NCBI GenBank assembly: GCA_015655125.1
Contig: JAATFP010000087.1
Span: 1-64,000, forward strand
Direction: 5' to 3'
DNA: 64,000 bases
Source of the DNA: Chitinophagales bacterium
GTDB taxonomy: Bacteria; Bacteroidota; Bacteroidia; Chitinophagales; Chitinophagaceae
The translations under genes and the position numbers were made by a program. The notes beneath the pieces are model-generated. The model had not been told where the DNA came from and searched no databases. It worked only from the letters and a program-made list of their open reading frames with translations. Of this stretch, positions 1 through 64,000 are shown one piece after another; positions within the stretch are counted from its first letter, which is position 1, and the number at the start of each line of letters is the position of its first letter.

Positions 1-163
1 TGAACGCGAAGAAAAAGTTACCCTGCCGAGAGCTTCCAGCTATACTTTGTATGGTGTAAAATTTCCGTTTCATGCCGTTGTGCATTACCAGACGGAAGAA
101 TTTGAAGTAATCATTTCCAAACCGGGAAGCTGGAGGATCAATGCTGCGATCTCCAGCCAGTAG
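1..163 (+). CDS. 3' end of an unidentified gene
   Basis: An open frame enters from the left edge and stops at TAG 161-163, giving about 53 C-terminal residues that end WRINAAISSQ. Codon use looks normal for the window. The piece is rich in beta-type residues and could end an extracellular or beta-sandwich protein, but I do not recognise a family. The rest of the gene lies outside the window. Confidence 0.55.
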   Translation, partial: EREEKVTLPRASSYTLYGVKFPFHAVVHYQTEEFEVIISKPGSWRINAAISSQ

Positions 164-274
164 GCGCGCCCTGTAGAGTCAGCGTCGTTTAGGCTACACT
201 TTTTTGTACAGGCATAATATTGTCTTCCGCGACTTTATTTTGCCAATGCGCTTTTTATTTTTACGAATAAAGGC

Positions 275-282
275 TACTTTTG
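275..282 (+). promoter_or_regulatory. Bacteroidota -7 box before carB
   Basis: TACTTTTG matches the TAnnTTTG -7 consensus of Bacteroidota sigma-A promoters. A transcript from here would start near 289, which supports the ATG at 312 as the carB start rather than the longer frame reaching 204. I see no convincing -33 TTG at normal spacing. Confidence 0.5.
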
Positions 283-311
283 CCCGCCTGCACAAAAAGG
301 CAAACTCCTCT

Positions 312-3215
312 ATGCCTAAAAATGACTCTATCAACTCAGTGTTGATCATCGGCTCGGGCCCCATCGTTATCGGCCAGGCCTGCGAATTTGACTATAGCGG
401 AACACAGGCGGCGCGCAGTCTCCGGGAAGAAGGCATTAAGGTAATTCTCATCAATAGCAATCCCGCCACCATCATGACAGACCCGATGATGGCCGACCGC
501 GTTTATTTACTACCACTCACCGTAGAAAGCATCGAACAAATATTAGAAGAAAATGATATTGATGCCGTCCTCCCTACAATGGGCGGACAAACCGCATTAA
601 ATCTCTGTAAAGAAGTGGACGAGCTCGGTATCTGGGAAAAATTTAATGTGAAACTGATCGGTGTTGATATCAAAGCGATTGATAAGGCGGAGGACCGCGA
701 AAAATTCCGCCAGTGGATGATACAGATGGGTGTGCCGGTGGCGCGCGCCAAAACGGCCAACTCGTTCCTGGAAGGAAAAGAATTTGCACAGGAAATCGGT
801 TTCCCGCTGGTAATTCGTCCATCGTTTACACTCGGTGGAACAGGTGGTGGATTTGTGCATAGCAAAATTGATCTAGATGAAGCGCTTAATAATGGACTGA
901 ATGCATCGCCGATACACGAAGTGTTGGTAGAAGAAGCCGTACTCGGTTGGAAAGAATATGAACTGGAACTGCTTCGCGACAGCGCCGACAATGTGGTGAT
1001 CATTTGTACGGTAGAAAATTTTGACCCGATGGGTGTTCATACCGGCGACAGCATTACGGTGGCACCAGCCATGACCCTTAGTGACACTGCGTTTCAGCTG
1101 ATGCGCAACACTGCCATTGCTATGATGCGCGACCTCGGCAATTTTGCCGGTGGTTGTAATGTGCAGTTTGCGCTTAATCCGCAAACAGAAGAAATTATTG
1201 CGATAGAAATAAATCCGCGTGTGAGCCGCTCTTCTGCGTTGGCGAGTAAAGCTACCGGTTATCCGATTGCAAAAATTGCTGCAAAACTGGCGATCGGTTA
1301 CAATCTGGATGAATTAAAAAATCAGATCACGCAAAGCACCTCTGCATATTTTGAACCGGCGCTGGATTATGTAATCGTAAAAATTCCGCGCTGGAACTTT
1401 GATAAATTCAAAGGCGCCAATGATACGCTTGGATTACAAATGAAGAGTGTTGGTGAAGTGATGGCGATTGGTCGTTCTTTTGCGGAAGCGATCCAAAAAG
1501 CCTGTCAGAGTTTAGAAAACGAAGCCGTTGGCTTGGGTTATTATGGAAAAAGTCTCATGCATTCCGATGAGCTCATCGAATATATCAAAACCCCGAAATG
1601 GGATCGCATCTTCCGCATCAAAGATGCGCTGATGGCGGGCGCCAGCGTAAAGCGCATTTGCGAAAGCACGCTGATCGATCGCTGGTTCATTTACCAGATC
1701 CAAAAGATTTGCGAATGCGAAAAAGCGATGGCAAAGCATGATCTGAAAACATTGCCGGATGAATTGCTGATCGATGCAAAGAGCCTTGGCTTTAGCGACG
1801 AGCAGATCATCCGCATCATGCAGGAAGAAAACAGTGAACTGATCTACGATCGCAGAAAAGCCATGGGCCTCACGCGTGTGTTTAAGATGGTGGATACCTG
1901 TAGCGCCGAGTTTGAGGCGAAGACCCCCTATTTTTATTCAACATTTGAAGGCTTACAAACACCGCAGTTGCATCATGCTCCGGGAGAATTGTCAACGATC
2001 AGTAATTCAGGCAACAAGTCGCAAGACACTGGATTACCTTCCAACGAATCGATCGTAACTGATAAGAAGAAGATCATTGTTCTTGGCTCCGGCCCCAACA
2101 GGATCGGCCAGGGTATTGAGTTTGACTACTGTTGCGTGCATGGTTTGCTGGCCGTAAAAGAATCCGGCTACGAAGCCATCATGGTCAATTGCAATCCCGA
2201 AACGGTGAGCACCGATTTTGACATTGCCGATAAATTATATTTTGAGCCCGTATTCTGGGAACATCTCTGTGAGATCATCGAGCATGAAAAACCGGAAGGT
2301 GTGATCGTGCAGTTGGGCGGACAAACCGCTTTGAAGCTCGCAAAAAAATTATATGAGAAAGGTATTAAGATCATCGGCACATCTTTTGAAAATATGGATA
2401 TTGCCGAAGATCGCGGCCGCTTCAGCGATACGCTGAAAGAGCTTGGTATCCCTTACCCAAAATATGGTACGGCCTACGATACCGATGACGCCATTGAAGT
2501 GGCGAAGGAAGTAGGTTACCCGGTGCTGATCCGCCCGAGCTATGTGATCGGCGGGCAGCGCATGCGCATTGTACTCAACGATGAAGAACTGGAAAAAGGA
2601 ATTCTCAGCCTCATCAAACACTTACCTGGCAACAAGATCCTCATCGACCATTTCCTCGACCGCTGCCAGGAAGCCGAGATCGACGCCATCTTCGACGGCG
2701 AGCAATTTCACATCATGGGCGTGATGGAACACATCGAACCCGCAGGCATCCACAGCGGCGACAGCAATGCGGTGCTGCCACAGTTCAATCTCAGTCCGCT
2801 CATAGTGCAAACTATGGAAGAGTATGCCGAAAAGATCGCGCGCAAGCTCAACATCTGCGGCCTCATCAACATCCAGTTTGCCATCAAAGACGGCAACGTA
2901 TTCGTGATCGAAGCCAACCCACGCGCGAGCCGCACCACGCCGTTCATCGCCAAGGCCTACCAGATACCTTACCTCAACATTGCCACCAAGATCATGCTCG
3001 GCGTAAACAAACTAGCCGACTTCACCTTTGAGAAAAAGCTCACGGGCTTTGCGATCAAGGAACCTGTGTTTTCATTCAACAAGTTCCCGGGTGTGAACAA
3101 GGAACTGGGGCCGGAGATGAAGAGTACGGGGGAAGCGATACGGTTTATAAAGGATTTGAGGGATCCTTATTTTAGGCAGTTGTATAAGGAGAGATCGATG
3201 CATTTGTCGAAGTAA
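312..3215 (+). CDS. carB: Carbamoyl-phosphate synthase large subunit
   Basis: CarB makes carbamoyl phosphate from bicarbonate, ATP and glutamine-derived ammonia in the cytoplasm, feeding pyrimidine and arginine synthesis. The two homologous ATP-grasp halves are obvious: [18 protein letters not shown] opens the first near residue 10, and [16 protein letters not shown] opens the second near residue 592. The start at 312 (MPKNDS) gives 967 aa and sits just after a -7 box; the frame is open upstream but does not look coding. The protein ends soon after [21 protein letters not shown], so the MGS-like allosteric domain of the E. coli enzyme (about 1073 aa) is absent, which as I recall is normal in Bacteroidota. 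An unusual stretch of about 28 residues, rich in Ser, Gln and His, separates the halves (about 1950-2036). carA is not in the window. Confidence 0.97.
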
Positions 3216-3241
3216 TTAATAAATAATAACGAATAATTAAT

Positions 3242-3275
3242 AATGCCTTCGCGAAAGTGGAGGCATTTGTTTTTG
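3242..3275 (+). terminator. Terminator after carB
   Basis: AATGCCTTC and its near-complement GTGGAGGCATT form a stem around a GCGAAA loop, followed by a T-rich run. It lies 27 bp after the carB stop. Confidence 0.7.
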
Positions 3276-3291
3276 GACGCTGTTCAATTTA

Positions 3292-3319
3292 TTTTGTACG
3301 GATAATTTCCGTACATTTG
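3292..3319 (+). promoter_or_regulatory. Promoter with palindromic operator for the toxin-antitoxin pair
   Basis: TGTACGGA-TAATT-TCCGTACA (3295-3315) is a perfect 8-bp inverted repeat. It overlaps the -7 box TACATTTG (3312-3319) and abuts a TTTTG (3292-3296). An RHH antitoxin bound here would block its own promoter, the usual autoregulation of such modules. The spacing between the two promoter boxes (15 bp) is shorter than usual. Confidence 0.6.
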
Positions 3320-3339
3320 TTTAATAAAATTTTGTGATT

Positions 3340-3621
3340 ATGAAAACAGCAGAACTATCTCGTTTTGATGCACGTCTCCCAAAAGAACAAAAAGAATATT
3401 TTGAATATGCGGCTAATCTCGGGGGATTTCGCAATCTCACCGATTTTGTGATGTTTTCTGTAAAACAGAGTGCAGATAATATTGTGGAGCGGCACAATTT
3501 GATCCTTGCTTCCAAACGCGACCAGGATATTTTTTTTACTGCTATCACCAATCCGCCTGCGCCAAATTCGAAGCTGAAAAAAGCGGCGGCCAGATACACT
3601 AAAGTGATCGCCGCAAAATGA
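3340..3621 (+). CDS. DUF1778-type ribbon-helix-helix antitoxin
   Basis: A 93-aa protein beginning MKTAELSRFDARLPKEQKEY. An N-terminal RHH-like strand (RFDARLPKEQ) is followed by the DUF1778 pattern of a phenylalanine-rich helix and a basic middle. Family members bind DNA as dimers and neutralise a GNAT-type toxin. The stop overlaps the toxin ATG by 4 bp (ATGA at 3618-3621), so translation is probably coupled. The ATG at 3340 is preferred over a GTG two codons earlier. A palindrome just upstream is the likely operator. Confidence 0.85.
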   Translation: MKTAELSRFDARLPKEQKEYFEYAANLGGFRNLTDFVMFSVKQSADNIVERHNLILASKRDQDIFFTAITNPPAPNSKLKKAAARYTKVIAAK

Positions 3622-4118
3622 ATTACCTTACCGTCCCCCTCCATACTTCCCACAAAAAAAAGGACTTTAATTGCGGAAAAAAGCTGCTTGATGATTACCT
3701 GCATACACAGGCAAAGCAGGATGTAAAGCGGAAACTGGCCGCGTGTTTTGTATTGCCGGATGAGAACAACAAGATCAAAGGCTATTTCACTCTATCCAGC
3801 ACATCGATCAACCGAAATTTTTTAACGGAAGCAGTCCTAAAAAAATTGCCGCCTGCCTACTATCATCTACCGGCCACTTTGTTAGGGAGATTAGCGATCG
3901 ACAATAGTTACAAGGGGCAGGGGTTGGGAGAACTGCTGTTGGTTGAGGCGCTCAGAAAGAGCTATGAAATTTCGCAAGAGATAGGCTCCATGGCAGTGAT
4001 CGTTGATCCGATCGACGACGAAGCGGTGAAGTTTTATGAAAAATACGGGTTCATAATATTGAAGGATAGCGGGAAGATGTTTATGGCGATGTGGACGATT
4101 GGGGAGTTGTTTGGGTAG
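3618..4118 (+). CDS. GNAT-family acetyltransferase toxin
   Basis: A 166-aa protein in the size range of the TacT/AtaT toxins, which acetylate aminoacyl-tRNA and stop translation. The acetyl-CoA loop is visible as YKGQGLGELLL, preceded by the strand LLGRLAID; FYEKYGF near the C-terminus is the usual final GNAT strand and turn. It follows the DUF1778 antitoxin with an ATGA overlap, which is the standard order. The tRNA target cannot be read from sequence. The gene ends 11 bp before a decayed copy of the carB 3' end. Confidence 0.85.
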   Translation: MNYLTVPLHTSHKKKDFNCGKKLLDDYLHTQAKQDVKRKLAACFVLPDENNKIKGYFTLSSTSINRNFLTEAVLKKLPPAYYHLPATLLGRLAIDNSYKGQGLGELLLVEALRKSYEISQEIGSMAVIVDPIDDEAVKFYEKYGFIILKDSGKMFMAMWTIGELFG

Positions 4119-4129
4119 GGCTAGACTGA

Positions 4130-4208
4130 TGGCTTTGCTATTAAAAAGCCGGTGAATTTATTCAACAAGTTTCCGAGCATGAATAGGAGGCTGGGGCTGG
4201 CGAAATAA
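4130..4208 (+). pseudogene. Decayed copy of the carB 3' end (copy 1)
   Basis: Read in frame this encodes GFAIKKPVNLFNKFPSMNRR and then LGLAK and a stop. It aligns without gaps to [20 protein letters not shown] and LG near the C-terminus of the intact CarB (3043-3120). About 15 of 24 residues match and many changes are at third codon positions. It has no start or upstream domain, so it is a relic. It sits directly after the toxin-antitoxin pair, as if that module had been inserted at the end of an older carB copy. Confidence 0.75.
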
Positions 4209-4361
4209 TTTCTTGAATGCTTTATTCCCAAAATGACTTTCGCACCGTCATTTTTTTCATAACTGCACATTTTTGCCTCTAACTGTTGCGCCTGTTGTTT
4301 TTTCAGTTTTCCGGAGCTACATTTGCTCTCGAAAAAAATTACCCAACTCAAATCACTAAAG

Positions 4362-5291
4362 ATGAGCCGCACCTTTCACTTTTGCCTGTTCATATGCATT
4401 TTATTTCTTTTAAGTTGCAGCAAAGACGCTACCAATATCAATCCGGAAAAAAGTTATCCCGGGGCCATCGATTCCATTCTTACGTACACGGCTAATGTTG
4501 GCTATGATAGCGGCTTCAGTTCATCCATTGTTGCGCCTAATATTGTGAGATTTGAATATGATGGTCAGCGCAGACTCAGTAAACTAAATCATTTCTGGTT
4601 TGGGCAGAATAATTTTTATACGTTCAGTTATAACGGTGATAATCAACGGCCGCTCCAAATCCGCGATTCGATGCCAACCAACAACCCATCTACCAACTTA
4701 CCCGAAGATGGTTATGGTACGATCCAAACGGAGGAGTTTACATACGATGCCCAGGTACGCGTAACAGAAGATATCCAACGGGAAAGAAATCTTCCAAAAT
4801 CTTATGAGTATATAAAAAATTACCGTCGCACATTTGTGTATGGCGCTAATTATTTCAGAACACTAGACAGTGCAAGTATGTCATTCGGAAGTCCCCAGAG
4901 AGACAGCACCGCACTCGACGCGCTCAACCAACCCACATTTGAATATCGGGGCGGCAACAGCAACAGATTGAACTATACTTATTATAATGAAACCAATCCA
5001 TTTTACCAGTTGGCGGCTGCCCGCGTGATGTATCGTTTCAACCCGTATTGGACATATTTTGGTCACATACAATTCAATTTTTTCTCTACGCCGCAATTGC
5101 CAAAAACAATAGAAGAAATCTATTATCTTGCCAGTAGGCCGATCCGTACTTCCATTCAATTCTATTATGAAAAAGATGCAACCGGGCGAATTGAGAAAGT
5201 GGTGATTGCCCGTCGTTCTTACAATGAATATATTCCAACCCAGATCGAAGATTACAGTTTTTGCAACATGAGGATCTTTTATCACCCGTAG
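4362..5291 (+). CDS. Hypothetical lipoprotein with YD-like stretches
   Basis: A 309-aa protein. It begins with a hydrophobic signal and a lipobox (ILFLLSC-S), so it is probably lipidated at Cys20 and exported. The body contains motifs such as FEYDGQRRLSKL, FSYNGDNQRPLQI and FTYDAQVRVTE, which resemble the YD/Rhs-like strands of Bacteroidota surface lipoproteins. I know of no defined function. The start at ATG 4362 puts the signal peptide at the N-terminus; the frame is open to 4323. The gene seems to stand alone. Confidence 0.75.
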   Translation: MSRTFHFCLFICILFLLSCSKDATNINPEKSYPGAIDSILTYTANVGYDSGFSSSIVAPNIVRFEYDGQRRLSKLNHFWFGQNNFYTFSYNGDNQRPLQIRDSMPTNNPSTNLPEDGYGTIQTEEFTYDAQVRVTEDIQRERNLPKSYEYIKNYRRTFVYGANYFRTLDSASMSFGSPQRDSTALDALNQPTFEYRGGNSNRLNYTYYNETNPFYQLAAARVMYRFNPYWTYFGHIQFNFFSTPQLPKTIEEIYYLASRPIRTSIQFYYEKDATGRIEKVVIARRSYNEYIPTQIEDYSFCNMRIFYHP

Positions 5292-5405
5292 AAAATCCTG
5301 CGGTTAACGCGCTTTGGTTCATTGCACACAAAATAATTGCGATCTTCGCCTTCGTTGGTGAAAGGCTAAGAACTTCCCAAGCCCACTCCACCAACTCGCA
5401 CGCGC

Positions 5406-5432
5406 CGCCGCCCGGTCCCCTGACCCGCGGCG
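5406..5432 (+). repeat. REP hairpin R1
   Basis: CGCCGC-CC-GGTC-CCCT-GACC-C-GCGGCG folds into a two-part stem with a CCCT loop. It lies 95 bp before the RAYT gene and is mirrored by R2 just after it. About 70 bp around it, including AAGCCCACTCCA before and AAAGTTTTTTACT after, also matches the regions around R3 and R5. Confidence 0.8.
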
Positions 5433-5526
5433 CAAAGTTTTTTACTCTCCAAAATAGAAGAAAAAAACGTCTCCCAACTGTACAAATCACCAGCCCAAAA
5501 ACAGCCAAAATCCCGACCTTGTTTTT

Positions 5527-6030
5527 ATGGAAAATTACCCCGAGAACTGGCCGCAATTTTTTACCGCCACCATCAATGGTTGGAAATATTTACTGGAAGA
5601 TGATTGCTATAAAGACATTGTGATAGATTGTATTCGTCACCTTATAAAAGGAAAGCAGATAAGATTAAACGGTTTTGTTATCATGTCCAACCACATCCAT
5701 TTGATCTGGCAGGCGATGCACGGGTATCATTTAAAAAAGATTCAGGATAATTTTTTAAAGATCACAGCTAAGAAATTTAAAGACAAATTGATTTCTTCCG
5801 GAAAAGTAGAAGTGTATGAAGTAAATGCCGCCGACCGGAAATATAATTTCTGGAAACGCGATTCATTGGGTGTTGAGTTATTTACGCCGGCTGTGTTTCA
5901 ACAAAAGTTGGATTATATTCATCAAAATCCGGTGAAGGCTGGTTTGTGTAATTTTCCGGAAGAATACCGGTATTCATCTGCGGCATTTTATTATAATGGT
6001 GTGGATACGTTTGGTATCATGGGGGCATGA
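5527..6030 (+). CDS. REP-associated tyrosine transposase (RAYT)
   Basis: A 167-aa single-domain Y1 transposase of the IS200-like/TnpA-REP group. Its HUH motif is seen in MSNHIHLIW, and the helix DYIHQNPVKAGLC carries the expected catalytic tyrosine. RAYTs are usually single-copy, domesticated enzymes that nick REP hairpins and are thought to spread them. Here REP hairpins in opposite orientation flank the gene (R1 at 5406, R2 at 6055), and more REPs follow within 2.4 kb. The start at ATG 5527 (MENYPENWPQFF) fits the family's length. Confidence 0.9.
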   Translation: MENYPENWPQFFTATINGWKYLLEDDCYKDIVIDCIRHLIKGKQIRLNGFVIMSNHIHLIWQAMHGYHLKKIQDNFLKITAKKFKDKLISSGKVEVYEVNAADRKYNFWKRDSLGVELFTPAVFQQKLDYIHQNPVKAGLCNFPEEYRYSSAAFYYNGVDTFGIMGA

Positions 6031-6054
6031 TTATTTATAGAGTGGTGGTATGCT

Positions 6055-6244
6055 CGCCGCGGGTCAGGGGACCGGGCGGCGGCGTGCGGAATAGGATTGA
6101 TGTTTTAAATTATAGAAGAGTTTATAAAATTTCCTTACAAAAATCTAAAAACCCATAACCCGTCGCCAGCGAGCGCTGGAATAATTTTCGAAGCTCACTT
6201 TATCCGCTCGTGAGCGCCGGCGCGTGGTCCCCTGACCTGCGCCG
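6055..6244. repeat. BIME-like REP pair R2-R3
   Basis: R2 (6055-6081) is the reverse orientation of R1. R3 (6218-6244) reads CGGCGC-GT-GGTC-CCCT-GACC-T-GCGCCG. The GGTC/GACC core is constant while the outer stem changes on both sides (CGCCGC/GCGGCG against CGGCGC/GCGCCG), which is compensatory change. A small stem CGCTC-GT-GAGCG precedes R3. The roughly 190-bp unit recurs at 8087-8267. Confidence 0.85.
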
Positions 6245-6266
6245 TAAAGTTTCTTACTGCCACCAA

Positions 6267-6539
6267 TTACTTTCCCTCATTCACCACCCACGCCGCCTCC
6301 ACCAACCTCATCACCTCATCATGCAGGGCCAAAAAATTCATCGGCAGCACTTCATCCTCTCTGATGCTTTCATCGAGCCATTCTCTGAGGCATACGCGTA
6401 TGTCCGGTAAATGATAGCGATCAAAAAATTCGCTGATCACCATTTGAGGATCGGCAATTTCATCCAAGGTGAGTTTTAAAGGTTGAGAGTGATACGCGGG
6501 CAGTTTTGCTTTTAATTTGGTACGGAGTTCTGTGTTCAT
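6267..6539 (-). CDS. Conserved 90-aa protein of the duplicated cassette (copy A)
   Basis: A 90-aa protein beginning MNTELRTKLKAKLPAYHSQP and containing DPQMVISEFFDRYHLPD and VLPMNFLALHDEVMRLVEA. It is nearly identical to the protein at 8428-8700, with about six differences in 90 residues, so it is real and recently duplicated or under strong constraint. It reads away from the XRE gene of its cassette across a shared 160-bp region. I do not recognise a family; it looks like a small soluble helical protein. Its 3' end lies beside REP R3. Confidence 0.75.
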   Translation of the reverse strand: MNTELRTKLKAKLPAYHSQPLKLTLDEIADPQMVISEFFDRYHLPDIRVCLREWLDESIREDEVLPMNFLALHDEVMRLVEAAWVVNEGK

Positions 6540-6649
6540 AAAATAAGTTTTAAAATTGTTTTTGATTAAAATAGTGAGGCAAAAAAAATGTGTGGTTAAC
6601 GGGTGTATAGGAGAGCGTTTCTTTCTTTCAATAAAGATAATAAAAAACT

Positions 6650-6663
6650 AGACGCGCGCGTCT
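6650..6663. promoter_or_regulatory. Putative operator AGAC-N6-GTCT (cassette A)
   Basis: AGACGCGCGCGTCT is a perfect 14-bp palindrome ending 36 bp before the XRE gene. The paralogous cassette has AGAC-AAATAC-GTCT at the matching place (8813-8826). The half-sites are kept while the six central bases differ, as expected for a regulator operator. Confidence 0.55.
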
Positions 6664-6699
6664 TTGCGGCAAAGTTTTTTTTTCCGTCACTTCGATAGT

Positions 6700-6927
6700 A
6701 TGGAAGCAATATATGATCAAGCGTTGTTAGATAAAATGGGTGCGGCGTTTAGAAAAGTGCGGATAAAGAAAAAGTTATCGCAAGAGGAAGTTTATAATGA
6801 TACCAATATCAACATTAGCAGAGTTGAACGAGCTATCTATAATATGAAGATCAGTTCTATTTCCGAACTGTGTAAATATTATGATGTTAAGTTGTCGGAG
6901 TTTTTTAAAATGGTGGAAAATGAATAA
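6700..6927 (+). CDS. XRE-family HTH regulator (cassette A)
   Basis: A 75-aa protein that is essentially one helix-turn-helix domain: FRKVRIKKKLSQEEVYNDTN, then INISRVER as the recognition part and SISELCKYYDVKLSEFF at the end. It is a paralogue of the protein at 8865-9098 (shared pattern LSQE, DTN-NIS-RVE, KLSEFFK). It is probably an autoregulator or antitoxin-like partner of the next gene, 36 bp downstream. The start at ATG 6700 was chosen because upstream in-frame sequence overlaps the conserved operator. Confidence 0.85.
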   Translation: MEAIYDQALLDKMGAAFRKVRIKKKLSQEEVYNDTNINISRVERAIYNMKISSISELCKYYDVKLSEFFKMVENE

Positions 6928-6963
6928 CAAATACTCTTCGGAGAATTTATTCTTAACGAAATT

Positions 6964-7719
6964 ATGAATCGATTTTACATCAAAACTGCAGCAAGAGGCA
7001 CTTCTGAACAACTTGCCAATATTGATGGCTTATTACAATTCGCTACCAAAGATTTAAATACTGTCTATTTAGGCCTTAAATTAATTGATGAGCTTAAAGG
7101 GATCGCATTTAAGACCAATAGCTTAATCGATGAAATTATTGCTATTGAAACGCATTCAAAACTTATTTCATTTTTTAAAATTTGTATACTTGATATAACA
7201 GTGGTTTATAAAAATGCCTTGTCATCAACCCATTTGTGGGAGGAGATGCACTGTCTCCGTCAGGGCTATCTCTTAATTTATGAAGCAGTAAAAACCTATG
7301 GATCACATAGCCGGTATATAAAAGAACTTGCTTTCCGAACATCCGATTCTGCCGTAAAAATGTTCGATGAAATGTCGGCGCAGTTGAGGAAATTTAAAAA
7401 AGATTACGACTACGAAGGCACAATTTCCCAAATAAGAAATTCTACCGTAGCTCACATAGAAAAAGATCCATTACATTTCTTTAAAAGCTTAGGTAAGTTC
7501 GATAGAGACAAGGCATTCAAGTCGATAGAAGATTTTGTTTCAATATTGAGAAATCTCCTATTATTATCTGACTACATTTATGCAAATGGAATTAGAGAAA
7601 TAATAGCTAAGTATTCTCGATCCTTTCAGCCAAATGAATATTTAACTCAAATAGACGAACTCTTGAAAGATATTGAATACATGAATAACGAGGATTACTA
7701 TATTTTCCTTCCAAACTAA
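6964..7719 (+). CDS. Unknown helical protein, possible HEPN-like effector (cassette A)
   Basis: A 251-aa, mostly helical protein much richer in A/T than carB or the paa genes, suggesting transfer. The segment ISQIRNSTVAHIEKDPLHFF carries R-x5-H inside a helix, recalling the Rx4-6H motif of HEPN RNases, followed by SILRNLLLLSDYIY. This is inference; no family is certain. It is co-directional with the XRE gene (36 bp gap) and takes the position that an unrelated protein holds in cassette B. That pattern suits a regulator/antitoxin plus exchangeable toxin or sensor. Confidence 0.7.
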   Translation: MNRFYIKTAARGTSEQLANIDGLLQFATKDLNTVYLGLKLIDELKGIAFKTNSLIDEIIAIETHSKLISFFKICILDITVVYKNALSSTHLWEEMHCLRQGYLLIYEAVKTYGSHSRYIKELAFRTSDSAVKMFDEMSAQLRKFKKDYDYEGTISQIRNSTVAHIEKDPLHFFKSLGKFDRDKAFKSIEDFVSILRNLLLLSDYIYANGIREIIAKYSRSFQPNEYLTQIDELLKDIEYMNNEDYYIFLPN

Positions 7720-7826
7720 TTTTGTTGATCACTCAAAGCAAAAATATAACAAACTGTTTATACGGTTTGCCGTAACATCCCCTCTTTCCCTTTCCCTACT
7801 TTCATCCCTACTAAAACCATCCCCCC

Positions 7827-8117
7827 ATGCTCACACTCTTCTCAACAGAACACATCATCCTCACTTCCGGCAGCGGAAACCTCACCCTCACCAATTACCG
7901 GGTAAATTACCAATACAAAGATTTCAGCAGCGCCCATTACCATTCCATTTTTCTGGAAGATATCAGCAGCATGAAATCGGATTATAAAAGTTCGCCTGTA
8001 TGGCTCATTATTGCCGGACTTTCATTCCTTTTGGGCCTGTATGTTTTTGTTAATGGTCAGGATACGTATGCACCGGCCGTAAACTATCAGGGGACCGGGC
8101 GGCGGCATGCGGAATAG
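7827..8117 (+). pseudogene. PH-like membrane protein truncated by a REP element
   Basis: The 96-aa frame starts MLTLFSTEHIILTSGSGNLT and has a strand pattern like bacterial PH domains (LTNYRVNYQYKDF), then one membrane helix (VWLIIAGLSFLLGLYVFVNG). After about residue 84 the reading frame runs into REP half-element R4, so the last residues (YQGTGRRHAE) and the stop come from repeat DNA. The original 3' end is missing. Whether the shortened protein still works is unknown. Confidence 0.55.
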
Positions 8118-8267
8118 GTTTGATGTTTTTGAATCATTTGAAGGTTTTATAAAAGTTCGTTACAAAAATTTTAATGTCGGCTGCACTCGCTTTTGAGTGT
8201 TGAAGAAATTTCGAAGCCTACTCCACGCACTCGTGAGCGCCGGCGCGTGGTCCCCCGACCTGCGCCG
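8087..8267. repeat. BIME-like REP pair R4-R5, R4 halved
   Basis: This is a second copy of the 6055-6244 unit. R4 retains only TC-AGGG-GACC-GG-GCGGCG (8087-8104); its left arm is missing exactly at the hairpin centre, where it joins the PH-like gene. The following spacer still aligns with the first unit (GCGGAATAGG, TTGATGTTTT, TTATAAAA). R5 (8241-8267) is CGGCGC-GT-GGTC-CCCC-GACC-T-GCGCCG. Confidence 0.8.
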
Positions 8268-8349
8268 ATGAGTTTCTTCCTGCCGTGAGAGCAAGCTCAC
8301 TTTCACTATTAAGAAATTTTTCTGAAACGCAAACAGTTGGCAGTTCACT

Positions 8350-8376
8350 CGCCGCGGGTCAGGGGACCGGGCGGCG
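8350..8376 (-). repeat. REP hairpin R6
   Basis: CGCCGC-G-GGTC-AGGG-GACC-GG-GCGGCG is a complete hairpin in the same orientation as R2, 52 bp downstream of the antisense 90-aa gene of cassette B. Together with R5 it forms another head-to-tail arrangement. Confidence 0.8.
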
Positions 8377-8427
8377 GCATGCTGGATAGGTCTCCACTTT
8401 TAATTCCTTAAGGTGGGATTAAAAAAC

Positions 8428-8700
8428 CTACTTTCCCTCATTCATCACCCACACCGCCTCCACCAACCGCATCACCTCATCATGCAGCGCCAAAAAATTC
8501 ATCGGCAGCACTTCATCTTCTCTGATGCTTTCATCGAGCCATTCCCGGAGGCACACGCGGATATCCGGTAAATGATAGCGATCAAAAAATTCGCTGATCA
8601 CCATTTGCGGATCTGCAATTTCATCCAGTGTAAGTTTCAAAGGTTGGGAGTGATACTCGGGCAGTTTTGCTTTCAATTTGCTACGGAGTGCTGTGTTCAT
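8428..8700 (-). CDS. Conserved 90-aa protein of the duplicated cassette (copy B)
   Basis: This is the near-identical partner of the protein at 6267-6539, beginning MNTALRSKLKAKLPEYHSQP. DNA identity is also high across the gene and continues into the upstream region (shared TTTTAAAATTGTTT, GAGCGTTTCTTTC). It then fades at the XRE gene, so the duplication boundary, or a later exchange, lies there. Function unknown. The strong conservation next to divergent neighbours suggests the 90-aa gene and promoter region are the fixed part of the cassette. Confidence 0.75.
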   Translation of the reverse strand: MNTALRSKLKAKLPEYHSQPLKLTLDEIADPQMVISEFFDRYHLPDIRVCLREWLDESIREDEVLPMNFLALHDEVMRLVEAVWVMNEGK

Positions 8701-8812
8701 AAAATGAGTTTTAAAATTGTTTGTGATTAAGAATGTGAGGTAGTGAGAAGTGTGTGGGTAACGGATGTATTCGGGAGCGTTTCTTTCGTTTTATAAAGAT
8801 AAAAAATATTGC

Positions 8813-8826
8813 AGACAAATACGTCT
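8813..8826. promoter_or_regulatory. Putative operator AGAC-N6-GTCT (cassette B)
   Basis: AGAC-AAATAC-GTCT ends 38 bp before the XRE start and matches the position and half-sites of the palindrome at 6650-6663. The central six bases differ. Confidence 0.5.
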
Positions 8827-8864
8827 TTGTTGAATAATTTTTTTTGTTGTCTATTTATAGTAAT

Positions 8865-9098
8865 ATGTCTCAATTTAAAGATCCGGAACTCTCCGCTAAA
8901 GTTGCTGCAACTATCAAGGCGTTGCGAAATAAAAAGAATGTTTCGCAGGAGCAGATGTATATAGATACTAATCTGAATATTTCGAGAATTGAGTCACCGA
9001 AGAATAATATTAGTTTGGGGAATCTTTCGAAGATTGCGGGGTATTTTGAAATGAAGTTGTCGGATTTTTTTAAAGCGGTTGAGAAACAAACGAAGTAA
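8865..9098 (+). CDS. XRE-family HTH regulator (cassette B)
   Basis: A 77-aa single-domain HTH protein: ATIKALRNKKNVSQEQMYID, then NLNISRIESPKNNISLGNLS and MKLSDFFKAVE at the end. It is paralogous to the regulator at 6700-6927 but clearly diverged, unlike the near-identical 90-aa proteins beside each. It is followed after 39 bp by a third gene unrelated to that of cassette A. The ATG at 8865 (MSQFKDPEL) is chosen over an upstream start that would read into the promoter region. Confidence 0.85.
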   Translation: MSQFKDPELSAKVAATIKALRNKKNVSQEQMYIDTNLNISRIESPKNNISLGNLSKIAGYFEMKLSDFFKAVEKQTK

Positions 9099-9137
9099 GT
9101 TGTCACACCTTATTTTATATTCATCTGTCCATTTCTT

Positions 9138-10004
9138 ATGGTATCGAATCACTCTCTTGAAAATCTTAAACGCTATCACGCTGAAGCAATTAATTTTTTT
9201 GCTGCGGAGCTTCTTTTGTTGAAAGAAGGAATACCAAAAATTGAAGATGAAAAGTTAGCTCAAACCGCATCATTATTACTGAGTGCTGGCCAAACTGGCA
9301 CAGCTTTGATACAATTGGCAAATCAGATTGAAGATTTTGCAAATGAATGTTTGATGCTTACGAGATCAATAATGGAGAAACTTACAAATTTTTGTTATCT
9401 ATGTATCTGCGACGAAGAAGAATACCGAGCATTTATTCTACATCCAGTTTACAAACAATATCACAAAGTTGGCATGCCTAAAATGGAAGATGATATTAAT
9501 TTTTTGGACGAGAATTTTAGATTAAAAAAAGAAAAACAAGAAAAATTAAAAAGTGTTTCTATTGTTCAAGAAGCACTGACAATTTTCTCTGAAACAAAGT
9601 CAGGTCTAAATTGGACGAAAAAAACATTAAATCAAAAAATCGAAGCAATTGAAAATAGTAAGAAGGTAATGGATTTCTTCTTTGTGATTAATAAAAGCGA
9701 ATACTATTCCGATGCCTCAGAAGTATTGCATGGATCTCTATACGGTTGCACATATGATCTCGGGAGTTTCGAATCAGGCTTCGATATAAGAGATATGAAT
9801 GAGGTAAATAAGAAAGTTTATAAAAATGCAGCTTGTACTCTTTTGCATTTAGGTACTTTAATACATGAATGCTTGACTATGATTTTGCAAAAAGTCGATT
9901 TAACACCAATCTGGGATTATTCATATAAAAACCGAGGGAACGCGCTGAATCTACTTTATCACATTTTGGAAAAAAAGGCGGAGCCTTATAAAAAAGAAAG
10001 GTAA
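9138..10004 (+). CDS. DUF5677-like helical protein (cassette B)
   Basis: A 288-aa all-helical protein, AT-rich like the third gene of cassette A. It has the pattern I associate with DUF5677-type proteins: a helix with R-S-x-x-E (LTRSIMEKLTNFCYL, near residue 76) and a later SEVLHGSLYG (near residue 195). Such proteins are often found in accessory islands and have been suggested to be HEPN-related; that link is inference. It follows the XRE gene on the same strand. The role may be toxin, sensor or abortive-infection effector, with no direct evidence. Confidence 0.7.
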   Translation: MVSNHSLENLKRYHAEAINFFAAELLLLKEGIPKIEDEKLAQTASLLLSAGQTGTALIQLANQIEDFANECLMLTRSIMEKLTNFCYLCICDEEEYRAFILHPVYKQYHKVGMPKMEDDINFLDENFRLKKEKQEKLKSVSIVQEALTIFSETKSGLNWTKKTLNQKIEAIENSKKVMDFFFVINKSEYYSDASEVLHGSLYGCTYDLGSFESGFDIRDMNEVNKKVYKNAACTLLHLGTLIHECLTMILQKVDLTPIWDYSYKNRGNALNLLYHILEKKAEPYKKER

Positions 10005-10093
10005 CTATATTCTGGTCCGTAAACTGCATTTGTGCTAACACGAACATGTATTCCATTTATAACAAACAAAAATCCCCACCCTTTCAAAATTTT

Positions 10094-10171
10094 GTACCCA
10101 ACTTTGAAAGTCAATCAAACTCTGGTACAGATTCCGTACCCGAAATCAATCCGACTCCAAATCCTGGTACA
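10094..10171 (+). promoter_or_regulatory. Two tandem GTACCC-N24-GGTACA units
   Basis: GTACCC at 10094 pairs with GGTACA at 10124, and the same arrangement repeats with GTACCC at 10136 and GGTACA at 10166. Both units are 36 bp long. They end 31 bp before the XRE gene at 10202. The symmetry and equal spacing suggest a cooperative operator for that regulator. Confidence 0.45.
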
Positions 10172-10201
10172 ATTTTTTTAAACCTCTTTGAATCAGCACA
10201 T

Positions 10202-10858
10202 ATGAAAACGCTACGCGAATTCCGGCTCCAAAGCAAACTCACCCAGGATCTGATAGCCACCTTGCTCGGCACCACCCGCAGCCAGGTGAATCTTTCGGAA
10301 AAAGGCGAACGCAGGCTTCCGCCCAAAGCCGCCAACAGATTTAAGCAGATACTGGTGGTGGATGAGTTAGCTGCTCATAATTCTATGGAAAGGGGCGTCA
10401 CTGCCGATGATGACGCCCAAACACTCACCGCGCAACTTCATACGCGCTGGCAAGCCGAACTCGATGAAGCCCTCTGGCAGCACGAGAACCTCCGAAGAAA
10501 ACTGGTGAAGATGCAGGAGAAATTTGAATTGCTGTCGGTACAAAACGCTGCCTTACTGCGGGCCATCGATGCAGTGATCGCTACTGGTGCCGCACCGCCA
10601 GAAATTGATTATTTCAAAACATTACAAAGCGCCCTTCAAAAACAATTGCTGGCCTGCGATAAGACTGCACAATTTCGCGCGTATGTAAACCTTCATCTTT
10701 GGAGAGAAAAAATAAAATTGTTGGAGCAATATATTAACCCCGATGCCGCCCCGGCGGTTAGTGCTGTTATTTTAGATAATGATGCATTGCAAACTTCTCA
10801 TTATCACGCACCGATGCATCGATTAAACCTGGATGCAGCGGATACAAAACACAATTAG
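10202..10858 (+). CDS. XRE-type transcriptional regulator with long C-terminal helix region
   Basis: A 218-aa protein. Residues 1-55 form an HTH domain (LREFRLQSKLTQDLIATLLG, then TTRSQVNLSEKGERRLPPKA). Residues 75-200 are helical with coiled-coil character (WRQHENLRRKL-like heptads, LQKQLLACDK). The ATG at 10202 is the natural start; the in-frame sequence before it carries the tandem GTACC/GGTAC units and reads as a promoter. No partner gene is adjacent, so its targets are unknown. Confidence 0.8.
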   Translation: MKTLREFRLQSKLTQDLIATLLGTTRSQVNLSEKGERRLPPKAANRFKQILVVDELAAHNSMERGVTADDDAQTLTAQLHTRWQAELDEALWQHENLRRKLVKMQEKFELLSVQNAALLRAIDAVIATGAAPPEIDYFKTLQSALQKQLLACDKTAQFRAYVNLHLWREKIKLLEQYINPDAAPAVSAVILDNDALQTSHYHAPMHRLNLDAADTKHN

Positions 10859-10908
10859 ATGCTGCACGAGGATTGGATGATTAGTAAGATTTACAAACTC
10901 TCCTTTCT

Positions 10909-10924
10909 CCTGACTTCAGTCAGG
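10909..10924. repeat. Small perfect hairpin CCTGAC-TTCA-GTCAGG
   Basis: A 6-bp stem with a TTCA loop between the XRE gene and the hydrolase. No T-run follows on the + strand, so it is a weak terminator at best; it could be a repeat of its own. Confidence 0.4.
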
Positions 10925-10969
10925 GAATGAGCAATGAAATATATCCGCAAAAAAAACTAATTTGACCTC

Positions 10970-11893
10970 ATGAAACACATCATCCAAAATAACCCAGCCT
11001 TTTCAACACGCAACACCAACACAAAACATCTTTTCATCATCTTCCTTGCTTCATTATTTCTCTTTGCCGCCGGCAATGCATCAGCAACGCCCCCCACCTT
11101 CACCACCAAAAACATAAAATTCGTTAGCGCAGGCGATTCCCTCTCCGGCACCATTTTTTCACCGGCGCATCCTGTCGCAGCCGTGGTGCTGGTTCATGGC
11201 TCGGGACAGGAAAAACGAATGACGGAATTTGCTACGCTGCTGGCCAACAACGGCATCGCTGTGGTAACGTACGACAAGCGTGGCGTGGGCGAATCGGGCG
11301 GCACGTATGCCGGGCCGGAAGTAGGCACCAATAATGTTGATTCGGCCAATCTTAACCTATTGGCGCAAGACGCGAGTGCGGCTTTAAATGAGTTGTCAGA
11401 ATATTTATCCGACAATAAGATTCCGATCGGTTTATGCGGCGCCAGTCAGGCAGGATGGATCATTCCGCTGGCGGCAACAAAAAATGCGAAGGTGAAATTC
11501 ATGGCCATTTTCAGCGGCGCATTGATAACGGTGAAGGAGCAACTTCGCTTCCAGTTTTATACCAATGGCAATGTAAATTTTTGGGACACGCACACCGAAG
11601 AAGATGCGCGTAAACACATAGCCAATGATCCGGACAAATATGAATTTATAGATACCGATCCTCGTGCCGTTCTTGCCAAAGTGGCTGTTCCGGGGCTGTG
11701 GATATTCGGCGGGAAGGATATCCAGGTGCCGGTGAAGTTGTCGATGGAGCATCTGGATGCGTTGATGGCGAAAGGCAAGCGTTATGAATATAAATTGTTT
11801 CCGGCGTTGGGGCATAATACTGCATTTTCTGGCGATGAAGAGCCTGTTAAAGATGCTATGGAATGGATAAAGAGTATAAGGTCTCAAAAGTAA
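10970..11893 (+). CDS. Exported alpha/beta hydrolase
   Basis: A 307-aa protein. A signal peptide (about residues 18-39, LFIIFLASLFLFAAGNASA) is followed by an alpha/beta-hydrolase fold: oxyanion turn LVHGSGQEKR, nucleophile in GLCGASQAGW, acid in FGGKDIQVPV and histidine in ALGHNTAF. This triad layout matches the dienelactone-hydrolase/esterase group acting on small esters in the periplasm; the substrate is unknown. It is flanked on the right by the second decayed carB 3' end. It stands alone. Confidence 0.85.
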   Translation: MKHIIQNNPAFSTRNTNTKHLFIIFLASLFLFAAGNASATPPTFTTKNIKFVSAGDSLSGTIFSPAHPVAAVVLVHGSGQEKRMTEFATLLANNGIAVVTYDKRGVGESGGTYAGPEVGTNNVDSANLNLLAQDASAALNELSEYLSDNKIPIGLCGASQAGWIIPLAATKNAKVKFMAIFSGALITVKEQLRFQFYTNGNVNFWDTHTEEDARKHIANDPDKYEFIDTDPRAVLAKVAVPGLWIFGGKDIQVPVKLSMEHLDALMAKGKRYEYKLFPALGHNTAFSGDEEPVKDAMEWIKSIRSQK

Positions 11894-11905
11894 AAGCCCA
11901 AGCGG

Positions 11906-11975
11906 CAAAAAGTTTACGGGCTTGCGATCAAGATTCTGGCATTTTCTTTCAACAGTTCGGAGCATGAATAAGGAT
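11906..11975 (+). pseudogene. Decayed copy of the carB 3' end (copy 2)
   Basis: The stretch aligns to carB 3033-3104: AAAAAG-TT-ACGGGC, TTGCGATCAAG, TTTTC-TTCAACA, GTTC and TGAA-AAGGA are kept, with single-base deletions that break the frame. Like copy 1 it carries AGCATGAATA where the intact gene has GGTGTGAACA, so the two relics share an ancestor distinct from the present gene. Confidence 0.6.
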
Positions 11976-11990
11976 CTTTGCTGCCATTGG

Positions 11991-12059
11991 TTACATCCCT
12001 AAAACTTCCGAAGCCAGCTCCCTCTTATTATTAGCGCCGTATTTAAATACACAAAAACT
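11991..12059 (-). pseudogene. Relic of a LuxR-type HTH C-terminus
   Basis: On the minus strand 22 codons read SFCVFKYGANNKRELASEVL-GM and a stop, the typical end of a LuxR-family output domain (KYGxNNKxEL). Upstream sequence does not keep the frame, so only the tail remains. The match is short. Confidence 0.35.
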
Positions 12060-12364
12060 GGTTGGTATTTATGGAGCTATCCTGTTTGAAATATATGCGG
12101 AAGCTGCATTTTGTAACTGTGCAGTTATAACTTTAAGTGCGCTGTTGCCGAACCATCCGCATTCTTAGTCTTCGTTGGCGATCAGGAGAGAATTCATAGA
12201 ACATGATCAGCAATGCGCTGTGTAACACCACAAAGGCTCACCACGAAAACTATATACTCCCGATGGTTTTCCGTAATTTCGTCTTCTTTGCATTGCATAG
12301 TTTAGCTCAGTTTATCAGCTCAATATACCCGGGCCTATTTTATACGACAAAAAACAACATCAAA
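12060..12364. other. Non-coding stretch before the DUF1508 gene
   Basis: No gene is visible. There is a short inverted repeat TAACTG-TG-CAGTTA near 12115 and otherwise AT-rich sequence that probably holds the promoter of the next gene. Confidence 0.4.
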
Positions 12365-12697
12365 ATGGCAAAATTTACAATCTTTAAAGGCACTAACCAA
12401 CAATTTTATTTTAATCTTAAAGCCGACAATTTCAAAACTGTTCTGGCGAGTGAAGGTTACATTACAAAGGCAAGCTGTCAAAACGGAATCGATTCCGTGA
12501 AGGCCAACTCGCCCGATGACAAACGCTATGATAGAAAGACTTCCACTAACAACAAATATTACTTTAACCTCACCGCCACAAACGGCCAGGTGATCGGCAA
12601 AAGTGAAATGTATGAAACTGAATCCGGCAGGGACAATGGAATCGACGTTGTTAAAGAAATTGCACCCAATGCAACGGTAGAAGATGAAACAATTTAA
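12365..12697 (+). CDS. YegP-like protein with two DUF1508 repeats
   Basis: A 110-aa protein made of two DUF1508 repeats: FTIFKGTNQQFYFNLKADNF with SEGYITKASCQNGIDSVK, then KYYFNLTATNGQVIGKSEMY with TESGRDNGIDVVKE. Each repeat is a short beta-hairpin plus helix. The family is widespread; its role is unclear, possibly stress-related. The ATG at 12365 gives the normal start MAKFTIFKG; the frame is open back to 12203 but that part does not look coding. A terminator follows. Confidence 0.9.
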   Translation: MAKFTIFKGTNQQFYFNLKADNFKTVLASEGYITKASCQNGIDSVKANSPDDKRYDRKTSTNNKYYFNLTATNGQVIGKSEMYETESGRDNGIDVVKEIAPNATVEDETI

Positions 12698-12728
12698 CCG
12701 GCGTTAAACAAGATATTATTTCGTAAGC

Positions 12729-12763
12729 AAACCTGGGCATCCATCCGAATCCTCAGGTTTTTT
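12729..12763 (+). terminator. Terminator after the DUF1508 gene
   Basis: AAACCTG (12729-12735) pairs with CAGGTTT (12754-12760), followed by TTTT. A separate perfect palindrome GCGGTTAACCGC lies just after it (12767-12778). Confidence 0.6.
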
Positions 12764-12870
12764 ATTGCGGTTAACCGCCGGTTGAAGCAATCAAAATTTA
12801 ACTTTGAAATACAAAGTGCTTTTTATACCTTTATCCCTGGATCATTCTACATTTTAAATCATTGAACAAA

Positions 12871-13173
12871 ATGCCCGCAAAAACATTCACCGCCGTCACG
12901 CTCACAGGCAGCGTTCTCGCTCCCCTCGCAGCCGCCGTTGCCATCATTGGCGCCATCAAAACCGGCTTTTACCCCGGATTCATCATATTGCTGGTAACAG
13001 CGATGATCCCGCTGGCATCAAGATTATATGCAAAAAGGAACAGTGGTCATCCTGATAATGTTCACCACAATCGCTATCCAATGCTCACTATCCTCAACGT
13101 TATCGCTATATTCATAATGCTATGGATGACATTTGTGATCACCCACGACCGTATTCTCCAGGATTGTTGCTGA
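12871..13173 (+). CDS. Small hypothetical membrane protein
   Basis: A 100-aa protein with three hydrophobic segments: about residues 6-25 (TAVTLTGSVLAPLAAAVAII), 28-45 (FYPGFIILLVTAMIPLAS) and 72-92 (LTILNVIAIFIMLWMTFVIT). A basic loop lies between the second and third. No family recognised. ATG 12871 is preferred to the TTG three codons upstream. Confidence 0.6.
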   Translation: MPAKTFTAVTLTGSVLAPLAAAVAIIGAIKTGFYPGFIILLVTAMIPLASRLYAKRNSGHPDNVHHNRYPMLTILNVIAIFIMLWMTFVITHDRILQDCC

Positions 13174-13257
13174 CCTGGCCGCAATCCATATAATAAGTGT
13201 AACTTTTGCCTGCTATTAGCGTTTGTATCACGAATCCTCACATCAAAACTACTTATC

Positions 13258-14046
13258 ATGGCGCAATACAAATTCAAACGCATTCAATTAACCCTCGTTT
13301 TCATTTTTTGTTTCGTTTCAATTCAATCCTCCTTCTGTCAAACCGAACGCTTCAGCTACGAGCAATACATTTCCAAAAGCAAAGACACGCTTAAATATCG
13401 GATGCTGTGGCCGGATGCGAGCGCCGACCGCAAATTTCCACTGGTGATCTTTTTACATGGTTCCGGGGAAAGGGGTACCGACAATTCGGCGCAGCTAAAG
13501 TGGGGTGCACTTAGCTTTGCAAGCGATCAGATGATGCTCGCGCACCCGGCAATCGTTATTGCACCGCAATGCCCGCCGGATCAGCTTTGGTCTAACCTCC
13601 GCGATGGTAAAAGCGTTTTGGAATTGTTGTTGCAGCCCACGCCTTCCAAACCCACGCGCATCCTACTCGAAATGATCGATTCGCTCAAATATAAATTGCC
13701 CGTAGACACCAACCGTATCTACATCACCGGACTGTCGATGGGTGGCTACGGCGTATACGATATCATCGAGCGCCGGCCCGATCTTTTTGCCGCAGCCGTG
13801 CCGGTGTGCGGTGGCGGCGATACCTCAATCGCTAAATCGATTGCGCATATCCCGATGTGGATCTTTCATGGTGCGGAAGACCCGGTAGTTCCGGTAGTTT
13901 TTTCAACAAATATGGTGAAAGCGCTTACAAATGCAGGCGCTCATCCCGGTTACACACAATATCCGGAGGTGGGGCATTTTTCGTGGCTCGGGGCATACAG
14001 CGATCTGCAGTTATTTGAATGGATGTTCAGGCAACGAAAAAAATGA
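13258..14046 (+). CDS. Exported carboxylesterase/phospholipase-like hydrolase
   Basis: A 262-aa protein. It has a signal peptide (LVFIFCFVSIQSSFC) and an alpha/beta-hydrolase body: FLHGSGERGTDN at the oxyanion turn, nucleophile in ITGLSMGGYGVYD, Asp in FHGAEDPVVPV and His in EVGHFSWLG. The GLSMGG elbow and HGxxD spacing are those of the phospholipase/feruloyl-esterase-like periplasmic group in Bacteroidota, which remove acyl or phenolic esters from polysaccharides or lipids. It stands alone, so the substrate cannot be inferred from neighbours. Confidence 0.85.
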   Translation: MAQYKFKRIQLTLVFIFCFVSIQSSFCQTERFSYEQYISKSKDTLKYRMLWPDASADRKFPLVIFLHGSGERGTDNSAQLKWGALSFASDQMMLAHPAIVIAPQCPPDQLWSNLRDGKSVLELLLQPTPSKPTRILLEMIDSLKYKLPVDTNRIYITGLSMGGYGVYDIIERRPDLFAAAVPVCGGGDTSIAKSIAHIPMWIFHGAEDPVVPVVFSTNMVKALTNAGAHPGYTQYPEVGHFSWLGAYSDLQLFEWMFRQRKK

Positions 14047-14498
14047 TCGCGTTCCCCGCCATCGCGCATTTAAATATTTTTCTTTCACCGGTTTGGCGAA
14101 AGTTTATTATCATCTCAATAGTTGGTTGTGGCGTTGCCGGTTTACCCAATCTGAAGGTTCGCATTCATAAGAAGGCAGTTGTTACTTTTTGGATAAGGTT
14201 GATCACTTATGTAGAAGGGGAACATTTTGCCAACGAATTTCTTAACTATCCACAATGGATCATGGGTTTTTAAACACGGGGCTCGATCCCGGCATTGACA
14301 ATTAATTATTATTTCCCGGAAAAATCAAAACATCATTCTTCAAAGGGATTCTGCTTATTTTTTTTCCGGGTACTTTTCCTGTACTTACGATGCTAAAAAC
14401 AACCCGCTTCGCAAACAAATGTTGGGCTTAAACAAGCTGGAACACAAAATAATCCAGCACCGCTGGTTCACAATGGTTTGACGCCCCGCAGAGATTTA
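14047..14498. other. Long gap before paaA
   Basis: About 450 bp without a convincing gene. Short open frames exist in several frames (one runs on from the hydrolase to 14273) but they show no domain and no start context. The right end leads into the paaA operator. Confidence 0.4.
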
Positions 14499-14514
14499 AC
14501 TAACACCTGTTAGT
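14499..14514. promoter_or_regulatory. Inverted-repeat operator before paaA
   Basis: ACTAAC-ACCT-GTTAGT is a perfect 6-bp inverted repeat ending 34 bp before the paaA ATG. A near-identical repeat, ACTAAC-GCTT-ATTAGT, lies before the tetR-paaE unit (19095-19110). AACnnnnGTT is close to the half-site type of TetR-family PaaR regulators, so this is probably the TetR binding site. Confidence 0.65.
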
Positions 14515-14548
14515 TTATTTCTTATTTTTACGGCTAAATAATTATATC

Positions 14549-15502
14549 ATGCGTCTACATGATTTTGAAAAAGCGTTCCAGGAAAAGATCGACAAAGAAA
14601 TAAAGATCGAGCCGAAGGACTGGATGCCGGATGCTTACCGCAAAACGAATGTCCGCCAGATCAGTCAACACGCGCACAGCGAAGTAGTGGGCATGCTGCC
14701 GGAAGGCAACTGGATAAGCCGCGCCCCAAGTTTGAAAAGAAAGGCTATTCTTATAGCAAAAGTGCAGGATGAGGCCGGGCATGGTTTGTATTTATATTCC
14801 GCAGCGGAAACTCTCGGTACGAGCCGCGAGCAGATGATCTCCGATCTTCTGAGCGGCAAAGCAAAATATTCTTCGATCTTCAATTATCCTACATTAACCT
14901 GGGCCGATATGGGTGCCGTGGGCTGGCTCGTAGATGGCGCCGCCATTCTCAACCAGGTAATGCTGTGCCGCACTTCCTATGGCCCTTATGCAAGGGCGAT
15001 GGTTCGCATCTGCAAAGAAGAAAGTTTTCATCAGCGGCAGGGCTTTGAGAGCCTGCTTGTATTGAGTAAGGGTACCGGGGAACAAAAGGCGATGTGCCAG
15101 GACGCTATCAACCGTTGGTGGTGGCCGAGCCTGATGATGTTTGGCCCCAAAGACAGTGAGAGTACCAACAGCGACCAAAGTATGAAATGGAAGATCAAAA
15201 GAAAAACAAATGATGAGCTGCGCCAGGCATTCGTGGATATGGCAGCAGAACAAGTGAAATTATTAGGGATGACGTTGCCGGATCCTGAACTCAAATGGAA
15301 CGAGAAACGGAAACACTACGACTTTGGTGAGATAAACTGGGAAGAATTCTGGTCGGTTGTAAAAGGGAACGGACCTTGTAATAAACAAAGGTTAGAAGCA
15401 AGAAACAAAGCACATAAAGAAGGCGCATGGGTACGGGAAGCGGCGTTGGCGCACGCTGCAAAAAAAGCAAGCCGGGAACAGCGTTTAGAAGTAAGGGTGT
15501 AG
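14549..15502 (+). CDS. paaA: Phenylacetyl-CoA epoxidase catalytic subunit
   Basis: A 317-aa protein. PaaA is the di-iron subunit that epoxidises the ring of phenylacetyl-CoA, working in the PaaABC(E) complex in the cytoplasm. The iron-binding ExxH pairs appear as [12 protein letters not shown] and [12 protein letters not shown]; the long C-terminus includes [16 protein letters not shown], typical of PaaA. The start at 14549 ([10 protein letters not shown]) follows an inverted-repeat operator. Downstream come an OsmC gene, paaB and paaC on the same strand. The length is normal for the family. Confidence 0.95.
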
Positions 15503-15553
15503 TGGTGGTGGGAGATTTTAAAATTAAAGCATTCACACATTTACTCATTCAGG

Positions 15554-16033
15554 ATGAACCATCATTATTCTTTAACTCTCAACTGGACAGGCAATCGCGG
15601 CAGCGGTACCGATAGTTACAAAAGCTATGATAGAAATTACGAGATCGGAGGTGAGAATAAAGTGGTGATCGGGGGTTCGTCAGATCCGGCTTTTTTGGGG
15701 GATAAAACAAGATACAACCCGGAAGAATTGTTGCTCGCTTCTTTATCAAGTTGCCATATGTTGTGGTATTTGCATCTGTGTTCCGCCAATGGAATAGTGG
15801 TAGTGGATTATCAGGATACGGCAAAGGCTGTGATGATCGAAAGCCCGGATGGTAGCGGTAAATTTGAAAGTGTTACTTTATTTCCTACTGTAACAGTGAA
15901 GAACCTTTCAATGATCGACGCAGCAAAGCAACTACATGAAAAAGCAAACAGATATTGTTTCATAGCAAACTCGGTCAATTTTCCGGTTAATCATAAAACA
16001 GTGATCAGGGTGAAGGATTTAGCGGATGGATAA
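15554..16033 (+). CDS. OsmC-family peroxiredoxin-like protein
   Basis: A 159-aa OsmC/Ohr-type protein. The two redox cysteines are visible in SLSSCHMLWYLHL and KANRYCFIANS, and TRYNPEELLLASLSSCH is the family signature. OsmC proteins reduce organic or fatty-acid hydroperoxides. It sits 51 bp after paaA and 60 bp before paaB, so it is probably part of the operon. A protective role against peroxides made by the epoxidase or its side reactions is plausible but inferred. Confidence 0.9.
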   Translation: MNHHYSLTLNWTGNRGSGTDSYKSYDRNYEIGGENKVVIGGSSDPAFLGDKTRYNPEELLLASLSSCHMLWYLHLCSANGIVVVDYQDTAKAVMIESPDGSGKFESVTLFPTVTVKNLSMIDAAKQLHEKANRYCFIANSVNFPVNHKTVIRVKDLADG

Positions 16034-16093
16034 CTTCAATTTGTGACGTTTGCTAACCATTCATCTATACACTTCCAAACAAAAAAATAAGAT

Positions 16094-16459
16094 ATGAATA
16101 TTAAAATATCTAAAAATAATTACGGTGATTTTGGGGGCGAAGAAACTGCCGGTGGCAGCAACGCGCCGGTAAATCAGGAGGCTGCCTGGCCTTTGTGGGA
16201 AGTGTTCATACGCAGCAAACAAGGCCTGGATCATAAGCACGCCGGAAGCCTGAAAGCAGCAGATGCCGAGATGGCAATCGAAAATGCGCGCGACGTATAC
16301 ACCCGTCGCCAGGAAGGAGTAAGCATTTGGGTAGTGGAAAGCAAGCATGTTCATGCCAGCAATCCGGATGACGCGGAAAGTTTATACGAACCTGCAGAGG
16401 ATAAGATCTATCGTCATCCTACTTTTTACGATCTACCGGATGAAGTGAAGCACATGTAA
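16094..16459 (+). CDS. paaB: Phenylacetyl-CoA epoxidase subunit B
   Basis: A 121-aa protein. PaaB is the small subunit that bridges PaaA/PaaC dimers. The conserved core WPLWEVFIRSKQGLDHKHAG is present, then NARDVYTRRQEGVSIWVVES and a C-terminal IYRHPTFYDLPDEVKHM. An N-terminal extension of about 30 residues (Gly/Asn-rich) makes it somewhat longer than the proteobacterial protein of about 95 aa. It is followed after 36 bp by paaC. Confidence 0.93.
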   Translation: MNIKISKNNYGDFGGEETAGGSNAPVNQEAAWPLWEVFIRSKQGLDHKHAGSLKAADAEMAIENARDVYTRRQEGVSIWVVESKHVHASNPDDAESLYEPAEDKIYRHPTFYDLPDEVKHM

Positions 16460-16495
16460 TTTAATTCCGAATTAAAAAAAGGCAGTATTCAATAC

Positions 16496-17245
16496 ATGTT
16501 TCAAATGAGTCAAACCCTTCTGGATTATATATTATTTCTTGCAGATACCAATCTGATATTAGCGCAGCGAAATGCCGAATGGTGCGCTCATGGCCCGATC
16601 CTGGAACAGGACATCGCCATTACAAACATCTCACTGGACCTTATCGGCCAGGCAAGAAATTTTTATCAGTATGCGGCCATCCAACTTGGCAACAATACTA
16701 CCGAAGACACCCTTGCCTATCTCCGCAAAGAAAGGGAATTCAAGAACCTGTTGCTTGTTGAACTGCCAAACAATGATTGGGCACATACTATTTTGCGACA
16801 ATTCGTTTACAGCGTTTATGCGCAGTTGTTGTATACCAAACTTTCCGGATGCGATGATGCGCAAATCTCTGCAATTGCAGAAAAGGCTTTGAAGGAAGTG
16901 GCCTATCATGTAAAATGGAGCGGCGAATGGGTGATCCGCCTCGGCGATGGAACAGAAGAAAGCAGGTGGCGCATGACGAAAGCCATCGACAATTACTGGC
17001 CGTATACCGGTGAATTCTTTATCGCTTCAGATTATGAAAAAGATCTTTTTGATATTGATCTTGCTGTGATGAAAAATGCGTGGGAAGAAAAGATTAAAAT
17101 TACTTTTGAAGAAGCCACGCTTGCCCTTCCGGAAAATATTTTTATGCAACGCGGCGGCAAACAAGGCATTCACACCGAAAATCTTGGTTACATTCTTACA
17201 GATCTGCAATATTTGCAACGTGCTTTCCCCGGCGCGGAATGGTAA
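16496..17245 (+). CDS. paaC: Phenylacetyl-CoA epoxidase subunit C
   Basis: A 249-aa ferritin-like protein. PaaC is the structural partner of PaaA in the core complex. Recognisable parts are LADTNLILAQRNAEWCAHGP near the start, NISLDLIGQARNFYQYAA, and WVIRLGDGTEESRWRMTKAI. The end GYILTDLQYLQRAFPGAEW is typical. The start may be ATG 16496 or the ATG three codons later. The gene that often follows, paaD, is missing; instead a decayed HTH fragment with a large hairpin separates paaC from the convergent paaE. Confidence 0.93.
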   Translation: MFQMSQTLLDYILFLADTNLILAQRNAEWCAHGPILEQDIAITNISLDLIGQARNFYQYAAIQLGNNTTEDTLAYLRKEREFKNLLLVELPNNDWAHTILRQFVYSVYAQLLYTKLSGCDDAQISAIAEKALKEVAYHVKWSGEWVIRLGDGTEESRWRMTKAIDNYWPYTGEFFIASDYEKDLFDIDLAVMKNAWEEKIKITFEEATLALPENIFMQRGGKQGIHTENLGYILTDLQYLQRAFPGAEW

Positions 17246-17277
17246 CTTCCTAAGCCTTGAACCACTTGTTTTGATGC

Positions 17278-17409
17278 GCCATATTTATGAAAAGCTGCAC
17301 GCAACTGTACGTGCAGCTTTTCATAAATATTTGCAATATACTTTCTTACGGTAAGTACACTGATATTTAATACCGAAGAAATTCTTTTGGCGTCCCAGCC
17401 AAGTATCAC
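17278..17409 (-). pseudogene. Relic of a LuxR-type HTH domain
   Basis: On the minus strand, about 44 codons encode GWDAKRISSVLNISVLTVRK followed by YIANIYEKLHVQ, the recognition and dimerisation helices of a LuxR-family output domain (usual form: SxxTVRKHxxNIYxKL). No receiver or sensor domain precedes it, because the fragment begins at the paaE stop codon. It is a leftover. It contains the 21-bp inverted repeat described separately. Confidence 0.45.
17281..17330. terminator. 21-bp perfect inverted repeat between paaC and paaE
   Basis: Bases 17281-17301 are the exact reverse complement of 17310-17330, with an 8-base loop (CAACTGTA). The arms include ATATTTATG and AGCTGCACG. Lying between two convergent genes, it could stop transcription from both sides, but there is no clean T-run. 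It overlaps the LuxR relic. Confidence 0.5.
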
Positions 17410-18485
17410 TACTTCACATCAAAATCGATCACCACTTTATCCGTTAGCGGGTGACTCTGGCAAGTCAATATAAATCCTTCGGCAACCTCTTCCGGTTCGA
17501 GGGCATAATTCACATCCATCCGCACTTCGCCCTCTATCAACTTTGCGCGACAGGTACAGCAAACACCGCCTTTGCATGCAAAAGGCAAATCCGCGCCGTT
17601 TTTGAGCGCGGCATCAAGAATATTGTCGCTGCTGAAGCCAAGGGTAAAATCAACACTTCGACCATCTACTTTTATGCTGATGTTGCTTTTCGGACCTCCG
17701 TCATCATTCGGGTTTATTTTTTTTGCAGAAGCAAAAGTTTGTCCCGGTGTGGTAAACAGTTCGAAATGAATACTCTTTTTTTCAATCCCTTGCCCGGTGA
17801 GAAAACGCTCAGACGCGAAGATCATTTCTTCCGGTCCGCAGATATAGATGTCATCGAATTTTTTAAAGGAAACAAGTTGTTGCAGCGCAGTTAACTTTTC
17901 TTCATTGATGCGGCCATAATTAATATCAGCATCTGTTCTTTCCTGACTCAGAATGTTGATGAAGTTAAAACGCTCCATGTATTTATTTTTTAACCCTTCC
18001 AGTTCATCAAAAAAGATAATGGAGCTGCGGCTTTTGTTCCCATACAATAAGGTAAAACTATTGCCTGCATTGCTTTTAAGCGTATGTTTTATGATGGATA
18101 TCACCGGCGTTATACCACTTCCTGCGGCAATAGCTAAATAATTTCCTGAGAAAGCCGGGTTGCTTTTGGAATTGAATTTCCCTGATGGCGGCATGATTTC
18201 CAACACATCGCCTTTATGAAGGTCGTTGTTGGCAAAAGAAGAAAATAATCCGCCGTCCACTTTTTTAATGGCTACTTTCAGTTCGTTTTCGTGCGGGGCG
18301 GTGCAGATAGAATAAGAACGCCGCAGTTCTTCCCCATTTACATTTTTTTTTATGGTGATATTTTGACCTTCTTTATACAAAAAATCTTTTTCCAGGTTTT
18401 CGGGAACTTCAAAACTCACAGAAACGCAATCCGCTGTTTCCTTTTTTATGTTTTTTATTTTCAATGAGTGAAAATGAGCAGCCAT
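17409..18485 (-). CDS. paaE: Phenylacetyl-CoA epoxidase reductase subunit
   Basis: A 358-aa protein that passes electrons from NAD(P)H to the PaaA di-iron centre. Domains in order: FAD-binding (RRSYSICTAPHE, residues about 55-66), NAD-binding (AIAAGSGITPVISIIKHTLK, then CGPEEMIF), and a C-terminal plant-type 2Fe-2S ferredoxin (ADLPFACKGGVCCTCRAKLI with the fourth Cys in FILTCQSHP). It is encoded opposite to paaABC and directly after tetR (stop 18487-18489, ATG ending 18485), so tetR-paaE is one transcript. Confidence 0.93.
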   Translation of the reverse strand: MAAHFHSLKIKNIKKETADCVSVSFEVPENLEKDFLYKEGQNITIKKNVNGEELRRSYSICTAPHENELKVAIKKVDGGLFSSFANNDLHKGDVLEIMPPSGKFNSKSNPAFSGNYLAIAAGSGITPVISIIKHTLKSNAGNSFTLLYGNKSRSSIIFFDELEGLKNKYMERFNFINILSQERTDADINYGRINEEKLTALQQLVSFKKFDDIYICGPEEMIFASERFLTGQGIEKKSIHFELFTTPGQTFASAKKINPNDDGGPKSNISIKVDGRSVDFTLGFSSDNILDAALKNGADLPFACKGGVCCTCRAKLIEGEVRMDVNYALEPEEVAEGFILTCQSHPLTDKVVIDFDVK

Positions 18486-18486
18486 A

Positions 18487-19077
18487 TTATTTTGTTATAC
18501 CTTTTAATAAATGTTGAACGATATTGTTTTCAAGCGCACGAACATTGATTTGTTCCTTATATTTTTGCCAGAATTCGAGTCCACGTACAGCGGATAAAAT
18601 AGTTAGTACGGTCACGTGTGGATGTATCTTACGGAACTCTTTGTTGGTGATGCCATTTTTTATGATCTGCACCATCTTACTTTCGTAAGATTTTCGCTGA
18701 TTTAAAAATTCCGTAAAATATGGTTCTTCGAGATGCTTCCATTCGTGATTGGAAACGTACACTTCATCAAAAGACTTCAGCATAAACTGAATATGAAAGC
18801 GAATGAGTTGTTCGATTTTTTTTGCGGCTGTATTGGATGCTGCTTCCACTGTATCAATATTATTAGTGAAGGCGTTTGCAATATTGAAGCAAATGTTTCG
18901 CAGCAACTCACTTTTTGAACCGATGTGATTATAAAGACTGGGCGCTTCCACACCTAATGCGATCGCCAGTTCACGCATGGATGCAGCGCGAAAGCCTTTT
19001 TTTCTAAACAACACTGCAGCGCTTTTGCATATAACCGCATTTTTTGTGGTATTGCGCGCAGCTTTGATCTTTGCCAT
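18487..19077 (-). CDS. TetR-family regulator of the paa locus
   Basis: A 196-aa protein. The N-terminal HTH is clear: AAVLFRKKGFRAASMRELAI followed by GVEAPSLYNHIGSKSELL. The C-terminal ligand domain is helical and ends HLLKGITK. It is co-transcribed with paaE. Matching inverted repeats lie before this gene and before paaA, so it probably represses both units, with phenylacetyl-CoA as likely inducer by analogy with PaaR. The symbol paaR is not assigned, because family membership cannot be proved here. Confidence 0.88.
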   Translation of the reverse strand: MAKIKAARNTTKNAVICKSAAVLFRKKGFRAASMRELAIALGVEAPSLYNHIGSKSELLRNICFNIANAFTNNIDTVEAASNTAAKKIEQLIRFHIQFMLKSFDEVYVSNHEWKHLEEPYFTEFLNQRKSYESKMVQIIKNGITNKEFRKIHPHVTVLTILSAVRGLEFWQKYKEQINVRALENNIVQHLLKGITK

Positions 19078-19090
19078 AAAGTAATTTGAG

Positions 19091-19110
19091 CAAAACTAAC
19101 GCTTATTAGT
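19091..19110 (-). promoter_or_regulatory. tetR promoter and overlapping operator
   Basis: On the minus strand TAGTTTTG (19091-19098) matches the TAnnTTTG -7 box. It overlaps the inverted repeat ACTAAC-GCTT-ATTAGT (19095-19110), the partner of the site before paaA. Binding there would cause autorepression. Confidence 0.6.
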
Positions 19111-19282
19111 TAAACATACGAAAGACGACTGGCGACTGATCACTGGCAAATGGTGAAGAATGTATTGATGTTTATAATATTTAAAGATTACGCAAGCTAT
19201 GACGAGGTTAAAAACCGGGTCTGTGGTCGGCGGCTGTTGTCGGTTATCCTTTTATTATTAATTTTACCAAAAATATTCCCAC

Positions 19283-20155
19283 ATGCAATTGAAGCCAGTA
19301 GATGTAGTTGAAAGTATTTCACCGGAAGATTTCAAAAAAAACTATTACGATCCTAAAAAACCGTTGATCATCAAAGGACTGGCGAAAAATTGGCCGGCAT
19401 ATAAGAAATGGAACTGGGATTATTTTATCGATATCGTGGGCGATCAGGAGGTAGGTGTTTATAATAATGTAAAAAGCGATTCGTATACGCCGATCAATAC
19501 GGCAGATGCATATATGAAATTTGGTGATTACCTTAAAAAGGTAAAAGCCGGCCCGCTTGATTTGCGCATTTTCCTTTTTAATATTTTTCAACATGCGCCA
19601 CAGGTAACGAAAGACTTTACATGGCCCGACCAGTTGATGAAGGGGTTCGTAAAGAAGTACCCGATGCTTTTTGTAGGTGGCGAAGGTTCTGTAACACACA
19701 TGCACTTTGATATAGACATGAGCCATATCCTCCATACCCAGTTCATCGGGCGCAAGCGGGTTTTACTGTTTCCTTTTGAAGAACAGTATAAGCTATATCG
19801 CAAACCCTGGGAAGTGCTGAGCCTGGCAAACTATGCCAATTATTCAAAAGGCTTTGATTATGAACAGTTTCCAGCTGTAAAACTGGCCAAAGGTTACGAA
19901 GTTATCCTCGAGCACGGTGATACTTTATTCATGCCAGCCGGATTTTGGCATCATATGGAATATCTTGATTCAGGCTTCGCAATGAGTCTCCGTGCGCTTC
20001 AAAGTGATCTTTCTGGCAAAGTAACAGGACTCTGGAAACTTTTTGGGATGCGCGGTATCGATACGTTGATGAAAAAAACTGCGCCAAAATGGTGGTACAA
20101 CCGGAAGAAAAAGCAGCTATTTAGATATGCCGGGGAAGAGCTGAAAAAAAATTAA
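19283..20155 (+). CDS. Cupin_8 (JmjC-like) 2-oxoglutarate oxygenase family protein
   Basis: A 290-aa cytoplasmic protein. The N-terminus KPLIIKGLAKNWPAYKKWNW is the usual cupin_8 opening. The iron triad is visible: H141 and D143 in THMHFDID, and a distal His near 223 in AGFWHHMEY. Relatives hydroxylate proteins or small molecules using Fe(II) and 2-oxoglutarate; the substrate here is unknown. It is a single gene, with the tetR unit diverging upstream. Confidence 0.88.
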   Translation: MQLKPVDVVESISPEDFKKNYYDPKKPLIIKGLAKNWPAYKKWNWDYFIDIVGDQEVGVYNNVKSDSYTPINTADAYMKFGDYLKKVKAGPLDLRIFLFNIFQHAPQVTKDFTWPDQLMKGFVKKYPMLFVGGEGSVTHMHFDIDMSHILHTQFIGRKRVLLFPFEEQYKLYRKPWEVLSLANYANYSKGFDYEQFPAVKLAKGYEVILEHGDTLFMPAGFWHHMEYLDSGFAMSLRALQSDLSGKVTGLWKLFGMRGIDTLMKKTAPKWWYNRKKKQLFRYAGEELKKN

Positions 20156-20385
20156 GAAAAAAGCGGTGAAAAAATTATGATAATTCGATAAATGTAGTAT
20201 TTTTACGCCCTACCCAAATCTACGGTGTACTCCAATTCTATCTTATCTAAAGCTTACCAGGGAAATCAATTTTCCATCTTCCAATCATCTGTCAGACTTA
20301 CTTAAGTATTTAAATTTTATTTAATACCAAATATATTATTATCAATACCTCACAAATTTTTTCTTGTGGTTTCAGAGGTAAGCAA

Positions 20386-20420
20386 GGCCGGTGATTTTTA
20401 TCACTGGCCATATTTTTTTT
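20386..20420. terminator. Bidirectional terminator
   Basis: GGCCGGTGAT (20386-20395) and ATCACTGGCC (20400-20409) pair around a TTTT loop and are followed by a run of eight T. It ends beside the stop of the convergent DUF2461 gene. The 20156-20385 region before it is AT-rich with no gene. Confidence 0.75.
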
Positions 20421-20423
20421 ACG

Positions 20424-21086
20424 CTAGTCCAGGGCACGATTGAGAAAATTGATCATCGGTTGCATAGCCTGAAATGCTTTAGCAACATCTTTCGCAAATG
20501 TTTTTGATGTGGTACTGGCTTCTTCTATTGGGCTTCTTACAACGAAACTCTTCAGTTTCAAAAAATCTATCGCGGGATTGTCTTCATCGTAACCTTTTGG
20601 TGGGCGTATCAAAGAGTCGGTGGCATCAATACCGTTAGGAAACAACTTTTTGAATGCAGGACCATTGATAATTTTTTTCCACTCCACGAAATTATAATCA
20701 ATTTCCTGCCGGATTTTAGAAAGATCACCGGGTTCGGGTTGCCAGATACCAGCTGCGGCAAAACTTGCGCCCGGCTGAATGTGAATGTAATAGCCGGCAC
20801 CATTCCCTTTTTTGCCAGCCTTATTAAAGTATGCCGACATATTATTTTTGTACGGAGCCTTGTTTTTACTGAACCTCACATCCCGGTTTATACGGAACGT
20901 GCAATTTTTTGCGACAAGCTCGCCAATGGGCGGATCAAACTTTGAAATGCCCTTGATCACCTCCTGCGTAAAAATCAAAAAACCGGCCTTCGCGTTTTCA
21001 TATTGCGGCCTGTGTGCCTCAAACCAGGATCTGTCGTTATTCTTTTGAAGATCTTTTAAAAACCTGAATATATGTGCGGGAAGCAT
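20424..21086 (-). CDS. DUF2461 family protein
   Basis: A 220-aa protein of the TIGR02453/DUF2461 family. The signature appears as FLKDLQKNNDRSWFEAHRPQ near the start and FRINRDVRFSKNKAPYKNNM in the middle, then AGYYIHIQPG. Proteins of this family are widespread, single-domain and uncharacterised. The gene stands alone, with ligA following on the same strand after 85 bp of upstream sequence. Confidence 0.88.
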   Translation of the reverse strand: MLPAHIFRFLKDLQKNNDRSWFEAHRPQYENAKAGFLIFTQEVIKGISKFDPPIGELVAKNCTFRINRDVRFSKNKAPYKNNMSAYFNKAGKKGNGAGYYIHIQPGASFAAAGIWQPEPGDLSKIRQEIDYNFVEWKKIINGPAFKKLFPNGIDATDSLIRPPKGYDEDNPAIDFLKLKSFVVRSPIEEASTTSKTFAKDVAKAFQAMQPMINFLNRALD

Positions 21087-21171
21087 AAACTTAAAATTGA
21101 GTTACAAATTTACCAAAATAAAAGAGGAACATCGCTTGGCGCCTGCTAAATAAACATGAGGTAACTTATTT

Positions 21172-23776
<2,605 letters not shown>

Positions 23777-23793
23777 ATCCTGTAAATATTCCC

Positions 23794-24019
23794 GTGTATC
23801 AAACTGTCAACAACGACACCTCACTGCATGTTTCTACTGAAAATGCCGAAGGTGAAAATAGCATTAAGCGTTGGGCAGTTGCGACAATTACTTTTGAAGA
23901 TAACACATTCGTTCATGAAAGTAGGCGCATTTTTTACCGAAGAGGGTGTTGAGAAAGTGTATTGTCTTGCTCAAGGCCTAGAGTGGACTGGCGGAGACTC
24001 TATTAATGATTACTGCTGA
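23794..24019 (+). pseudogene. Frameshifted gene relic
   Basis: From 23794 the frame reads VYQTVNNDTSLHVSTENAEG, then SIKRWAVATITFEDNTFVHE, and stops at 23950. The neighbouring frame continues with FTEEGVEKVYCLAQGLEWTG to 24019. The composition looks protein-like and the two frames join naturally, so this is probably a broken gene. The following 24020-24171 is AT-rich; it includes LELGAYIVKIKT and a stop, which could be another gene end. Confidence 0.35.
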
Positions 24020-24171
24020 TACTCAAATTATAAATATATAGCGGTCTTATGATTATACCCCATTAGAATTAGGTGCCTACATTGTAAAAATCAAAACTTA
24101 ATATCGTAACGCTATGTAATGAAGTATTACATGTTTCTTCTCGTAATTAATATTGAACTTTAAGTATGGGG

Positions 24172-24750
24172 TCAAATTAATTCTTTCGCATGATATCCAA
24201 AAAATTTAAAAGCATCACCTACTTTTAAAAAATACAGGTGCAACCAACGATCAGAAGAATCTCGATACGGCGCATGAAAATGGTAAATATCTAGACTGTC
24301 GCCAAAAGTAGCGCGAAGTTCTAGCGGAGATTTTTCTCTTTCTATAGTAATATATTCGCGATAATTTATCGAGGGGGTTCGTGACCAATTATCCCTACCT
24401 CTGATTTTACCAAGCTCTTCCTTATAAAAAAATGATGGATCCTTAGCGACTCTGTGAATATTGTCTTCTGAATTTACGGAATCTTTATAAAAGTACTGTG
24501 CGAAAACCCATTTTAAAGAAAGTTTTTCAAACAGTGAAAAGTTCTGTGCATTAAAAGAATTGTACAAGCTATCGATAAACATAGAAAGCTTTATAGAATC
24601 CTCTCCTACCAAACTTGATTTCGGATCTGCAATCTCTGTATCTTTTATTACTAAGTTATCTTTTCTTTTGTGTTCGCCTGTATTGCTACATCCTGAAAGT
24701 TTAAGCAAACATACCATTGCGAGGAACGAAGATAAAAAAATCGTTTTCAT
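24172..24750 (-). CDS. Hypothetical lipoprotein, possible immunity partner
   Basis: A 192-aa protein with a signal peptide and lipobox (LLKLSGC-SNT), so it is probably membrane-anchored. The body is unremarkable alpha/beta (DRWLHLYFLKVGDAFKFFGY near the end). It follows the DUF4329 gene by 10 bp on the same strand. That order is the usual one for a toxin gene and its immunity gene in polymorphic toxin systems, so an immunity role is possible. That is inference; I do not recognise a family. Confidence 0.6.
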   Translation of the reverse strand: MKTIFLSSFLAMVCLLKLSGCSNTGEHKRKDNLVIKDTEIADPKSSLVGEDSIKLSMFIDSLYNSFNAQNFSLFEKLSLKWVFAQYFYKDSVNSEDNIHRVAKDPSFFYKEELGKIRGRDNWSRTPSINYREYITIEREKSPLELRATFGDSLDIYHFHAPYRDSSDRWLHLYFLKVGDAFKFFGYHAKELI

Positions 24751-24760
24751 ACAAAATAAT

Positions 24761-25336
24761 TTAAGGTAAAAACGGACCGTCTATATCAAATGGTTCATGA
24801 GTCGGTACAAAAATAGGTTGAAAACTGCCATTTTCGAAGTATTTGTTATTCGTGAGTTTATTATCTACCATACCTGCAATTTGATAAATAACCCCGGTCT
24901 CCTTTCGGTAAACCAATAGCCGTGAGTCTGAGCCCGCAAGATAATATGTCATTTCTCCTTTAAATAGATCATGATCTTCGGGACTGAAGTACTCGTTATG
25001 AGTTCTAAAAATATCTTCCTTCCAATAATGACCGTGAATATGTGCTACTAATTCCGCGCCGGCAGGAATCTTGTGCTGCAATGGGTCTGCATAACCAGGA
25101 CTTGACGTTTTCGCAGCCTTATCACTTTCGAAACGAACTGGAGGAGTGTATCCGTAATATACTTTACCGCTAGCAGTTTTAGCCTTATAAATTACTGAGG
25201 AATATTCGTGTCCATTAAATCTAACCATTGCCCCCTCATGCGAGTCCCACATTAAAGCTGCTATATCTGCTGTTTCATAACCATACCAAGGTAAAAAAGA
25301 CTTGAAATGAGATATAACACAATAGTAGTATAACAA
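24761..25336 (-). CDS. Orphan DUF4329-like toxin domain
   Basis: A 191-aa protein with the DUF4329 pattern: AELVAHIHGHYWKEDIF, then FSPEDHDLFKGEMTYYLAGS and LLVYRKETG. DUF4329 domains normally form the C-terminal tip of Rhs/YD-repeat toxins and have a JAB-like His-x-His centre. Here no Rhs core precedes it; the N-terminus begins abruptly, so it is probably a detached tip or the end of a broken Rhs gene. The next gene downstream is a candidate immunity lipoprotein. Confidence 0.55.
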   Translation of the reverse strand: MLYYYCVISHFKSFLPWYGYETADIAALMWDSHEGAMVRFNGHEYSSVIYKAKTASGKVYYGYTPPVRFESDKAAKTSSPGYADPLQHKIPAGAELVAHIHGHYWKEDIFRTHNEYFSPEDHDLFKGEMTYYLAGSDSRLLVYRKETGVIYQIAGMVDNKLTNNKYFENGSFQPIFVPTHEPFDIDGPFLP

Positions 25337-26015
25337 GGATAGGTATAGATTTAGGGCAGTTAATTTTGCTAGTTTTTAGTTAATTCGGAATGCCAGTCAA
25401 ACTTAATATTAATAATGATTGAAAATCTCGATTTATTAAAATCAGGTATTTTTACGTTAGTAGAGTTAAGCTCCAATCTAATGTCTATGTATATTTTGAA
25501 AAAATTAGCTTCTGGAAAATTATTTTATTACAGTAAAATTACGATTGAATTCAAGCATACTAAATTTGGGAATAACTGCGAGTTGAATATTTTTCCGTAT
25601 GAATAATCGGCGTTTCTATCAATTGGATCCGTTTCGATTTTGACCGAAATGGTGAAATTTATGGCAAGAGCGCCGAAGGCACAGCCACTGTGCGAGATTT
25701 AAAACTAGATAGTTAAACACTAAATGGATTAAGGCGTGAGGTTTTTAATTCTTACTATACCCGTTTAAGCAAATATTTATTAAAATACTCTTCTGGAGAA
25801 AAAGATGAAGGTTGGTTTTATGATGAACTTTTAGAGTTGCTAAAAGAAATTGTTTCTAAGTCTCTAAATCCCGAAAATTCATTTACATTATTCAGAAAAA
25901 GACTGGTTAGTAATACCGACTACTTTTTTGTAGAATCATTTGACAAGGTATTCATACGGTCCTAAAAGGACAGATCTCGAAGGCGTTGCTAGAAATAGCA
26001 GGATAGAGTGGGTTT
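25337..26015 (+). pseudogene. AT-rich block of gene fragments
   Basis: There is no intact gene in this 680 bp. A 63-codon frame at 25415-25606 (MIENLDLLKSGIFTLVELSS) may be a short gene or a piece of one. From 25610 the frame reads WIRFDFDRNGEIYGKSAEGT and then stops; after the stop the same frame continues with YYTRLSKYLLKYSSGEKDEG and ends at 25963. The residue pattern looks like real protein, so these are decayed genes. Confidence 0.4.
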
Positions 26016-27224
26016 TTAAGAATTAATAATTAAATCTAATGCTTCATCGGTATCGCGATGAATAAAATTCGATTGATATCCAATTGTTGTTGTCACCGAT
26101 GAATGCCTATACAGTTTTTGTAACATTTGGATTGGGATTTTATCGCCGGAAATATTTCCAAATGTATGTCTTGCTATGTGCATAGTTAGGGGTTTTTCAA
26201 TATCGGCTTTCGTTGCAACGTAGAGCCTTAAAATCTTATCGATTGCACTGGTCTTAAACCCGATTGTTTTTTGAGTTTGAAATTTATTATCAAAATTGCA
26301 GTCTTTCAGTTCTGGAAAAATGAGATCATCTTTGTTCTCCCGAAATCGCTCGTACTGGTTTAATATTTTAATCGCCTTTTCGGGAACCTTGAGCGACCCG
26401 CCTTTATTATTCTTTCCCATAGAATAGTGCAGACGGCTATCCTGGATATCCGACCATCGCATGCGAAATATGTCAGAGACCCTCATGCCTGCGAAATAAA
26501 AAGAAAATAACCAAAGATTGCGGGCATGATTATGAGTTGGTTCATCCAATTCAATGTCCTCAATTCGCTTCACCTCTTCAGTTGATAAACCGATCTTATT
26601 ACTATCAGGAAATTTGATCTTAACCTTACCTTTTCCAAAGGGGTAATACTTTGGATCAATCACATTATTTTTAATGGCTTCGCTAAAAACGGAGCGGACA
26701 AGAACAAGGTGGTTGACCGCTGATCGCTCACTATGATTATCGTGAGACATTAAATAAGATTTGAATCGTTCTAATAAGGCAGGCGTAATATCTTGAAATG
26801 CGATATCACCATGAATGAAATCTTGAAAATGCTTGACGCGAGACTTATTGGGAGTATATTGATTATACTTTCCTTCGGACTTTAATTTGCCTAAATAAAT
26901 TTCCGCTTGGGGAGCAAATGTTGCACCAGCAGATGGCTTGATTGTATTTCGAACTGCTTTGACACTAACAACAGATTTATTTGTTTCTAATTCCAAAGCT
27001 TTTTCATTCGCTTCAGATAACTTTTTTAAAAGGAAGTTATTTAACCGTGCAGAATTTGGATGTGACTTCTTGACTCGTTGAGTTACTTTGTCCCAATCCG
27101 AAACTTTCACCGAATAGTCTAAATAGATGTATGATTATTTTCGATCTTTGGTGATACGAATTGCTAACGGAAATGTTCCATCGGCTTTTTCTTCTTTGCG
27201 CAATATAACTTTGATTGATGCCAT
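26016..27224 (-). pseudogene. Tyrosine recombinase (integrase) with a premature stop
   Basis: The full frame from ATG 27224 would give 402 aa of a Bacteroidota tyrosine recombinase: arm-binding start MASIKVILRKEEKADGTFPL, SAM-like core-binding domain, then the catalytic domain with Arg in FAGMRVSDIF, HIARHTFGN, LYRHSSVTTT and the nucleophile in IGYQSNF. Codon 30 (27135-27137) is TAA, between ITKDRK and SYIYLDYS, so the N-terminal arm domain is cut off. An internal GTG at 27110 could still start a 364-aa protein. It marks the right border of the decayed AT-rich region. Confidence 0.8.
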
Positions 27225-27230
27225 AGTTAT

Positions 27231-27251
27231 TACTACAACAATACTACAACA
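27231..27251. repeat. Direct repeat TACTACAACA x2 before the integrase
   Basis: TACTACAACA occurs at 27231-27240 and again at 27242-27251, with one base between. Such repeats near an integrase start may be arm-type binding sites. Confidence 0.35.
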
Positions 27252-27323
27252 TTTCCCGGTTTGTTATGATTTCATACATATCAATTAATCTCTATAAATA
27301 TTGATAAACAATCGGTTTGAAAA

Positions 27324-27779
27324 TTATAGTATCATATAAAACCATATTAAGTCATTGAAAACAGGACTGAAAATCCCTGAGGTTGGGAAAGAAGAATTCA
27401 ACATTGGGTATTTAGCCGAATTGGAGATCAAACAACTTATAACCGATGAGAATTTTCCGGCATTTATATTTTTTGATTTATCCAATATCGGCTTGATTGC
27501 TTTTTGAATTTCCGCTTCAAGGTTAAACCCCAATTCGAAAGAAACTGGATTGTTAAACGCTGCAACTTTGTTTCGGTAACTTTCCTTTTTGACAAGACTG
27601 TTCAATGAGTTTATTGAACTGATTGCTGCATCCAGCAAATCCGCTGTAGCGAGAAACTTTGATTTTTCCGTAGACGAAAACATTCCGGGCTCCCCAAAAA
27701 TCGGGAAAGGCCCGTTAATTGATCCAGCAGAAACACAGGTGCCGGCAAATAGGCATATTATAAGCAAGAGTTTTTGCAT
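27324..27779 (-). CDS. Hypothetical exported protein
   Basis: A 151-aa protein with a clear signal peptide (LLLIICLFAGTCVSAG). The mature part is helical in the middle (LLDAAISSINSLNSLVKKES) with one later cysteine (SVISCLISNSAK). No family recognised. It is the last of three minus-strand genes for exported proteins (27324-28960), which may form a unit. Confidence 0.6.
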   Translation of the reverse strand: MQKLLLIICLFAGTCVSAGSINGPFPIFGEPGMFSSTEKSKFLATADLLDAAISSINSLNSLVKKESYRNKVAAFNNPVSFELGFNLEAEIQKAIKPILDKSKNINAGKFSSVISCLISNSAKYPMLNSSFPTSGIFSPVFNDLIWFYMIL

Positions 27780-27801
27780 TTTTTTGGGTGTTTAAACTAA
27801 C

Positions 27802-28395
27802 CTATTTCAAATAACAGACAGGATCCATGGAAACGACATACAGGTTGCAGATACTGCTAAACTTTTGCTGAGCTTCAAGTATTTCTTTAAAAAGTGATCT
27901 GTAATAAGTACCCATGCTGTAGAAATATACCAGAACGATCGTCAGTTTTTTATCGGGGTGAATTATCCTGATACGTTTATTATCTACGGCTGAATAAAAT
28001 CCGAAGTTGCTTAAGTTGACAGAGGAATCAAGCGCAATGGTATCTGGCCGGTTGCTTAACATTATATGCTCGATCTCATGCCCGATTCTTCCCATGCAGC
28101 TTTGATTATCCATCAACCAGTCAGTTTTCTTTATTTGTGTAGAGTCGTTGATGAAGCATCCGTAATAAATGGATGTGGTTGAACTGCCAAACTTCATGTA
28201 GTCCGCAGAATCAAGTAATAAAAAATAACTGACGTCGATGCCATTTTCCTTACTGATCTGGCTAAAGTATCTATTGCGGTCGGTGAAATTAAATTCGCGG
28301 CCAATCTTGTGCTTTTTGATTGCCATCTTCATACAACCGGAAGAAATGCATGCGATTAGAAGGTAGCAGATTGCCACCAGGTTCTTTTTATTCAT
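27802..28395 (-). CDS. Hypothetical lipoprotein
   Basis: A 197-aa protein with a lipobox (ACISSGC-MKM) after a short signal. Features include MGRIGHEIEHIMLSNRPDTI in the middle and three further cysteines. GHEIEHIM contains an HExxH motif; this could be a metal site or chance, as no other metalloprotease features are visible. It lies 22 bp upstream of the exported 151-aa gene on the same strand. Confidence 0.6.
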   Translation of the reverse strand: MNKKNLVAICYLLIACISSGCMKMAIKKHKIGREFNFTDRNRYFSQISKENGIDVSYFLLLDSADYMKFGSSTTSIYYGCFINDSTQIKKTDWLMDNQSCMGRIGHEIEHIMLSNRPDTIALDSSVNLSNFGFYSAVDNKRIRIIHPDKKLTIVLVYFYSMGTYYRSLFKEILEAQQKFSSICNLYVVSMDPVCYLK

Positions 28396-28459
28396 TTAGT
28401 ACGTTTTTATAAAGATAATGAAGGAGCCGCCATATTTGTAACGGCTCCTGTTTTACCCT

Positions 28460-28960
28460 CTACTCCAAATCGATGCTCACCACATACTCGCTTCCTGAAA
28501 GAGTGACCGGGTAAGTGCCTTCTTTACTATATAGTTGCTTGCCATTGGCCGTTACCGAAAGCGCGCCCTTGTCAATTGTAAAACTGGAAATATCTTTCGC
28601 AGATAAATTCTGATCAATTTTGATTGCCGCAGGAATATGAAATTCCAGCACACCGCTTTTTACCTCCCCGTAACAGGTAACGTTTCCATTTTCAATTTTG
28701 GCCGGACTTTCCATGCTTTTAAATAAATTACAAGGCTTGCATCCGGACGATGCACTACCTCTTATGCAGAGTCCAAAACCTGTTTTGCAATCTGTTCTTG
28801 GTTTATGAAAATTGAAAGTAGAAAATGTGTATTGCCAATAGGCGCACCATCCTGCCGGGCAATCTGATCCTCCTACCGTTGGCGTGCTTTTATCTGTAAC
28901 CTGACCGAAAGATGCATATACTCCCGTCATCATCGTCATCATTAATAAGATCTTTTTCAT
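28460..28960 (-). CDS. Hypothetical exported cysteine-rich protein
   Basis: A 166-aa protein. The ATG at 28960 (MKKILLMMTMMTGVYASFGQ) gives a proper signal peptide; the frame is open further upstream without a sensible start. The mature front is rich in Cys and Trp (DCPAGWCAYWQYTF, CKTGFGLCIRGSASSGCKPC), probably disulphide-bonded after export. The rest is beta-rich and resembles a small binding domain. No family recognised. Confidence 0.65.
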   Translation of the reverse strand: MKKILLMMTMMTGVYASFGQVTDKSTPTVGGSDCPAGWCAYWQYTFSTFNFHKPRTDCKTGFGLCIRGSASSGCKPCNLFKSMESPAKIENGNVTCYGEVKSGVLEFHIPAAIKIDQNLSAKDISSFTIDKGALSVTANGKQLYSKEGTYPVTLSGSEYVVSIDLE

Positions 28961-29201
28961 TTTGAAATTTTTGATAAATAAAATTGTTAGATCATCGGCC
29001 AATGATTTCACAAAACTGAAATATAATTTACCAGAAAAAAAATTTTTACGCTTATGAAAAGTAAGTGAAACTTTATTTTATTTAGTTTATGGTTGTTGCT
29101 GTTGTTTTTCCTTTAAAATGCGGATGTATATAGCATTTTAACCGAGTTATTTTCTTTAAAAAGTCAGCGGTATTTCTCCATGTTTTAATTATCCGTAGAT
29201 T

Positions 29202-29209
29202 TAATTTTG
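29202..29209 (+). promoter_or_regulatory. -7 box before the XRE gene at 29227
   Basis: TAATTTTG matches TAnnTTTG. The ATG at 29227 lies 18 bp downstream, giving a very short leader and favouring that start over the GTG at 29209. Confidence 0.5.
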
Positions 29210-29226
29210 TGTCTTACCTCATCTAC

Positions 29227-29505
29227 ATGGTTATGGAATACAGAAGGGATAATTTGAATAAAAAACAAATCGCAGTCGGCGAAAATATCAGGAAATGGCG
29301 CGAACTTAAATGTGTGAAGCAGCTAGCACTTGCAGAACAGATAGGCATTACTGCGCCTGCGTTGAGCAATATAGAAAATAACAAGGCCTCTATAAATACG
29401 ATGCGGTTGCAACAGATTGCCAGTTGCCTTCAAATAGATGTTACGATGCTTTTTTCTGATCCGCTTGACCTGATGCCGATGAATTTAAAAGTATTGAAAC
29501 GATGA
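29227..29505 (+). CDS. XRE-family HTH regulator
   Basis: A 92-aa protein with one HTH domain: VGENIRKWRELKCVKQLALA, then EQIGITAPALSNIENNKASI and LQQIASCLQIDVTMLF. The C-terminal tail is short. The start could be ATG 29227 or 29233. It is divergent from the cysteine-rich exported protein (267 bp apart) and may regulate it, but no operator was recognised. Confidence 0.8.
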   Translation: MVMEYRRDNLNKKQIAVGENIRKWRELKCVKQLALAEQIGITAPALSNIENNKASINTMRLQQIASCLQIDVTMLFSDPLDLMPMNLKVLKR

Positions 29506-29566
29506 ATCATTAGTTCTCATAAATACCTTAATGATTGCTTACATTGCACCACATAATATCATTGCC

Positions 29567-31228
29567 ATGCAGCTAAAAAAACGATCTTGTAAATTCTGCC
29601 AGTTGCTTATCGCCAATTGCTTATTGTTCCTTTGCCTTTCCTCCTGCAAATTCCGCCAGAAAGCGGATATGATCGTTCATCACGCTACTATATATACCAT
29701 AGATGAGAAATTCAGCACTGCCGAAGCTATGGCCATTACCGACGGTAAGATCACGGCCATCGGCACCAACGACGACATTCTGAAACAATATGAAGCCGAT
29801 AAAACAGTCGACGCGGAAGGCAAAGCTATCTATCCCGGCTTCATCGATGCGCATTGCCATTTTACCGGATTTGCTACCGATATGTGGAAATGCGACCTTA
29901 CCGGCACCACCTCTTTCGACGATGTGATAGATCGTATCGAAGCTTATGCAGATACGAGTGCGGTGCAATGGATATATGGCCGGGGCTGGGATCAGAACGA
30001 CTGGGATCTAAAGGCTTTTCCTACCAAAGATATTCTCGACAGCCTGTTCAGCGATCGCCCCGTATTTTTAAAACGTATCGACGGGCATGCGGCACTCGTT
30101 AACCAGAGGGCGCTTGATATTGCGGGCATCACCGCCGATACAAAAATAGCGGGTGGAAGTATTGAATTAAAAGACGGTAAACCAACAGGTATTCTCCTCG
30201 ACAATGCAATGGACCTTGTAGACGTAAAGATACCGCAGCTTTCGGACAGCCTTGCGCAACAATATTTTCTTCGAGCACAGCAACTTTGCTTTGCGGTGGG
30301 CCTCACAGGCGTACACGATTGCGGTGTAGGAGAACACACCATCGGGATGCTGCAGAAAGGCGAAAAAAACGGGCTCCTTAAAATGAAAGTTTTTGCATTG
30401 CTGAGCGACAGCGCACAATACTACGAGCGTTGGATAAAGAACGGGCCATATATAAGTGAACGGTTACACGTGGGCGGTTTTAAGTTATACGCCGACGGCG
30501 CTCTTGGTAGTCGTGGTGCCTGCCTCTTGCACGACTACAGCGACAAGCCTGGCTGGAAAGGTTTTTTGCTGAGCGACAGTTCGCACTTTGCCAACATTGC
30601 GAGGCGATTGTATAACAGCAACCTACAAATGTGTACGCATGCCATAGGCGATAGCGGAAACCGAACGATCCTCAAAATATATGCAGCGGTGTTGAAAGGA
30701 AAGAATGACCGCCGGTGGCGGATAGAGCACGCACAGGTTGTAGATGGAAACGATATTCATTTTTTCGAAGATTTCAGCATCATTCCGTCCGTGCAGCCAA
30801 CACACGCTACAAGCGATATGTATTGGGCAGGGGATCGACTGGGCGCAGAACGGCTAAAAAATGCTTACGCGTACAAACAATTACTACACACCGATGAATG
30901 GTTGCCATTAGGAACCGATTTTCCTGTGGAAGACATCAGCCCGTTCAAAACATTTTATGCAGCAGTAGTGCGACAGGATGCAAAAGGATTTCCGGCAGGC
31001 GGGTTTCAAACAGAAAATGCGCTTACCCGGCAGGAAGCATTGCGGGGAATGACGATCTGGGCAGCCCGGGCCGCATTTGAAGAAAAAGAAAAAGGTAGTT
31101 TAGAAGCAGGAAAGTCGGCGGATTTTATACTGCTGGATAAAGACCTGTTGAAATGCAGTAACAATGATATCCTTACAATAAAGGTCATTGGTACATTCAT
31201 CAATGGAGAGCAGGTATATGGGATGTAG
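29567..31228 (+). CDS. Lipoprotein amidohydrolase (YtcJ-like)
   Basis: A 553-aa member of the amidohydrolase_3 family. It begins with a lipobox (CLLFLCLSSC-KF), so it is probably exported and lipidated. The metal-binding motif is FIDAHCHFTG; further conserved parts are GRGWDQNDW, DGALGSRGA, CTHAIGD, RIEHAQVV and PLGTDFPVED. Family members hydrolyse amide or ester bonds of small molecules; the substrate is unknown. The ATG at 29567 is chosen because the lipobox then lies at normal distance. Confidence 0.88.
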   Translation: MQLKKRSCKFCQLLIANCLLFLCLSSCKFRQKADMIVHHATIYTIDEKFSTAEAMAITDGKITAIGTNDDILKQYEADKTVDAEGKAIYPGFIDAHCHFTGFATDMWKCDLTGTTSFDDVIDRIEAYADTSAVQWIYGRGWDQNDWDLKAFPTKDILDSLFSDRPVFLKRIDGHAALVNQRALDIAGITADTKIAGGSIELKDGKPTGILLDNAMDLVDVKIPQLSDSLAQQYFLRAQQLCFAVGLTGVHDCGVGEHTIGMLQKGEKNGLLKMKVFALLSDSAQYYERWIKNGPYISERLHVGGFKLYADGALGSRGACLLHDYSDKPGWKGFLLSDSSHFANIARRLYNSNLQMCTHAIGDSGNRTILKIYAAVLKGKNDRRWRIEHAQVVDGNDIHFFEDFSIIPSVQPTHATSDMYWAGDRLGAERLKNAYAYKQLLHTDEWLPLGTDFPVEDISPFKTFYAAVVRQDAKGFPAGGFQTENALTRQEALRGMTIWAARAAFEEKEKGSLEAGKSADFILLDKDLLKCSNNDILTIKVIGTFINGEQVYGM

Positions 31229-31251
31229 AAATTGAAAAGCAAAAATGATCC

Positions 31252-31620
31252 ATGAAAAGGACTTTCAGATTTTATAAAACCCCATCAAAAGAATGGTTCG
31301 TTGATCTGCCGGAATGGCCGGGCGATATTGGTGAGTTGCAGATGGTAGAAGGCGCAGATACTTTTTTGGATATGTTGTCGGATAATGCCAACGGATGTTT
31401 AGTAGAAATGACGGATGAGAAAGCGAATGACCGGGAAGTGCTGAAATTGGTCCATATCCGGGAAACAAATCTTGGAAGTGGCGGCGATTACTTGCTGGAA
31501 CTTTACAAAGGCAAACCGGTTCATCACAAACTTTGGCTTTGCGGCGTAACAGAATTTGTATTTGGAAAGATGCCGCAGGAAATATGGTTTCGTAAAATTA
31601 AAGATCAAACACTGGTTTAA
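31252..31620 (+). CDS. Small hypothetical protein (DUF6717-like)
   Basis: A 122-aa protein beginning MKRTFRFYKTPSKEWFVDLP with EGADTFLDMLSDNANGCLVE and a C-terminal LWLCGVTEFVFGKMPQEIWF. The FRFYK...WYVDLPEW and WLC-VT-FVFG pattern matches what I recall of DUF6717, but this is from memory. It starts 23 bp after the amidohydrolase gene and is probably co-transcribed with it. Function unknown. Confidence 0.65.
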   Translation: MKRTFRFYKTPSKEWFVDLPEWPGDIGELQMVEGADTFLDMLSDNANGCLVEMTDEKANDREVLKLVHIRETNLGSGGDYLLELYKGKPVHHKLWLCGVTEFVFGKMPQEIWFRKIKDQTLV

Positions 31621-31671
31621 AAGAAAGCTTTTCGTGGCAATAGTCAAATTAAATTCCGGAACTTACACATC

Positions 31672-33783
31672 ATGAAAATATTTTTTATTTGCATTGCATT
31701 TGCATGCATTCCAACAATTATGGCAGCACAGAAAATTACCTATCCAGTCACTGCAAAAGTGGAACAGGCCGATGATTATTTCGGAACAAAAATATCCGAC
31801 CCTTATCGTTGGCTGGAAAACGACACCTCAAAAAATACCGAAGCCTGGGTAAAAGAACAAAATTTAATAACGGGCGATTACTTAAGTAAAATTCCTTTTC
31901 GTGAAAAATTAAAAAAGCGGTTGACAGAATTATGGAACTACCCTAAATACGGTACCCCTCAAAAAGAAGGTGAATGGTACACATTTTATAAAAACGATGG
32001 GCTGCAAAATCAAGCTGTCCTCTATATACAGAAAGGCCTCAACGGCACACCGGAAGTTTTTGTGGATCCGAATAAATTATCAACCGATGGCACGATAGCC
32101 TTGCAAGCCACATCATTTTCCAAGAAGCAGCAATATTTTGCGTATGCAGTTTCGGCATCAGGCAGCGACTGGCAGGAAATATATGTAATGGAAAGAAGCA
32201 CAAAAAAACTGCTGGACGACAAACTCGATTACATCAAATTCACCGGCATCAGTTGGGCCGGTGAGGATGGATTTTATTACAGCCGATACGATAAGCCAAA
32301 GGATGACAAAACAAAATTCAGTGCAAAAACTGAATTCCAGAAAGTATTTTATCACAAAATCGGAACTGCGCAATCTGCGGATAAACTCATTTATGAAGAC
32401 AAAGAGCATCCGTTACGCTACGTGGGTGCAGGACTCACAGAAGATGAGCGTTTCTTAGTACTTAGCATTTCGGAAGGAACGGACGGAAGCGAGATAAAAG
32501 TAAAGGACCTGACAGACAAAAATTCAAACGACTTTTTAACTATTGTAAAGGGCTTTACTACGAATGCAAACGTTATAGACAACGTGGGTGAAAAAATATT
32601 GCTGCAAACGAACAGTCAGGCCCCTAACTACAAACTTATTCTGCTTGATCCTAAGAATCCGGACGAAAGCAATTGGAAAACAATCGTGGCCGAACAACCG
32701 CAGCCTTTGGAAGGCGCAGGTACCGGGGGTGGAAAAATTTTTGCCAGTTACCTGAAAGACGCCAGCACGCAGGTTCATCAATATAGCATGGACGGCAAAT
32801 TTGAACACAATATCCTGTTGCCAGGTGTGGGGACGGCGACGGGCTTCGGCAGCAAAAAAGAAGATGATTTCTTCTTTTACAGCTTCACGTCGTTTACCTA
32901 TCCGGCAACTATTTTTAAATATAATATCAAAACGGGAAAGTCGGAATTATTTAAGAAATCGGATGTAAAATTCGACCCTTCGGCTTACGAAACAAGGCAG
33001 ATTTTTTATCCCGGGAAAGACGGAACGAAGATCCCCATGTTCATCACTCACAAAAAAGGCCTGAAGAAGGATGGTAATAATCCAACATTACTGTACGCTT
33101 ATGGTGGATTCAATATAAATATAACTCCGGCATTTTCTGTTGCCAATATGCCGTTCCTGGAAGCAGGGGGTATTTATTGCGTTGCCAATATCCGCGGCGG
33201 TGGCGAATATGGAGAAAACTGGCACAAAGCCGGAATGCTCGAAAAGAAACAAAATGTGTTTGACGATTTTATAGCCGCCGCAGAATGGCTCATAAAAGAA
33301 AAGTATACCAATTCACAAAAACTGGCCATTCGGGGAGGTAGCAATGGCGGACTTTTAGTGGGGGCCTGCATGACACAGCGGCCGGAACTTTTTAAAGTCG
33401 CGTTGCCCCAGGTAGGTGTACTCGATATGTTGCGCTATCACAAATTTACTGTTGGATGGGGTTGGGCAGTAGAATATGGCAGCAGTGATAAAAAAGAAGA
33501 TTTCGACTACCTTATCAAATATTCCCCGCTCCACCATCTAAAAAAAGGGATATGTTATCCGGCAACACTTATTACCACGGCCGATCATGACGACCGGGTG
33601 GTTCCGGCACACTCTTTTAAATTTGCCGCCACCCTTCAGGAAATGCAAAGTTGCGATAATCCGGCCCTGATAAGGATCGACACCAAAGCCGGCCACGGAG
33701 CAGGAAAACCCACCTCAAAAGCGATTGAAGAAACAGCTGATATCTGGGGGTTCGTATTTTACAATTTTGGAATGACTTATTGA
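31672..33783 (+). CDS. Exported prolyl oligopeptidase (S9A)
   Basis: A 703-aa serine peptidase that cuts after proline in short peptides. A signal peptide (FFICIAFACIPTIMA) is followed by the N-terminal S9 region (YPVTAKVEQADDYFGTKISD with RWLE), a beta-propeller, and the catalytic domain. The catalytic residues are Ser in IRGGSNGGLLVGAC, Asp in TADHDDRVVPAHS and His in AGHGAGKPTS. The length is normal for the family. It stands alone between the small DUF gene and the membrane-protein pair. Confidence 0.95.
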   Translation: MKIFFICIAFACIPTIMAAQKITYPVTAKVEQADDYFGTKISDPYRWLENDTSKNTEAWVKEQNLITGDYLSKIPFREKLKKRLTELWNYPKYGTPQKEGEWYTFYKNDGLQNQAVLYIQKGLNGTPEVFVDPNKLSTDGTIALQATSFSKKQQYFAYAVSASGSDWQEIYVMERSTKKLLDDKLDYIKFTGISWAGEDGFYYSRYDKPKDDKTKFSAKTEFQKVFYHKIGTAQSADKLIYEDKEHPLRYVGAGLTEDERFLVLSISEGTDGSEIKVKDLTDKNSNDFLTIVKGFTTNANVIDNVGEKILLQTNSQAPNYKLILLDPKNPDESNWKTIVAEQPQPLEGAGTGGGKIFASYLKDASTQVHQYSMDGKFEHNILLPGVGTATGFGSKKEDDFFFYSFTSFTYPATIFKYNIKTGKSELFKKSDVKFDPSAYETRQIFYPGKDGTKIPMFITHKKGLKKDGNNPTLLYAYGGFNINITPAFSVANMPFLEAGGIYCVANIRGGGEYGENWHKAGMLEKKQNVFDDFIAAAEWLIKEKYTNSQKLAIRGGSNGGLLVGACMTQRPELFKVALPQVGVLDMLRYHKFTVGWGWAVEYGSSDKKEDFDYLIKYSPLHHLKKGICYPATLITTADHDDRVVPAHSFKFAATLQEMQSCDNPALIRIDTKAGHGAGKPTSKAIEETADIWGFVFYNFGMTY

Positions 33784-33997
33784 ACCCGCCGATGGCCGGA
33801 TTCCCGCAGATATAAATAATGTTCACTGCCGGGAGCGAACCAACCTCATCATCGTCTGAAGATTGGTTTCCCCCCCGCAATGGCAACAACGAGGTGATCA
33901 ATATTTGCAAAAACATAAATCATCCGGTAGCGTCCGGTAAACAGCTACATGCACAATATTTGTGCAAACAACTGTATTAAAATGTTTATTTTGTTGG

Positions 33998-34975
33998 ATG
34001 GACATACTCGTTTTTCAAAAACTGCATGCCGAAGGACAGCTTTCTGATGAATCTTTTGAAAAAGTAAAGATGGCAGAACGCAATAAGCTGTTTTCACTTC
34101 ATTGGGAATTGAGAACCGTATTATATCTTGGTATCTTGCTACTTACCAGCGGCCTTGGGATTTTAGTTTACAAAAACATTAATACGATTGGCCATCAGGT
34201 TATTTTAATTTTCATCGCTTTGGTCTGCACAGGAAGTTTCTTTTACTGTTTTAAAAAGAAGCCGCCATACAGCAATAATCGCACAGCTTCGCCCAATGCT
34301 TTTTTTGATTATATTCTCCTCCTGGGTTGTTTGACCATGATCACTTTTATGGGCTATCTGCAATTTCAATACAATATTTTTGGTACAAAAAATGGCCTCG
34401 CCGCTTTTATCCCAATGGCGCTTCTGTTTTTTGCGGCATATTATTTTGATCATATCGGAGTTCTAACGATGGCCATTACCAACCTCTGCGCCTGGGCGGG
34501 AATAGCGTTGTCGCCATTGACAGTTTTACAGGATTTTGATTTCAACAACGAAACGATACTTTCTGCGGCAGCATCCATCGGCGTACTACTGTATACCGCC
34601 GGCTATTTTTCTGTAAAACAAAAATTCAAGGCTCACTTTCAATTCACTTACCACAATTTTTCGGCACACCTGCTTTTCCTTGCAACTTTGGGTGGAATGT
34701 TTTTATACGATGCAATCTATTTACTCTTTCTCGTCATTTTAGCAGCGCTTTCTTACTTTTTTTACAGGAAGGCACTGAAAGAAAAGTCTTTCTACTTCGT
34801 CTTCATTCTAACACTGTATTTCTATATAGGCTTCGGCTATGCTTTGGTAAAATTGATACTGGATATTGACGACGACTTCGGCGCTGCCTTTTTCATACTT
34901 CCCTATTTTATTGGATCGGCTGTATTGCTCATATTATTTCTGATCCGGATGAACAAGAAAATAAGAACATTATGA
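33998..34975 (+). CDS. DUF2157 membrane protein
   Basis: A 325-aa protein. The cytoplasmic N-terminus (MDILVFQKLHAEGQLSDESF) is the usual DUF2157 opening. It is followed by about nine hydrophobic segments, beginning with VLYLGILLLTSGLGILVY. Function unknown. Its stop overlaps the next start (ATGA at 34972-34975), so the two membrane proteins are translationally coupled. The ATG at 33998 is chosen over upstream codons that lack the family start. Confidence 0.8.
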   Translation: MDILVFQKLHAEGQLSDESFEKVKMAERNKLFSLHWELRTVLYLGILLLTSGLGILVYKNINTIGHQVILIFIALVCTGSFFYCFKKKPPYSNNRTASPNAFFDYILLLGCLTMITFMGYLQFQYNIFGTKNGLAAFIPMALLFFAAYYFDHIGVLTMAITNLCAWAGIALSPLTVLQDFDFNNETILSAAASIGVLLYTAGYFSVKQKFKAHFQFTYHNFSAHLLFLATLGGMFLYDAIYLLFLVILAALSYFFYRKALKEKSFYFVFILTLYFYIGFGYALVKLILDIDDDFGAAFFILPYFIGSAVLLILFLIRMNKKIRTL

Positions 34976-36135
34976 TTGCATACAATAAAATATGGCTGGA
35001 TAATGTTACGGCACAAGCAAGCATCGGCCAGGCACTGGAAGAAAAAGCCATCACGGCCGAAGAATACGCCATTGCCGGAAAGCAATACCCGTGCGCCTTT
35101 TATACGCCCAATTTTTTCATCAGGATTGGTATGTTTATCCTGACCAATATTGTTTGCAGCTGCGCATTCGGCTTCATGAGCCTGATCATGTTGAATTCAA
35201 TCGAGAAAGTTGTCTCAACATTGTTTTTTCTTTTTTCCATGGCAGCCTACGCTGCGCTTGAATTTTTTGTCCGTACAAAACATCATTACCGCTCCGGAGT
35301 AGATGATGCGCTGATGTGGACCAGCGGCGGTTGTTTTATTGCCGGTATTGCCATTGCCGCCGACCTCGATATGTCGATGGCGTCCATATCATTGCTTGTA
35401 ATGTTTATATCAACTTACTTTACGCTTCGTTTTGCAGACATGCTCATGGCAGCAATTGCAGTATTGGCCTCACTTTCAGTAGTTTTCTTTACCTATTTAC
35501 ATGCCGGAACAATAGCAAAAACAACCATGCCGTTTGTTATCATGCTTATTTCGGCAATCATCTATTTTGCGGCAAAGAAAATTTCCATTTCGTACCAGGC
35601 AAGGCATTACGTCAATTGCCTGATTGTGATACAGGCAACAATGCTTGTCACTTTTTATGCGGCCGGAAATTATTTCGTGGTACGCGAGCTAAGCAACGGA
35701 ATGTTTGACCTGGGATTGAAGGAAGGTGAAACGATCCCTTTCGGATGGTTGTTCTGGATATTCACGATTGTTGTTCCGGTGGGGTACATCACACGCGGCT
35801 TGCAAAAAAAAGACGTAGTGCTGCTTCGTGTTGGATTATTACTGATTGTAGCTATCGTGTTTACAATCCACAACTACCATCATATATTGACCGTGGAAAC
35901 TTTGATGGTTGCTGGTGGAATTTCGCTTGTATTTATTGCGTGGTCCGTTACGAGATGGTTGTCGGTACCTAAAAAAGGATTTACTTCTGCAGAAAGTAAT
36001 TCAAAATATTTGTTGGATAAAATGAATGTGGAAAGTCTTGTGATTGCTCAAACATTTTCCGGAACGGGCATCGCGCCCGAAAAAAGGTTCGGTGGCGGTA
36101 GCGCCGGCGGTAGCGGTGCAAGCGGAGATTTTTAA
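34972..36135 (+). CDS. Multi-pass membrane protein paired with DUF2157
   Basis: A 387-aa protein. A soluble N-terminus (AYNKIWLDNVTAQASIGQAL) precedes FIRIGMFILTNIVCSCAFGF and at least eight more membrane segments. The C-terminal tail is Gly/Ser-rich (RFGGGSAGGSGASGDF). This partner is commonly found beside DUF2157 genes in Bacteroidota as far as I recall; the pair probably forms one complex of unknown function. Confidence 0.75.
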   Translation: MIAYNKIWLDNVTAQASIGQALEEKAITAEEYAIAGKQYPCAFYTPNFFIRIGMFILTNIVCSCAFGFMSLIMLNSIEKVVSTLFFLFSMAAYAALEFFVRTKHHYRSGVDDALMWTSGGCFIAGIAIAADLDMSMASISLLVMFISTYFTLRFADMLMAAIAVLASLSVVFFTYLHAGTIAKTTMPFVIMLISAIIYFAAKKISISYQARHYVNCLIVIQATMLVTFYAAGNYFVVRELSNGMFDLGLKEGETIPFGWLFWIFTIVVPVGYITRGLQKKDVVLLRVGLLLIVAIVFTIHNYHHILTVETLMVAGGISLVFIAWSVTRWLSVPKKGFTSAESNSKYLLDKMNVESLVIAQTFSGTGIAPEKRFGGGSAGGSGASGDF

Positions 36136-36276
36136 ATAATCACGGCCCGGTGCTCATTATTTATCAGCCAAAACTTGCCGAAGTGTGAGATGGCTCGGCA
36201 AACTCACCATGACGGCAGCAAATGAAAACCGCAAAAAGCTTTAACCTCTCAAAATAACATCCGTAATGCGCTTTTC

Positions 36277-39200
36277 TTAATGTTTATCACGGTATCCTTT
36301 GTTCAGTTTTTCTTTTACAAGTTTTTCGCGTTCTTTTTCCGCCGTTGAAAAATCTGCGAAAGTTTTTACCTGCACCTGTCCCCGCGTTCCTATTCGGCCA
36401 TAACGCACAATCAACTTGTGTCCATCCGTTGCCACCTCCCAAAACTTGCTGCTGGTATCGTCTTTCCATTCAAGCCGGCGAAAGTTCAGGTCGTCATAAG
36501 CCGATGCAATCGGTTTGCTTTCCTGCCGGATAAACAATGTTCCGCCTTCTTCCGCCGCAATGTTTGATGGAGACGAACTCAATTCAACAAAGCTTTCTTC
36601 TGTTTCCTCTATTTCTTCCGGATTTTTTTCATGGAGCTTTTTTTCGATAAGCTCCATCACTCTATCAGGTTGATGCAGCCAATCCTTTCCGCTCACGAAT
36701 ATCATCTTCCAGCCAAAACTTTTAAGAATGGCGGGCCGTTGATAATATTGCTCCAATAAATTATCACTCGAATAATGCCTGTCATCATCCAGTAAAATAC
36801 TTAAAGTATATTGGTCATCCTGCGCATTTAATTTTACCGCCAGCGCTGATTTGAAATCCGATTGTCCAACATCCGGTGTAACCCGGTAACCTTTTTGTTC
36901 CAGCCTTTGTTTTATTTCTTTTAATACAATTGAATTCCCGGATCCTGAAATTATGCGCTCTTTTTTCAATACAAGGCCATCGAGTACAACCCTCGCCAGA
37001 TCCATGTTTCCAACACTCACCAATTCTGCATATTGAAGAAACCTGCGAAAATAATTTGCACCTTCATTATATTCATTTGTAATATTGAAATGTTTAATGC
37101 TTGAAACGATCGCCATATGTTTTTTGGCGCGGCTGAAAATAACATTTAATCTTTTTTCGCCGCCCTTCTTATTAATGGGGCCAAAATTCATGATCATTTT
37201 TTTTCTGCTGTCAAATCCATAACAAACACTCATGATGATGATGTCGCGTTCGTCACCTTGCACGTTTTCAAGATTTTTTACAAACAAGCCCGTAAACTGA
37301 TCTTCATCCGTCCGATCATAACTTTCTTCGAGTTGCTGCTCAAATACTTTGTCGGTTTGCGCCAGCGCAGTAAGCGCATCTTCAATCGTATGCTGTTGTT
37401 CCTGGCTGAACGCAACAATACCAACGCTTTCTTTGATATTTCTTTTTAATAGTTCCCGCACTAGCTGTGCAATGTAATCCGCCTCGTCCTGGTTATTTCT
37501 TTTTTCGTACACACTATCTGGATGAAAATGAAAACTGATGCTCCTGTCGAACAACGCATCGGCAAACTTTCCGGCATCTGCAATATTGTTTACGTCTATC
37601 GCAGGTTTCACAACATCATGTATTTGTTTATCCGGAATCGTAAGCAGGCCCGCATCGTAAAATGCGTGATTACTATAACTGATCAGTGTTTCATAGCGGC
37701 TGCGGTAATGCCAGCCGAGCATCACGCTGTCTAATTTTTTTGCTCCCTGCATCAACAAACTATCGGCATCATTGCTCAACAGTTCGTCTTCATCGTTCAG
37801 CCCGGCTGTAGCGATATCATCCGGATCTTCCGTTCTGGCGCTGAAAAAACTGGATGGCGGCATTTGCTTGTCGTCGCCCACAATCACCGTTTGCGGCGCG
37901 CGGTACAATGCAGGAACACCTTCTTCGAGGGTGATCTGACTGGCTTCATCAAAAATAATAATATCGAAAAAGGAGGTATCTACCGGCAAACTATCGCTCA
38001 CGCTTAGCGGACTCATCAGCCAAACCGGTTTCAGATCTTTCAGTACAGCGCCACTTTCTTTAGCCGTCAGTTCGCGTATACTTTTATAGCGCATGCTTTT
38101 GCCAAACTCATTTTCAAGTATTCTTCTTCCTTCGGAATAATTTTTCTTAAACTGTTTTTGTTCAGCATCCAGCTGGCTCACCGCCATATTGCTTAGTTCC
38201 ACATGTTGCAAAAAGCGCTGCCGGGTAATAGCTCTTACATATGCCGCATTGAGTTTCAATAATTTTTTATAATGTTGGCCGATCTGCTTAACCGAGGTTT
38301 CAAGCGCGTTCATATCAATGCCTGCAAAGATTTTTTGATGACGATAAATAGTACCAAGGGATTTATTTGCCATCGCCGCTTCCGCTTCCACGGGCGAAAG
38401 CGGAACGTTGCACAATGCTTTTTTGAGACCTGCCGGAAGGGAAGCAAACGAACGCAATGCCGGTAACAGTTCTTTCAGGCCATCGGTATTTAATGAAATA
38501 CTTTCAAGGTCATCGGAAAGATCGCGGAGTGTTTTTGTTTCGTAGTCATTGAATAACTGCTTCAGTTTTTTATCAAGATTATACAATTGATGATTGAATT
38601 TGCTCAAGCGGATAACCAATTCATTTGAATCCGGCCTTTGCAGCAAATAATCTATTTCCTGGTCGCCCTGCTTGCTTCGCAGCATTTCGATGCTTACATA
38701 AGTAAGATCTACATTGGCGATATTATATTTTTGCTGGAGTGACCTTTTTTCACCCGATACTTTTTCCGATGCAAGATATTCCTCTTGTAGTTGCTGTAAA
38801 ACCTTGCTGTATGCGGGCTTTACCTGGTGATTTTCAAATGCATAATGTTGCTCCAACTGTTTTTTCAATCTCCGCCATTCGCCGTTTAAAAAACTAAAGA
38901 AAGAATCTTCTTTCTCTTTTGCAATCGCCAAAGCCGCGCCTGTATCCTGTTCGCTAAATCGCTGCTTCCAGTTAATGTTCAAATCTTTTGCGTGTTCCAG
39001 CTCTTTTTCAAACCCCGAAAGTTGCCGCATCCTTTTATCGAAATCTTTCGCTTCCGGATTAGCAGTATTTACAAGACGAAGGTTATCGCTCTCTGCAAGC
39101 GGCAGCAACATCACTGCATCCTGAACCAGGTTTTTAATTTGCTCCAGCGTCTGTGAATGTTGCGGGGCAATATTTTTGGCTGCTAAAAAATCATCGAGTT

Positions 39201-41757
39201 CCTGCAACGATGTTTTCAGCTCACGCGTGAGTTCATCCAATAGTTGATGCGGTCTTTCAGAAACAAATAAACTATCATTTATTTTGCTAAATGGATGCTC
39301 CGCAAATTGAGGCTCCGCACCGCTTTCTTCCAATGCTGCACTTAGTTCCCTGATAGAATTTCCAAATTGTAACCAGTCTTTGTAGTTTGGCAGCAATTCT
39401 TCTTCCCTGGGTTGTAATTGTACATTATAGTTTTTCAATTCTATCACCCGCTCTATCAGGTTACGCAACCGGATACCGGTTTCGCTTTTAACATCATTAT
39501 TTGTAAAATGAAACTGGCGCAGCAATTCTACCTGCTCATTCATCTGTTGCAATTGTACCGTTCGTTTCAGGCTGATCTCATTGACACTCATTTTATTCCT
39601 TATAAAATCTTCATACGTCGCTTTTAGATTTTTGATAAATTCCCGCTTGTCGCCCTGGCTGTCGTGAATGTAACAGCATAATTCGTCCAGTTGTTGTTGC
39701 TTCAGTCTGAAATATACCACATCAAGCGCGGCGCGTTTTTCGCAAACAAACAATACGCTTTTTCCCCGTGCCGCGAAATCCGCGATAAGATTGGTAATCG
39801 TCTGGCTCTTGCCCGTTCCCGGCGGCCCCTGAATGATATAGCTTTCGCCCGTGCGGCCCTGAAGAATGGCTTTCGTTTGCGTAGGATCGGCGGTGATGAT
39901 ATGATACCAGTCGTCAGGTTTATTGAGATCAAATATTTTTTCCGAATGCTGTCTCGGTTTCTCACTAAACAACTGTTCAAATACCTTGTGTTCTGTTTTA
40001 TGATCGATCACATAATTGTAATCCCTCACAAGGCTCATCTTTTTGTAATTGAAATTTCCAAGCACCATGTTACAAACATCAAACTCCCAATGATATGGAT
40101 TGCTGCTACCCCCGGCCAGCTCAAACAGCTGTCGTTCCTTGCCGGTAGCTTCTCCTGTAAGATGATGCGAATTAAGCCTGATGTCGTCATTTACCAAAAA
40201 CTCCAGCAGGCTGGGCCTTGGTTGAACACGTTGCTTGAAAATTTCCAGCCCGAGCGGTTGGTAATTTTCCGTTTGATAACTATAAGCAATATTTTTGTAG
40301 CTGTCGAGCTGGCCATTATTCCTTCGCAACCGACGCCGGTAATTATTTACGGTTTGCCGGGCGATGCTGTGTACAAGTTTTATCTTTGGCTTGCCGGCAT
40401 ATTCCAGTGTGATGCCTTGCCCGGCGCCTTCGATCTGCGACCTTAATATTTCAAAGAACTGCGCCATGCTCATTTCATCCAGGTCAACGAAGTCCGGCAG
40501 TTTTATTCCGTACAGATCGCGCAAGAAATTAGCCAGCACCGGATTTACTTCTGCAACATTGTCTTTGATCGTTACTACGTAGTGATCTTCCTTAAGTTTT
40601 TTGTTTTTCTTTAATTCAACGGGCAACAACAACAGCGGACTTTGAATGCGTTCGTCTTTATCTTCGCGAAGATTGTTCCAGTTTAAAAATGCCGGTACAA
40701 GCTTTAACTGGCTAAAGCCGTATTCCTGCACATCGCGCTGCGCTTCGGTTCTGATCTTATCCAGTGATGACGGTAAATATAAATGATCTTCGAAGCGAAG
40801 GTATTTGTTAAGTAAAATGTCTTTCATGCCCGTAATCTTTCCGGCGATCTCGTTGTTCCAGCTGAACAACAGATCGGGCCGGATACTTTGATAATGCAAC
40901 ACCATCGGCACGCTGCTGACGGTGAGGTTTACAAAACGCATGTTAGGCTTGTAATACAACAGCCTGTTCCTGCGGCTCGTATCAAAGAGGCGGTTTCGCA
41001 ATTTGCTTAAAATATATTGACTGCGATTGGTGAGTTCTTTATTTACCCAACCGGCAACATTGCTGAGATCGGTTTGTTTTTCGGGATCGTAATCACGATA
41101 ATTGCGCAGGCGATTGATGATATCGTACAGATCGGCTGCACGTTTGCTGCGGTCAAGCTCTGTCATCTCTTTTATCAATGCGCCGATGGCCGGATGAATG
41201 CGGCTGTTGTGAAATACAGGGTTTGCACGCGTAGCAACGAAAGCTTCCAGATCATGTTCATCGTACAGGTCGAGGCTGAGCGCCATGCTGCCAAGGATCA
41301 GCCCAAGGCAAAAAATATCTGTTAATGCATCATGGTTACCAAGCATTATTTCATAACAAGAATAGCCGGGAACATAAGCCGGATGCTGTAAAGGCTCGTT
41401 TACCAAAAGATGTACATGCAGGTCTTCGCGCGATTGCATACCGGTATTCACATCCACATCAAGTTTGATGTTTCCGGTAATATTGAAATTTGCAGAGCGG
41501 ATCTTTTCAAATAATGCATTCACTTTTTGTAATGCATTTAAGGGCGCATGCGCAAAATTTTCATCAATATCAATATGCCTGTTTGTAATAACCAACGCTG
41601 GCTCTCTTTCAAAAGGTGCCACCAGCGCGGCTTCGTGAAACGAAATCACTTCTTCAAAAAGCGGCAATACAAATGCGATCACGTCATCGGTGGCATAATC
41701 GCCGTGCGAAAAACAATCTTCTAAAAACTCCTTGTATGTTTGAGCGGTTGTATTCAT
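36277..41757 (-). CDS. Giant kinase-like/DUF4011/SF1 helicase/nuclease/WGR protein
   Basis: An 1826-aa protein. Residues about 115-240 resemble the C-lobe of a protein kinase (YVPGYSCYEIMLGNHDALTD, FCLGLILG, ELDRSKRAADLYDIINRL) without N-lobe or HRD loop, so it is probably inactive. DUF4011 follows (LRNRLFDTSRRNRLLYY near 259), then a split SF1 helicase: Walker A GPPGTGKSQT near 645, DEAS near 1267 and helicase end motifs near 1500 (ENVQGDERDIIIMSV). A Vsr/MTES_1575-type nuclease-like domain lies at about 1596-1709 (LSILLDDDRHY, PAILKSFGWKMIFVSGKDWL) and a WGR domain closes the protein (KFWEVATDGHKLIVRYGRIG). Kinase plus COG1112-type helicase recalls Mokosh MkoA, but the nuclease/WGR end differs. 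It forms an operon with the M48 gene (2-bp gap). Confidence 0.85.
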   Translation of the reverse strand: MNTTAQTYKEFLEDCFSHGDYATDDVIAFVLPLFEEVISFHEAALVAPFEREPALVITNRHIDIDENFAHAPLNALQKVNALFEKIRSANFNITGNIKLDVDVNTGMQSREDLHVHLLVNEPLQHPAYVPGYSCYEIMLGNHDALTDIFCLGLILGSMALSLDLYDEHDLEAFVATRANPVFHNSRIHPAIGALIKEMTELDRSKRAADLYDIINRLRNYRDYDPEKQTDLSNVAGWVNKELTNRSQYILSKLRNRLFDTSRRNRLLYYKPNMRFVNLTVSSVPMVLHYQSIRPDLLFSWNNEIAGKITGMKDILLNKYLRFEDHLYLPSSLDKIRTEAQRDVQEYGFSQLKLVPAFLNWNNLREDKDERIQSPLLLLPVELKKNKKLKEDHYVVTIKDNVAEVNPVLANFLRDLYGIKLPDFVDLDEMSMAQFFEILRSQIEGAGQGITLEYAGKPKIKLVHSIARQTVNNYRRRLRRNNGQLDSYKNIAYSYQTENYQPLGLEIFKQRVQPRPSLLEFLVNDDIRLNSHHLTGEATGKERQLFELAGGSSNPYHWEFDVCNMVLGNFNYKKMSLVRDYNYVIDHKTEHKVFEQLFSEKPRQHSEKIFDLNKPDDWYHIITADPTQTKAILQGRTGESYIIQGPPGTGKSQTITNLIADFAARGKSVLFVCEKRAALDVVYFRLKQQQLDELCCYIHDSQGDKREFIKNLKATYEDFIRNKMSVNEISLKRTVQLQQMNEQVELLRQFHFTNNDVKSETGIRLRNLIERVIELKNYNVQLQPREEELLPNYKDWLQFGNSIRELSAALEESGAEPQFAEHPFSKINDSLFVSERPHQLLDELTRELKTSLQELDDFLAAKNIAPQHSQTLEQIKNLVQDAVMLLPLAESDNLRLVNTANPEAKDFDKRMRQLSGFEKELEHAKDLNINWKQRFSEQDTGAALAIAKEKEDSFFSFLNGEWRRLKKQLEQHYAFENHQVKPAYSKVLQQLQEEYLASEKVSGEKRSLQQKYNIANVDLTYVSIEMLRSKQGDQEIDYLLQRPDSNELVIRLSKFNHQLYNLDKKLKQLFNDYETKTLRDLSDDLESISLNTDGLKELLPALRSFASLPAGLKKALCNVPLSPVEAEAAMANKSLGTIYRHQKIFAGIDMNALETSVKQIGQHYKKLLKLNAAYVRAITRQRFLQHVELSNMAVSQLDAEQKQFKKNYSEGRRILENEFGKSMRYKSIRELTAKESGAVLKDLKPVWLMSPLSVSDSLPVDTSFFDIIIFDEASQITLEEGVPALYRAPQTVIVGDDKQMPPSSFFSARTEDPDDIATAGLNDEDELLSNDADSLLMQGAKKLDSVMLGWHYRSRYETLISYSNHAFYDAGLLTIPDKQIHDVVKPAIDVNNIADAGKFADALFDRSISFHFHPDSVYEKRNNQDEADYIAQLVRELLKRNIKESVGIVAFSQEQQHTIEDALTALAQTDKVFEQQLEESYDRTDEDQFTGLFVKNLENVQGDERDIIIMSVCYGFDSRKKMIMNFGPINKKGGEKRLNVIFSRAKKHMAIVSSIKHFNITNEYNEGANYFRRFLQYAELVSVGNMDLARVVLDGLVLKKERIISGSGNSIVLKEIKQRLEQKGYRVTPDVGQSDFKSALAVKLNAQDDQYTLSILLDDDRHYSSDNLLEQYYQRPAILKSFGWKMIFVSGKDWLHQPDRVMELIEKKLHEKNPEEIEETEESFVELSSSPSNIAAEEGGTLFIRQESKPIASAYDDLNFRRLEWKDDTSSKFWEVATDGHKLIVRYGRIGTRGQVQVKTFADFSTAEKEREKLVKEKLNKGYRDKH

Positions 41758-41759
41758 GG

Positions 41760-42971
41760 CTATTCGTAAATCTGCTCGCCTTCATTTTCTTTTACTTCAT
41801 TAAAAGCGCTGAGCGTTTTGTTTCTATGTTGCTGTATTTTTTTATCGCTGAATTTCAATTCTTTTTTAACGATGGCTTCGAAGGTTTCTTTTAAAAAAAC
41901 ATATTCGGAAAACTGGAATGCCCAACCGAAAGGAATCTCTTCCAGCATGGGATCGATCAACACAAAATCCAGCAGTACGTAGCATAGATACTCTTTGATG
42001 CTGGAATGGGCGCCTGATATTTTTGCAGAGAATCCAGGTAGCAGTAAAACATTTTCATCGTTCCTGAAGTCGGCAAAATAATTTTTTGCCTGACTGATGA
42101 CCATTGTACTTTGGAACCATTTCGGCTTAAGGAACAATTGCAGAAATGTTCTTGTAATCGCGGATAGCTCCTGTTGTTTGAAAATGTCCAGCTGATCTAT
42201 ATTCATAGAACCTTCGATCATTTCGATAATGGCGGTTTCCGCAGCTTCGCCGTTCTGGTGCCAGAGTTGGAGGGCTTTTGCGCGGATATAATTTTCCGGA
42301 TGCGAAAAGCTGGCGTCTTTGATGTTGCCATTTGCAAGGATCTCTTCCGTTTGTTTGAGATAAGCGTCTGCACTTACTTTTTCCAGGCCGGTTGCGGCTT
42401 TCACCAGCCCGCTGATAACGGGTGCCGTTTGCTCCAACACAACGTATGCGCCACGGTCGCAGAATATTTCAGTATATAATCTGTAAAGGCGCGCTGTTTC
42501 GTAATAGGCCGCTTCTGTTTGATAATTGTTGGCAATAGCGTGGATAATACGGTCGGCGATCTCCAGGTCACCATCAAGCATGCTGTACAATTTTACATGA
42601 GCGAGTTCATGTGCAAGTATGCCCAGCAATTCTTTTTCATCCAATAAAGAAATGATGCGCCCACTGAAAACAATATGTGCCTCACTGTTCAAAAAAATAA
42701 TACTTGCATTAAGTTCGTCGGTGTACTGTGCCTGGTAAACCGTCACAGGCAGCCCGGTGAGCGAAAGCGCAGCTTTGGCTGTATCAACAGCATTGTATAT
42801 ATGTTTATCGGCTGCCGGGTCAAATTTATAGGTGTTTTTTAGCAGTCCCGTCTTATATTGTTCCAACTGATCGACCTTGTTATTGGCGGCGGCAAAAAAA
42901 TCCCAGGTCTTGGATTGTTGCCTAAAATGATCACGAACCTTGAGATGATAGGGCAAAGAATTCAGGAACAT
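41760..42971 (-). CDS. M48-like zinc metallopeptidase
   Basis: A 403-aa protein. The zinc motif HExxH appears in GILAHELAHVKLYS (near residue 120), with a third ligand in YTEIFCDRGAYV, the usual E-x3-D spacing of M48 peptidases. No membrane segments or signal are obvious, so it is probably cytoplasmic, unlike HtpX or Ste24. It ends 2 bp before the ATG of the giant helicase, so the two are one transcript. A role as a protease partner or activator of that protein is inferred. The ATG at 42971 (MFLNSLPYHLKVRDHF) is the natural start. Confidence 0.8.
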   Translation of the reverse strand: MFLNSLPYHLKVRDHFRQQSKTWDFFAAANNKVDQLEQYKTGLLKNTYKFDPAADKHIYNAVDTAKAALSLTGLPVTVYQAQYTDELNASIIFLNSEAHIVFSGRIISLLDEKELLGILAHELAHVKLYSMLDGDLEIADRIIHAIANNYQTEAAYYETARLYRLYTEIFCDRGAYVVLEQTAPVISGLVKAATGLEKVSADAYLKQTEEILANGNIKDASFSHPENYIRAKALQLWHQNGEAAETAIIEMIEGSMNIDQLDIFKQQELSAITRTFLQLFLKPKWFQSTMVISQAKNYFADFRNDENVLLLPGFSAKISGAHSSIKEYLCYVLLDFVLIDPMLEEIPFGWAFQFSEYVFLKETFEAIVKKELKFSDKKIQQHRNKTLSAFNEVKENEGEQIYE

Positions 42972-43364
42972 AGTGAGTGAATGGGTGAATGAGTGAATAG
43001 TCAATGGTGAAATCTTCACAGAGGCTTTTGTATTGCGGTTAGTCTTAAACCGGATGCACCTTTGCTCCATTCACACATTGACCCATGTAAATCTAAGAAA
43101 AGTTGTTGGATGAGATATTGTGTTTGCGGGTTTATGTTATATATATGTAAGATCAATCGGTTCTGCCATGGTGAGTTAGAATCGTTCCGCCTTCGACAGG
43201 CTCAGGCTGACACGAAAAACTGTTACAACAGCCGGTTGGGGCTGGAGAAGATTGAAAAAGTTTTCTGGCAGACGATCGCCCTGAGTGATTTTAAAATCAC
43301 TGCAATAATTTTATTGATTATCAGTGTTTTGTAAATACCCATAAAAAATTACTCCTGTTTTTTC
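42972..43364. other. Gap before rplM
   Basis: The left part has GTGAATG/GTGAATAG simple repeats that probably form the leader of the M48 operon. The middle contains the motif CTTCGACAGGCTCAGGCTGA, a short interspersed sequence I have seen between Bacteroidota genes. A 90-codon frame at 43062-43334 has no domain and spans that repeat, so I do not call a gene. Confidence 0.4.
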
Positions 43365-43396
43365 TTGGAAATGAAAGTGATTAGGGCTTACCTTTG
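43365..43396 (+). promoter_or_regulatory. Promoter of the rplM operon
   Basis: TTG (43365-43367), then 21 bp, then TACCTTTG (43389-43396): a good Bacteroidota -33/-7 pair. The predicted start near 43403 leaves a leader of about 53 nt. Confidence 0.65.
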
Positions 43397-43413
43397 CACT
43401 CCAATTCAAAAAA

Positions 43414-43435
43414 GCGTTCCGGGGATAGCCGGAGC
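43414..43435 (+). promoter_or_regulatory. Hairpin in the rplM leader
   Basis: TCCGG (43418-43422) pairs with CCGGA (43429-43433), extended by GC/GC outside. A leader hairpin just before rplM could be an autoregulatory site for L13, as described for r-protein leaders in Bacteroidia; that link is inferred. Confidence 0.35.
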
Positions 43436-43455
43436 ATCATTTAAAAAAAAGAACA

Positions 43456-43935
43456 ATGAGTAAATTACATTTCACCACTAAACATGCGAACGAGGCTACT
43501 GTGCAACGTAACTGGTACGTTGTTGACGGTACTAATCAAACCGTTGGTCGCTTGTGCGCAAAAATTGCGTCCGTTCTCCGTGGTAAGAACAAAGCCTATT
43601 ACACTCCACACGTTGATTGCGGAGATTTTGTGATCGTTACGAACTGCGAAAAAGTAAAGTTCACCGGTAACAAAATGGATGACAAAGAGTATCTCACTTT
43701 CAGCGGCTACCCGGGTGGTCAGAAGGGCGAAACAGCGAAGAGCCTGTTGAAACGCCGTCCTGAAGTAGTGATGGAAAGAGCTATCAAAGGTATGTTGCCT
43801 AAGAACCGTCTGGGCCGCCAGATGTACAAAAAACTGTTTGTATATCAAGGTGCCGAGCATCCTCACACCGCTCAGAAGCCAGCTGAATTAACTTTTACTA
43901 AACTTACACCTGCAACCTCAGGTCCTAAAAAATAA
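43456..43935 (+). CDS. rplM: Ribosomal protein uL13
   Basis: A 159-aa 50S subunit protein. Clear family parts are RNWYVVDGTNQTVGRLCAKI, FVIVTNCEKVKFTG, RPEVVMERAIKGMLPKNRLG and VYQGAEHPHTAQKP. The C-terminus extends slightly beyond the E. coli length of 142. It is the first gene of an operon, followed after 6 bp by rpsI, the usual pair. Confidence 0.97.
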   Translation: MSKLHFTTKHANEATVQRNWYVVDGTNQTVGRLCAKIASVLRGKNKAYYTPHVDCGDFVIVTNCEKVKFTGNKMDDKEYLTFSGYPGGQKGETAKSLLKRRPEVVMERAIKGMLPKNRLGRQMYKKLFVYQGAEHPHTAQKPAELTFTKLTPATSGPKK

Positions 43936-43941
43936 CTATAA

Positions 43942-44331
43942 ATGGAAAAGCAAAAAAACGCAGTTGGCCGTAGAAAAGAAGCCGTAACACGCGTGTTCCT
44001 TAGCCGTGGCGAAGGTTCCATTACTGTGAACGGTAAAGACTACAAAACATATTTCCCCCTTGTTTACCTGCAAAACCAGGTAGAAGCTCCGTTGAAAACG
44101 GTAGAAAGCGCAGATAAATTCAACGTGGTTATCAACGCTACCGGTGGTGGTGTGAAAGGCCAGGCTGAGGCTGCAAAACTTGGTATCGCCCGTGCATTGC
44201 TCGAAGTAAGTGCCGACTACCGTCCGGCCCTGAAAGCTGCGGGTTTGTTGAAACGTGACCCACGTAGCGTGGAACGTAAAAAACCAGGCCGTAAAAAAGC
44301 AAGGAAGAGCTTCCAGTTCTCTAAACGTTAA
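43942..44331 (+). CDS. rpsI: Ribosomal protein uS9
   Basis: A 129-aa 30S subunit protein: NAVGRRKEAVTRVFLSRGEG at the front, ATGGGVKGQAEAAKLGIARA in the middle, and the basic tail PGRKKARKSFQFSKR that reaches the P-site tRNA. The length matches the family. It follows rplM by 6 bp, and rpsB and tsf follow on the same strand after a repeat-bearing gap of 105 bp. Confidence 0.97.
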   Translation: MEKQKNAVGRRKEAVTRVFLSRGEGSITVNGKDYKTYFPLVYLQNQVEAPLKTVESADKFNVVINATGGGVKGQAEAAKLGIARALLEVSADYRPALKAAGLLKRDPRSVERKKPGRKKARKSFQFSKR

Positions 44332-44336
44332 TCCTG

Positions 44337-44398
44337 GTTCAATGTTTATGGTTCAAAGTTCAAGGTGGGTGCCTTCAACGATCAACCTTGAACTTTCG
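44337..44398. repeat. TTCAA-type inverted repeat between rpsI and rpsB
   Basis: CAAAGTTCAAGGT and AACCTTGAACTTTCG face each other around a short loop. It belongs to the same word family as the larger element at 50589-50710. Confidence 0.5.
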
Positions 44399-44436
44399 GC
44401 CATCAAATTTTTTAAAAATTACTTTAATAACATACA

Positions 44437-45345
44437 ATGGAAAATAACACTTCCTTACAACAGCAGCTTCTTGAAGCAGGCGTTCACTTCGGTCACCTGA
44501 AGAAAAAATGGAACCCCAAAATGCTTCCCTACATTTTTGCAGAAAAGAAAGGGATCCATATCATCGATCTTAACAAAACTGTAGAAGGCTTGCAGGAAGC
44601 TGCAGCAGCTATGAAAGCGATCGCCCGCAGCGGTAAAAAGATCATGTTCGTGGCAACAAAAAAACAAGCGAAAGAAATCGTGCAGGAAAGCGCTAAACGC
44701 GTAAACATGCCATTTGTTACCGAACGTTGGCTGGGTGGTATGCTTACCAACTTCAACACCGTTCGCAAAAGCGTAAAGAAAATGCAGAGCATTGAAAAAA
44801 TGCTCGGCGATTCTTCAGCTGAAAACCTGAACAAAAAAGAAAAATTAACGCTTGCGCGTGAAAAAGATAAGATGGATAAAGTGTTGGGCGGTATCGCTCA
44901 GATCAGCCGCGTACCGGCAGCTTTGTTTATGGTAGACATCGGTCATGAACACATCGCTTTGTCTGAAGCAAAACGTTTGGGCATCAGCACTTTCGGTATG
45001 GTTGATACCAATTGCGATCCGAATAAGGTTGACTTTGCAATTCCTGCAAACGACGATGCTACAAAATCTATCGCGATCATCGTTAACTATATCACAGCAG
45101 CTATCGCTGAAGGTTTGGCAGAACGCCAGGCTAACAAAGATGAAGACGGTGGTGAAGACGGCGACGAAAGCGCAGAAGCAAAAGCAGCCCGTTTTGAACA
45201 AAAACTTGGTGAAGGCGATGAACGAGGCCGCCGTGGTGGTGCAGGTGCCCCGAGAGGTAACGCGCCGGCTAAACGCAGAGTTCCGGGTCCTGGCCAGGGT
45301 GGCCGAAGACCAGCAGGTGGCGGTGCCACAGGTGGTGCCCGCTAG
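44437..45345 (+). CDS. rpsB: Ribosomal protein uS2 with long C-terminal tail
   Basis: A 302-aa 30S subunit protein, against about 241 in E. coli. The core is normal (LLEAGVHFGHLKKKWNPKML, RWLGGMLTNFNTVRKSVKKM, MVDTNCDPNKVDFAIPANDD). After about residue 230 an added tail begins, first acidic (DEDGGEDGDESAEAK), then Gly/Arg/Pro-rich (RGRRGGAGAPRGNAPAKRR) up to the end. Such RGG-like tails may contact RNA; the role is unknown. tsf follows, the usual neighbour. Confidence 0.97.
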   Translation: MENNTSLQQQLLEAGVHFGHLKKKWNPKMLPYIFAEKKGIHIIDLNKTVEGLQEAAAAMKAIARSGKKIMFVATKKQAKEIVQESAKRVNMPFVTERWLGGMLTNFNTVRKSVKKMQSIEKMLGDSSAENLNKKEKLTLAREKDKMDKVLGGIAQISRVPAALFMVDIGHEHIALSEAKRLGISTFGMVDTNCDPNKVDFAIPANDDATKSIAIIVNYITAAIAEGLAERQANKDEDGGEDGDESAEAKAARFEQKLGEGDERGRRGGAGAPRGNAPAKRRVPGPGQGGRRPAGGGATGGAR

Positions 45346-45467
45346 ATTTAATTAATAATGAATAATTGATAGTGAATAATGTTTATCGCATTGTTTATTA
45401 AATATTCATTATGGTTTAAATCGCGATGTACAGAATTATTAATTATTAATTATTAACTATTCATTAA
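45346..45467. repeat. AT-rich inverted repeat between rpsB and tsf
   Basis: TTAATTAATAATGAATAATT on the left faces AATTATTAATTATTAATTAT on the right; they can pair over about 20 bp. The same words recur at 3216, 49412 and 59350. Confidence 0.55.
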
Positions 45468-46292
45468 ATGAGTGTTACAATAACAGCAGCAGATATCAAC
45501 AAACTTCGCCAGGCAACCGGCGCAGGTATGTTGGATTGCCGTAAAGCTTTGACAGAAAGCAACGGTGATTTTGAAGCCGCCATCGACTGGCTTCGTAAAC
45601 AAGGACAGAAGGTAGCAGCAAAACGCAGCGATCGTGAAGCAAAAGAAGGTGTTGTTTTAGCAAAAACAACAGCAGACAATAAATCAGGTATCGTTCTTTG
45701 CATCAGTTGCGAAACAGATTTCGTAAGCAAGAATGCCGATTTCGTTGCATTCGCTCAAAGCATTATAGATGCTGCGATCGAAAGCAATGTAAAATCTGCA
45801 GAAGAGCTGAATGAAGTTTCTATCAACGGCGCAAAAGTTTCTGACCTGATCAATGATAAACTTGCATCAATCGGAGAAAAGATCGAGGTTTCTAAATTTG
45901 AAAGAGTGGATGCACCTTTTGTAGCAAGCTATATTCATGGTGCAAACCGTATGGGCGTGCTGGTGGGTCTTACACAAGACGCTCCTGAAGCCGGCAAAGA
46001 CGTGGCAATGCAGATCGCAGCCATGAACCCGCTTGCAGTAGACGAAAGCTCTATCTCTCCGGAAACGATTGAAAGAGAAAAAGCGATCGCTATCGATATC
46101 ATCAAAGCTGAAGGCAAACCTGCTGAAATGGCCGAAAAGATCGCGATGGGTAAGCTGAATAAATTCTTCAAAGACAATACACTGATGGCGCAGGCTTTCG
46201 TAAAAGATGGCAACCAGTCGGTAGAAGGTTATTTGAAGAGCATCAATGCTGACCTGAAAGTGACTGAATTCAAAAGAGTCGCCCTGGGCTAA
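45468..46292 (+). CDS. tsf: Elongation factor Ts
   Basis: A 274-aa guanine-nucleotide exchange factor for EF-Tu. The N-terminal UBA-like domain is DINKLRQATGAGMLDCRKAL with ESNGDFEAAIDWLRKQG; the signature CISCETDFVSKNADFVAFA follows, and AMQIAAMNPLAV lies in the dimerisation region. The length is near normal. A strong terminator lies 40 bp after the stop, ending the rplM-rpsI-rpsB-tsf unit. Confidence 0.97.
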   Translation: MSVTITAADINKLRQATGAGMLDCRKALTESNGDFEAAIDWLRKQGQKVAAKRSDREAKEGVVLAKTTADNKSGIVLCISCETDFVSKNADFVAFAQSIIDAAIESNVKSAEELNEVSINGAKVSDLINDKLASIGEKIEVSKFERVDAPFVASYIHGANRMGVLVGLTQDAPEAGKDVAMQIAAMNPLAVDESSISPETIEREKAIAIDIIKAEGKPAEMAEKIAMGKLNKFFKDNTLMAQAFVKDGNQSVEGYLKSINADLKVTEFKRVALG

Positions 46293-46331
46293 GGTGCAAC
46301 CGGCGCAGACATCCAACCATATTAATATATT

Positions 46332-46362
46332 AAAGGCGAAACATCAATGTTTCGCCTTTTGT
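46332..46362 (+). terminator. Terminator after tsf
   Basis: AAAGGCGAAACAT (46332-46344) pairs perfectly with ATGTTTCGCCTTT (46347-46359), followed by T-rich sequence. Confidence 0.85.
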
Positions 46363-46365
46363 TTG

Positions 46366-46552
46366 TTATTGTCAGGTCGTTTGGGTGGGTCTTCTGCCGG
46401 GGCAGATATACCCACAAGAAGGTATTGCCTATGGGCTTTTATTTCACCAACTTTATAAAGCGACTAACGTAAGTGGTTTGATATCATTATATCTCTTAGG
46501 GGAGATGTATTGACGCGATTGGGCAGCACGAAAGTGTTTGCCCAATTTTTTT
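46366..46552 (+). ncRNA. Candidate small structured RNA
   Basis: Between the tsf terminator and pyrH lies a gene-free stretch with a strong composite hairpin (46385-46415: GTGGGT with ACCCAC outside, TCTGC with GCAGA inside). A second stem follows (ATCTC-TTAGG-GGAGAT near 46483), and the stretch ends in a near-perfect terminator, ATTGGGCA with TGCCCAAT plus seven T (46518-46552). I do not recognise an Rfam family and no clear promoter was found. It could be a small RNA or an attenuator for pyrH. Confidence 0.35.
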
Positions 46553-46708
46553 AACGAATACCGCAAATCAGCCGGGTATCGGATCTGCGAATGCCTGGCT
46601 AAAATTTTGCCGGGGGCAAAAAAAATCTACGTTATCCAAGAAATCTGCGGGAAACATTATCTTCGCGCAACAGATCATACATCACACATCTTAAATCACA
46701 CATTGTCT

Positions 46709-47428
46709 ATGCTTCCTAAGTACAAACGCGTCCTTTTAAAACTTTCAGGTGAATCCTTAATGGGTAGCAAAGATAGTTTCGACCCTATCGATCACACCAT
46801 TATTGCGCAATATGCGCAGGAAATCAAGCAGATTGTCGAAATGGGCGTACAGGTGGCCATCGTGATCGGAGGTGGAAACATCTACCGCGGAATGAATGAA
46901 GCAGATACCGGTATCGAACGCGCCCACGGCGATTACATGGGAATGCTCGCAACTGTTATCAACGGGATGGCCGTACAAAGCGGCCTTGAAAAAGCCGGCA
47001 TGTACACACGCTTACAGAGCGCCATCAAAATGGAACAAATCGCAGAACCATACATTCGCCGCCGCGCTATGCGCCATCTCGAAAAAGGACGTGTAGTGAT
47101 TTTCGGGGCAGGTACCGGTAACCCTTATTTTACAACAGACACTGCCGGCTCTCTCAGGGCCATCGAAATAAAAGCCGACGTGATCCTGAAAGGAACACGC
47201 GTGGACGGTATCTATTCCGCTGATCCGGAAAAAAATCCGGCCGCAACAAAATACGATAAGATCACTTTCGCAGAATGCATTTCCAAAAACCTGAAGGTGA
47301 TGGATATGACTGCATTCACGTTATGCATGGAAAACAACCTGCCGATCGTTGTGTTTGATATGAATAAACCCGGCAACCTGATGCAGGTAGTAACAGGAGA
47401 TAGAGTGGGTACGCTGGTTACTCAATAA
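46709..47428 (+). CDS. pyrH: UMP kinase
   Basis: A 239-aa hexameric kinase converting UMP to UDP in pyrimidine nucleotide synthesis. Family parts: [15 protein letters not shown] at the front, [33 protein letters not shown] and [16 protein letters not shown]. The ATG at 46709 gives the normal start; the frame is open to 46538 but the front part crosses a terminator and is not coding. A weak -7 box (TATCTTCG at 46658) lies upstream. Confidence 0.96.
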
Positions 47429-47528
47429 ATAAGAACAAGAAAGTTGCAGAATATTTATCTTTAAAGTGATTTTAAAGAATAAGGCTCTGCAACTTTCTTA
47501 TTCCTTATTTTATATTCGTTATTTTTTT

Positions 47529-48044
47529 ATGCTTTCAGAAAAACAACTTCAGCAATTAATCTCCGAAAACGAGTTTCTCTCGTTGCAACTGGAAGATCTG
47601 AACGAAGTGATCAAACAGCGGGAAGAAGAACTCGCTTTGCTGCGCGAAACTGCCGTAAAGGCTACGCAAATGCAAAGTAAGCTGGATATGAACCTGCTTG
47701 AATTTCAACAGATGCAGGACAACATCGGCGAAAAACAACAGGAAGCCGCTGGTACCGCATTACGAATGGAAGAACTCGAAAATGAACTGTTCAATTCCAT
47801 AAAGATGGAAAAGAATTATTACAATATGCTTGATGAAAACGTGAGCCTCCAGGCGAATTTAAGAGATACCAACAGCGAACTCGAAGAAGCTGCTTCTCTA
47901 TACAAAAAGGTCCGCCAACTCACTACCGAGCTTTCACAGGCAAAAAGCAGTCTGGAACTCGCGCAACTGGAGATTGAGAGCCTGAGAGCCGGTCTCAAAG
48001 AAATAACGGATCAGTTTACCGCACTTAATGAAAAGAATGTGTAA
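47529..48044 (+). CDS. Hypothetical coiled-coil protein
   Basis: A 171-aa protein that is almost wholly coiled coil. It is rich in Glu, Gln and Leu with heptads throughout (LQQLISENEFLSLQLEDLNE, LELAQLEIESLRAGLKEITD). There is no signal or membrane segment. It starts 100 bp after pyrH. No family recognised; it may be a structural or scaffold protein. Confidence 0.6.
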   Translation: MLSEKQLQQLISENEFLSLQLEDLNEVIKQREEELALLRETAVKATQMQSKLDMNLLEFQQMQDNIGEKQQEAAGTALRMEELENELFNSIKMEKNYYNMLDENVSLQANLRDTNSELEEAASLYKKVRQLTTELSQAKSSLELAQLEIESLRAGLKEITDQFTALNEKNV

Positions 48045-48113
48045 TAAATTAATACGGAAGATTTGCTTAACTTATAAGTATTCGTTATTTTGTATATCTA
48101 AAACTACTTGTAT

Positions 48114-48590
48114 ATGAATTTTCAGACAATGAACAAACAACGGAAATTTATTTTGATTGCGGCAGGTATCGGTATTATCGCCATGTTTCTTCCCTGGATA
48201 AGAGTTTCTTTATTTGGTATTGTGGCGGGAAGTGTAAACGGCATGCACGATTGGGGAATCCTTATATTTTTAGGGTTTGTTGCTGCAGGTGGTGTTACAC
48301 TTGTGGGCGACCAGACAAAGACGCTTGACAAAACGATGTGGATGATATCATTGATCGGCGGTGGAATCGCGGCTCTTTTGTGCATCATATTCTTATTGCG
48401 GGCAATGGATGCCATCAGCTTTCTGAGTTTTGGGTTCTACATTGCACTATTGGCCAGCCTCGGCGTACTCTACGCTGCTTACCAATTTCGCGCAGCAGGC
48501 TACAGTATCAAAGGTGGCTTCGACAGCCTTAAAGATGACATTGAAAAAAAGACCAACAGCAACAATCCGCCCACACCACCAACTGTGTAA
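48114..48590 (+). CDS. Hypothetical four-helix membrane protein
   Basis: A 158-aa protein with four hydrophobic segments: FILIAAGIGIIAMFLPWI, GILIFLGFVAAGGVTLVG, MWMISLIGGGIAALLCIIFL and FYIALLASLGVLYAAYQF. The Pro/Asn-rich tail ends NNPPTPPTV. No family recognised. ATG 48114 is chosen; a terminator follows 18 bp after the stop. Confidence 0.65.
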   Translation: MNFQTMNKQRKFILIAAGIGIIAMFLPWIRVSLFGIVAGSVNGMHDWGILIFLGFVAAGGVTLVGDQTKTLDKTMWMISLIGGGIAALLCIIFLLRAMDAISFLSFGFYIALLASLGVLYAAYQFRAAGYSIKGGFDSLKDDIEKKTNSNNPPTPPTV

Positions 48591-48608
48591 GATTTACCTG
48601 TGATATTT

Positions 48609-48640
48609 AAAAGCATCCTGTAAAAAGGGTGCTTTTTTGT
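48609..48640 (+). terminator. Terminator after the membrane protein
   Basis: AAAAGCATCC pairs with GGGTGCTTTT around TGTAAAAA, followed by six T. Confidence 0.8.
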
Positions 48641-48772
48641 TTGGGTTATTTGATTCAATTTTGCCTCAACCGCATAGAATGGGGTAAATTGATTTACACC
48701 AGGATATTTTAGTTACAAGAATTTATCCCCCGTTCATTACGGTAAACAAATTACTATCACTAAACTTTTAAC

Positions 48773-49411
48773 ATGAATCCGATAGCAAATATCAGGAAAG
48801 ATTATAAGCTACAAACACTGCTCGAAGCCGATGTGGCGGCTGACCCTTTGCAACAATTTTCAAAATGGTGGAGCGAGGCCATTAATAGCAAAATCGATGA
48901 AGTAAATGCAATGACACTTGCAACAGTGAATGCGTTGGGTCAACCGTCGGCCCGCATCGTGTTGCTTAAAGGATTTGATGAAAATGGTTTTGTTTTCTTT
49001 ACGAACTATAACAGCCATAAGGCTGCGGATATGGAAAATAATTCCAAGGTATCGCTGTTGTTTTTTTGGAAAGAACTCGAGCGGCAGGTACGCATCGAAG
49101 GAACTGTAAGCAAAGTGAGTACAAAAGACAGTGACGAGTATTTCGCATCGCGGCCAGAAGGAAGCAAGATCGGTGCATGGGCATCGCCGCAGAGCAATAT
49201 TATTTCATCGCGAGAAGTGATTGAGAAAAATGTATCTGATCTTGAAAAAAAATTTGAGGGAAAACCCATTAGTCGTCCGCCACATTGGGGCGGTTACGTT
49301 GCAAAACCCGTGTATATAGAGTTTTGGCAGGGAAGGCAAAGCCGGTTGCATGACAGGATTCAATATACAATCAAGGATGGCAGTTGGTATATTGAAAGGT
49401 TGGCCCCATAA
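48773..49411 (+). CDS. pdxH: Pyridoxamine 5'-phosphate oxidase
   Basis: A 212-aa FMN enzyme that makes pyridoxal 5'-phosphate from the pyridoxamine or pyridoxine phosphate. Family parts: MTLATVNALGQPSARIVLLK, FVFFTNYNSHKAADMENN, WKELERQVRIEGTVSKVSTK and the C-terminal signature VYIEFWQGRQSRLHDRIQYT with WYIERLAP. The length is normal. The gene is monocistronic, with an AT-rich inverted repeat after it. Confidence 0.96.
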   Translation: MNPIANIRKDYKLQTLLEADVAADPLQQFSKWWSEAINSKIDEVNAMTLATVNALGQPSARIVLLKGFDENGFVFFTNYNSHKAADMENNSKVSLLFFWKELERQVRIEGTVSKVSTKDSDEYFASRPEGSKIGAWASPQSNIISSREVIEKNVSDLEKKFEGKPISRPPHWGGYVAKPVYIEFWQGRQSRLHDRIQYTIKDGSWYIERLAP

Positions 49412-49506
49412 ATTCAATTAATAGTGAATAATTAATAATGAATAATTCCTTTAATTCAGAACTGCATTATTAATTATTAATTATTCATTATTAATTATTC
49501 ATTGAA
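49412..49506. repeat. AT-rich inverted repeat between pdxH and the bTHX gene
   Basis: The left arm AATTAATAGTGAATAATTAA with TAATGAATAATT faces a right arm of ATTAATTATTAATTATTCAT and ATTATTCATTGAATT. It lies between convergent genes and could end transcription in both directions. Confidence 0.55.
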
Positions 49507-49635
49507 TTATGCTTTTTTCTTCTCCGCCGCTGCTTTATTAGCCGCTACCTTTTTAGCAGTCTTTGCCGGTCTTGTTTTACCAAAAGATCCTGCAGTAATC
49601 TTGCCTTTTTTTGTTTTGATGTCGCCACGTCCCAT
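49507..49635 (-). CDS. Ribosomal protein bTHX
   Basis: A 42-aa basic protein: MGRGDIKTKKGKITAGSFGK, then TRPAKTAKKVAANKAAAEKK. The front matches bTHX, the small 30S protein (Thx) first found in Thermus and common in Bacteroidota. The ATG at 49635 is the family start; the longer frame upstream overlaps the terminator of the HU gene. Confidence 0.9.
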   Translation of the reverse strand: MGRGDIKTKKGKITAGSFGKTRPAKTAKKVAANKAAAEKKKA

Positions 49636-49666
49636 GTTATGAAGTTTTATTTTTTGAATGATTACA

Positions 49667-49700
49667 AAAAAAGCAAGATACGGTTGCATCTTGCTTTTTT
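49667..49700. terminator. Terminator between the HU and bTHX genes
   Basis: AAAAAAGCAAGAT and ATCTTGCTTTTTT are perfect complements with an 8-base loop. On the minus strand it ends the HU transcript; the bTHX gene follows. Confidence 0.8.
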
Positions 49701-49716
49701 AATTTTTTCGCGATGC

Positions 49717-49986
49717 TTAGATCTTGGCTGATAATTCTTTACCGGCTTTAAATTTAGCAACTTTCTTTGCTTTGATTTTAATAACAGCACCAGTCTGTGG
49801 ATTGCGGCCGTTACGCGCAGCTCTTTTTGATACAGAGAAAGTACCAAAACCAACTAAAGTAACTTTGTTGCCACTTTTTAAAGTTTTAGTAACTGCTTCT
49901 ACAAAAGAGTCAACAGTTGCGTTTGCCTGTGTTTTTGTGATGCCTGCGTCATCGGCAATCTTTGCAATTAATTCAGCTTTGTTCAT
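49717..49986 (-). CDS. HU-family DNA-binding protein
   Basis: An 89-aa histone-like protein that bends and compacts DNA as a dimer. The family is clear: MNKAELIAKIADDAGITKTQ, then VTLVGFGTFSVSKRAARNGR and NPQTGAVIKIKAKKVAKFKA. The ATG at 49986 is the standard start. The promoter upstream (50017-50045) has a good Bacteroidota -7 box. Confidence 0.95.
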   Translation of the reverse strand: MNKAELIAKIADDAGITKTQANATVDSFVEAVTKTLKSGNKVTLVGFGTFSVSKRAARNGRNPQTGAVIKIKAKKVAKFKAGKELSAKI

Positions 49987-50016
49987 AATATTTTTTTTGA
50001 AAAATTTATAGTGGGA

Positions 50017-50045
50017 CAAATATAGAAGGTTTTTAATTGCAACAA
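50017..50045 (-). promoter_or_regulatory. Promoter of the HU gene
   Basis: On the minus strand TTG (50043-50045), then 18 bp, then TATATTTG (50017-50024) form a -33/-7 pair 31 bp before the ATG. Confidence 0.6.
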
Positions 50046-50170
50046 AATTTTTTTTGATGAATGAAACTCCTCAAAACCGCTACAGTCCATGTTCCACAAG
50101 GATTTTACACAAATTGCACCAGAAGGTTTTTACTAACCGTAAAAATACGAACCCGCTGAAACCTGCGCCA

Positions 50171-50209
50171 GTAAAGGATTTGGTTGAATTAAAGCATAAA
50201 ATCCTTTAC
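50171..50209. repeat. Hairpin in the gap between HU and DUF4286 genes
   Basis: GTAAAGGATTT (50171-50181) and AAATCCTTTAC (50199-50209) are perfect complements. The 50046-50279 gap has no gene otherwise; this stem may terminate transcription or belong to an untranslated leader. Confidence 0.5.
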
Positions 50210-50279
50210 AGATGCGGCTTGTAGGGGAATATAAAAACAAATTGCAGTAAAAAAACCGGAAAATTATTGTTTTGCACAA

Positions 50280-50585
50280 TTAGTTAACAACCTTCATCAA
50301 CGACCTGAAAGAAATGAATTGGTCGCCCCACAAATCGAAAGATTCCTGCTTAAATGCCGGGCGGAATTTTTCAATATACTGATTGTAAAGCCCTTTACTT
50401 TCTGCCTTGCATTGAATAGCAAATGTTGGCCCCTCAGTGTCGTCGATCTCCAGCAACTGAAGCATCGTTACTTCTGTAAAGCAACCTGTTGCCAGCAGAT
50501 CTGGAATATGCTTTTCGAGTGCCCATTTTTCCCATGCGGCGGCGATGGCGGTGCTTACTCTAGTGGTGACGTTGTATATGATCAT
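50280..50585 (-). CDS. DUF4286 family protein
   Basis: A 101-aa small protein typical of Bacteroidota: MIIYNVTTRVSTAIAAAWEK, then HIPDLLATGCFTEVTMLQLL and EKFRPAFKQESFDLWGDQFI. A dimeric alpha-beta barrel like other antibiotic-monooxygenase-fold proteins is likely, but function is unknown. A TTCAA-type repeat lies just upstream. Confidence 0.88.
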   Translation of the reverse strand: MIIYNVTTRVSTAIAAAWEKWALEKHIPDLLATGCFTEVTMLQLLEIDDTEGPTFAIQCKAESKGLYNQYIEKFRPAFKQESFDLWGDQFISFRSLMKVVN

Positions 50586-50588
50586 GAT

Positions 50589-50710
50589 GGTTCAAAGTTC
50601 AAGGTTCAATGTTCAATGTTCAAAGTTGAATGTTCAATGCTTGAAGGCCGGGTCTTTTGAATTTAAAAACATTGAACCTTGAACATTGAACCTTGAACTT
50701 TGAACCTTGA
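50589..50710. repeat. TTCAA-type inverted repeat cluster
   Basis: The left arm repeats TTCAAAGTTC, TTCAAGG, TTCAATG and TTCAATG. The right arm repeats CATTGAACC, TTGAACATTG, AACCTTGAAC and TTTGAACC. The arms are complementary in several registers around a loop near 50645. It is not a CRISPR: unit lengths vary and there are no unique spacers. Confidence 0.6.
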
Positions 50711-50720
50711 AAAGAACCAA

Positions 50721-51488
50721 CTAATTTTTTATCTCTAAATAAATCGGGCAATGATCACTGTGCTTCACATCCGGATAAATGGCCGCGCCCATCAACTGTG
50801 GTTTCAGTTCCGGCGTTACTGTAAAATAGTCGATCCGCCAGCCCTTGTTATTCAACCGAACGCTTGGAAAACGCTGGCTCCACCAGCTGTAATGATGCGG
50901 ATCTTTATTGAACTCGCGAAATGTATCGATCCAGCCATTTGATAAAAATTGCGTCATCCATTCGCGTTCTTCCGGCAAAAATCCCGATGATTTTTTATTG
51001 CCCTTTGGATCGTGAATATCGATTTCATTATGAGCAATATTGTAATCGCCACACAAAATGATCTTCGGATTCTTTTTGCGGGAATCTTCCAGGTAACCCT
51101 GAAATTCTTTCAGCCATTGATATTTATACGTCTGGCGCTCGTCGCCGGAAGTTCCTGAAGGAAAGTAAGCATTGATCAGCTTGATATCGCCAAATTGAAC
51201 TTCTATCACACGACCTTCAAAGTCGCTCATTTCAAAACCGCTGCCGATCTTCACGGATGAAGGTTTTATTTTGGTAAACACTGCAACACCGCTGTAACCT
51301 TTTTTCTGAGCGCTGAACCAATGGTGTTCAAAACCCAGATCTTCCAAAGCTTTCACATCGATGTCAGCATTGGTGGCTTTCGTTTCCTGTAAACAAATAA
51401 TATCGGCCGGATCGGTCTTCAGCCAATCCATGAAGCCTTTTTTTATTGCGGCGCGGATGCCATTGACGTTGTAGGAAATAATGCGCAT
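50721..51488 (-). CDS. xth: Exodeoxyribonuclease III
   Basis: A 255-aa AP endonuclease/3'-5' exonuclease for base excision repair. Motifs: YNVNGIRAAIKKGF at the front, ICLQETKAT, YFPSGTSGDERQTYKYQWL, ILCGDYNIAHNEIDIHDPKG and the end SDHCPIYLEI. The length is normal. It is divergent from the ligase-associated repair set, with inverted simple repeats between them. Confidence 0.96.
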   Translation of the reverse strand: MRIISYNVNGIRAAIKKGFMDWLKTDPADIICLQETKATNADIDVKALEDLGFEHHWFSAQKKGYSGVAVFTKIKPSSVKIGSGFEMSDFEGRVIEVQFGDIKLINAYFPSGTSGDERQTYKYQWLKEFQGYLEDSRKKNPKIILCGDYNIAHNEIDIHDPKGNKKSSGFLPEEREWMTQFLSNGWIDTFREFNKDPHHYSWWSQRFPSVRLNNKGWRIDYFTVTPELKPQLMGAAIYPDVKHSDHCPIYLEIKN

Positions 51489-51641
51489 AGTGAATAGTCA
51501 ATAGTGAATAGTGAAAGCTCGCAGGTTTTGCCTTTTTAGCAAGCTGTAATTACGGCGTAAAATTATTGTTTTCAAAAATAAGAATGCTGCCAAAAAATTA
51601 AACTTTTTAAAGATTTCACTATTGACTATTCACTATTGACC
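51487..51641. repeat. GTGAATAGTCAATAG-type inverted repeat
   Basis: On the left, ATAGTGAATAGTCAATAGTG starts at 51487; on the right, CACTATTGACTATTCACTAT starts near 51618. They are near-perfect complements about 100 bp apart, in the divergent region between xth and the exonuclease gene. The same words occur upstream of the M48 gene (42972-43010). Confidence 0.55.
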
Positions 51642-51671
51642 AAATGGTGTGGTTGTTGATATACTCCCCGC

Positions 51672-52691
51672 ATGTCCATCATCTCCTTTACCAACAAAGG
51701 CATCTATTGCCCGCAAGGGAAATTTTATATCGACCCCTGGCTGCCCGTCGATCACGCCGTCATCACGCATGGGCATGCGGACCATGCGCGTTTTGGAAGC
51801 AGGCATTACCTCTGTCACAAGTTTACCGAACCAATTTTGCGCCTGCGAATTGATCCAAACCTCAGCATCAGCACGCTGGATTACAACGAAGCGATTACCA
51901 TCAACGGCGTAAAAGTGAGTATGTTTCCGGCCGGACATATCATCGGCTCGGCGCAAATAAGACTCGAATACGAAGGTTTTGTCGCCGTCATTTCAGGAGA
52001 CTATAAAACGGAATATGATGGTATCAGTTCGGCCTTTGAACCCGTGCGCTGCCATGAGTTTGTGACCGAAAGTACTTTCGGATTGCCGATCTACAATTGG
52101 CTGCCGCAAAAGAATATGTTTGATGAAATAACAAACTGGATTTCTAACAATCAGCTCCAAAACAAAACAAGTGTATTTATTGCATATAGTCTTGGTAAGG
52201 CACAGCGGCTGATGAAAGGATTGGAAGGCATTGCAAAATTATTTGTGCATAGTTCCATCAATAATTTAAACAAGGCGATTGAAAGCAATGGCATCATTTT
52301 ACCGGGAACGGAATTGGTGACAATAGAAACCAGTAAGGCCGATACGCAAAATCAAATTGTGATCTTACCGCCGGCATTACTAGGAACCAACCTGATAAAA
52401 AAACTGCCCAACCCATCCGTTGCAATTTGCAGCGGATGGATGCAGGTTCGGGGAAGCCGCCGCTGGCAGGCCGCAGACGCGGGTTTTGCGGTAAGCGACC
52501 ATGCGGATTGGCCGGGATTACTGTCGGCCATCAAAGCAACGGGAGCAGAGAAGGTATATGTAACGCACGGTAGCACGGCCACTTTCAGCAAGTATCTAAA
52601 CGAGATCGGAATCGAATCGGCGGAAGTGGCCACGCAATATGGAAAAGAAGATGATGAAGAAGTAGCGGAACCTAAAAAAGAAGAAGACTGA
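51672..52691 (+). CDS. Ligase-associated DNA exonuclease (MBL fold)
   Basis: A 339-aa member of the metallo-beta-lactamase/beta-CASP-like family of the TIGR04122 type. The metal motif is ITHGHADHARFG; further parts are GHIIGSAQIRLE, VISGDYKTEYD and SDHADWPGLLSAI. It belongs to the conserved four-gene set with the ATP ligase, Lhr-like helicase and PdeM, thought to process DNA ends. The next gene starts 2 bp after the stop. Confidence 0.93.
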   Translation: MSIISFTNKGIYCPQGKFYIDPWLPVDHAVITHGHADHARFGSRHYLCHKFTEPILRLRIDPNLSISTLDYNEAITINGVKVSMFPAGHIIGSAQIRLEYEGFVAVISGDYKTEYDGISSAFEPVRCHEFVTESTFGLPIYNWLPQKNMFDEITNWISNNQLQNKTSVFIAYSLGKAQRLMKGLEGIAKLFVHSSINNLNKAIESNGIILPGTELVTIETSKADTQNQIVILPPALLGTNLIKKLPNPSVAICSGWMQVRGSRRWQAADAGFAVSDHADWPGLLSAIKATGAEKVYVTHGSTATFSKYLNEIGIESAEVATQYGKEDDEEVAEPKKEED

Positions 52692-52693
52692 CC

Positions 52694-54313
52694 ATGGAAA
52701 AATTTGCAAGATTCATACATGAGCTGGAGATCAGCAATAAGACGAATGATAAAATTGATGCGATCGTCCGGTATCTTGACGTGGCGGAAGAAGAAGACAA
52801 AATCTGGCTCGTGGCGCTGTTTACCGGCAAGCGGCCAAAGCGCGGGATCAACACGAAATTGCTGCGCGAATGGGCGATTGAAATCGCCGGTATCCCGGAA
52901 TGGTTGTTCGTGGAAAGTTATCATACGGTGGGCGATCTGGGCGAAACGATCTCACTTATTCTCCCAAAACCAACACATCATATTTCAAAAAATATTTCCA
53001 CCTGGATCAATGAGCTGGCGGCACTTTCAAAAGAAAGTGACGAAGCAAAAAAAGAATATGTTTTAAATGCATGGGATGGCCTGGATGTACAGGAACGCCT
53101 CATCTTTAATAAACTGATCGGCGGTGGATTTCGTGTCGGCGTTTCGCATAAACTACTGGTGAACGCTATTGCGAAGCAAAGCGGCATTGAGGCCAATAAA
53201 CTCATGCACAGCCTGATGGGAAAATGGCAACCTAATGAAACGAATTACACCAATCTCATCAACGGGCTGGATGTCGATACAAACATTTCGCAGCCATATC
53301 CGTTTTGTCTTGCTTACCCCTTGGAACAGGAAATAGAAAACATCGGTGGGCCGGAAGAATGGCAGGCCGAATGGAAATGGGATGGCATTCGTGGCCAGAT
53401 CATTAAACGAAAAGGTGAATTGTTTATCTGGTCGCGCGGCGAAGAACTGATCACCGAACAATTTCCGGAACTGGAAAAACTGAAGGGTATGTTGCCGGAA
53501 GGTTGTGTGATCGATGGTGAAATATTGGCGCTGGAAAACGGCCAGGTGTTGTCGTTCAATAGTCTTCAAAAAAGATTGAACAGAAAAAATGTTTCCAAAA
53601 AACAAATGGAAGAAACGCCGATTGGTTTTTATTGCTATGATCTTTTGGAATACGAATATGAAGATTTCCGTGAAAATCCTTTGTCAGCGCGACGTTCAAC
53701 TTTAGCAGGTTTAATTTCGGCTTTACCGGAAAATACTACGATCTTTTTATCACCTGTGATTGAATATAATTCATGGGAGCAATTGGCCAACATACGGGAA
53801 GAAGCGCGCGCGCAAAACAGCGAAGGGTTGATGTTGAAGAAACTTACATCCGTATACAATACCGGCAGAAAACGCGGTGACTGGTGGAAATGGAAGATCG
53901 ATCCGTATAGCATCGACGCTGTGATGATTTATGCGCAGAAAGGCGCCGGCCGACGTTCCAACTTTTATACGGATTATACTTTTGCGGTGCGTGATGGGGA
54001 TAAATTATTGAGCATTGCGAAAGCATATTCAGGACTTACAGACAAAGAGATCCGCGAAGTAGATAATTTTGTAAAACGAAACGCGATTGAAAAATTTGGT
54101 CCTGTGCGGACCGTAAAACCTGAATTGGTTTTTGAGATCGCATTTGAAGGAATTGCTGAGAGCGGCCGCCATAAAGCAGGTATCGCACTACGTTTTCCGA
54201 GAATAAAAAGATGGCGCAAAGACAAGAAAGCCGACGAAATCAACACGATCGAAGATCTGAAAAATTTGTTAAACAGCACCAGGCATGCAGATAGAACGGA
54301 CAAAGGGATATAA
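52694..54313 (+). CDS. ATP-dependent DNA ligase
   Basis: A 539-aa ligase of the PP_1105/TIGR04120 family. The N-terminal DNA-binding domain is helical; the nucleotidyltransferase motif with the active Lys is AEWKWDGIRGQIIK (near residue 228), followed by IWSRGEELITEQFPE, CVIDGEILALE and EGLMLKKLTSVYNTGRKRGD. It acts with the neighbouring exonuclease, helicase and PdeM. The gene overlaps the helicase start by 29 bp. The genome also has the NAD-dependent LigA at 21172. Confidence 0.95.
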   Translation: MEKFARFIHELEISNKTNDKIDAIVRYLDVAEEEDKIWLVALFTGKRPKRGINTKLLREWAIEIAGIPEWLFVESYHTVGDLGETISLILPKPTHHISKNISTWINELAALSKESDEAKKEYVLNAWDGLDVQERLIFNKLIGGGFRVGVSHKLLVNAIAKQSGIEANKLMHSLMGKWQPNETNYTNLINGLDVDTNISQPYPFCLAYPLEQEIENIGGPEEWQAEWKWDGIRGQIIKRKGELFIWSRGEELITEQFPELEKLKGMLPEGCVIDGEILALENGQVLSFNSLQKRLNRKNVSKKQMEETPIGFYCYDLLEYEYEDFRENPLSARRSTLAGLISALPENTTIFLSPVIEYNSWEQLANIREEARAQNSEGLMLKKLTSVYNTGRKRGDWWKWKIDPYSIDAVMIYAQKGAGRRSNFYTDYTFAVRDGDKLLSIAKAYSGLTDKEIREVDNFVKRNAIEKFGPVRTVKPELVFEIAFEGIAESGRHKAGIALRFPRIKRWRKDKKADEINTIEDLKNLLNSTRHADRTDKGI

Positions 54314-56735
54314 GGAAATTTTGACCTGGATGGAAAATTCGGGCAACAAGCCGTTTGATTTTCAAAAAGAGACCTGGCAGAAATACAATGAAGGGTATTC
54401 CGGAATTGTAAACGCGCCCACCGGATATGGAAAAACATTCTCTGTTTTTCTGGCCGTCGTCATTCAGCATTTAAATAAGACTTCCAATAAAAAGGAAAAG
54501 CACGGCCTGCGATTGCTTTGGATCACGCCACTGCGCTCACTCGCGAAAGATATTGCGCGGGCAATGCAGGTAGTACTGGCCGATCTTAATATCGACTGGA
54601 AGGTAGCGGTACGAAATGGCGACACGCCTGTTTCGGAGCGTCAGCGTCAGCAAAAACAAATGCCGGAAATTTTACTAACAACACCGGAATCACTGCATCT
54701 GCTACTTGCGCAAAAAAATAACAGCTCCTATTTTGAACAACTTATTTGCGTGGCGGTAGACGAATGGCACGAGCTGATCGGCAGCAAACGCGGCGTGATG
54801 ACGGAACTGGCCGTGTCGAGGTTAAAAGGCATGCGCACCGGATTGTCAGTTTGGGGAATATCTGCAACCATTGGCAATATCCACGAAGCGCTGGAAGTAC
54901 TTATCCGGGGTGACATGAAGAAGACATTGGTTTTTACGAAAGAAAAAAAGAAAACGAACATCATTTCCATTTTACCAGAGGAAATCGAAACACTTCCATG
55001 GGCGGGACACCTGGGATTAAAGATGGCGAACACGCTGATTCCTATCATTGAGCGGAGCAACACTACTTTGATTTTTACAAATACACGCGGGCAATCGGAA
55101 GTATGGTACCAAACGCTGCTAAATGTTTATCCGGACCTCGCCGGCGCAATCGCGTTGCATCACGGTTCTATCGATTTTGAATTACGTAACTGGATCGAAG
55201 ATGCATTGCATGAAGGAATATTAAAAGTGGTGATTTGTACTTCATCACTTGATCTTGGAGTAGATTTTAAGCCGGTTGACACCGTGATACAGATCGGCTC
55301 GCCAAAGGGCGTTGCGCGCTTTTTACAACGCGCCGGCCGGAGCGGTCATTCGCCTTACGAAACATCCAATATTTATTTTTTACCCACGCATTCACTGGAA
55401 TTGGTAGAAGGCGCGGCCCTGAAAGCTGCGGAGAAGCGGCAATTGATCGAGAGTCGTGTTCCGATGCTGATGACATTTGATGTGCTGATCCAATATCTCG
55501 TAACATTGGCCGTGGGCGATGGTTTTGACGATAAGATCATCTTTGAGGAAATAAAAAAAACCTTTGCTTTTTCAGAGATCAATGAAGACGAATGGAAATG
55601 GATCATGCGATTTATTACAGTTGGCGGCGAAACATTGGGCGCGTATGAGGAATTTAATAAAGTTGTTTTTGAAGATGGGCTATGGAAAGTAACGAACCGG
55701 AAAATAGCCATGAATCACCGGATGAATATCGGGGCGATCGTTGGTGCGGTAATGATCAAAGTGAAATTCATGGGCGGTGGTTATATCGGTATGGTGGAAG
55801 AGTATTTTGCATCGCGGTTAAATCCCGGTGACAATTTTACGCTGGGCGGAAATATTCTTGAATATGTGATGATCAAAGACATGACGGTTTTAGTACGCAA
55901 AAGCAAAGCGAAGAAAGCCATATCGCCCAGCTGGAATGGTGGCCGGTTGCCACTTTCGGCCAATCTAAGCGCGATGTTACGGGAAAAGCTTTCCGAGGCG
56001 GCTAATGGAAATTCCAAGGATGTTGAACTGATAAAATTGAAACCTCTGTTTGATAAGCAACAACGACTTTCGCATCTTCCAAAGGAAAACGAGCTGCTGA
56101 TCGAAAAAATAAATACGCGGGAAGGACATCATATTTTTATTTATCCTTTCGAAGGACGACTCGTTCACGAAGTGTTGGCGTCATTGGTGGCTTACCGGTT
56201 GAGCCGCATCAGCCCGATCAGTTTTTCTATTGCCATGAATGATTATGGTTTTGAATTATTGAGCGACCAGCAAATAAATATTGATCATGAAAATGTGCGG
56301 GAGCTATTAAGCGGCGAAAATCTGATTTTAGATATTCAAAAAAGCATCAATGCTTCCGAAATGGCACGCCGCAAATTTCGCGATATTGCCGTTATTGCCG
56401 GATTGATTTTCCAGGGCTTCAAAGGAAAGAAGCAATCGAATAAAAATATTCAGTCGTCTGCCGGAATTTTCTTTAACGTGTTTGAGCAATTTGACAAAGA
56501 CAGTTTATTGCTGCGGCAGGCGTACGACGAAGTTTTTTATCAGCAACTGGAAGAGCCTCGCCTGGCGGCGGCTCTGGAGCGGATAAAACACAGTGCGATC
56601 GTTATCAAAGAAGTATTCAACGCTTTTACGCCGCTGAGTTTTCCGATAAAAGTAGATAGTTTGCGCGACACGATGACGAGTGAAAGTTTGGAAACGCGGA
56701 TACAAAAGATGAAGGCGGATATGGTAAGATTGTGA
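54285..56735 (+). CDS. Ligase-associated DEXH box helicase (Lhr-like)
   Basis: An 816-aa SF2 helicase of the TIGR04121/Lhr type. Motifs: Walker A NAPTGYGKTFSVFLA (near residue 50), DEXH in VAVDEWHELIGS (near 160), SATIG, FTNTRGQSEVWYQ and the arginine finger region RFLQRAGRSGHSPYE (near 350). An Lhr-specific winged-helix/beta region follows. It starts inside the ligase gene (29-bp overlap), indicating coupled translation. It probably unwinds damaged DNA 3'-5' for the ligase set. Confidence 0.94.
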   Translation: MQIERTKGYKEILTWMENSGNKPFDFQKETWQKYNEGYSGIVNAPTGYGKTFSVFLAVVIQHLNKTSNKKEKHGLRLLWITPLRSLAKDIARAMQVVLADLNIDWKVAVRNGDTPVSERQRQQKQMPEILLTTPESLHLLLAQKNNSSYFEQLICVAVDEWHELIGSKRGVMTELAVSRLKGMRTGLSVWGISATIGNIHEALEVLIRGDMKKTLVFTKEKKKTNIISILPEEIETLPWAGHLGLKMANTLIPIIERSNTTLIFTNTRGQSEVWYQTLLNVYPDLAGAIALHHGSIDFELRNWIEDALHEGILKVVICTSSLDLGVDFKPVDTVIQIGSPKGVARFLQRAGRSGHSPYETSNIYFLPTHSLELVEGAALKAAEKRQLIESRVPMLMTFDVLIQYLVTLAVGDGFDDKIIFEEIKKTFAFSEINEDEWKWIMRFITVGGETLGAYEEFNKVVFEDGLWKVTNRKIAMNHRMNIGAIVGAVMIKVKFMGGGYIGMVEEYFASRLNPGDNFTLGGNILEYVMIKDMTVLVRKSKAKKAISPSWNGGRLPLSANLSAMLREKLSEAANGNSKDVELIKLKPLFDKQQRLSHLPKENELLIEKINTREGHHIFIYPFEGRLVHEVLASLVAYRLSRISPISFSIAMNDYGFELLSDQQINIDHENVRELLSGENLILDIQKSINASEMARRKFRDIAVIAGLIFQGFKGKKQSNKNIQSSAGIFFNVFEQFDKDSLLLRQAYDEVFYQQLEEPRLAAALERIKHSAIVIKEVFNAFTPLSFPIKVDSLRDTMTSESLETRIQKMKADMVRL

Positions 56736-56741
56736 TTCTGT

Positions 56742-56955
56742 ATCGCAGATTTCTTTTTTAGCTTCGCTAAATTGATTAAGGGATTACGCAGATTTTATTT
56801 CTCCTTCGGCGAATTTTTTTATTTACGGATGTGGCGATAATTCTTGTAAACATCTGCGCATCTGCGGCAACCAAATTTTCGCTTCAGCGAAAAAATTGCG
56901 AAGCAATAGATCTGCGTAATCCCTTGATCAATTACGAAGTAATAAAATCTGCGAT
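56742..56955. repeat. Long imperfect inverted repeat before pdeM
   Basis: The outer arms ATCGCAGATTT (56742-56752) and AAATCTGCGAT (56945-56955) match perfectly. Inner arms of 23 bp at 56771-56793 and 56910-56932 match with one difference. The words CTGCGTAATCCC and TTCGC recur inside. It separates the helicase gene from pdeM. Confidence 0.65.
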
Positions 56956-56965
56956 TTACTTTTCT

Positions 56966-56973
56966 TACTTTTG
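56966..56973 (+). promoter_or_regulatory. -7 box of pdeM
   Basis: TACTTTTG fits TAnnTTTG and lies 18 bp before the ATG, so pdeM probably has its own promoter beside any read-through from the helicase gene. Confidence 0.5.
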
Positions 56974-56990
56974 TAGTTGAAATAGAAATC

Positions 56991-57644
56991 ATGGATGGGG
57001 ATCTTGAATTAGTTATCAGAGGCGAAGCAATCACTTTATCTTCAAAACGCGCTCTGTATTGGAAACGCGAACAGGCGCTGATTATAGCGGATGTTCATCT
57101 GGGAAAACCGGCGCATTTCCGCCAATCCGGCATTCCGGTTCCTTCCGGTTTATTAACGGCGGATCTTGATCGGCTCACAAAACTGATCGCTCAGTTTCAA
57201 CCAAGGCAACTGATCGTAGTGGGTGATATGTTTCATCACCAGGATTATAACATTGACATTACAACATTTGCCGACTGGCGAAATTTATTTGACGGGCTAA
57301 AAATTATTTTGGTGCAAGGCAACCACGATCGCCTGAAACCGTTGCAGTATCTGCACATGGATATTGAGTTGTATAAACCAAACCTCACGATCGGTCCATT
57401 TCAGTTTGTGCATGAAGTAAAAGAAGGGAACGAACACTTCTTCTCCATTTCCGGGCATATACATCCCGGCGTTTTATTGCGCGGCCGCGCAAAGCAGGGA
57501 ATGAGGCTGCCGTGTTTCGCGATGAATGAAAATCAACTGGTGTTGCCGGCTTTCAGTTTATTTACCGGACTCGATACTTCGTATTGCATTGATGAATGCG
57601 AGTTCTATGCGATTGCGGGAGAGAAAGTTTTTAAAGTGAAGTAG
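56991..57644 (+). CDS. pdeM: Ligase-associated DNA damage response endonuclease PdeM
   Basis: A 217-aa metallophosphoesterase of the TIGR04123 type. Metal motifs in order: IADVHLGKPAHFRQSG, VGDMFHHQDYN, VQGNHDR and SGHIHPG. It completes the exonuclease-ligase-helicase-endonuclease set thought to repair DNA ends. The 255-bp inverted-repeat gap and its own -7 box show partly separate transcription from the other three. Confidence 0.93.
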   Translation: MDGDLELVIRGEAITLSSKRALYWKREQALIIADVHLGKPAHFRQSGIPVPSGLLTADLDRLTKLIAQFQPRQLIVVGDMFHHQDYNIDITTFADWRNLFDGLKIILVQGNHDRLKPLQYLHMDIELYKPNLTIGPFQFVHEVKEGNEHFFSISGHIHPGVLLRGRAKQGMRLPCFAMNENQLVLPAFSLFTGLDTSYCIDECEFYAIAGEKVFKVK

Positions 57645-57721
57645 TTTAATGGATAATTGACAATGTTTTATAATTCTGGTTTAAAGCAATTTTTATATCA
57701 GAACTAAGGTTGTATATTACT

Positions 57722-57754
57722 AAAAACAGCCTGCGAAAAATGCAGGCTGTTTTA
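57722..57754. terminator. Bidirectional terminator between pdeM and lysS
   Basis: AAAACAGCCTGC (57722-57733) and GCAGGCTGTTTT (57741-57752) are perfect complements around GAAAAAT, with T-rich flanks on both strands. Confidence 0.85.
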
Positions 57755-57794
57755 ATATGAAAGAATTATCAATTATACGTTCTAAAATTATCCA

Positions 57795-59318
57795 TTAATC
57801 CAGTTTCTCCGGACGCATCATCGGGAAAAACAACACATCCTGGATCGATACCTGGCCGGTGAGCAGCATGCAAAGTCTGTCGATCCCAATACCGATACCA
57901 CTTGTAGGCGGCATGCCGTACTCGAGCGCCCGCAAAAAATCGTGATCGATAAACATTGCTTCATCATCGCCGCGTTCCATCAACTTCACTTGTTCCTCAA
58001 AGCGTTCGCGTTGTTCGAGCGGATCATTCAACTCGCTGTAAGCGTTTGCCAATTCTTTTCCGTTAACGATCAGTTCGAAACGCTCTACAAGCCCGGGTTT
58101 ACTGCGGTGCTTCTTTGTAAGCGGGCTCATTTCCACCGGGTAATCTGTGATGAAGGTTGGTTGTACAAAATGATCTTCACATTTTCCGCCAAAGATCTCA
58201 TCGATCAGTTTTCCTTTACCCCATTTTGCATCTGCATGAATGCCTAGCTGTGCGCAAACGCCACGGATACCGTCTTCGTCCATTTCGCTAATGTCGTGGC
58301 CGGTATGTTCCCTGATAGCATCATACATGGTAATGCGTTTGAAAGGCGCTTTAAAGCTGATCTCTTTATCACCAATGGTAATAGTGGACACGCCGTTGGT
58401 AGCGATCGCTGTCTTTTCAAACAATTGCTCCGTGATATCCATCATCCACTCATAATCTTTATAAGCGGTATAAAATTCCAACACGGTAAATTCAGGATTA
58501 TGCGTGCGGTCCATTCCTTCATTGCGGAAGTTGCGGCTAAATTCATAAACCCATTCAAATCCGCCAACGATGAGCCTTTTGAGATATAATTCGTTTGCGA
58601 TGCGCATGTACATTGGCACATCGAGTGCATTGTGGTGCGTGGTGAACGGCCTTGCAGCCGCGCCGCCGGGAATACTTTGCAACACGGGCGTATCTACTTC
58701 CAGTGCACCACGTTCGTTCAAAAATTCACGAATGGCGTTTACAAGTTTTGTACGTTTAATGAACACTTCTTTCACGCCGGGATTAACGATAAGGTCGGCA
58801 TAACGCTGACGATAGCGAAATTCAGGATCAGTTACTTCGTCAAATGCTTCGCCGTCTTTTTCTTTCACGATCGGCATCGGGCGAAGCGATTTGCTCAGGA
58901 TGGAAAATTCTCTTACATGTACCGATGTTTCACCGGTCTTTGTGGTAAACACATATCCTTTGATACCAAGTATATCGCCCATGTCTGTGAGTTTTTTCCA
59001 AACCGTTTGATATAAGGTCTTATCTTCTCCGGCACAGACATCGTCTTGTTTTATATAAAATTGTATCCTGCCGCTGCCATCCTGCAATACACCGAAATTT
59101 GCTTTTCCCATATCCCGAACGCTCATCAGCCTGCCGGCGATGCATACCTCTGCGAAGTCGGCGTTGTTTTCGCCTTCTTTATAATTTGCTTTAATGTAGG
59201 CGGCGGTGGTATTTACAGGATATAAGGCGGCCGGGTAAGCATCAATACCAAGCTTATTCAATTCTGCTAATTTTTCCCTGCGGATAACTTCCTGTTCTGA
59301 TAAATGTTGCGTACTCAT
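57795..59318 (-). CDS. lysS: Lysyl-tRNA synthetase, class II
   Basis: A 507-aa enzyme charging tRNA-Lys. An N-terminal OB-fold anticodon-binding domain ([20 protein letters not shown]) precedes the class II core: [20 protein letters not shown] as motif 1, [20 protein letters not shown] as motif 2 and [20 protein letters not shown] as motif 3. The ATG at 59318 (MSTQHLSEQ) is chosen, with a -7 box 19 bp upstream. The length is normal. Confidence 0.97.
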
Positions 59319-59336
59319 ATTATAATTTAACGGCTG

Positions 59337-59344
59337 CAAAGGTA
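59337..59344 (-). promoter_or_regulatory. -7 box of lysS
   Basis: On the minus strand TACCTTTG matches TAnnTTTG, 19 bp before the ATG at 59318. Confidence 0.55.
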
Positions 59345-59349
59345 GTTAA

Positions 59350-59465
59350 TGGCTGATTAATATTTAATAATGAATATTTAATAATTCTTTCAAATACAGG
59401 CTGCGAACTATTTTAGAGAAGATATGAGCGCAAGAAATTATTCATTATTCATTATTAAATATTAA
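59350..59465. repeat. AT-rich inverted repeat between lysS and the DUF4197 gene
   Basis: TTAATATTTAATAATGAATA on the left faces TATTCATTATTAAATATTAA on the right, an almost perfect long stem about 80 bp apart. It belongs to the same family as the repeats at 45346 and 49412. Confidence 0.6.
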
Positions 59466-59521
59466 TTTGCCTCAACTCGGCGGCATATTTGCTCGTCTTA
59501 GTAGAAAAATAAAACAATCTC

Positions 59522-60238
59522 ATGAAAAAAATAATCACGCTCCTATTTGTTTCTGTAATCTTACTGGGTGGATGTGATGTTATCCAAAACCTGCCGGCAA
59601 ATAGCAGCGGTACGTTGGGTGGAATTTCGCAGTCGGAAGCAGGCCAGGGAATTAAGGAAGCGCTTTCACAAGGGTTGGCAAAATCCGTTTTACAGCTTAA
59701 CAGTGTGGATGGTTTCTTTAAAGATGCCCTCTACAAAATATTATTGCCGCCGGAAGCAAAGAAGATAGAAAATACTTTGCGAACGCTGGGATTTAATAGT
59801 TTGGTAGACAAGGCGATCCTGCAGATCAATCGCGGTGCTGAAGATGCTGCCGGTTATGCTAAGCCTATCTTTACGGATGCCATTAAGAGCATGACGATCT
59901 CCGATGCGATCGGTCTTGTAAAAAACGGCGATACGAGCGCTACACATTTTTTTCGCGAAAAAACAACAGTGAAACTTATCGCGGCTTTTACGCCGGTCAT
60001 TAAATCTTCATTGGATAAAGTGGATGGTACAAAATATTACGGTGACCTGATCACGAAGTATAATAACCTTCCGACGACCTTCAATAAATTAAATCCGGAT
60101 CTTACAAGTTATGTAACCAACAGGGCTACCGATGCACTGTTTGATCTGGTGGCAAAAGAGGAAGTGAACATCAGAACGAATTTTGCTGCGCGGACAACTG
60201 ATATTTTGAAAAAGGTATTTGGCGGAGCGTACAAATAA
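59522..60238 (+). CDS. DUF4197 lipoprotein
   Basis: A 238-aa protein with a lipobox (SVILLGGC-DVI). The DUF4197 body is clear: GIKEALSQGLAKSVLQLNSV, GFFKDALYKILLPPEAKKIE and AAFTPVIKSSLDKVDGTKYY with TRATDALF-like helix. Family members are exported helical proteins of unknown function. The start at 59522 fits. A convergent terminator follows. Confidence 0.92.
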   Translation: MKKIITLLFVSVILLGGCDVIQNLPANSSGTLGGISQSEAGQGIKEALSQGLAKSVLQLNSVDGFFKDALYKILLPPEAKKIENTLRTLGFNSLVDKAILQINRGAEDAAGYAKPIFTDAIKSMTISDAIGLVKNGDTSATHFFREKTTVKLIAAFTPVIKSSLDKVDGTKYYGDLITKYNNLPTTFNKLNPDLTSYVTNRATDALFDLVAKEEVNIRTNFAARTTDILKKVFGGAYK

Positions 60239-60252
60239 ACGGGTTGACATCT

Positions 60253-60285
60253 GTGAGTTGACATCTCAAAGCGATGTCAACTCAC
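60253..60285. terminator. Terminator between the DUF4197 and patatin genes
   Basis: GTGAGTTGACATC (60253-60265) and GATGTCAACTCAC (60273-60285) are perfect complements around TCAAAGC. It lies between two convergent genes. Confidence 0.75.
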
Positions 60286-60286
60286 T

Positions 60287-61312
60287 TTAATTTCTGCTGA
60301 AGAATTTCTCTGTCGCCGTTTTCCCATTTTCATACATCTCTTTTTTTTCTTCTTCACTCACTTTTTTAGGCTTGGAAAACAAGTCGGAATAAGGAATATA
60401 CACCGTCCTGTTCTTTTCGTTTGCGAGGTCCGCCTTCCTGTTCATCGTTTCCATCACAAGGTTAAAAAAGGCGGCCCCATATTCTTTCAGGCTTTGGATA
60501 TTGTAAGGCGTGATGTCGGTAGAATGGCCATACTGATCAATCTGCTCCTTCCTGTCAAGCTTGAACCCTAATGTCTCTTTATTGTAAATAATACTGTCAC
60601 AAGACAGCGGGTTACCGTTGTTTTTGCAACTATCGAAAATATTTACAGGATAATTGGCTAATATCCCGCCGTCTGCATATACATTATACCGATAACCCTT
60701 TATGGGATTTGGAGCTTCCTTGCCGGCACTGTCCAGCAACAACGGTTCGTAAAAGAATGGAATGGAGCAACTGATGCGAACAGCGGTCTTGACAGGCATT
60801 TGAGGTGTTGTTGCAAGGCAAAAGATCTCCGACCGCTGTTTGCTCAGGTTGGTGCCCACGCAAGCAAATTCCAAAAAATGATGACCCGCTTTTCGCAACG
60901 AATCCAGTTGAGAAAAAGAAAGTGTTTTAATGCCGGTCTTTGCTTCTACCAAGCCTTCCAGCCACTGTGTAAATACATCCCCCTTGTGGATACCATAGAA
61001 TTTTTTTGCCCGCGCATATTTGCCCACAAGGCCGCCATGACCATCATTGAATCGCTGGATCTTCAATTCAAACATAATAGAATCGATCTCCTTGCTGTTG
61101 TAGCCCAAACATAGCATCAGCGCAATGATCGAGCCCGCAGATGTTCCGGCTACTCTTTCAACATTTTGCAAAACCCCTTTTTGCTCCAATGCATGTACTG
61201 CGCCCGCATACGCAAGCCCGCGCGTGCCTCCACCTTCGAACACGAGATTTTTATATTGGCCAGATGATGATAAAGAGAAAAAAAAGAGAAGCAGTAAGAG
61301 TATTGGTTTCAT
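60287..61312 (-). CDS. Exported patatin-like phospholipase
   Basis: A 341-aa protein with a signal peptide (ILLLLLFFFSLSSSG). The patatin motifs are FEGGGTRGLAYAG (oxyanion), GTSAGSIIAL (Ser nucleophile in GxSxG) and VYADGGILANYPV (catalytic Asp). It hydrolyses acyl chains of lipids, probably in the periplasm or outer membrane; the natural substrate is unknown. The ATG at 61312 is preferred because the hydrophobic stretch then starts at residue 4. Confidence 0.92.
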   Translation of the reverse strand: MKPILLLLLFFFSLSSSGQYKNLVFEGGGTRGLAYAGAVHALEQKGVLQNVERVAGTSAGSIIALMLCLGYNSKEIDSIMFELKIQRFNDGHGGLVGKYARAKKFYGIHKGDVFTQWLEGLVEAKTGIKTLSFSQLDSLRKAGHHFLEFACVGTNLSKQRSEIFCLATTPQMPVKTAVRISCSIPFFYEPLLLDSAGKEAPNPIKGYRYNVYADGGILANYPVNIFDSCKNNGNPLSCDSIIYNKETLGFKLDRKEQIDQYGHSTDITPYNIQSLKEYGAAFFNLVMETMNRKADLANEKNRTVYIPYSDLFSKPKKVSEEEKKEMYENGKTATEKFFSRN

Positions 61313-61352
61313 TGCATTAAAATAAAACAATACTTACTATCACAATGTTAAA

Positions 61353-62231
61353 TTAAGTGAAAAGCAGGATCTGCCAGGCGTAATCAACCTTGCCTCCGGA
61401 TAGTATCTTTTTTGCATAGCGGTGAACCTCTATTTCCATGTCATCAAGATTAAGACTGTAATAGTGAACGATCTTTGCCAATCCATCATCGCTGAAGGCC
61501 GGGTCGGATACAGGCAACTCGCTTACATTGGCAAGCTGCCCCAGGTCATTCCCGGATAATATCTTACTGTTGCGGATATTTTCCGGCAGCGCATCAATGC
61601 CGATACCCAATTTTACATTCGGCTTTGGTACCCTGAACAGGTTCTGTTCATCTACTTTACAATACCAATCGCCACCCAACCGTGCCACGTGATGAAGTTT
61701 TATCTGGTCTATCTGGTTATTTTCATCCAATATTTCATCGCTGATATGCATCACCAACACTTCACAGATGACGAGATTTCCGGCGCCGCCCCCGGTTCCC
61801 AGTTCTTTTATTTCGATCACCTTGCATTCGAGCTTGATCTTGCTTTCTTTGACCATCGGCGGTTTTACCACCGTTGCAGGTTCGCTTGTAAACCCTGCTT
61901 TGGTGAATTCATTCACGTCTTTCGGAAACTCACAGCTGGCAAGTGACACCTGCTGCACCATATCATAATCCACGATGTTGATCACCACTTCTTTCACTTC
62001 TTTTACATTTTCCAGAGTATGTTTCGTTGTGTTGTCACGTACGCGCCGCGACGGTGAAAAGATCACGACCGGCGGATTAGAAGAAAATAAATTGAAAAAG
62101 CTGAAAGGGCTGAGATTTACATTGCCACCTGCATCAATTGTAGATGCAAAACAGATTGGTCGCGGAGCAACGGCGGCCTGTAGATAGCTATGACGTTCGA
62201 CGGTGGTTGTGTTTTTTAATTCTATCAACAT
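61353..62231 (-). CDS. Flavin reductase-like (FMN-binding split barrel) protein
   Basis: A 292-aa protein of the flavin-reductase-like family: AVAPRPICFASTIDAGGNVN with LSPFSFFNLFSSNPPVVIFS at the front, and VKEVVINIVDYDMVQQVSLA in the middle. Members bind FMN and may reduce flavins or bind other substrates. It is longer than the typical 190 aa through a C-terminal addition (after about residue 200) that I cannot assign. It is co-directional with the patatin, 40 bp before its start codon. Confidence 0.85.
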   Translation of the reverse strand: MLIELKNTTTVERHSYLQAAVAPRPICFASTIDAGGNVNLSPFSFFNLFSSNPPVVIFSPSRRVRDNTTKHTLENVKEVKEVVINIVDYDMVQQVSLASCEFPKDVNEFTKAGFTSEPATVVKPPMVKESKIKLECKVIEIKELGTGGGAGNLVICEVLVMHISDEILDENNQIDQIKLHHVARLGGDWYCKVDEQNLFRVPKPNVKLGIGIDALPENIRNSKILSGNDLGQLANVSELPVSDPAFSDDGLAKIVHYYSLNLDDMEIEVHRYAKKILSGGKVDYAWQILLFT

Positions 62232-62307
62232 GGCTTATTGGTTACAGTTTTTATTCTCCCGCTTCGGTTACCCGCAAAGAAAAAAGAAGCAGCGTTTTCG
62301 CAGAGAT

Positions 62308-62507
62308 CAAAAGTTATAGACGATTCTTTTGAAACCATCTTTTAAAAGAGGTACATTGAAATTTATCAAATAGCCGGGATTTTTCCCATATAGCTTCAAA
62401 TAGGTTATCAATTGCGCAGTGAAAACAGGAATTATAAAATCCACAGCTTTTGTTTCGATAATGATCTCATTTTCTATCAAGAGATCTATAATATTATTGC
62501 GCCAAGT
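62308..62507 (-). pseudogene. Relic of a GxxExxY-family gene
   Basis: Minus-strand codons read IIDLLIENEIIIETKAVDFI, then AQLITYLKLYGKNPGYLINF and NVPLLKDGFKRIVYNF with a stop. This matches the C-terminal half of GxxExxY proteins (VDLLVE, ELKAV, AQLLTYLKL, GLLINFNVPLLKDG). The N-terminal half, with the name-giving motif, is missing and a TGA precedes the fragment. The rest of the 62232-62626 gap has CTGCG-type repeats only. Confidence 0.75.
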
Positions 62508-62626
62508 TCATTTAATCTTTCCTTCTTCATCTCTGCGAAATCTTCATTTACTCTTTTCTCTGCGGTGAAAAATTGAAATATACTGTTCAGGCAACGCCAG
62601 GAAGTTACACAATCGGCATTCCTTAC

Positions 62627-63634
62627 TCATTTTTTCTTAACCGCAAACAAACTCAATTCACTCTCCTCCCTCACCATCGTATTACTCAGTTTCCCCAATC
62701 CGTCAATTTCCATTTCCACAACGTCGCCTTCCTGGAGCCATTGCTCCTGGTAATTGGAATCATTGAGCTTGCCTGTGCCATTCAATTCCAGAAAGCAGCC
62801 TGTACCCACAGTTCCACTGCCAATCACATCGCCGGGAAATAGCGTAACGCCGTAACTGGCGCGTTCGATTATTTCTGCAAATGTCCAGTCCATATCTGCG
62901 AGATTTCCGCGACTTACTTCTTTTCCATTTACAGAGCAGGTCATAGTCAGGTTCCAGGATTTGCCTGTATGACCTTCCTTGCATGGAACTTCAAATTGTT
63001 GTAATTCGTCGGGCGTAACAAGCATCGGCCCAATGGCAGTTGAAAAATCCTTTCCTTTTGCAGGTCCGAGATTGAGGAGCATTTCTTCCATCTGCAACCT
63101 GCGCGCGCTCATATCATTCATGATCATCAGCCCGGCAATATATTCGTCTGCTTCTGCCGCCGTCACGTTTCTGCAAGGCTTACTGATCACAACAGCCGCT
63201 TCCAGTTCAAAATCCAGTTTTTCAAAATGATCCGGCATACAAAATACATCTCCCGCGCCCTGGATGCTGTGATGGTTGGTAAAATAAAAAATCGGGTATT
63301 GGTCAAATTCGGGGATCATATCCACTTTCCTGTTTCTGCGCGCTGCGGCAACATGCTGGCGAAAGGCATAACCATCGCGGCAACTGGGCGGATGAGGAAC
63401 AGGTGCCAGCAATTGCACATTTTCAATGGCGGTTCCGCGCACGTTTGTCACTTCCCCGTTGTCGAGCTTCCGTTGTATTGCCGCCGATAAAGGCATCAGA
63501 TCATCCCAATAATTGAGCAACAACGTCATCGTTTGAGGCATATCGGGGTGCAGCCGGTCGGTATCGTAAAGGATACCATTGGACAGCATCGCCAATTGCT
63601 CGTGATCTTCTTTTATATAGGAAACAAACTTCAT
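62627..63634 (-). CDS. Fumarylacetoacetate hydrolase family protein
   Basis: A 335-aa protein of the FAH family, which cleaves C-C bonds or opens rings of acylpyruvate-type substrates with a divalent metal. Conserved parts: DFELEAAVVISKPCRN (metal-binding Glu pair), YIAGLMIMNDMSARRLQ, GKDFSTAIGPMLVTPDEL and GDVIGSGTVGTG. The FAH of tyrosine breakdown is longer (about 420 aa), so this is a relative with another or unknown substrate. ATG 63634 gives MKFVSYIKEDHEQ. It is single and divergent from the next gene. Confidence 0.88.
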   Translation of the reverse strand: MKFVSYIKEDHEQLAMLSNGILYDTDRLHPDMPQTMTLLLNYWDDLMPLSAAIQRKLDNGEVTNVRGTAIENVQLLAPVPHPPSCRDGYAFRQHVAAARRNRKVDMIPEFDQYPIFYFTNHHSIQGAGDVFCMPDHFEKLDFELEAAVVISKPCRNVTAAEADEYIAGLMIMNDMSARRLQMEEMLLNLGPAKGKDFSTAIGPMLVTPDELQQFEVPCKEGHTGKSWNLTMTCSVNGKEVSRGNLADMDWTFAEIIERASYGVTLFPGDVIGSGTVGTGCFLELNGTGKLNDSNYQEQWLQEGDVVEMEIDGLGKLSNTMVREESELSLFAVKKK

Positions 63635-63772
63635 ATGGTTGATTTTAAACGTAAAAATAGGCAAATTAACATTGGCATACGCTCAACGTATTCAATGAAA
63701 TAGGTAACAGTTTCCTTATTGCGCAACCAATATTTTACCGCTCATATTAAATTTGTTGTTTAATTTCGTGTC

Positions 63773-64000
63773 ATGAACTTCGAGAAAATTCATAACAAGG
63801 GTCAGGCTAAACTATTTCAGAGTCAATACCTGGAATATCTTACTAAAACGCATCCGCTGGTTATCTGGGGCATGTACCTTCCGGTACTTGTGCTGCTGCC
63901 TTATTATTCGGCTACAAGCCTGCCTTTTAATGGACTGCAGGTTTTCCTGATATTTCTGGGTGGCATGTTTTTCTGGACCTTTACAGAATATATCCTGCAC
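63773..64000 (+). CDS. Fatty acid hydroxylase/sterol desaturase-like protein, 5' part
   Basis: The first 76 residues run to the window edge. They include HPLVIWGMYLPVLVLLPYYS and LQVFLIFLGGMFFWTFTEYI ending in LH, the start of the first histidine motif of the fatty-acid-hydroxylase membrane family (EYxxHRxxxH). The front is MNFEKIHNKGQAKLFQSQYL. The likely role is lipid hydroxylation in the membrane; the rest is outside the window. Confidence 0.7.
   Translation, partial: MNFEKIHNKGQAKLFQSQYLEYLTKTHPLVIWGMYLPVLVLLPYYSATSLPFNGLQVFLIFLGGMFFWTFTEYILH

What the first reader, a model, noticed from the sequence alone, without database searches (positions are those of the whole stretch)
36277..42971. 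Two-gene operon: M48-type peptidase plus giant kinase-like/helicase/nuclease/WGR protein
Seen directly: a 403-aa protein with HELAH and a third zinc ligand ends 2 bp before an 1826-aa protein with a degenerate kinase C-lobe, DUF4011, SF1 helicase motifs, a Vsr-like nuclease region and a terminal WGR domain. Known: kinase plus COG1112 helicase occurs in Mokosh defence, and WGR is a nucleic-acid-related domain. Inferred: nuclease, helicase and protease together suggest an anti-phage or DNA-integrity system with protease-controlled activation. I know of no named system with this pairing.
Basis: partly seen in the sequence, partly recalled or inferred. Interest (0 to 1): 0.78.

Follow-up and report, generated by a model that had tools for sequence, protein, structure and literature searches.

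The report
Mobile helicase–metallopeptidase gene pair
Some bacteria share a two-gene unit that pairs a giant helicase-like protein, whose kinase and nuclease parts look dead, with a metal-dependent peptidase that looks intact, suggesting a DNA-triggered protein-cutting system for which I found no name.

Summary
The pair is real: an M48-type peptidase (403 aa) ends 2 bp before an 1826-aa protein with a kinase C-lobe, DUF4011, SF1 helicase, MTES_1575 nuclease fold and WGR. It is a conserved unit: of 294 genomes of the window's family, 18 have the peptidase, and all 18 have the big gene downstream on the same strand (17 directly); 3 more carry the big gene alone. The pair moves: the two gene trees track each other (r 0.92) better than rpoB (0.60 and 0.79 in 19 genomes, about 0.3 in 13 divergent ones), and in another genus the two genes fill one gap that is empty in 6 of 9 genomes. 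Its catalytic Asp and Glu are replaced in 26 of 26 members; the Asp is kept in 27 of 27 related helicases examined. The kinase lacks its N-lobe and HRD Asp. Helicase motifs (26 of 26) and the peptidase zinc site (25 of 25) are intact. Best reading: a helicase sensor licensing a peptidase effector, probably anti-phage; crosslink repair is the main rival. It scores well below the cut-offs of the nearest anti-phage models (ProA, Hhe). No clear defence island was seen, and no function was tested.

The parts
41760..42971 (-). M48-type (gluzincin) metallopeptidase gene, 403 aa; open frame extends to 43070
   Evidence: Pfam M48 in 10 of 10 homologues scanned
42597..42611 (-). HELAH zinc-binding motif (H121, E122, H125)
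   Evidence: H, E, H invariant in 25 of 25 peptidases
42468..42470 (-). E168, predicted third zinc ligand, in TEIFCDRGA
   Evidence: E168, C171 and D172 invariant in 25 of 25; ligand role inferred from M48 (recalled)
36277..41757 (-). Giant helicase-family protein gene, 1826 aa
41092..41757 (-). Pseudokinase: kinase C-lobe only, residues 1-222, no N-lobe, HRD Asp missing
   Evidence: model; PknB 93-278 Z 14.8; no Asp at positions 46-49 in 26 of 26 (HRD placed by eye)
40522..40992 (-). DUF4011 domain, residues 256-412
   Evidence: Pfam
37099..39888 (-). SF1 helicase core (AAA_11 from 624 to AAA_12 end 1553) with long insert
   Evidence: Pfam; motif I (643-654) identical in 26 of 26; D1270/E1271, Q1298 and R1543 invariant in 26 of 26
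36634..36921 (-). MTES_1575/Vsr-like nuclease fold, predicted dead: Asp replaced at 1638, Glu replaced at 1655
   Evidence: Pfam
36283..36474 (-). C-terminal WGR domain, residues 1762-1825
   Evidence: Pfam; WGR-type pattern in 24 of 27 members examined

Best explanation
A two-gene, horizontally moving unit in which the large SF1 helicase acts as a DNA sensor and scaffold and the metallopeptidase is the only intact effector enzyme. Proposed working: the helicase (perhaps with WGR) engages foreign or damaged DNA ends; ATP-driven movement changes the complex; the peptidase is then released or switched on and cuts host or phage proteins, stopping infection, most likely by abortive infection. Shown here: conserved linkage, co-inheritance and joint transfer; intact helicase motifs and zinc site; loss of kinase and nuclease catalytic residues. 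Inferred: physical complex, DNA as trigger, peptidase as effector, phage as target. It would work like Hachiman (a sensor helicase holding an effector in check) but with proteolysis in place of DNA cutting.
For: Linkage: peptidase in 18 of 294 family genomes, big-protein N-terminus in 21 of 294 plus a partial match in G684; same strand and downstream in 18 of 18, 17 directly and one with a 596-aa gene between. In 395 phylum genomes strong matches to each occur in the same 3 genomes. Co-inheritance: pep-big distance correlation 0.92, partial 0.92 given rpoB, n 19. Transfer: in 13 divergent genomes pep-rpoB 0.29 and big-rpoB 0.31; 3 occupied and 6 empty sites in 9 genomes of one genus. Dead nuclease: 26 of 26 against Asp kept in 27 of 27 relatives examined. 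Live helicase 26 of 26 and peptidase 25 of 25. The peptidase profile finds nothing (E up to 1) in ORFs of 15 regions around relatives that keep the nuclease Asp (upstream side not visible in one, L175). Closest models: PDC-S37 697 bits, ProA 682, Hhe 446.
Against: Three big genes (G546, G666, G463) have no peptidase in the genome at E 1e-8 and no recognisable remnant in the 19 kb around them (best tblastn E 0.005, not beside the gene), so the peptidase is not always needed. rpoB correlations over all 19 genomes are not low (0.60, 0.79), so part of the history is vertical. Flanking genes are largely ordinary. The pair was not found in viral contigs, nor the peptidase in plasmids. The sister protein G684 already lacks the nuclease Asp with no peptidase nearby, so nuclease loss did not simply follow peptidase gain. 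WGR is missing in 3 of 27. Two relatives have an HExxH-pattern protein nearby (L186 next door, L176 two genes off), though neither matches the peptidase profile. No complex was modelled; the peptidase fold match is moderate (Z 9.4; no Foldseek hit at E 0.001).
Confidence: 0.48

Rival explanations
1. DNA-protein crosslink repair or genome maintenance: the helicase moves along DNA, unfolds a stuck or crosslinked protein, and the peptidase removes it, as SPRTN is thought to work with helicases in animals (recalled).
For: The SprT-like Pfam model also matches all 10 peptidases scanned (E 0.01), though below cut-off for the window's; SPRTN is among the weak fold hits (6mdw, Z 4.5); WGR as a DNA-end-type domain (recalled); no clear defence island; no viral or plasmid carriage of the peptidase found.
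Against: Patchy (18 of 294; full-length match in 2 of 36 genomes of the window's genus) and transferred, more like an accessory conflict system; the zinc site is of the Glu type, not the His type of SprT (third ligand of SprT recalled); nearest models are anti-phage.
Confidence: 0.2
2. Protease-controlled activation: the peptidase cuts the big protein or an inhibitor to switch the helicase on, and the helicase is the effector.
For: Peptidase upstream and tightly co-inherited; the 3 solo big genes could be constitutive versions.
Against: The big protein keeps no recognised effector active site apart from the helicase.
Confidence: 0.16
3. An ordinary nuclease-helicase defence protein in which other residues serve catalysis; the peptidase is an accessory.
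For: The fold is retained, with GQS, DD, EQY and KDW residues invariant in 9 of 9, and one Asp of the motif is kept (D1657, 26 of 26); another group of relatives has lost the Glu alone (6 of 27).
Against: Both canonical residues are replaced, by Ser/His/Ala/Thr and by Leu/Met/Ile, in 26 of 26.
Confidence: 0.08

Closest known systems
PDC-S37 (PADLOC candidate) / ProA (NCBIfam NF058533)
   Same: Helicase and nuclease-like region: best stretch 555-1722 (697 bits) and 563-1733 (682 bits)
   Different: ProA cut-off of 1500 not met; the best stretches leave out the pseudokinase and WGR (a second stretch was counted but its place is not shown); no paper describing ProA found
Hhe (DUF4011 helicase)
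   Same: DUF4011 protein by name; 446 bits, best stretch 1204-1731
   Different: cut-off of 2000 not met; Hhe as a single-protein nuclease system is recalled, and its partners were not examined
Mokosh (MkoA/MkoC)
   Same: helicase region matches, 109 and 76 bits; kinase link with Mokosh recalled
   Different: kinase here is a C-lobe remnant without the catalytic Asp; peptidase partner
Hachiman (HamAB)
   Same: working analogy: sensor helicase plus separate effector (passages of PMC12278908)
   Different: effector HamA is a nuclease, and HamB an SF2 helicase (partly recalled); no homology shown
M48 peptidases (HtpX, ZMPSTE24, BepA)
   Same: HExxH plus Glu; M48 Pfam hit in 10 of 10; best folds ZMPSTE24 Z 9.4 and BepA Z 8.9
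   Different: weak sequence match (33.4 bits); extra helical C-terminal half, barely covered by the fold search

Membership tests
Peptidase family M48 | Pfam M48 score over curated cut-off | tested here: met
   33.4 bits against 20.3; 10 of 10 homologues match at E 0.01
Peptidase family M48 | HExxH plus downstream Glu | tested here: met
   H121, E122, H125, E168 in 25 of 25
Peptidase family M48 | Fold of a known M48 structure | tested here: inconclusive
   ZMPSTE24 Z 9.4, rmsd 4.0 over 184; Foldseek gave nothing at E 0.001
SprT/SPRTN | SprT-like Pfam over cut-off and third His ligand shortly after HExxH (recalled) | tested here: not met
   18.8 bits against 25.6; invariant His only at 9, 121, 125 and 224
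ProA (NF058533) | equivalog cut-off 1500 bits | tested here: not met
   682 bits; all 9 members of A2 match the model at E 1e-20
Hhe (NF042953) | equivalog cut-off 2000 bits | tested here: not met
   446 bits
PDC-S37 (PADLOC) | profile match over the whole model length | tested here: inconclusive
   best stretch 216-1352 of 1550; two stretches counted, only the best is placed; no cut-off given
Mokosh | kinase domain with catalytic residues together with helicase (recalled) | tested here: not met
   C-lobe only, HRD Asp absent in 26 of 26
MTES_1575/Vsr-like nuclease | Pfam fold score over cut-off | tested here: met
   52.5 bits against 38.2
MTES_1575/Vsr-like nuclease | catalytic Asp and Glu | tested here: not met
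   0 of 26 keep either; Asp 27 of 27 and Glu 21 of 27 in relatives examined
SF1 helicase (AAA_11/AAA_12) | motifs I, II, III, V, VI | tested here: met
   key residues invariant in 26 of 26
Anti-phage defence system | protection from phage | not testable with these tools
   no experiment possible
Anti-phage defence system | lies in defence islands | tested here: inconclusive
   85 of 102 listed flanking proteins (two genes each side) scanned; 74 PADLOC families matched at E 1e-5, 25 shown, each in at most 4 proteins; Pfam shows mostly ordinary domains, 25 of 105 families shown

The most novel reading that the evidence does not exclude
A helicase-gated protease: a DNA-sensing SF1 helicase whose own kinase and nuclease folds have died and serve as scaffolds, with effector function carried by a separate metallopeptidase. 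It would be a new mechanistic class, either of anti-phage immunity acting by proteolysis or of bacterial helicase-coupled DNA-protein crosslink removal.
Probability: 0.45. Interest if true: 0.85.

Novelty: new variant of a known kind. Interest (0 to 1): 0.66.

Why it matters
Helicases with DUF4011 and a nuclease-like tail are widespread accessory proteins usually read as helicase-nucleases. This family is a branch where both other enzyme folds have lost their catalytic residues while a metallopeptidase has mostly been kept beside it through repeated transfer. If the peptidase is the effector, it would add proteolysis driven by a DNA-sensing helicase to the known ways bacteria respond to foreign or damaged DNA, and give a simple two-gene system to test it in.

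Tried and rejected
Nuclease-active reading: disfavoured after comparing 26 members with 27 relatives. Full kinase: rejected, the N-lobe is absent. SprT membership: below cut-off and no nearby conserved His. Prophage or plasmid carriage: viral-contig scans with P0002, A1 and A2 found nothing; peptidase not matched at E 1e-5 in 72,556 plasmid records; the big protein has only partial matches under 60% identity there (432 records, none covering 80%) and one phage-record match. PHROGs gave only weak helicase and WGR matches and none for the peptidase; the viral structure library gave no match at E 0.001 for the peptidase. Defence island: none clear, but only two genes each side were scanned and only part of the result rows is shown. 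Peptidase remnants beside the three solo big genes: none; best tblastn E 0.12, 0.030 and 0.005, none beside the gene (one search showed cut lists). Clean empty site in the window's own genus: not found; in 7 loci of congeners (6 genomes at 37% identity or more, one at 29%) with the neighbouring 387-aa gene, rplM is not within the 1.5 kb or less of flank held, and the regions fetched were not analysed. Promoters: one Bacteroidota-like pattern gave nothing; the sigma-70 scan was at chance level. Literature: (10 of 10 searches) listed no paper on a DUF4011 helicase with a metallopeptidase partner, nor one explaining ProA; many papers are outside that library. PMC10250203, PMC12278908, PMC11291487 and PMC12839542 were seen as passages only; all others as search listings.

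Rows dropped before counts: from the 26-member column counts, L128 (gene split in two; its nuclease part is also dead), L125 (sister), L043 and L126 (cut by contig end), and L135 and L141 (same genomes as L038 and L044). The 25 peptidases leave out G738 (L240), found later. In one search G469's big protein was dropped, G714's is the 1234-aa piece and G576 had no full rpoB. The 27 relatives are the best-scoring of 61 genomes outside the group that matched. Of 102 flanking proteins 17 were left out of A5 (16 from four loci of one genus sharing a context, one from L039). Of 18 peptidase genomes, G576's region was not fetched; its adjacency comes from the coordinates and from L039.

Full report
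The big gene is 36277-41757 (-), 1826 aa, and the peptidase gene ends at 41760, two bases before it. Pfam confirms DUF4011, the two helicase halves, the MTES_1575 nuclease family, WGR, and M48 for the peptidase. The kinase-like N-terminus is invisible to Pfam but clear in a model: residues 1-222 align with PknB from residue 93 on, so the N-lobe is missing.

The pair is a real unit. A genome-contig scan with the peptidase gave 9 loci, and all 9 have the big gene downstream on the same strand (one has a 596-aa gene between, one is cut by the contig end). In 294 sampled genomes of the window's family, 18 have the peptidase at E 1e-8 or better and 22 match the N-terminal alignment of the big protein at E 0.001; of these G684 matches only at residues 242-282. 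All 18 peptidases have the big gene downstream on the same strand, 17 directly. G546, G666 and G463 carry the big gene without it. In 395 genomes drawn from the phylum, 84 match the peptidase profile, but 81 of these are weak matches of at most 37 bits; the 3 strong ones are the same 3 genomes that have strong N-terminal matches. Of 25 loci with both genes, all have them on one strand, and all but L044 have them at most 117 bp apart, counting the first piece of L128's split gene.

The unit moves. Only the window and one other of 36 genomes of its genus have a full-length match. Distances in the two gene trees agree (r 0.92, 0 of 2000 permutations as high, n 19), also after allowing for rpoB (partial 0.92). 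Against rpoB the values are 0.60 and 0.79 for all 19 (3 and 0 of 2000 permutations as high); after leaving out two outlying genomes and four close relatives they fall to 0.29 and 0.31 (140 and 92 of 2000 as high, n 13), while pep-big stays at 0.94. In a second family of the class (genus g40) the two genes sit between an NrtR-type regulator gene and the next gene (a PRPP-synthetase-like protein, named from Pfam family counts and by eye). Of 31 genomes searched there 8 have that next gene; with G259 that makes 9 genomes compared: 3 (G231, G259, G738) have the pair and 6 have the flanking genes 69-78 bp apart with nothing between. The occupied sites keep the same intergenic sequence after the pair, so the inserted unit is just these two genes.

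What still looks functional. Helicase motif I is identical, and key residues of motifs II, III, V and VI are invariant, in 26 of 26 members. The peptidase H121, E122, H125 and E168 are invariant in 25 of 25. In the kinase part the HRD Asp is missing in 26 of 26 (placed by eye). In the nuclease part the Asp of the (I/L/V)D(I/L) motif is Ser, His, Ala or Thr and the Glu of IECDG is Leu, Met or Ile in 26 of 26. Among 27 related helicases, the best-scoring of 61 other genomes matched, the Asp is kept in 27 and the Glu in 21, so the Glu can be lost alone while the Asp loss marks this group. A tree of the helicase-nuclease core puts the group and G684 together (28 sequences, support 0.94, midpoint rooted). 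G684 has no pseudokinase match, WGR or peptidase and yet has lost the Asp, so nuclease loss probably came before the peptidase was recruited; this speaks against a simple swap of one effector for another.

Controls around relatives. In 15 regions around relatives that keep the nuclease Asp, an HExxH pattern occurs in two: a protein next to the big gene in L186 and one two genes away in L176. The peptidase profile matches no ORF in any of the 15 regions at E 1. The upstream side is not visible in L175.

Function. The intact enzymes recognised are the helicase and the peptidase, so I read the unit as a helicase that senses DNA and licenses proteolysis. Hachiman is the best mechanistic analogue: a sensor helicase restrains and then activates an effector on DNA damage (passages, PMC12278908). 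Defence is favoured by the nearest models (PDC-S37, ProA, Hhe, MkoA), the patchy spread and the transfer. Against it are largely ordinary neighbours (85 of 102 flanking proteins scanned, 25 of 74 PADLOC rows shown), no match in viral contigs and the three solo genes. Repair of DNA-protein crosslinks is the main rival. Membership in ProA, Hhe, SprT or Mokosh is not met; the peptidase meets M48 by sequence, with a moderate fold match (Z 9.4).

Ferruginibacter sp. HRS2-29 (L037) has ribosomal proteins L13, S9 and S2 94-98% identical to the window's and shares the flank on the DUF2157 side.

Noticed in passing
L079, L080, L240 (genus g40) against L239, L241-L245: The pair interrupts an NrtR - PRPP-synthetase-like gene order followed in several genomes by NADAR and other NAD- or ADP-ribose-related genes (partly named by eye); insertion is at the end of the NrtR gene, just before an NrtR-box-like repeat (box recalled). 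PADLOC calls the NADAR protein PDC-M42C.
   Followed up: yes
L125:6407-10558 (G684): Sister protein of 1383 aa without pseudokinase match, WGR or peptidase, nuclease Asp replaced by Pro, next to a PAS histidine kinase and a response regulator.
   Followed up: partly
L128:9509-14911 (G714): Big gene split into ORFs of 549 and 1234 aa, the break lying before the helicase core; natural split or sequencing error not decided.
   Followed up: no
L127, L131, L132: Three of 27 big proteins end after the nuclease-like fold and lack WGR, yet keep the peptidase partner.
   Followed up: partly
L044:4954-6744: A 596-aa protein with a type IX secretion sorting tail (Por_Secre_tail) lies between peptidase and big gene.
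   Followed up: partly
L146, L150-L153, L155: Another group of related helicases (open frames 1869-1985 aa) keeps the nuclease Asp but has lost the Glu, a second possible route to a weak or dead nuclease.
   Followed up: no
window 42456-42461 (peptidase C171, D172): A Cys-Asp pair just after the zinc-ligand Glu is invariant in 25 of 25 peptidases; role of the Cys unknown.
   Followed up: no
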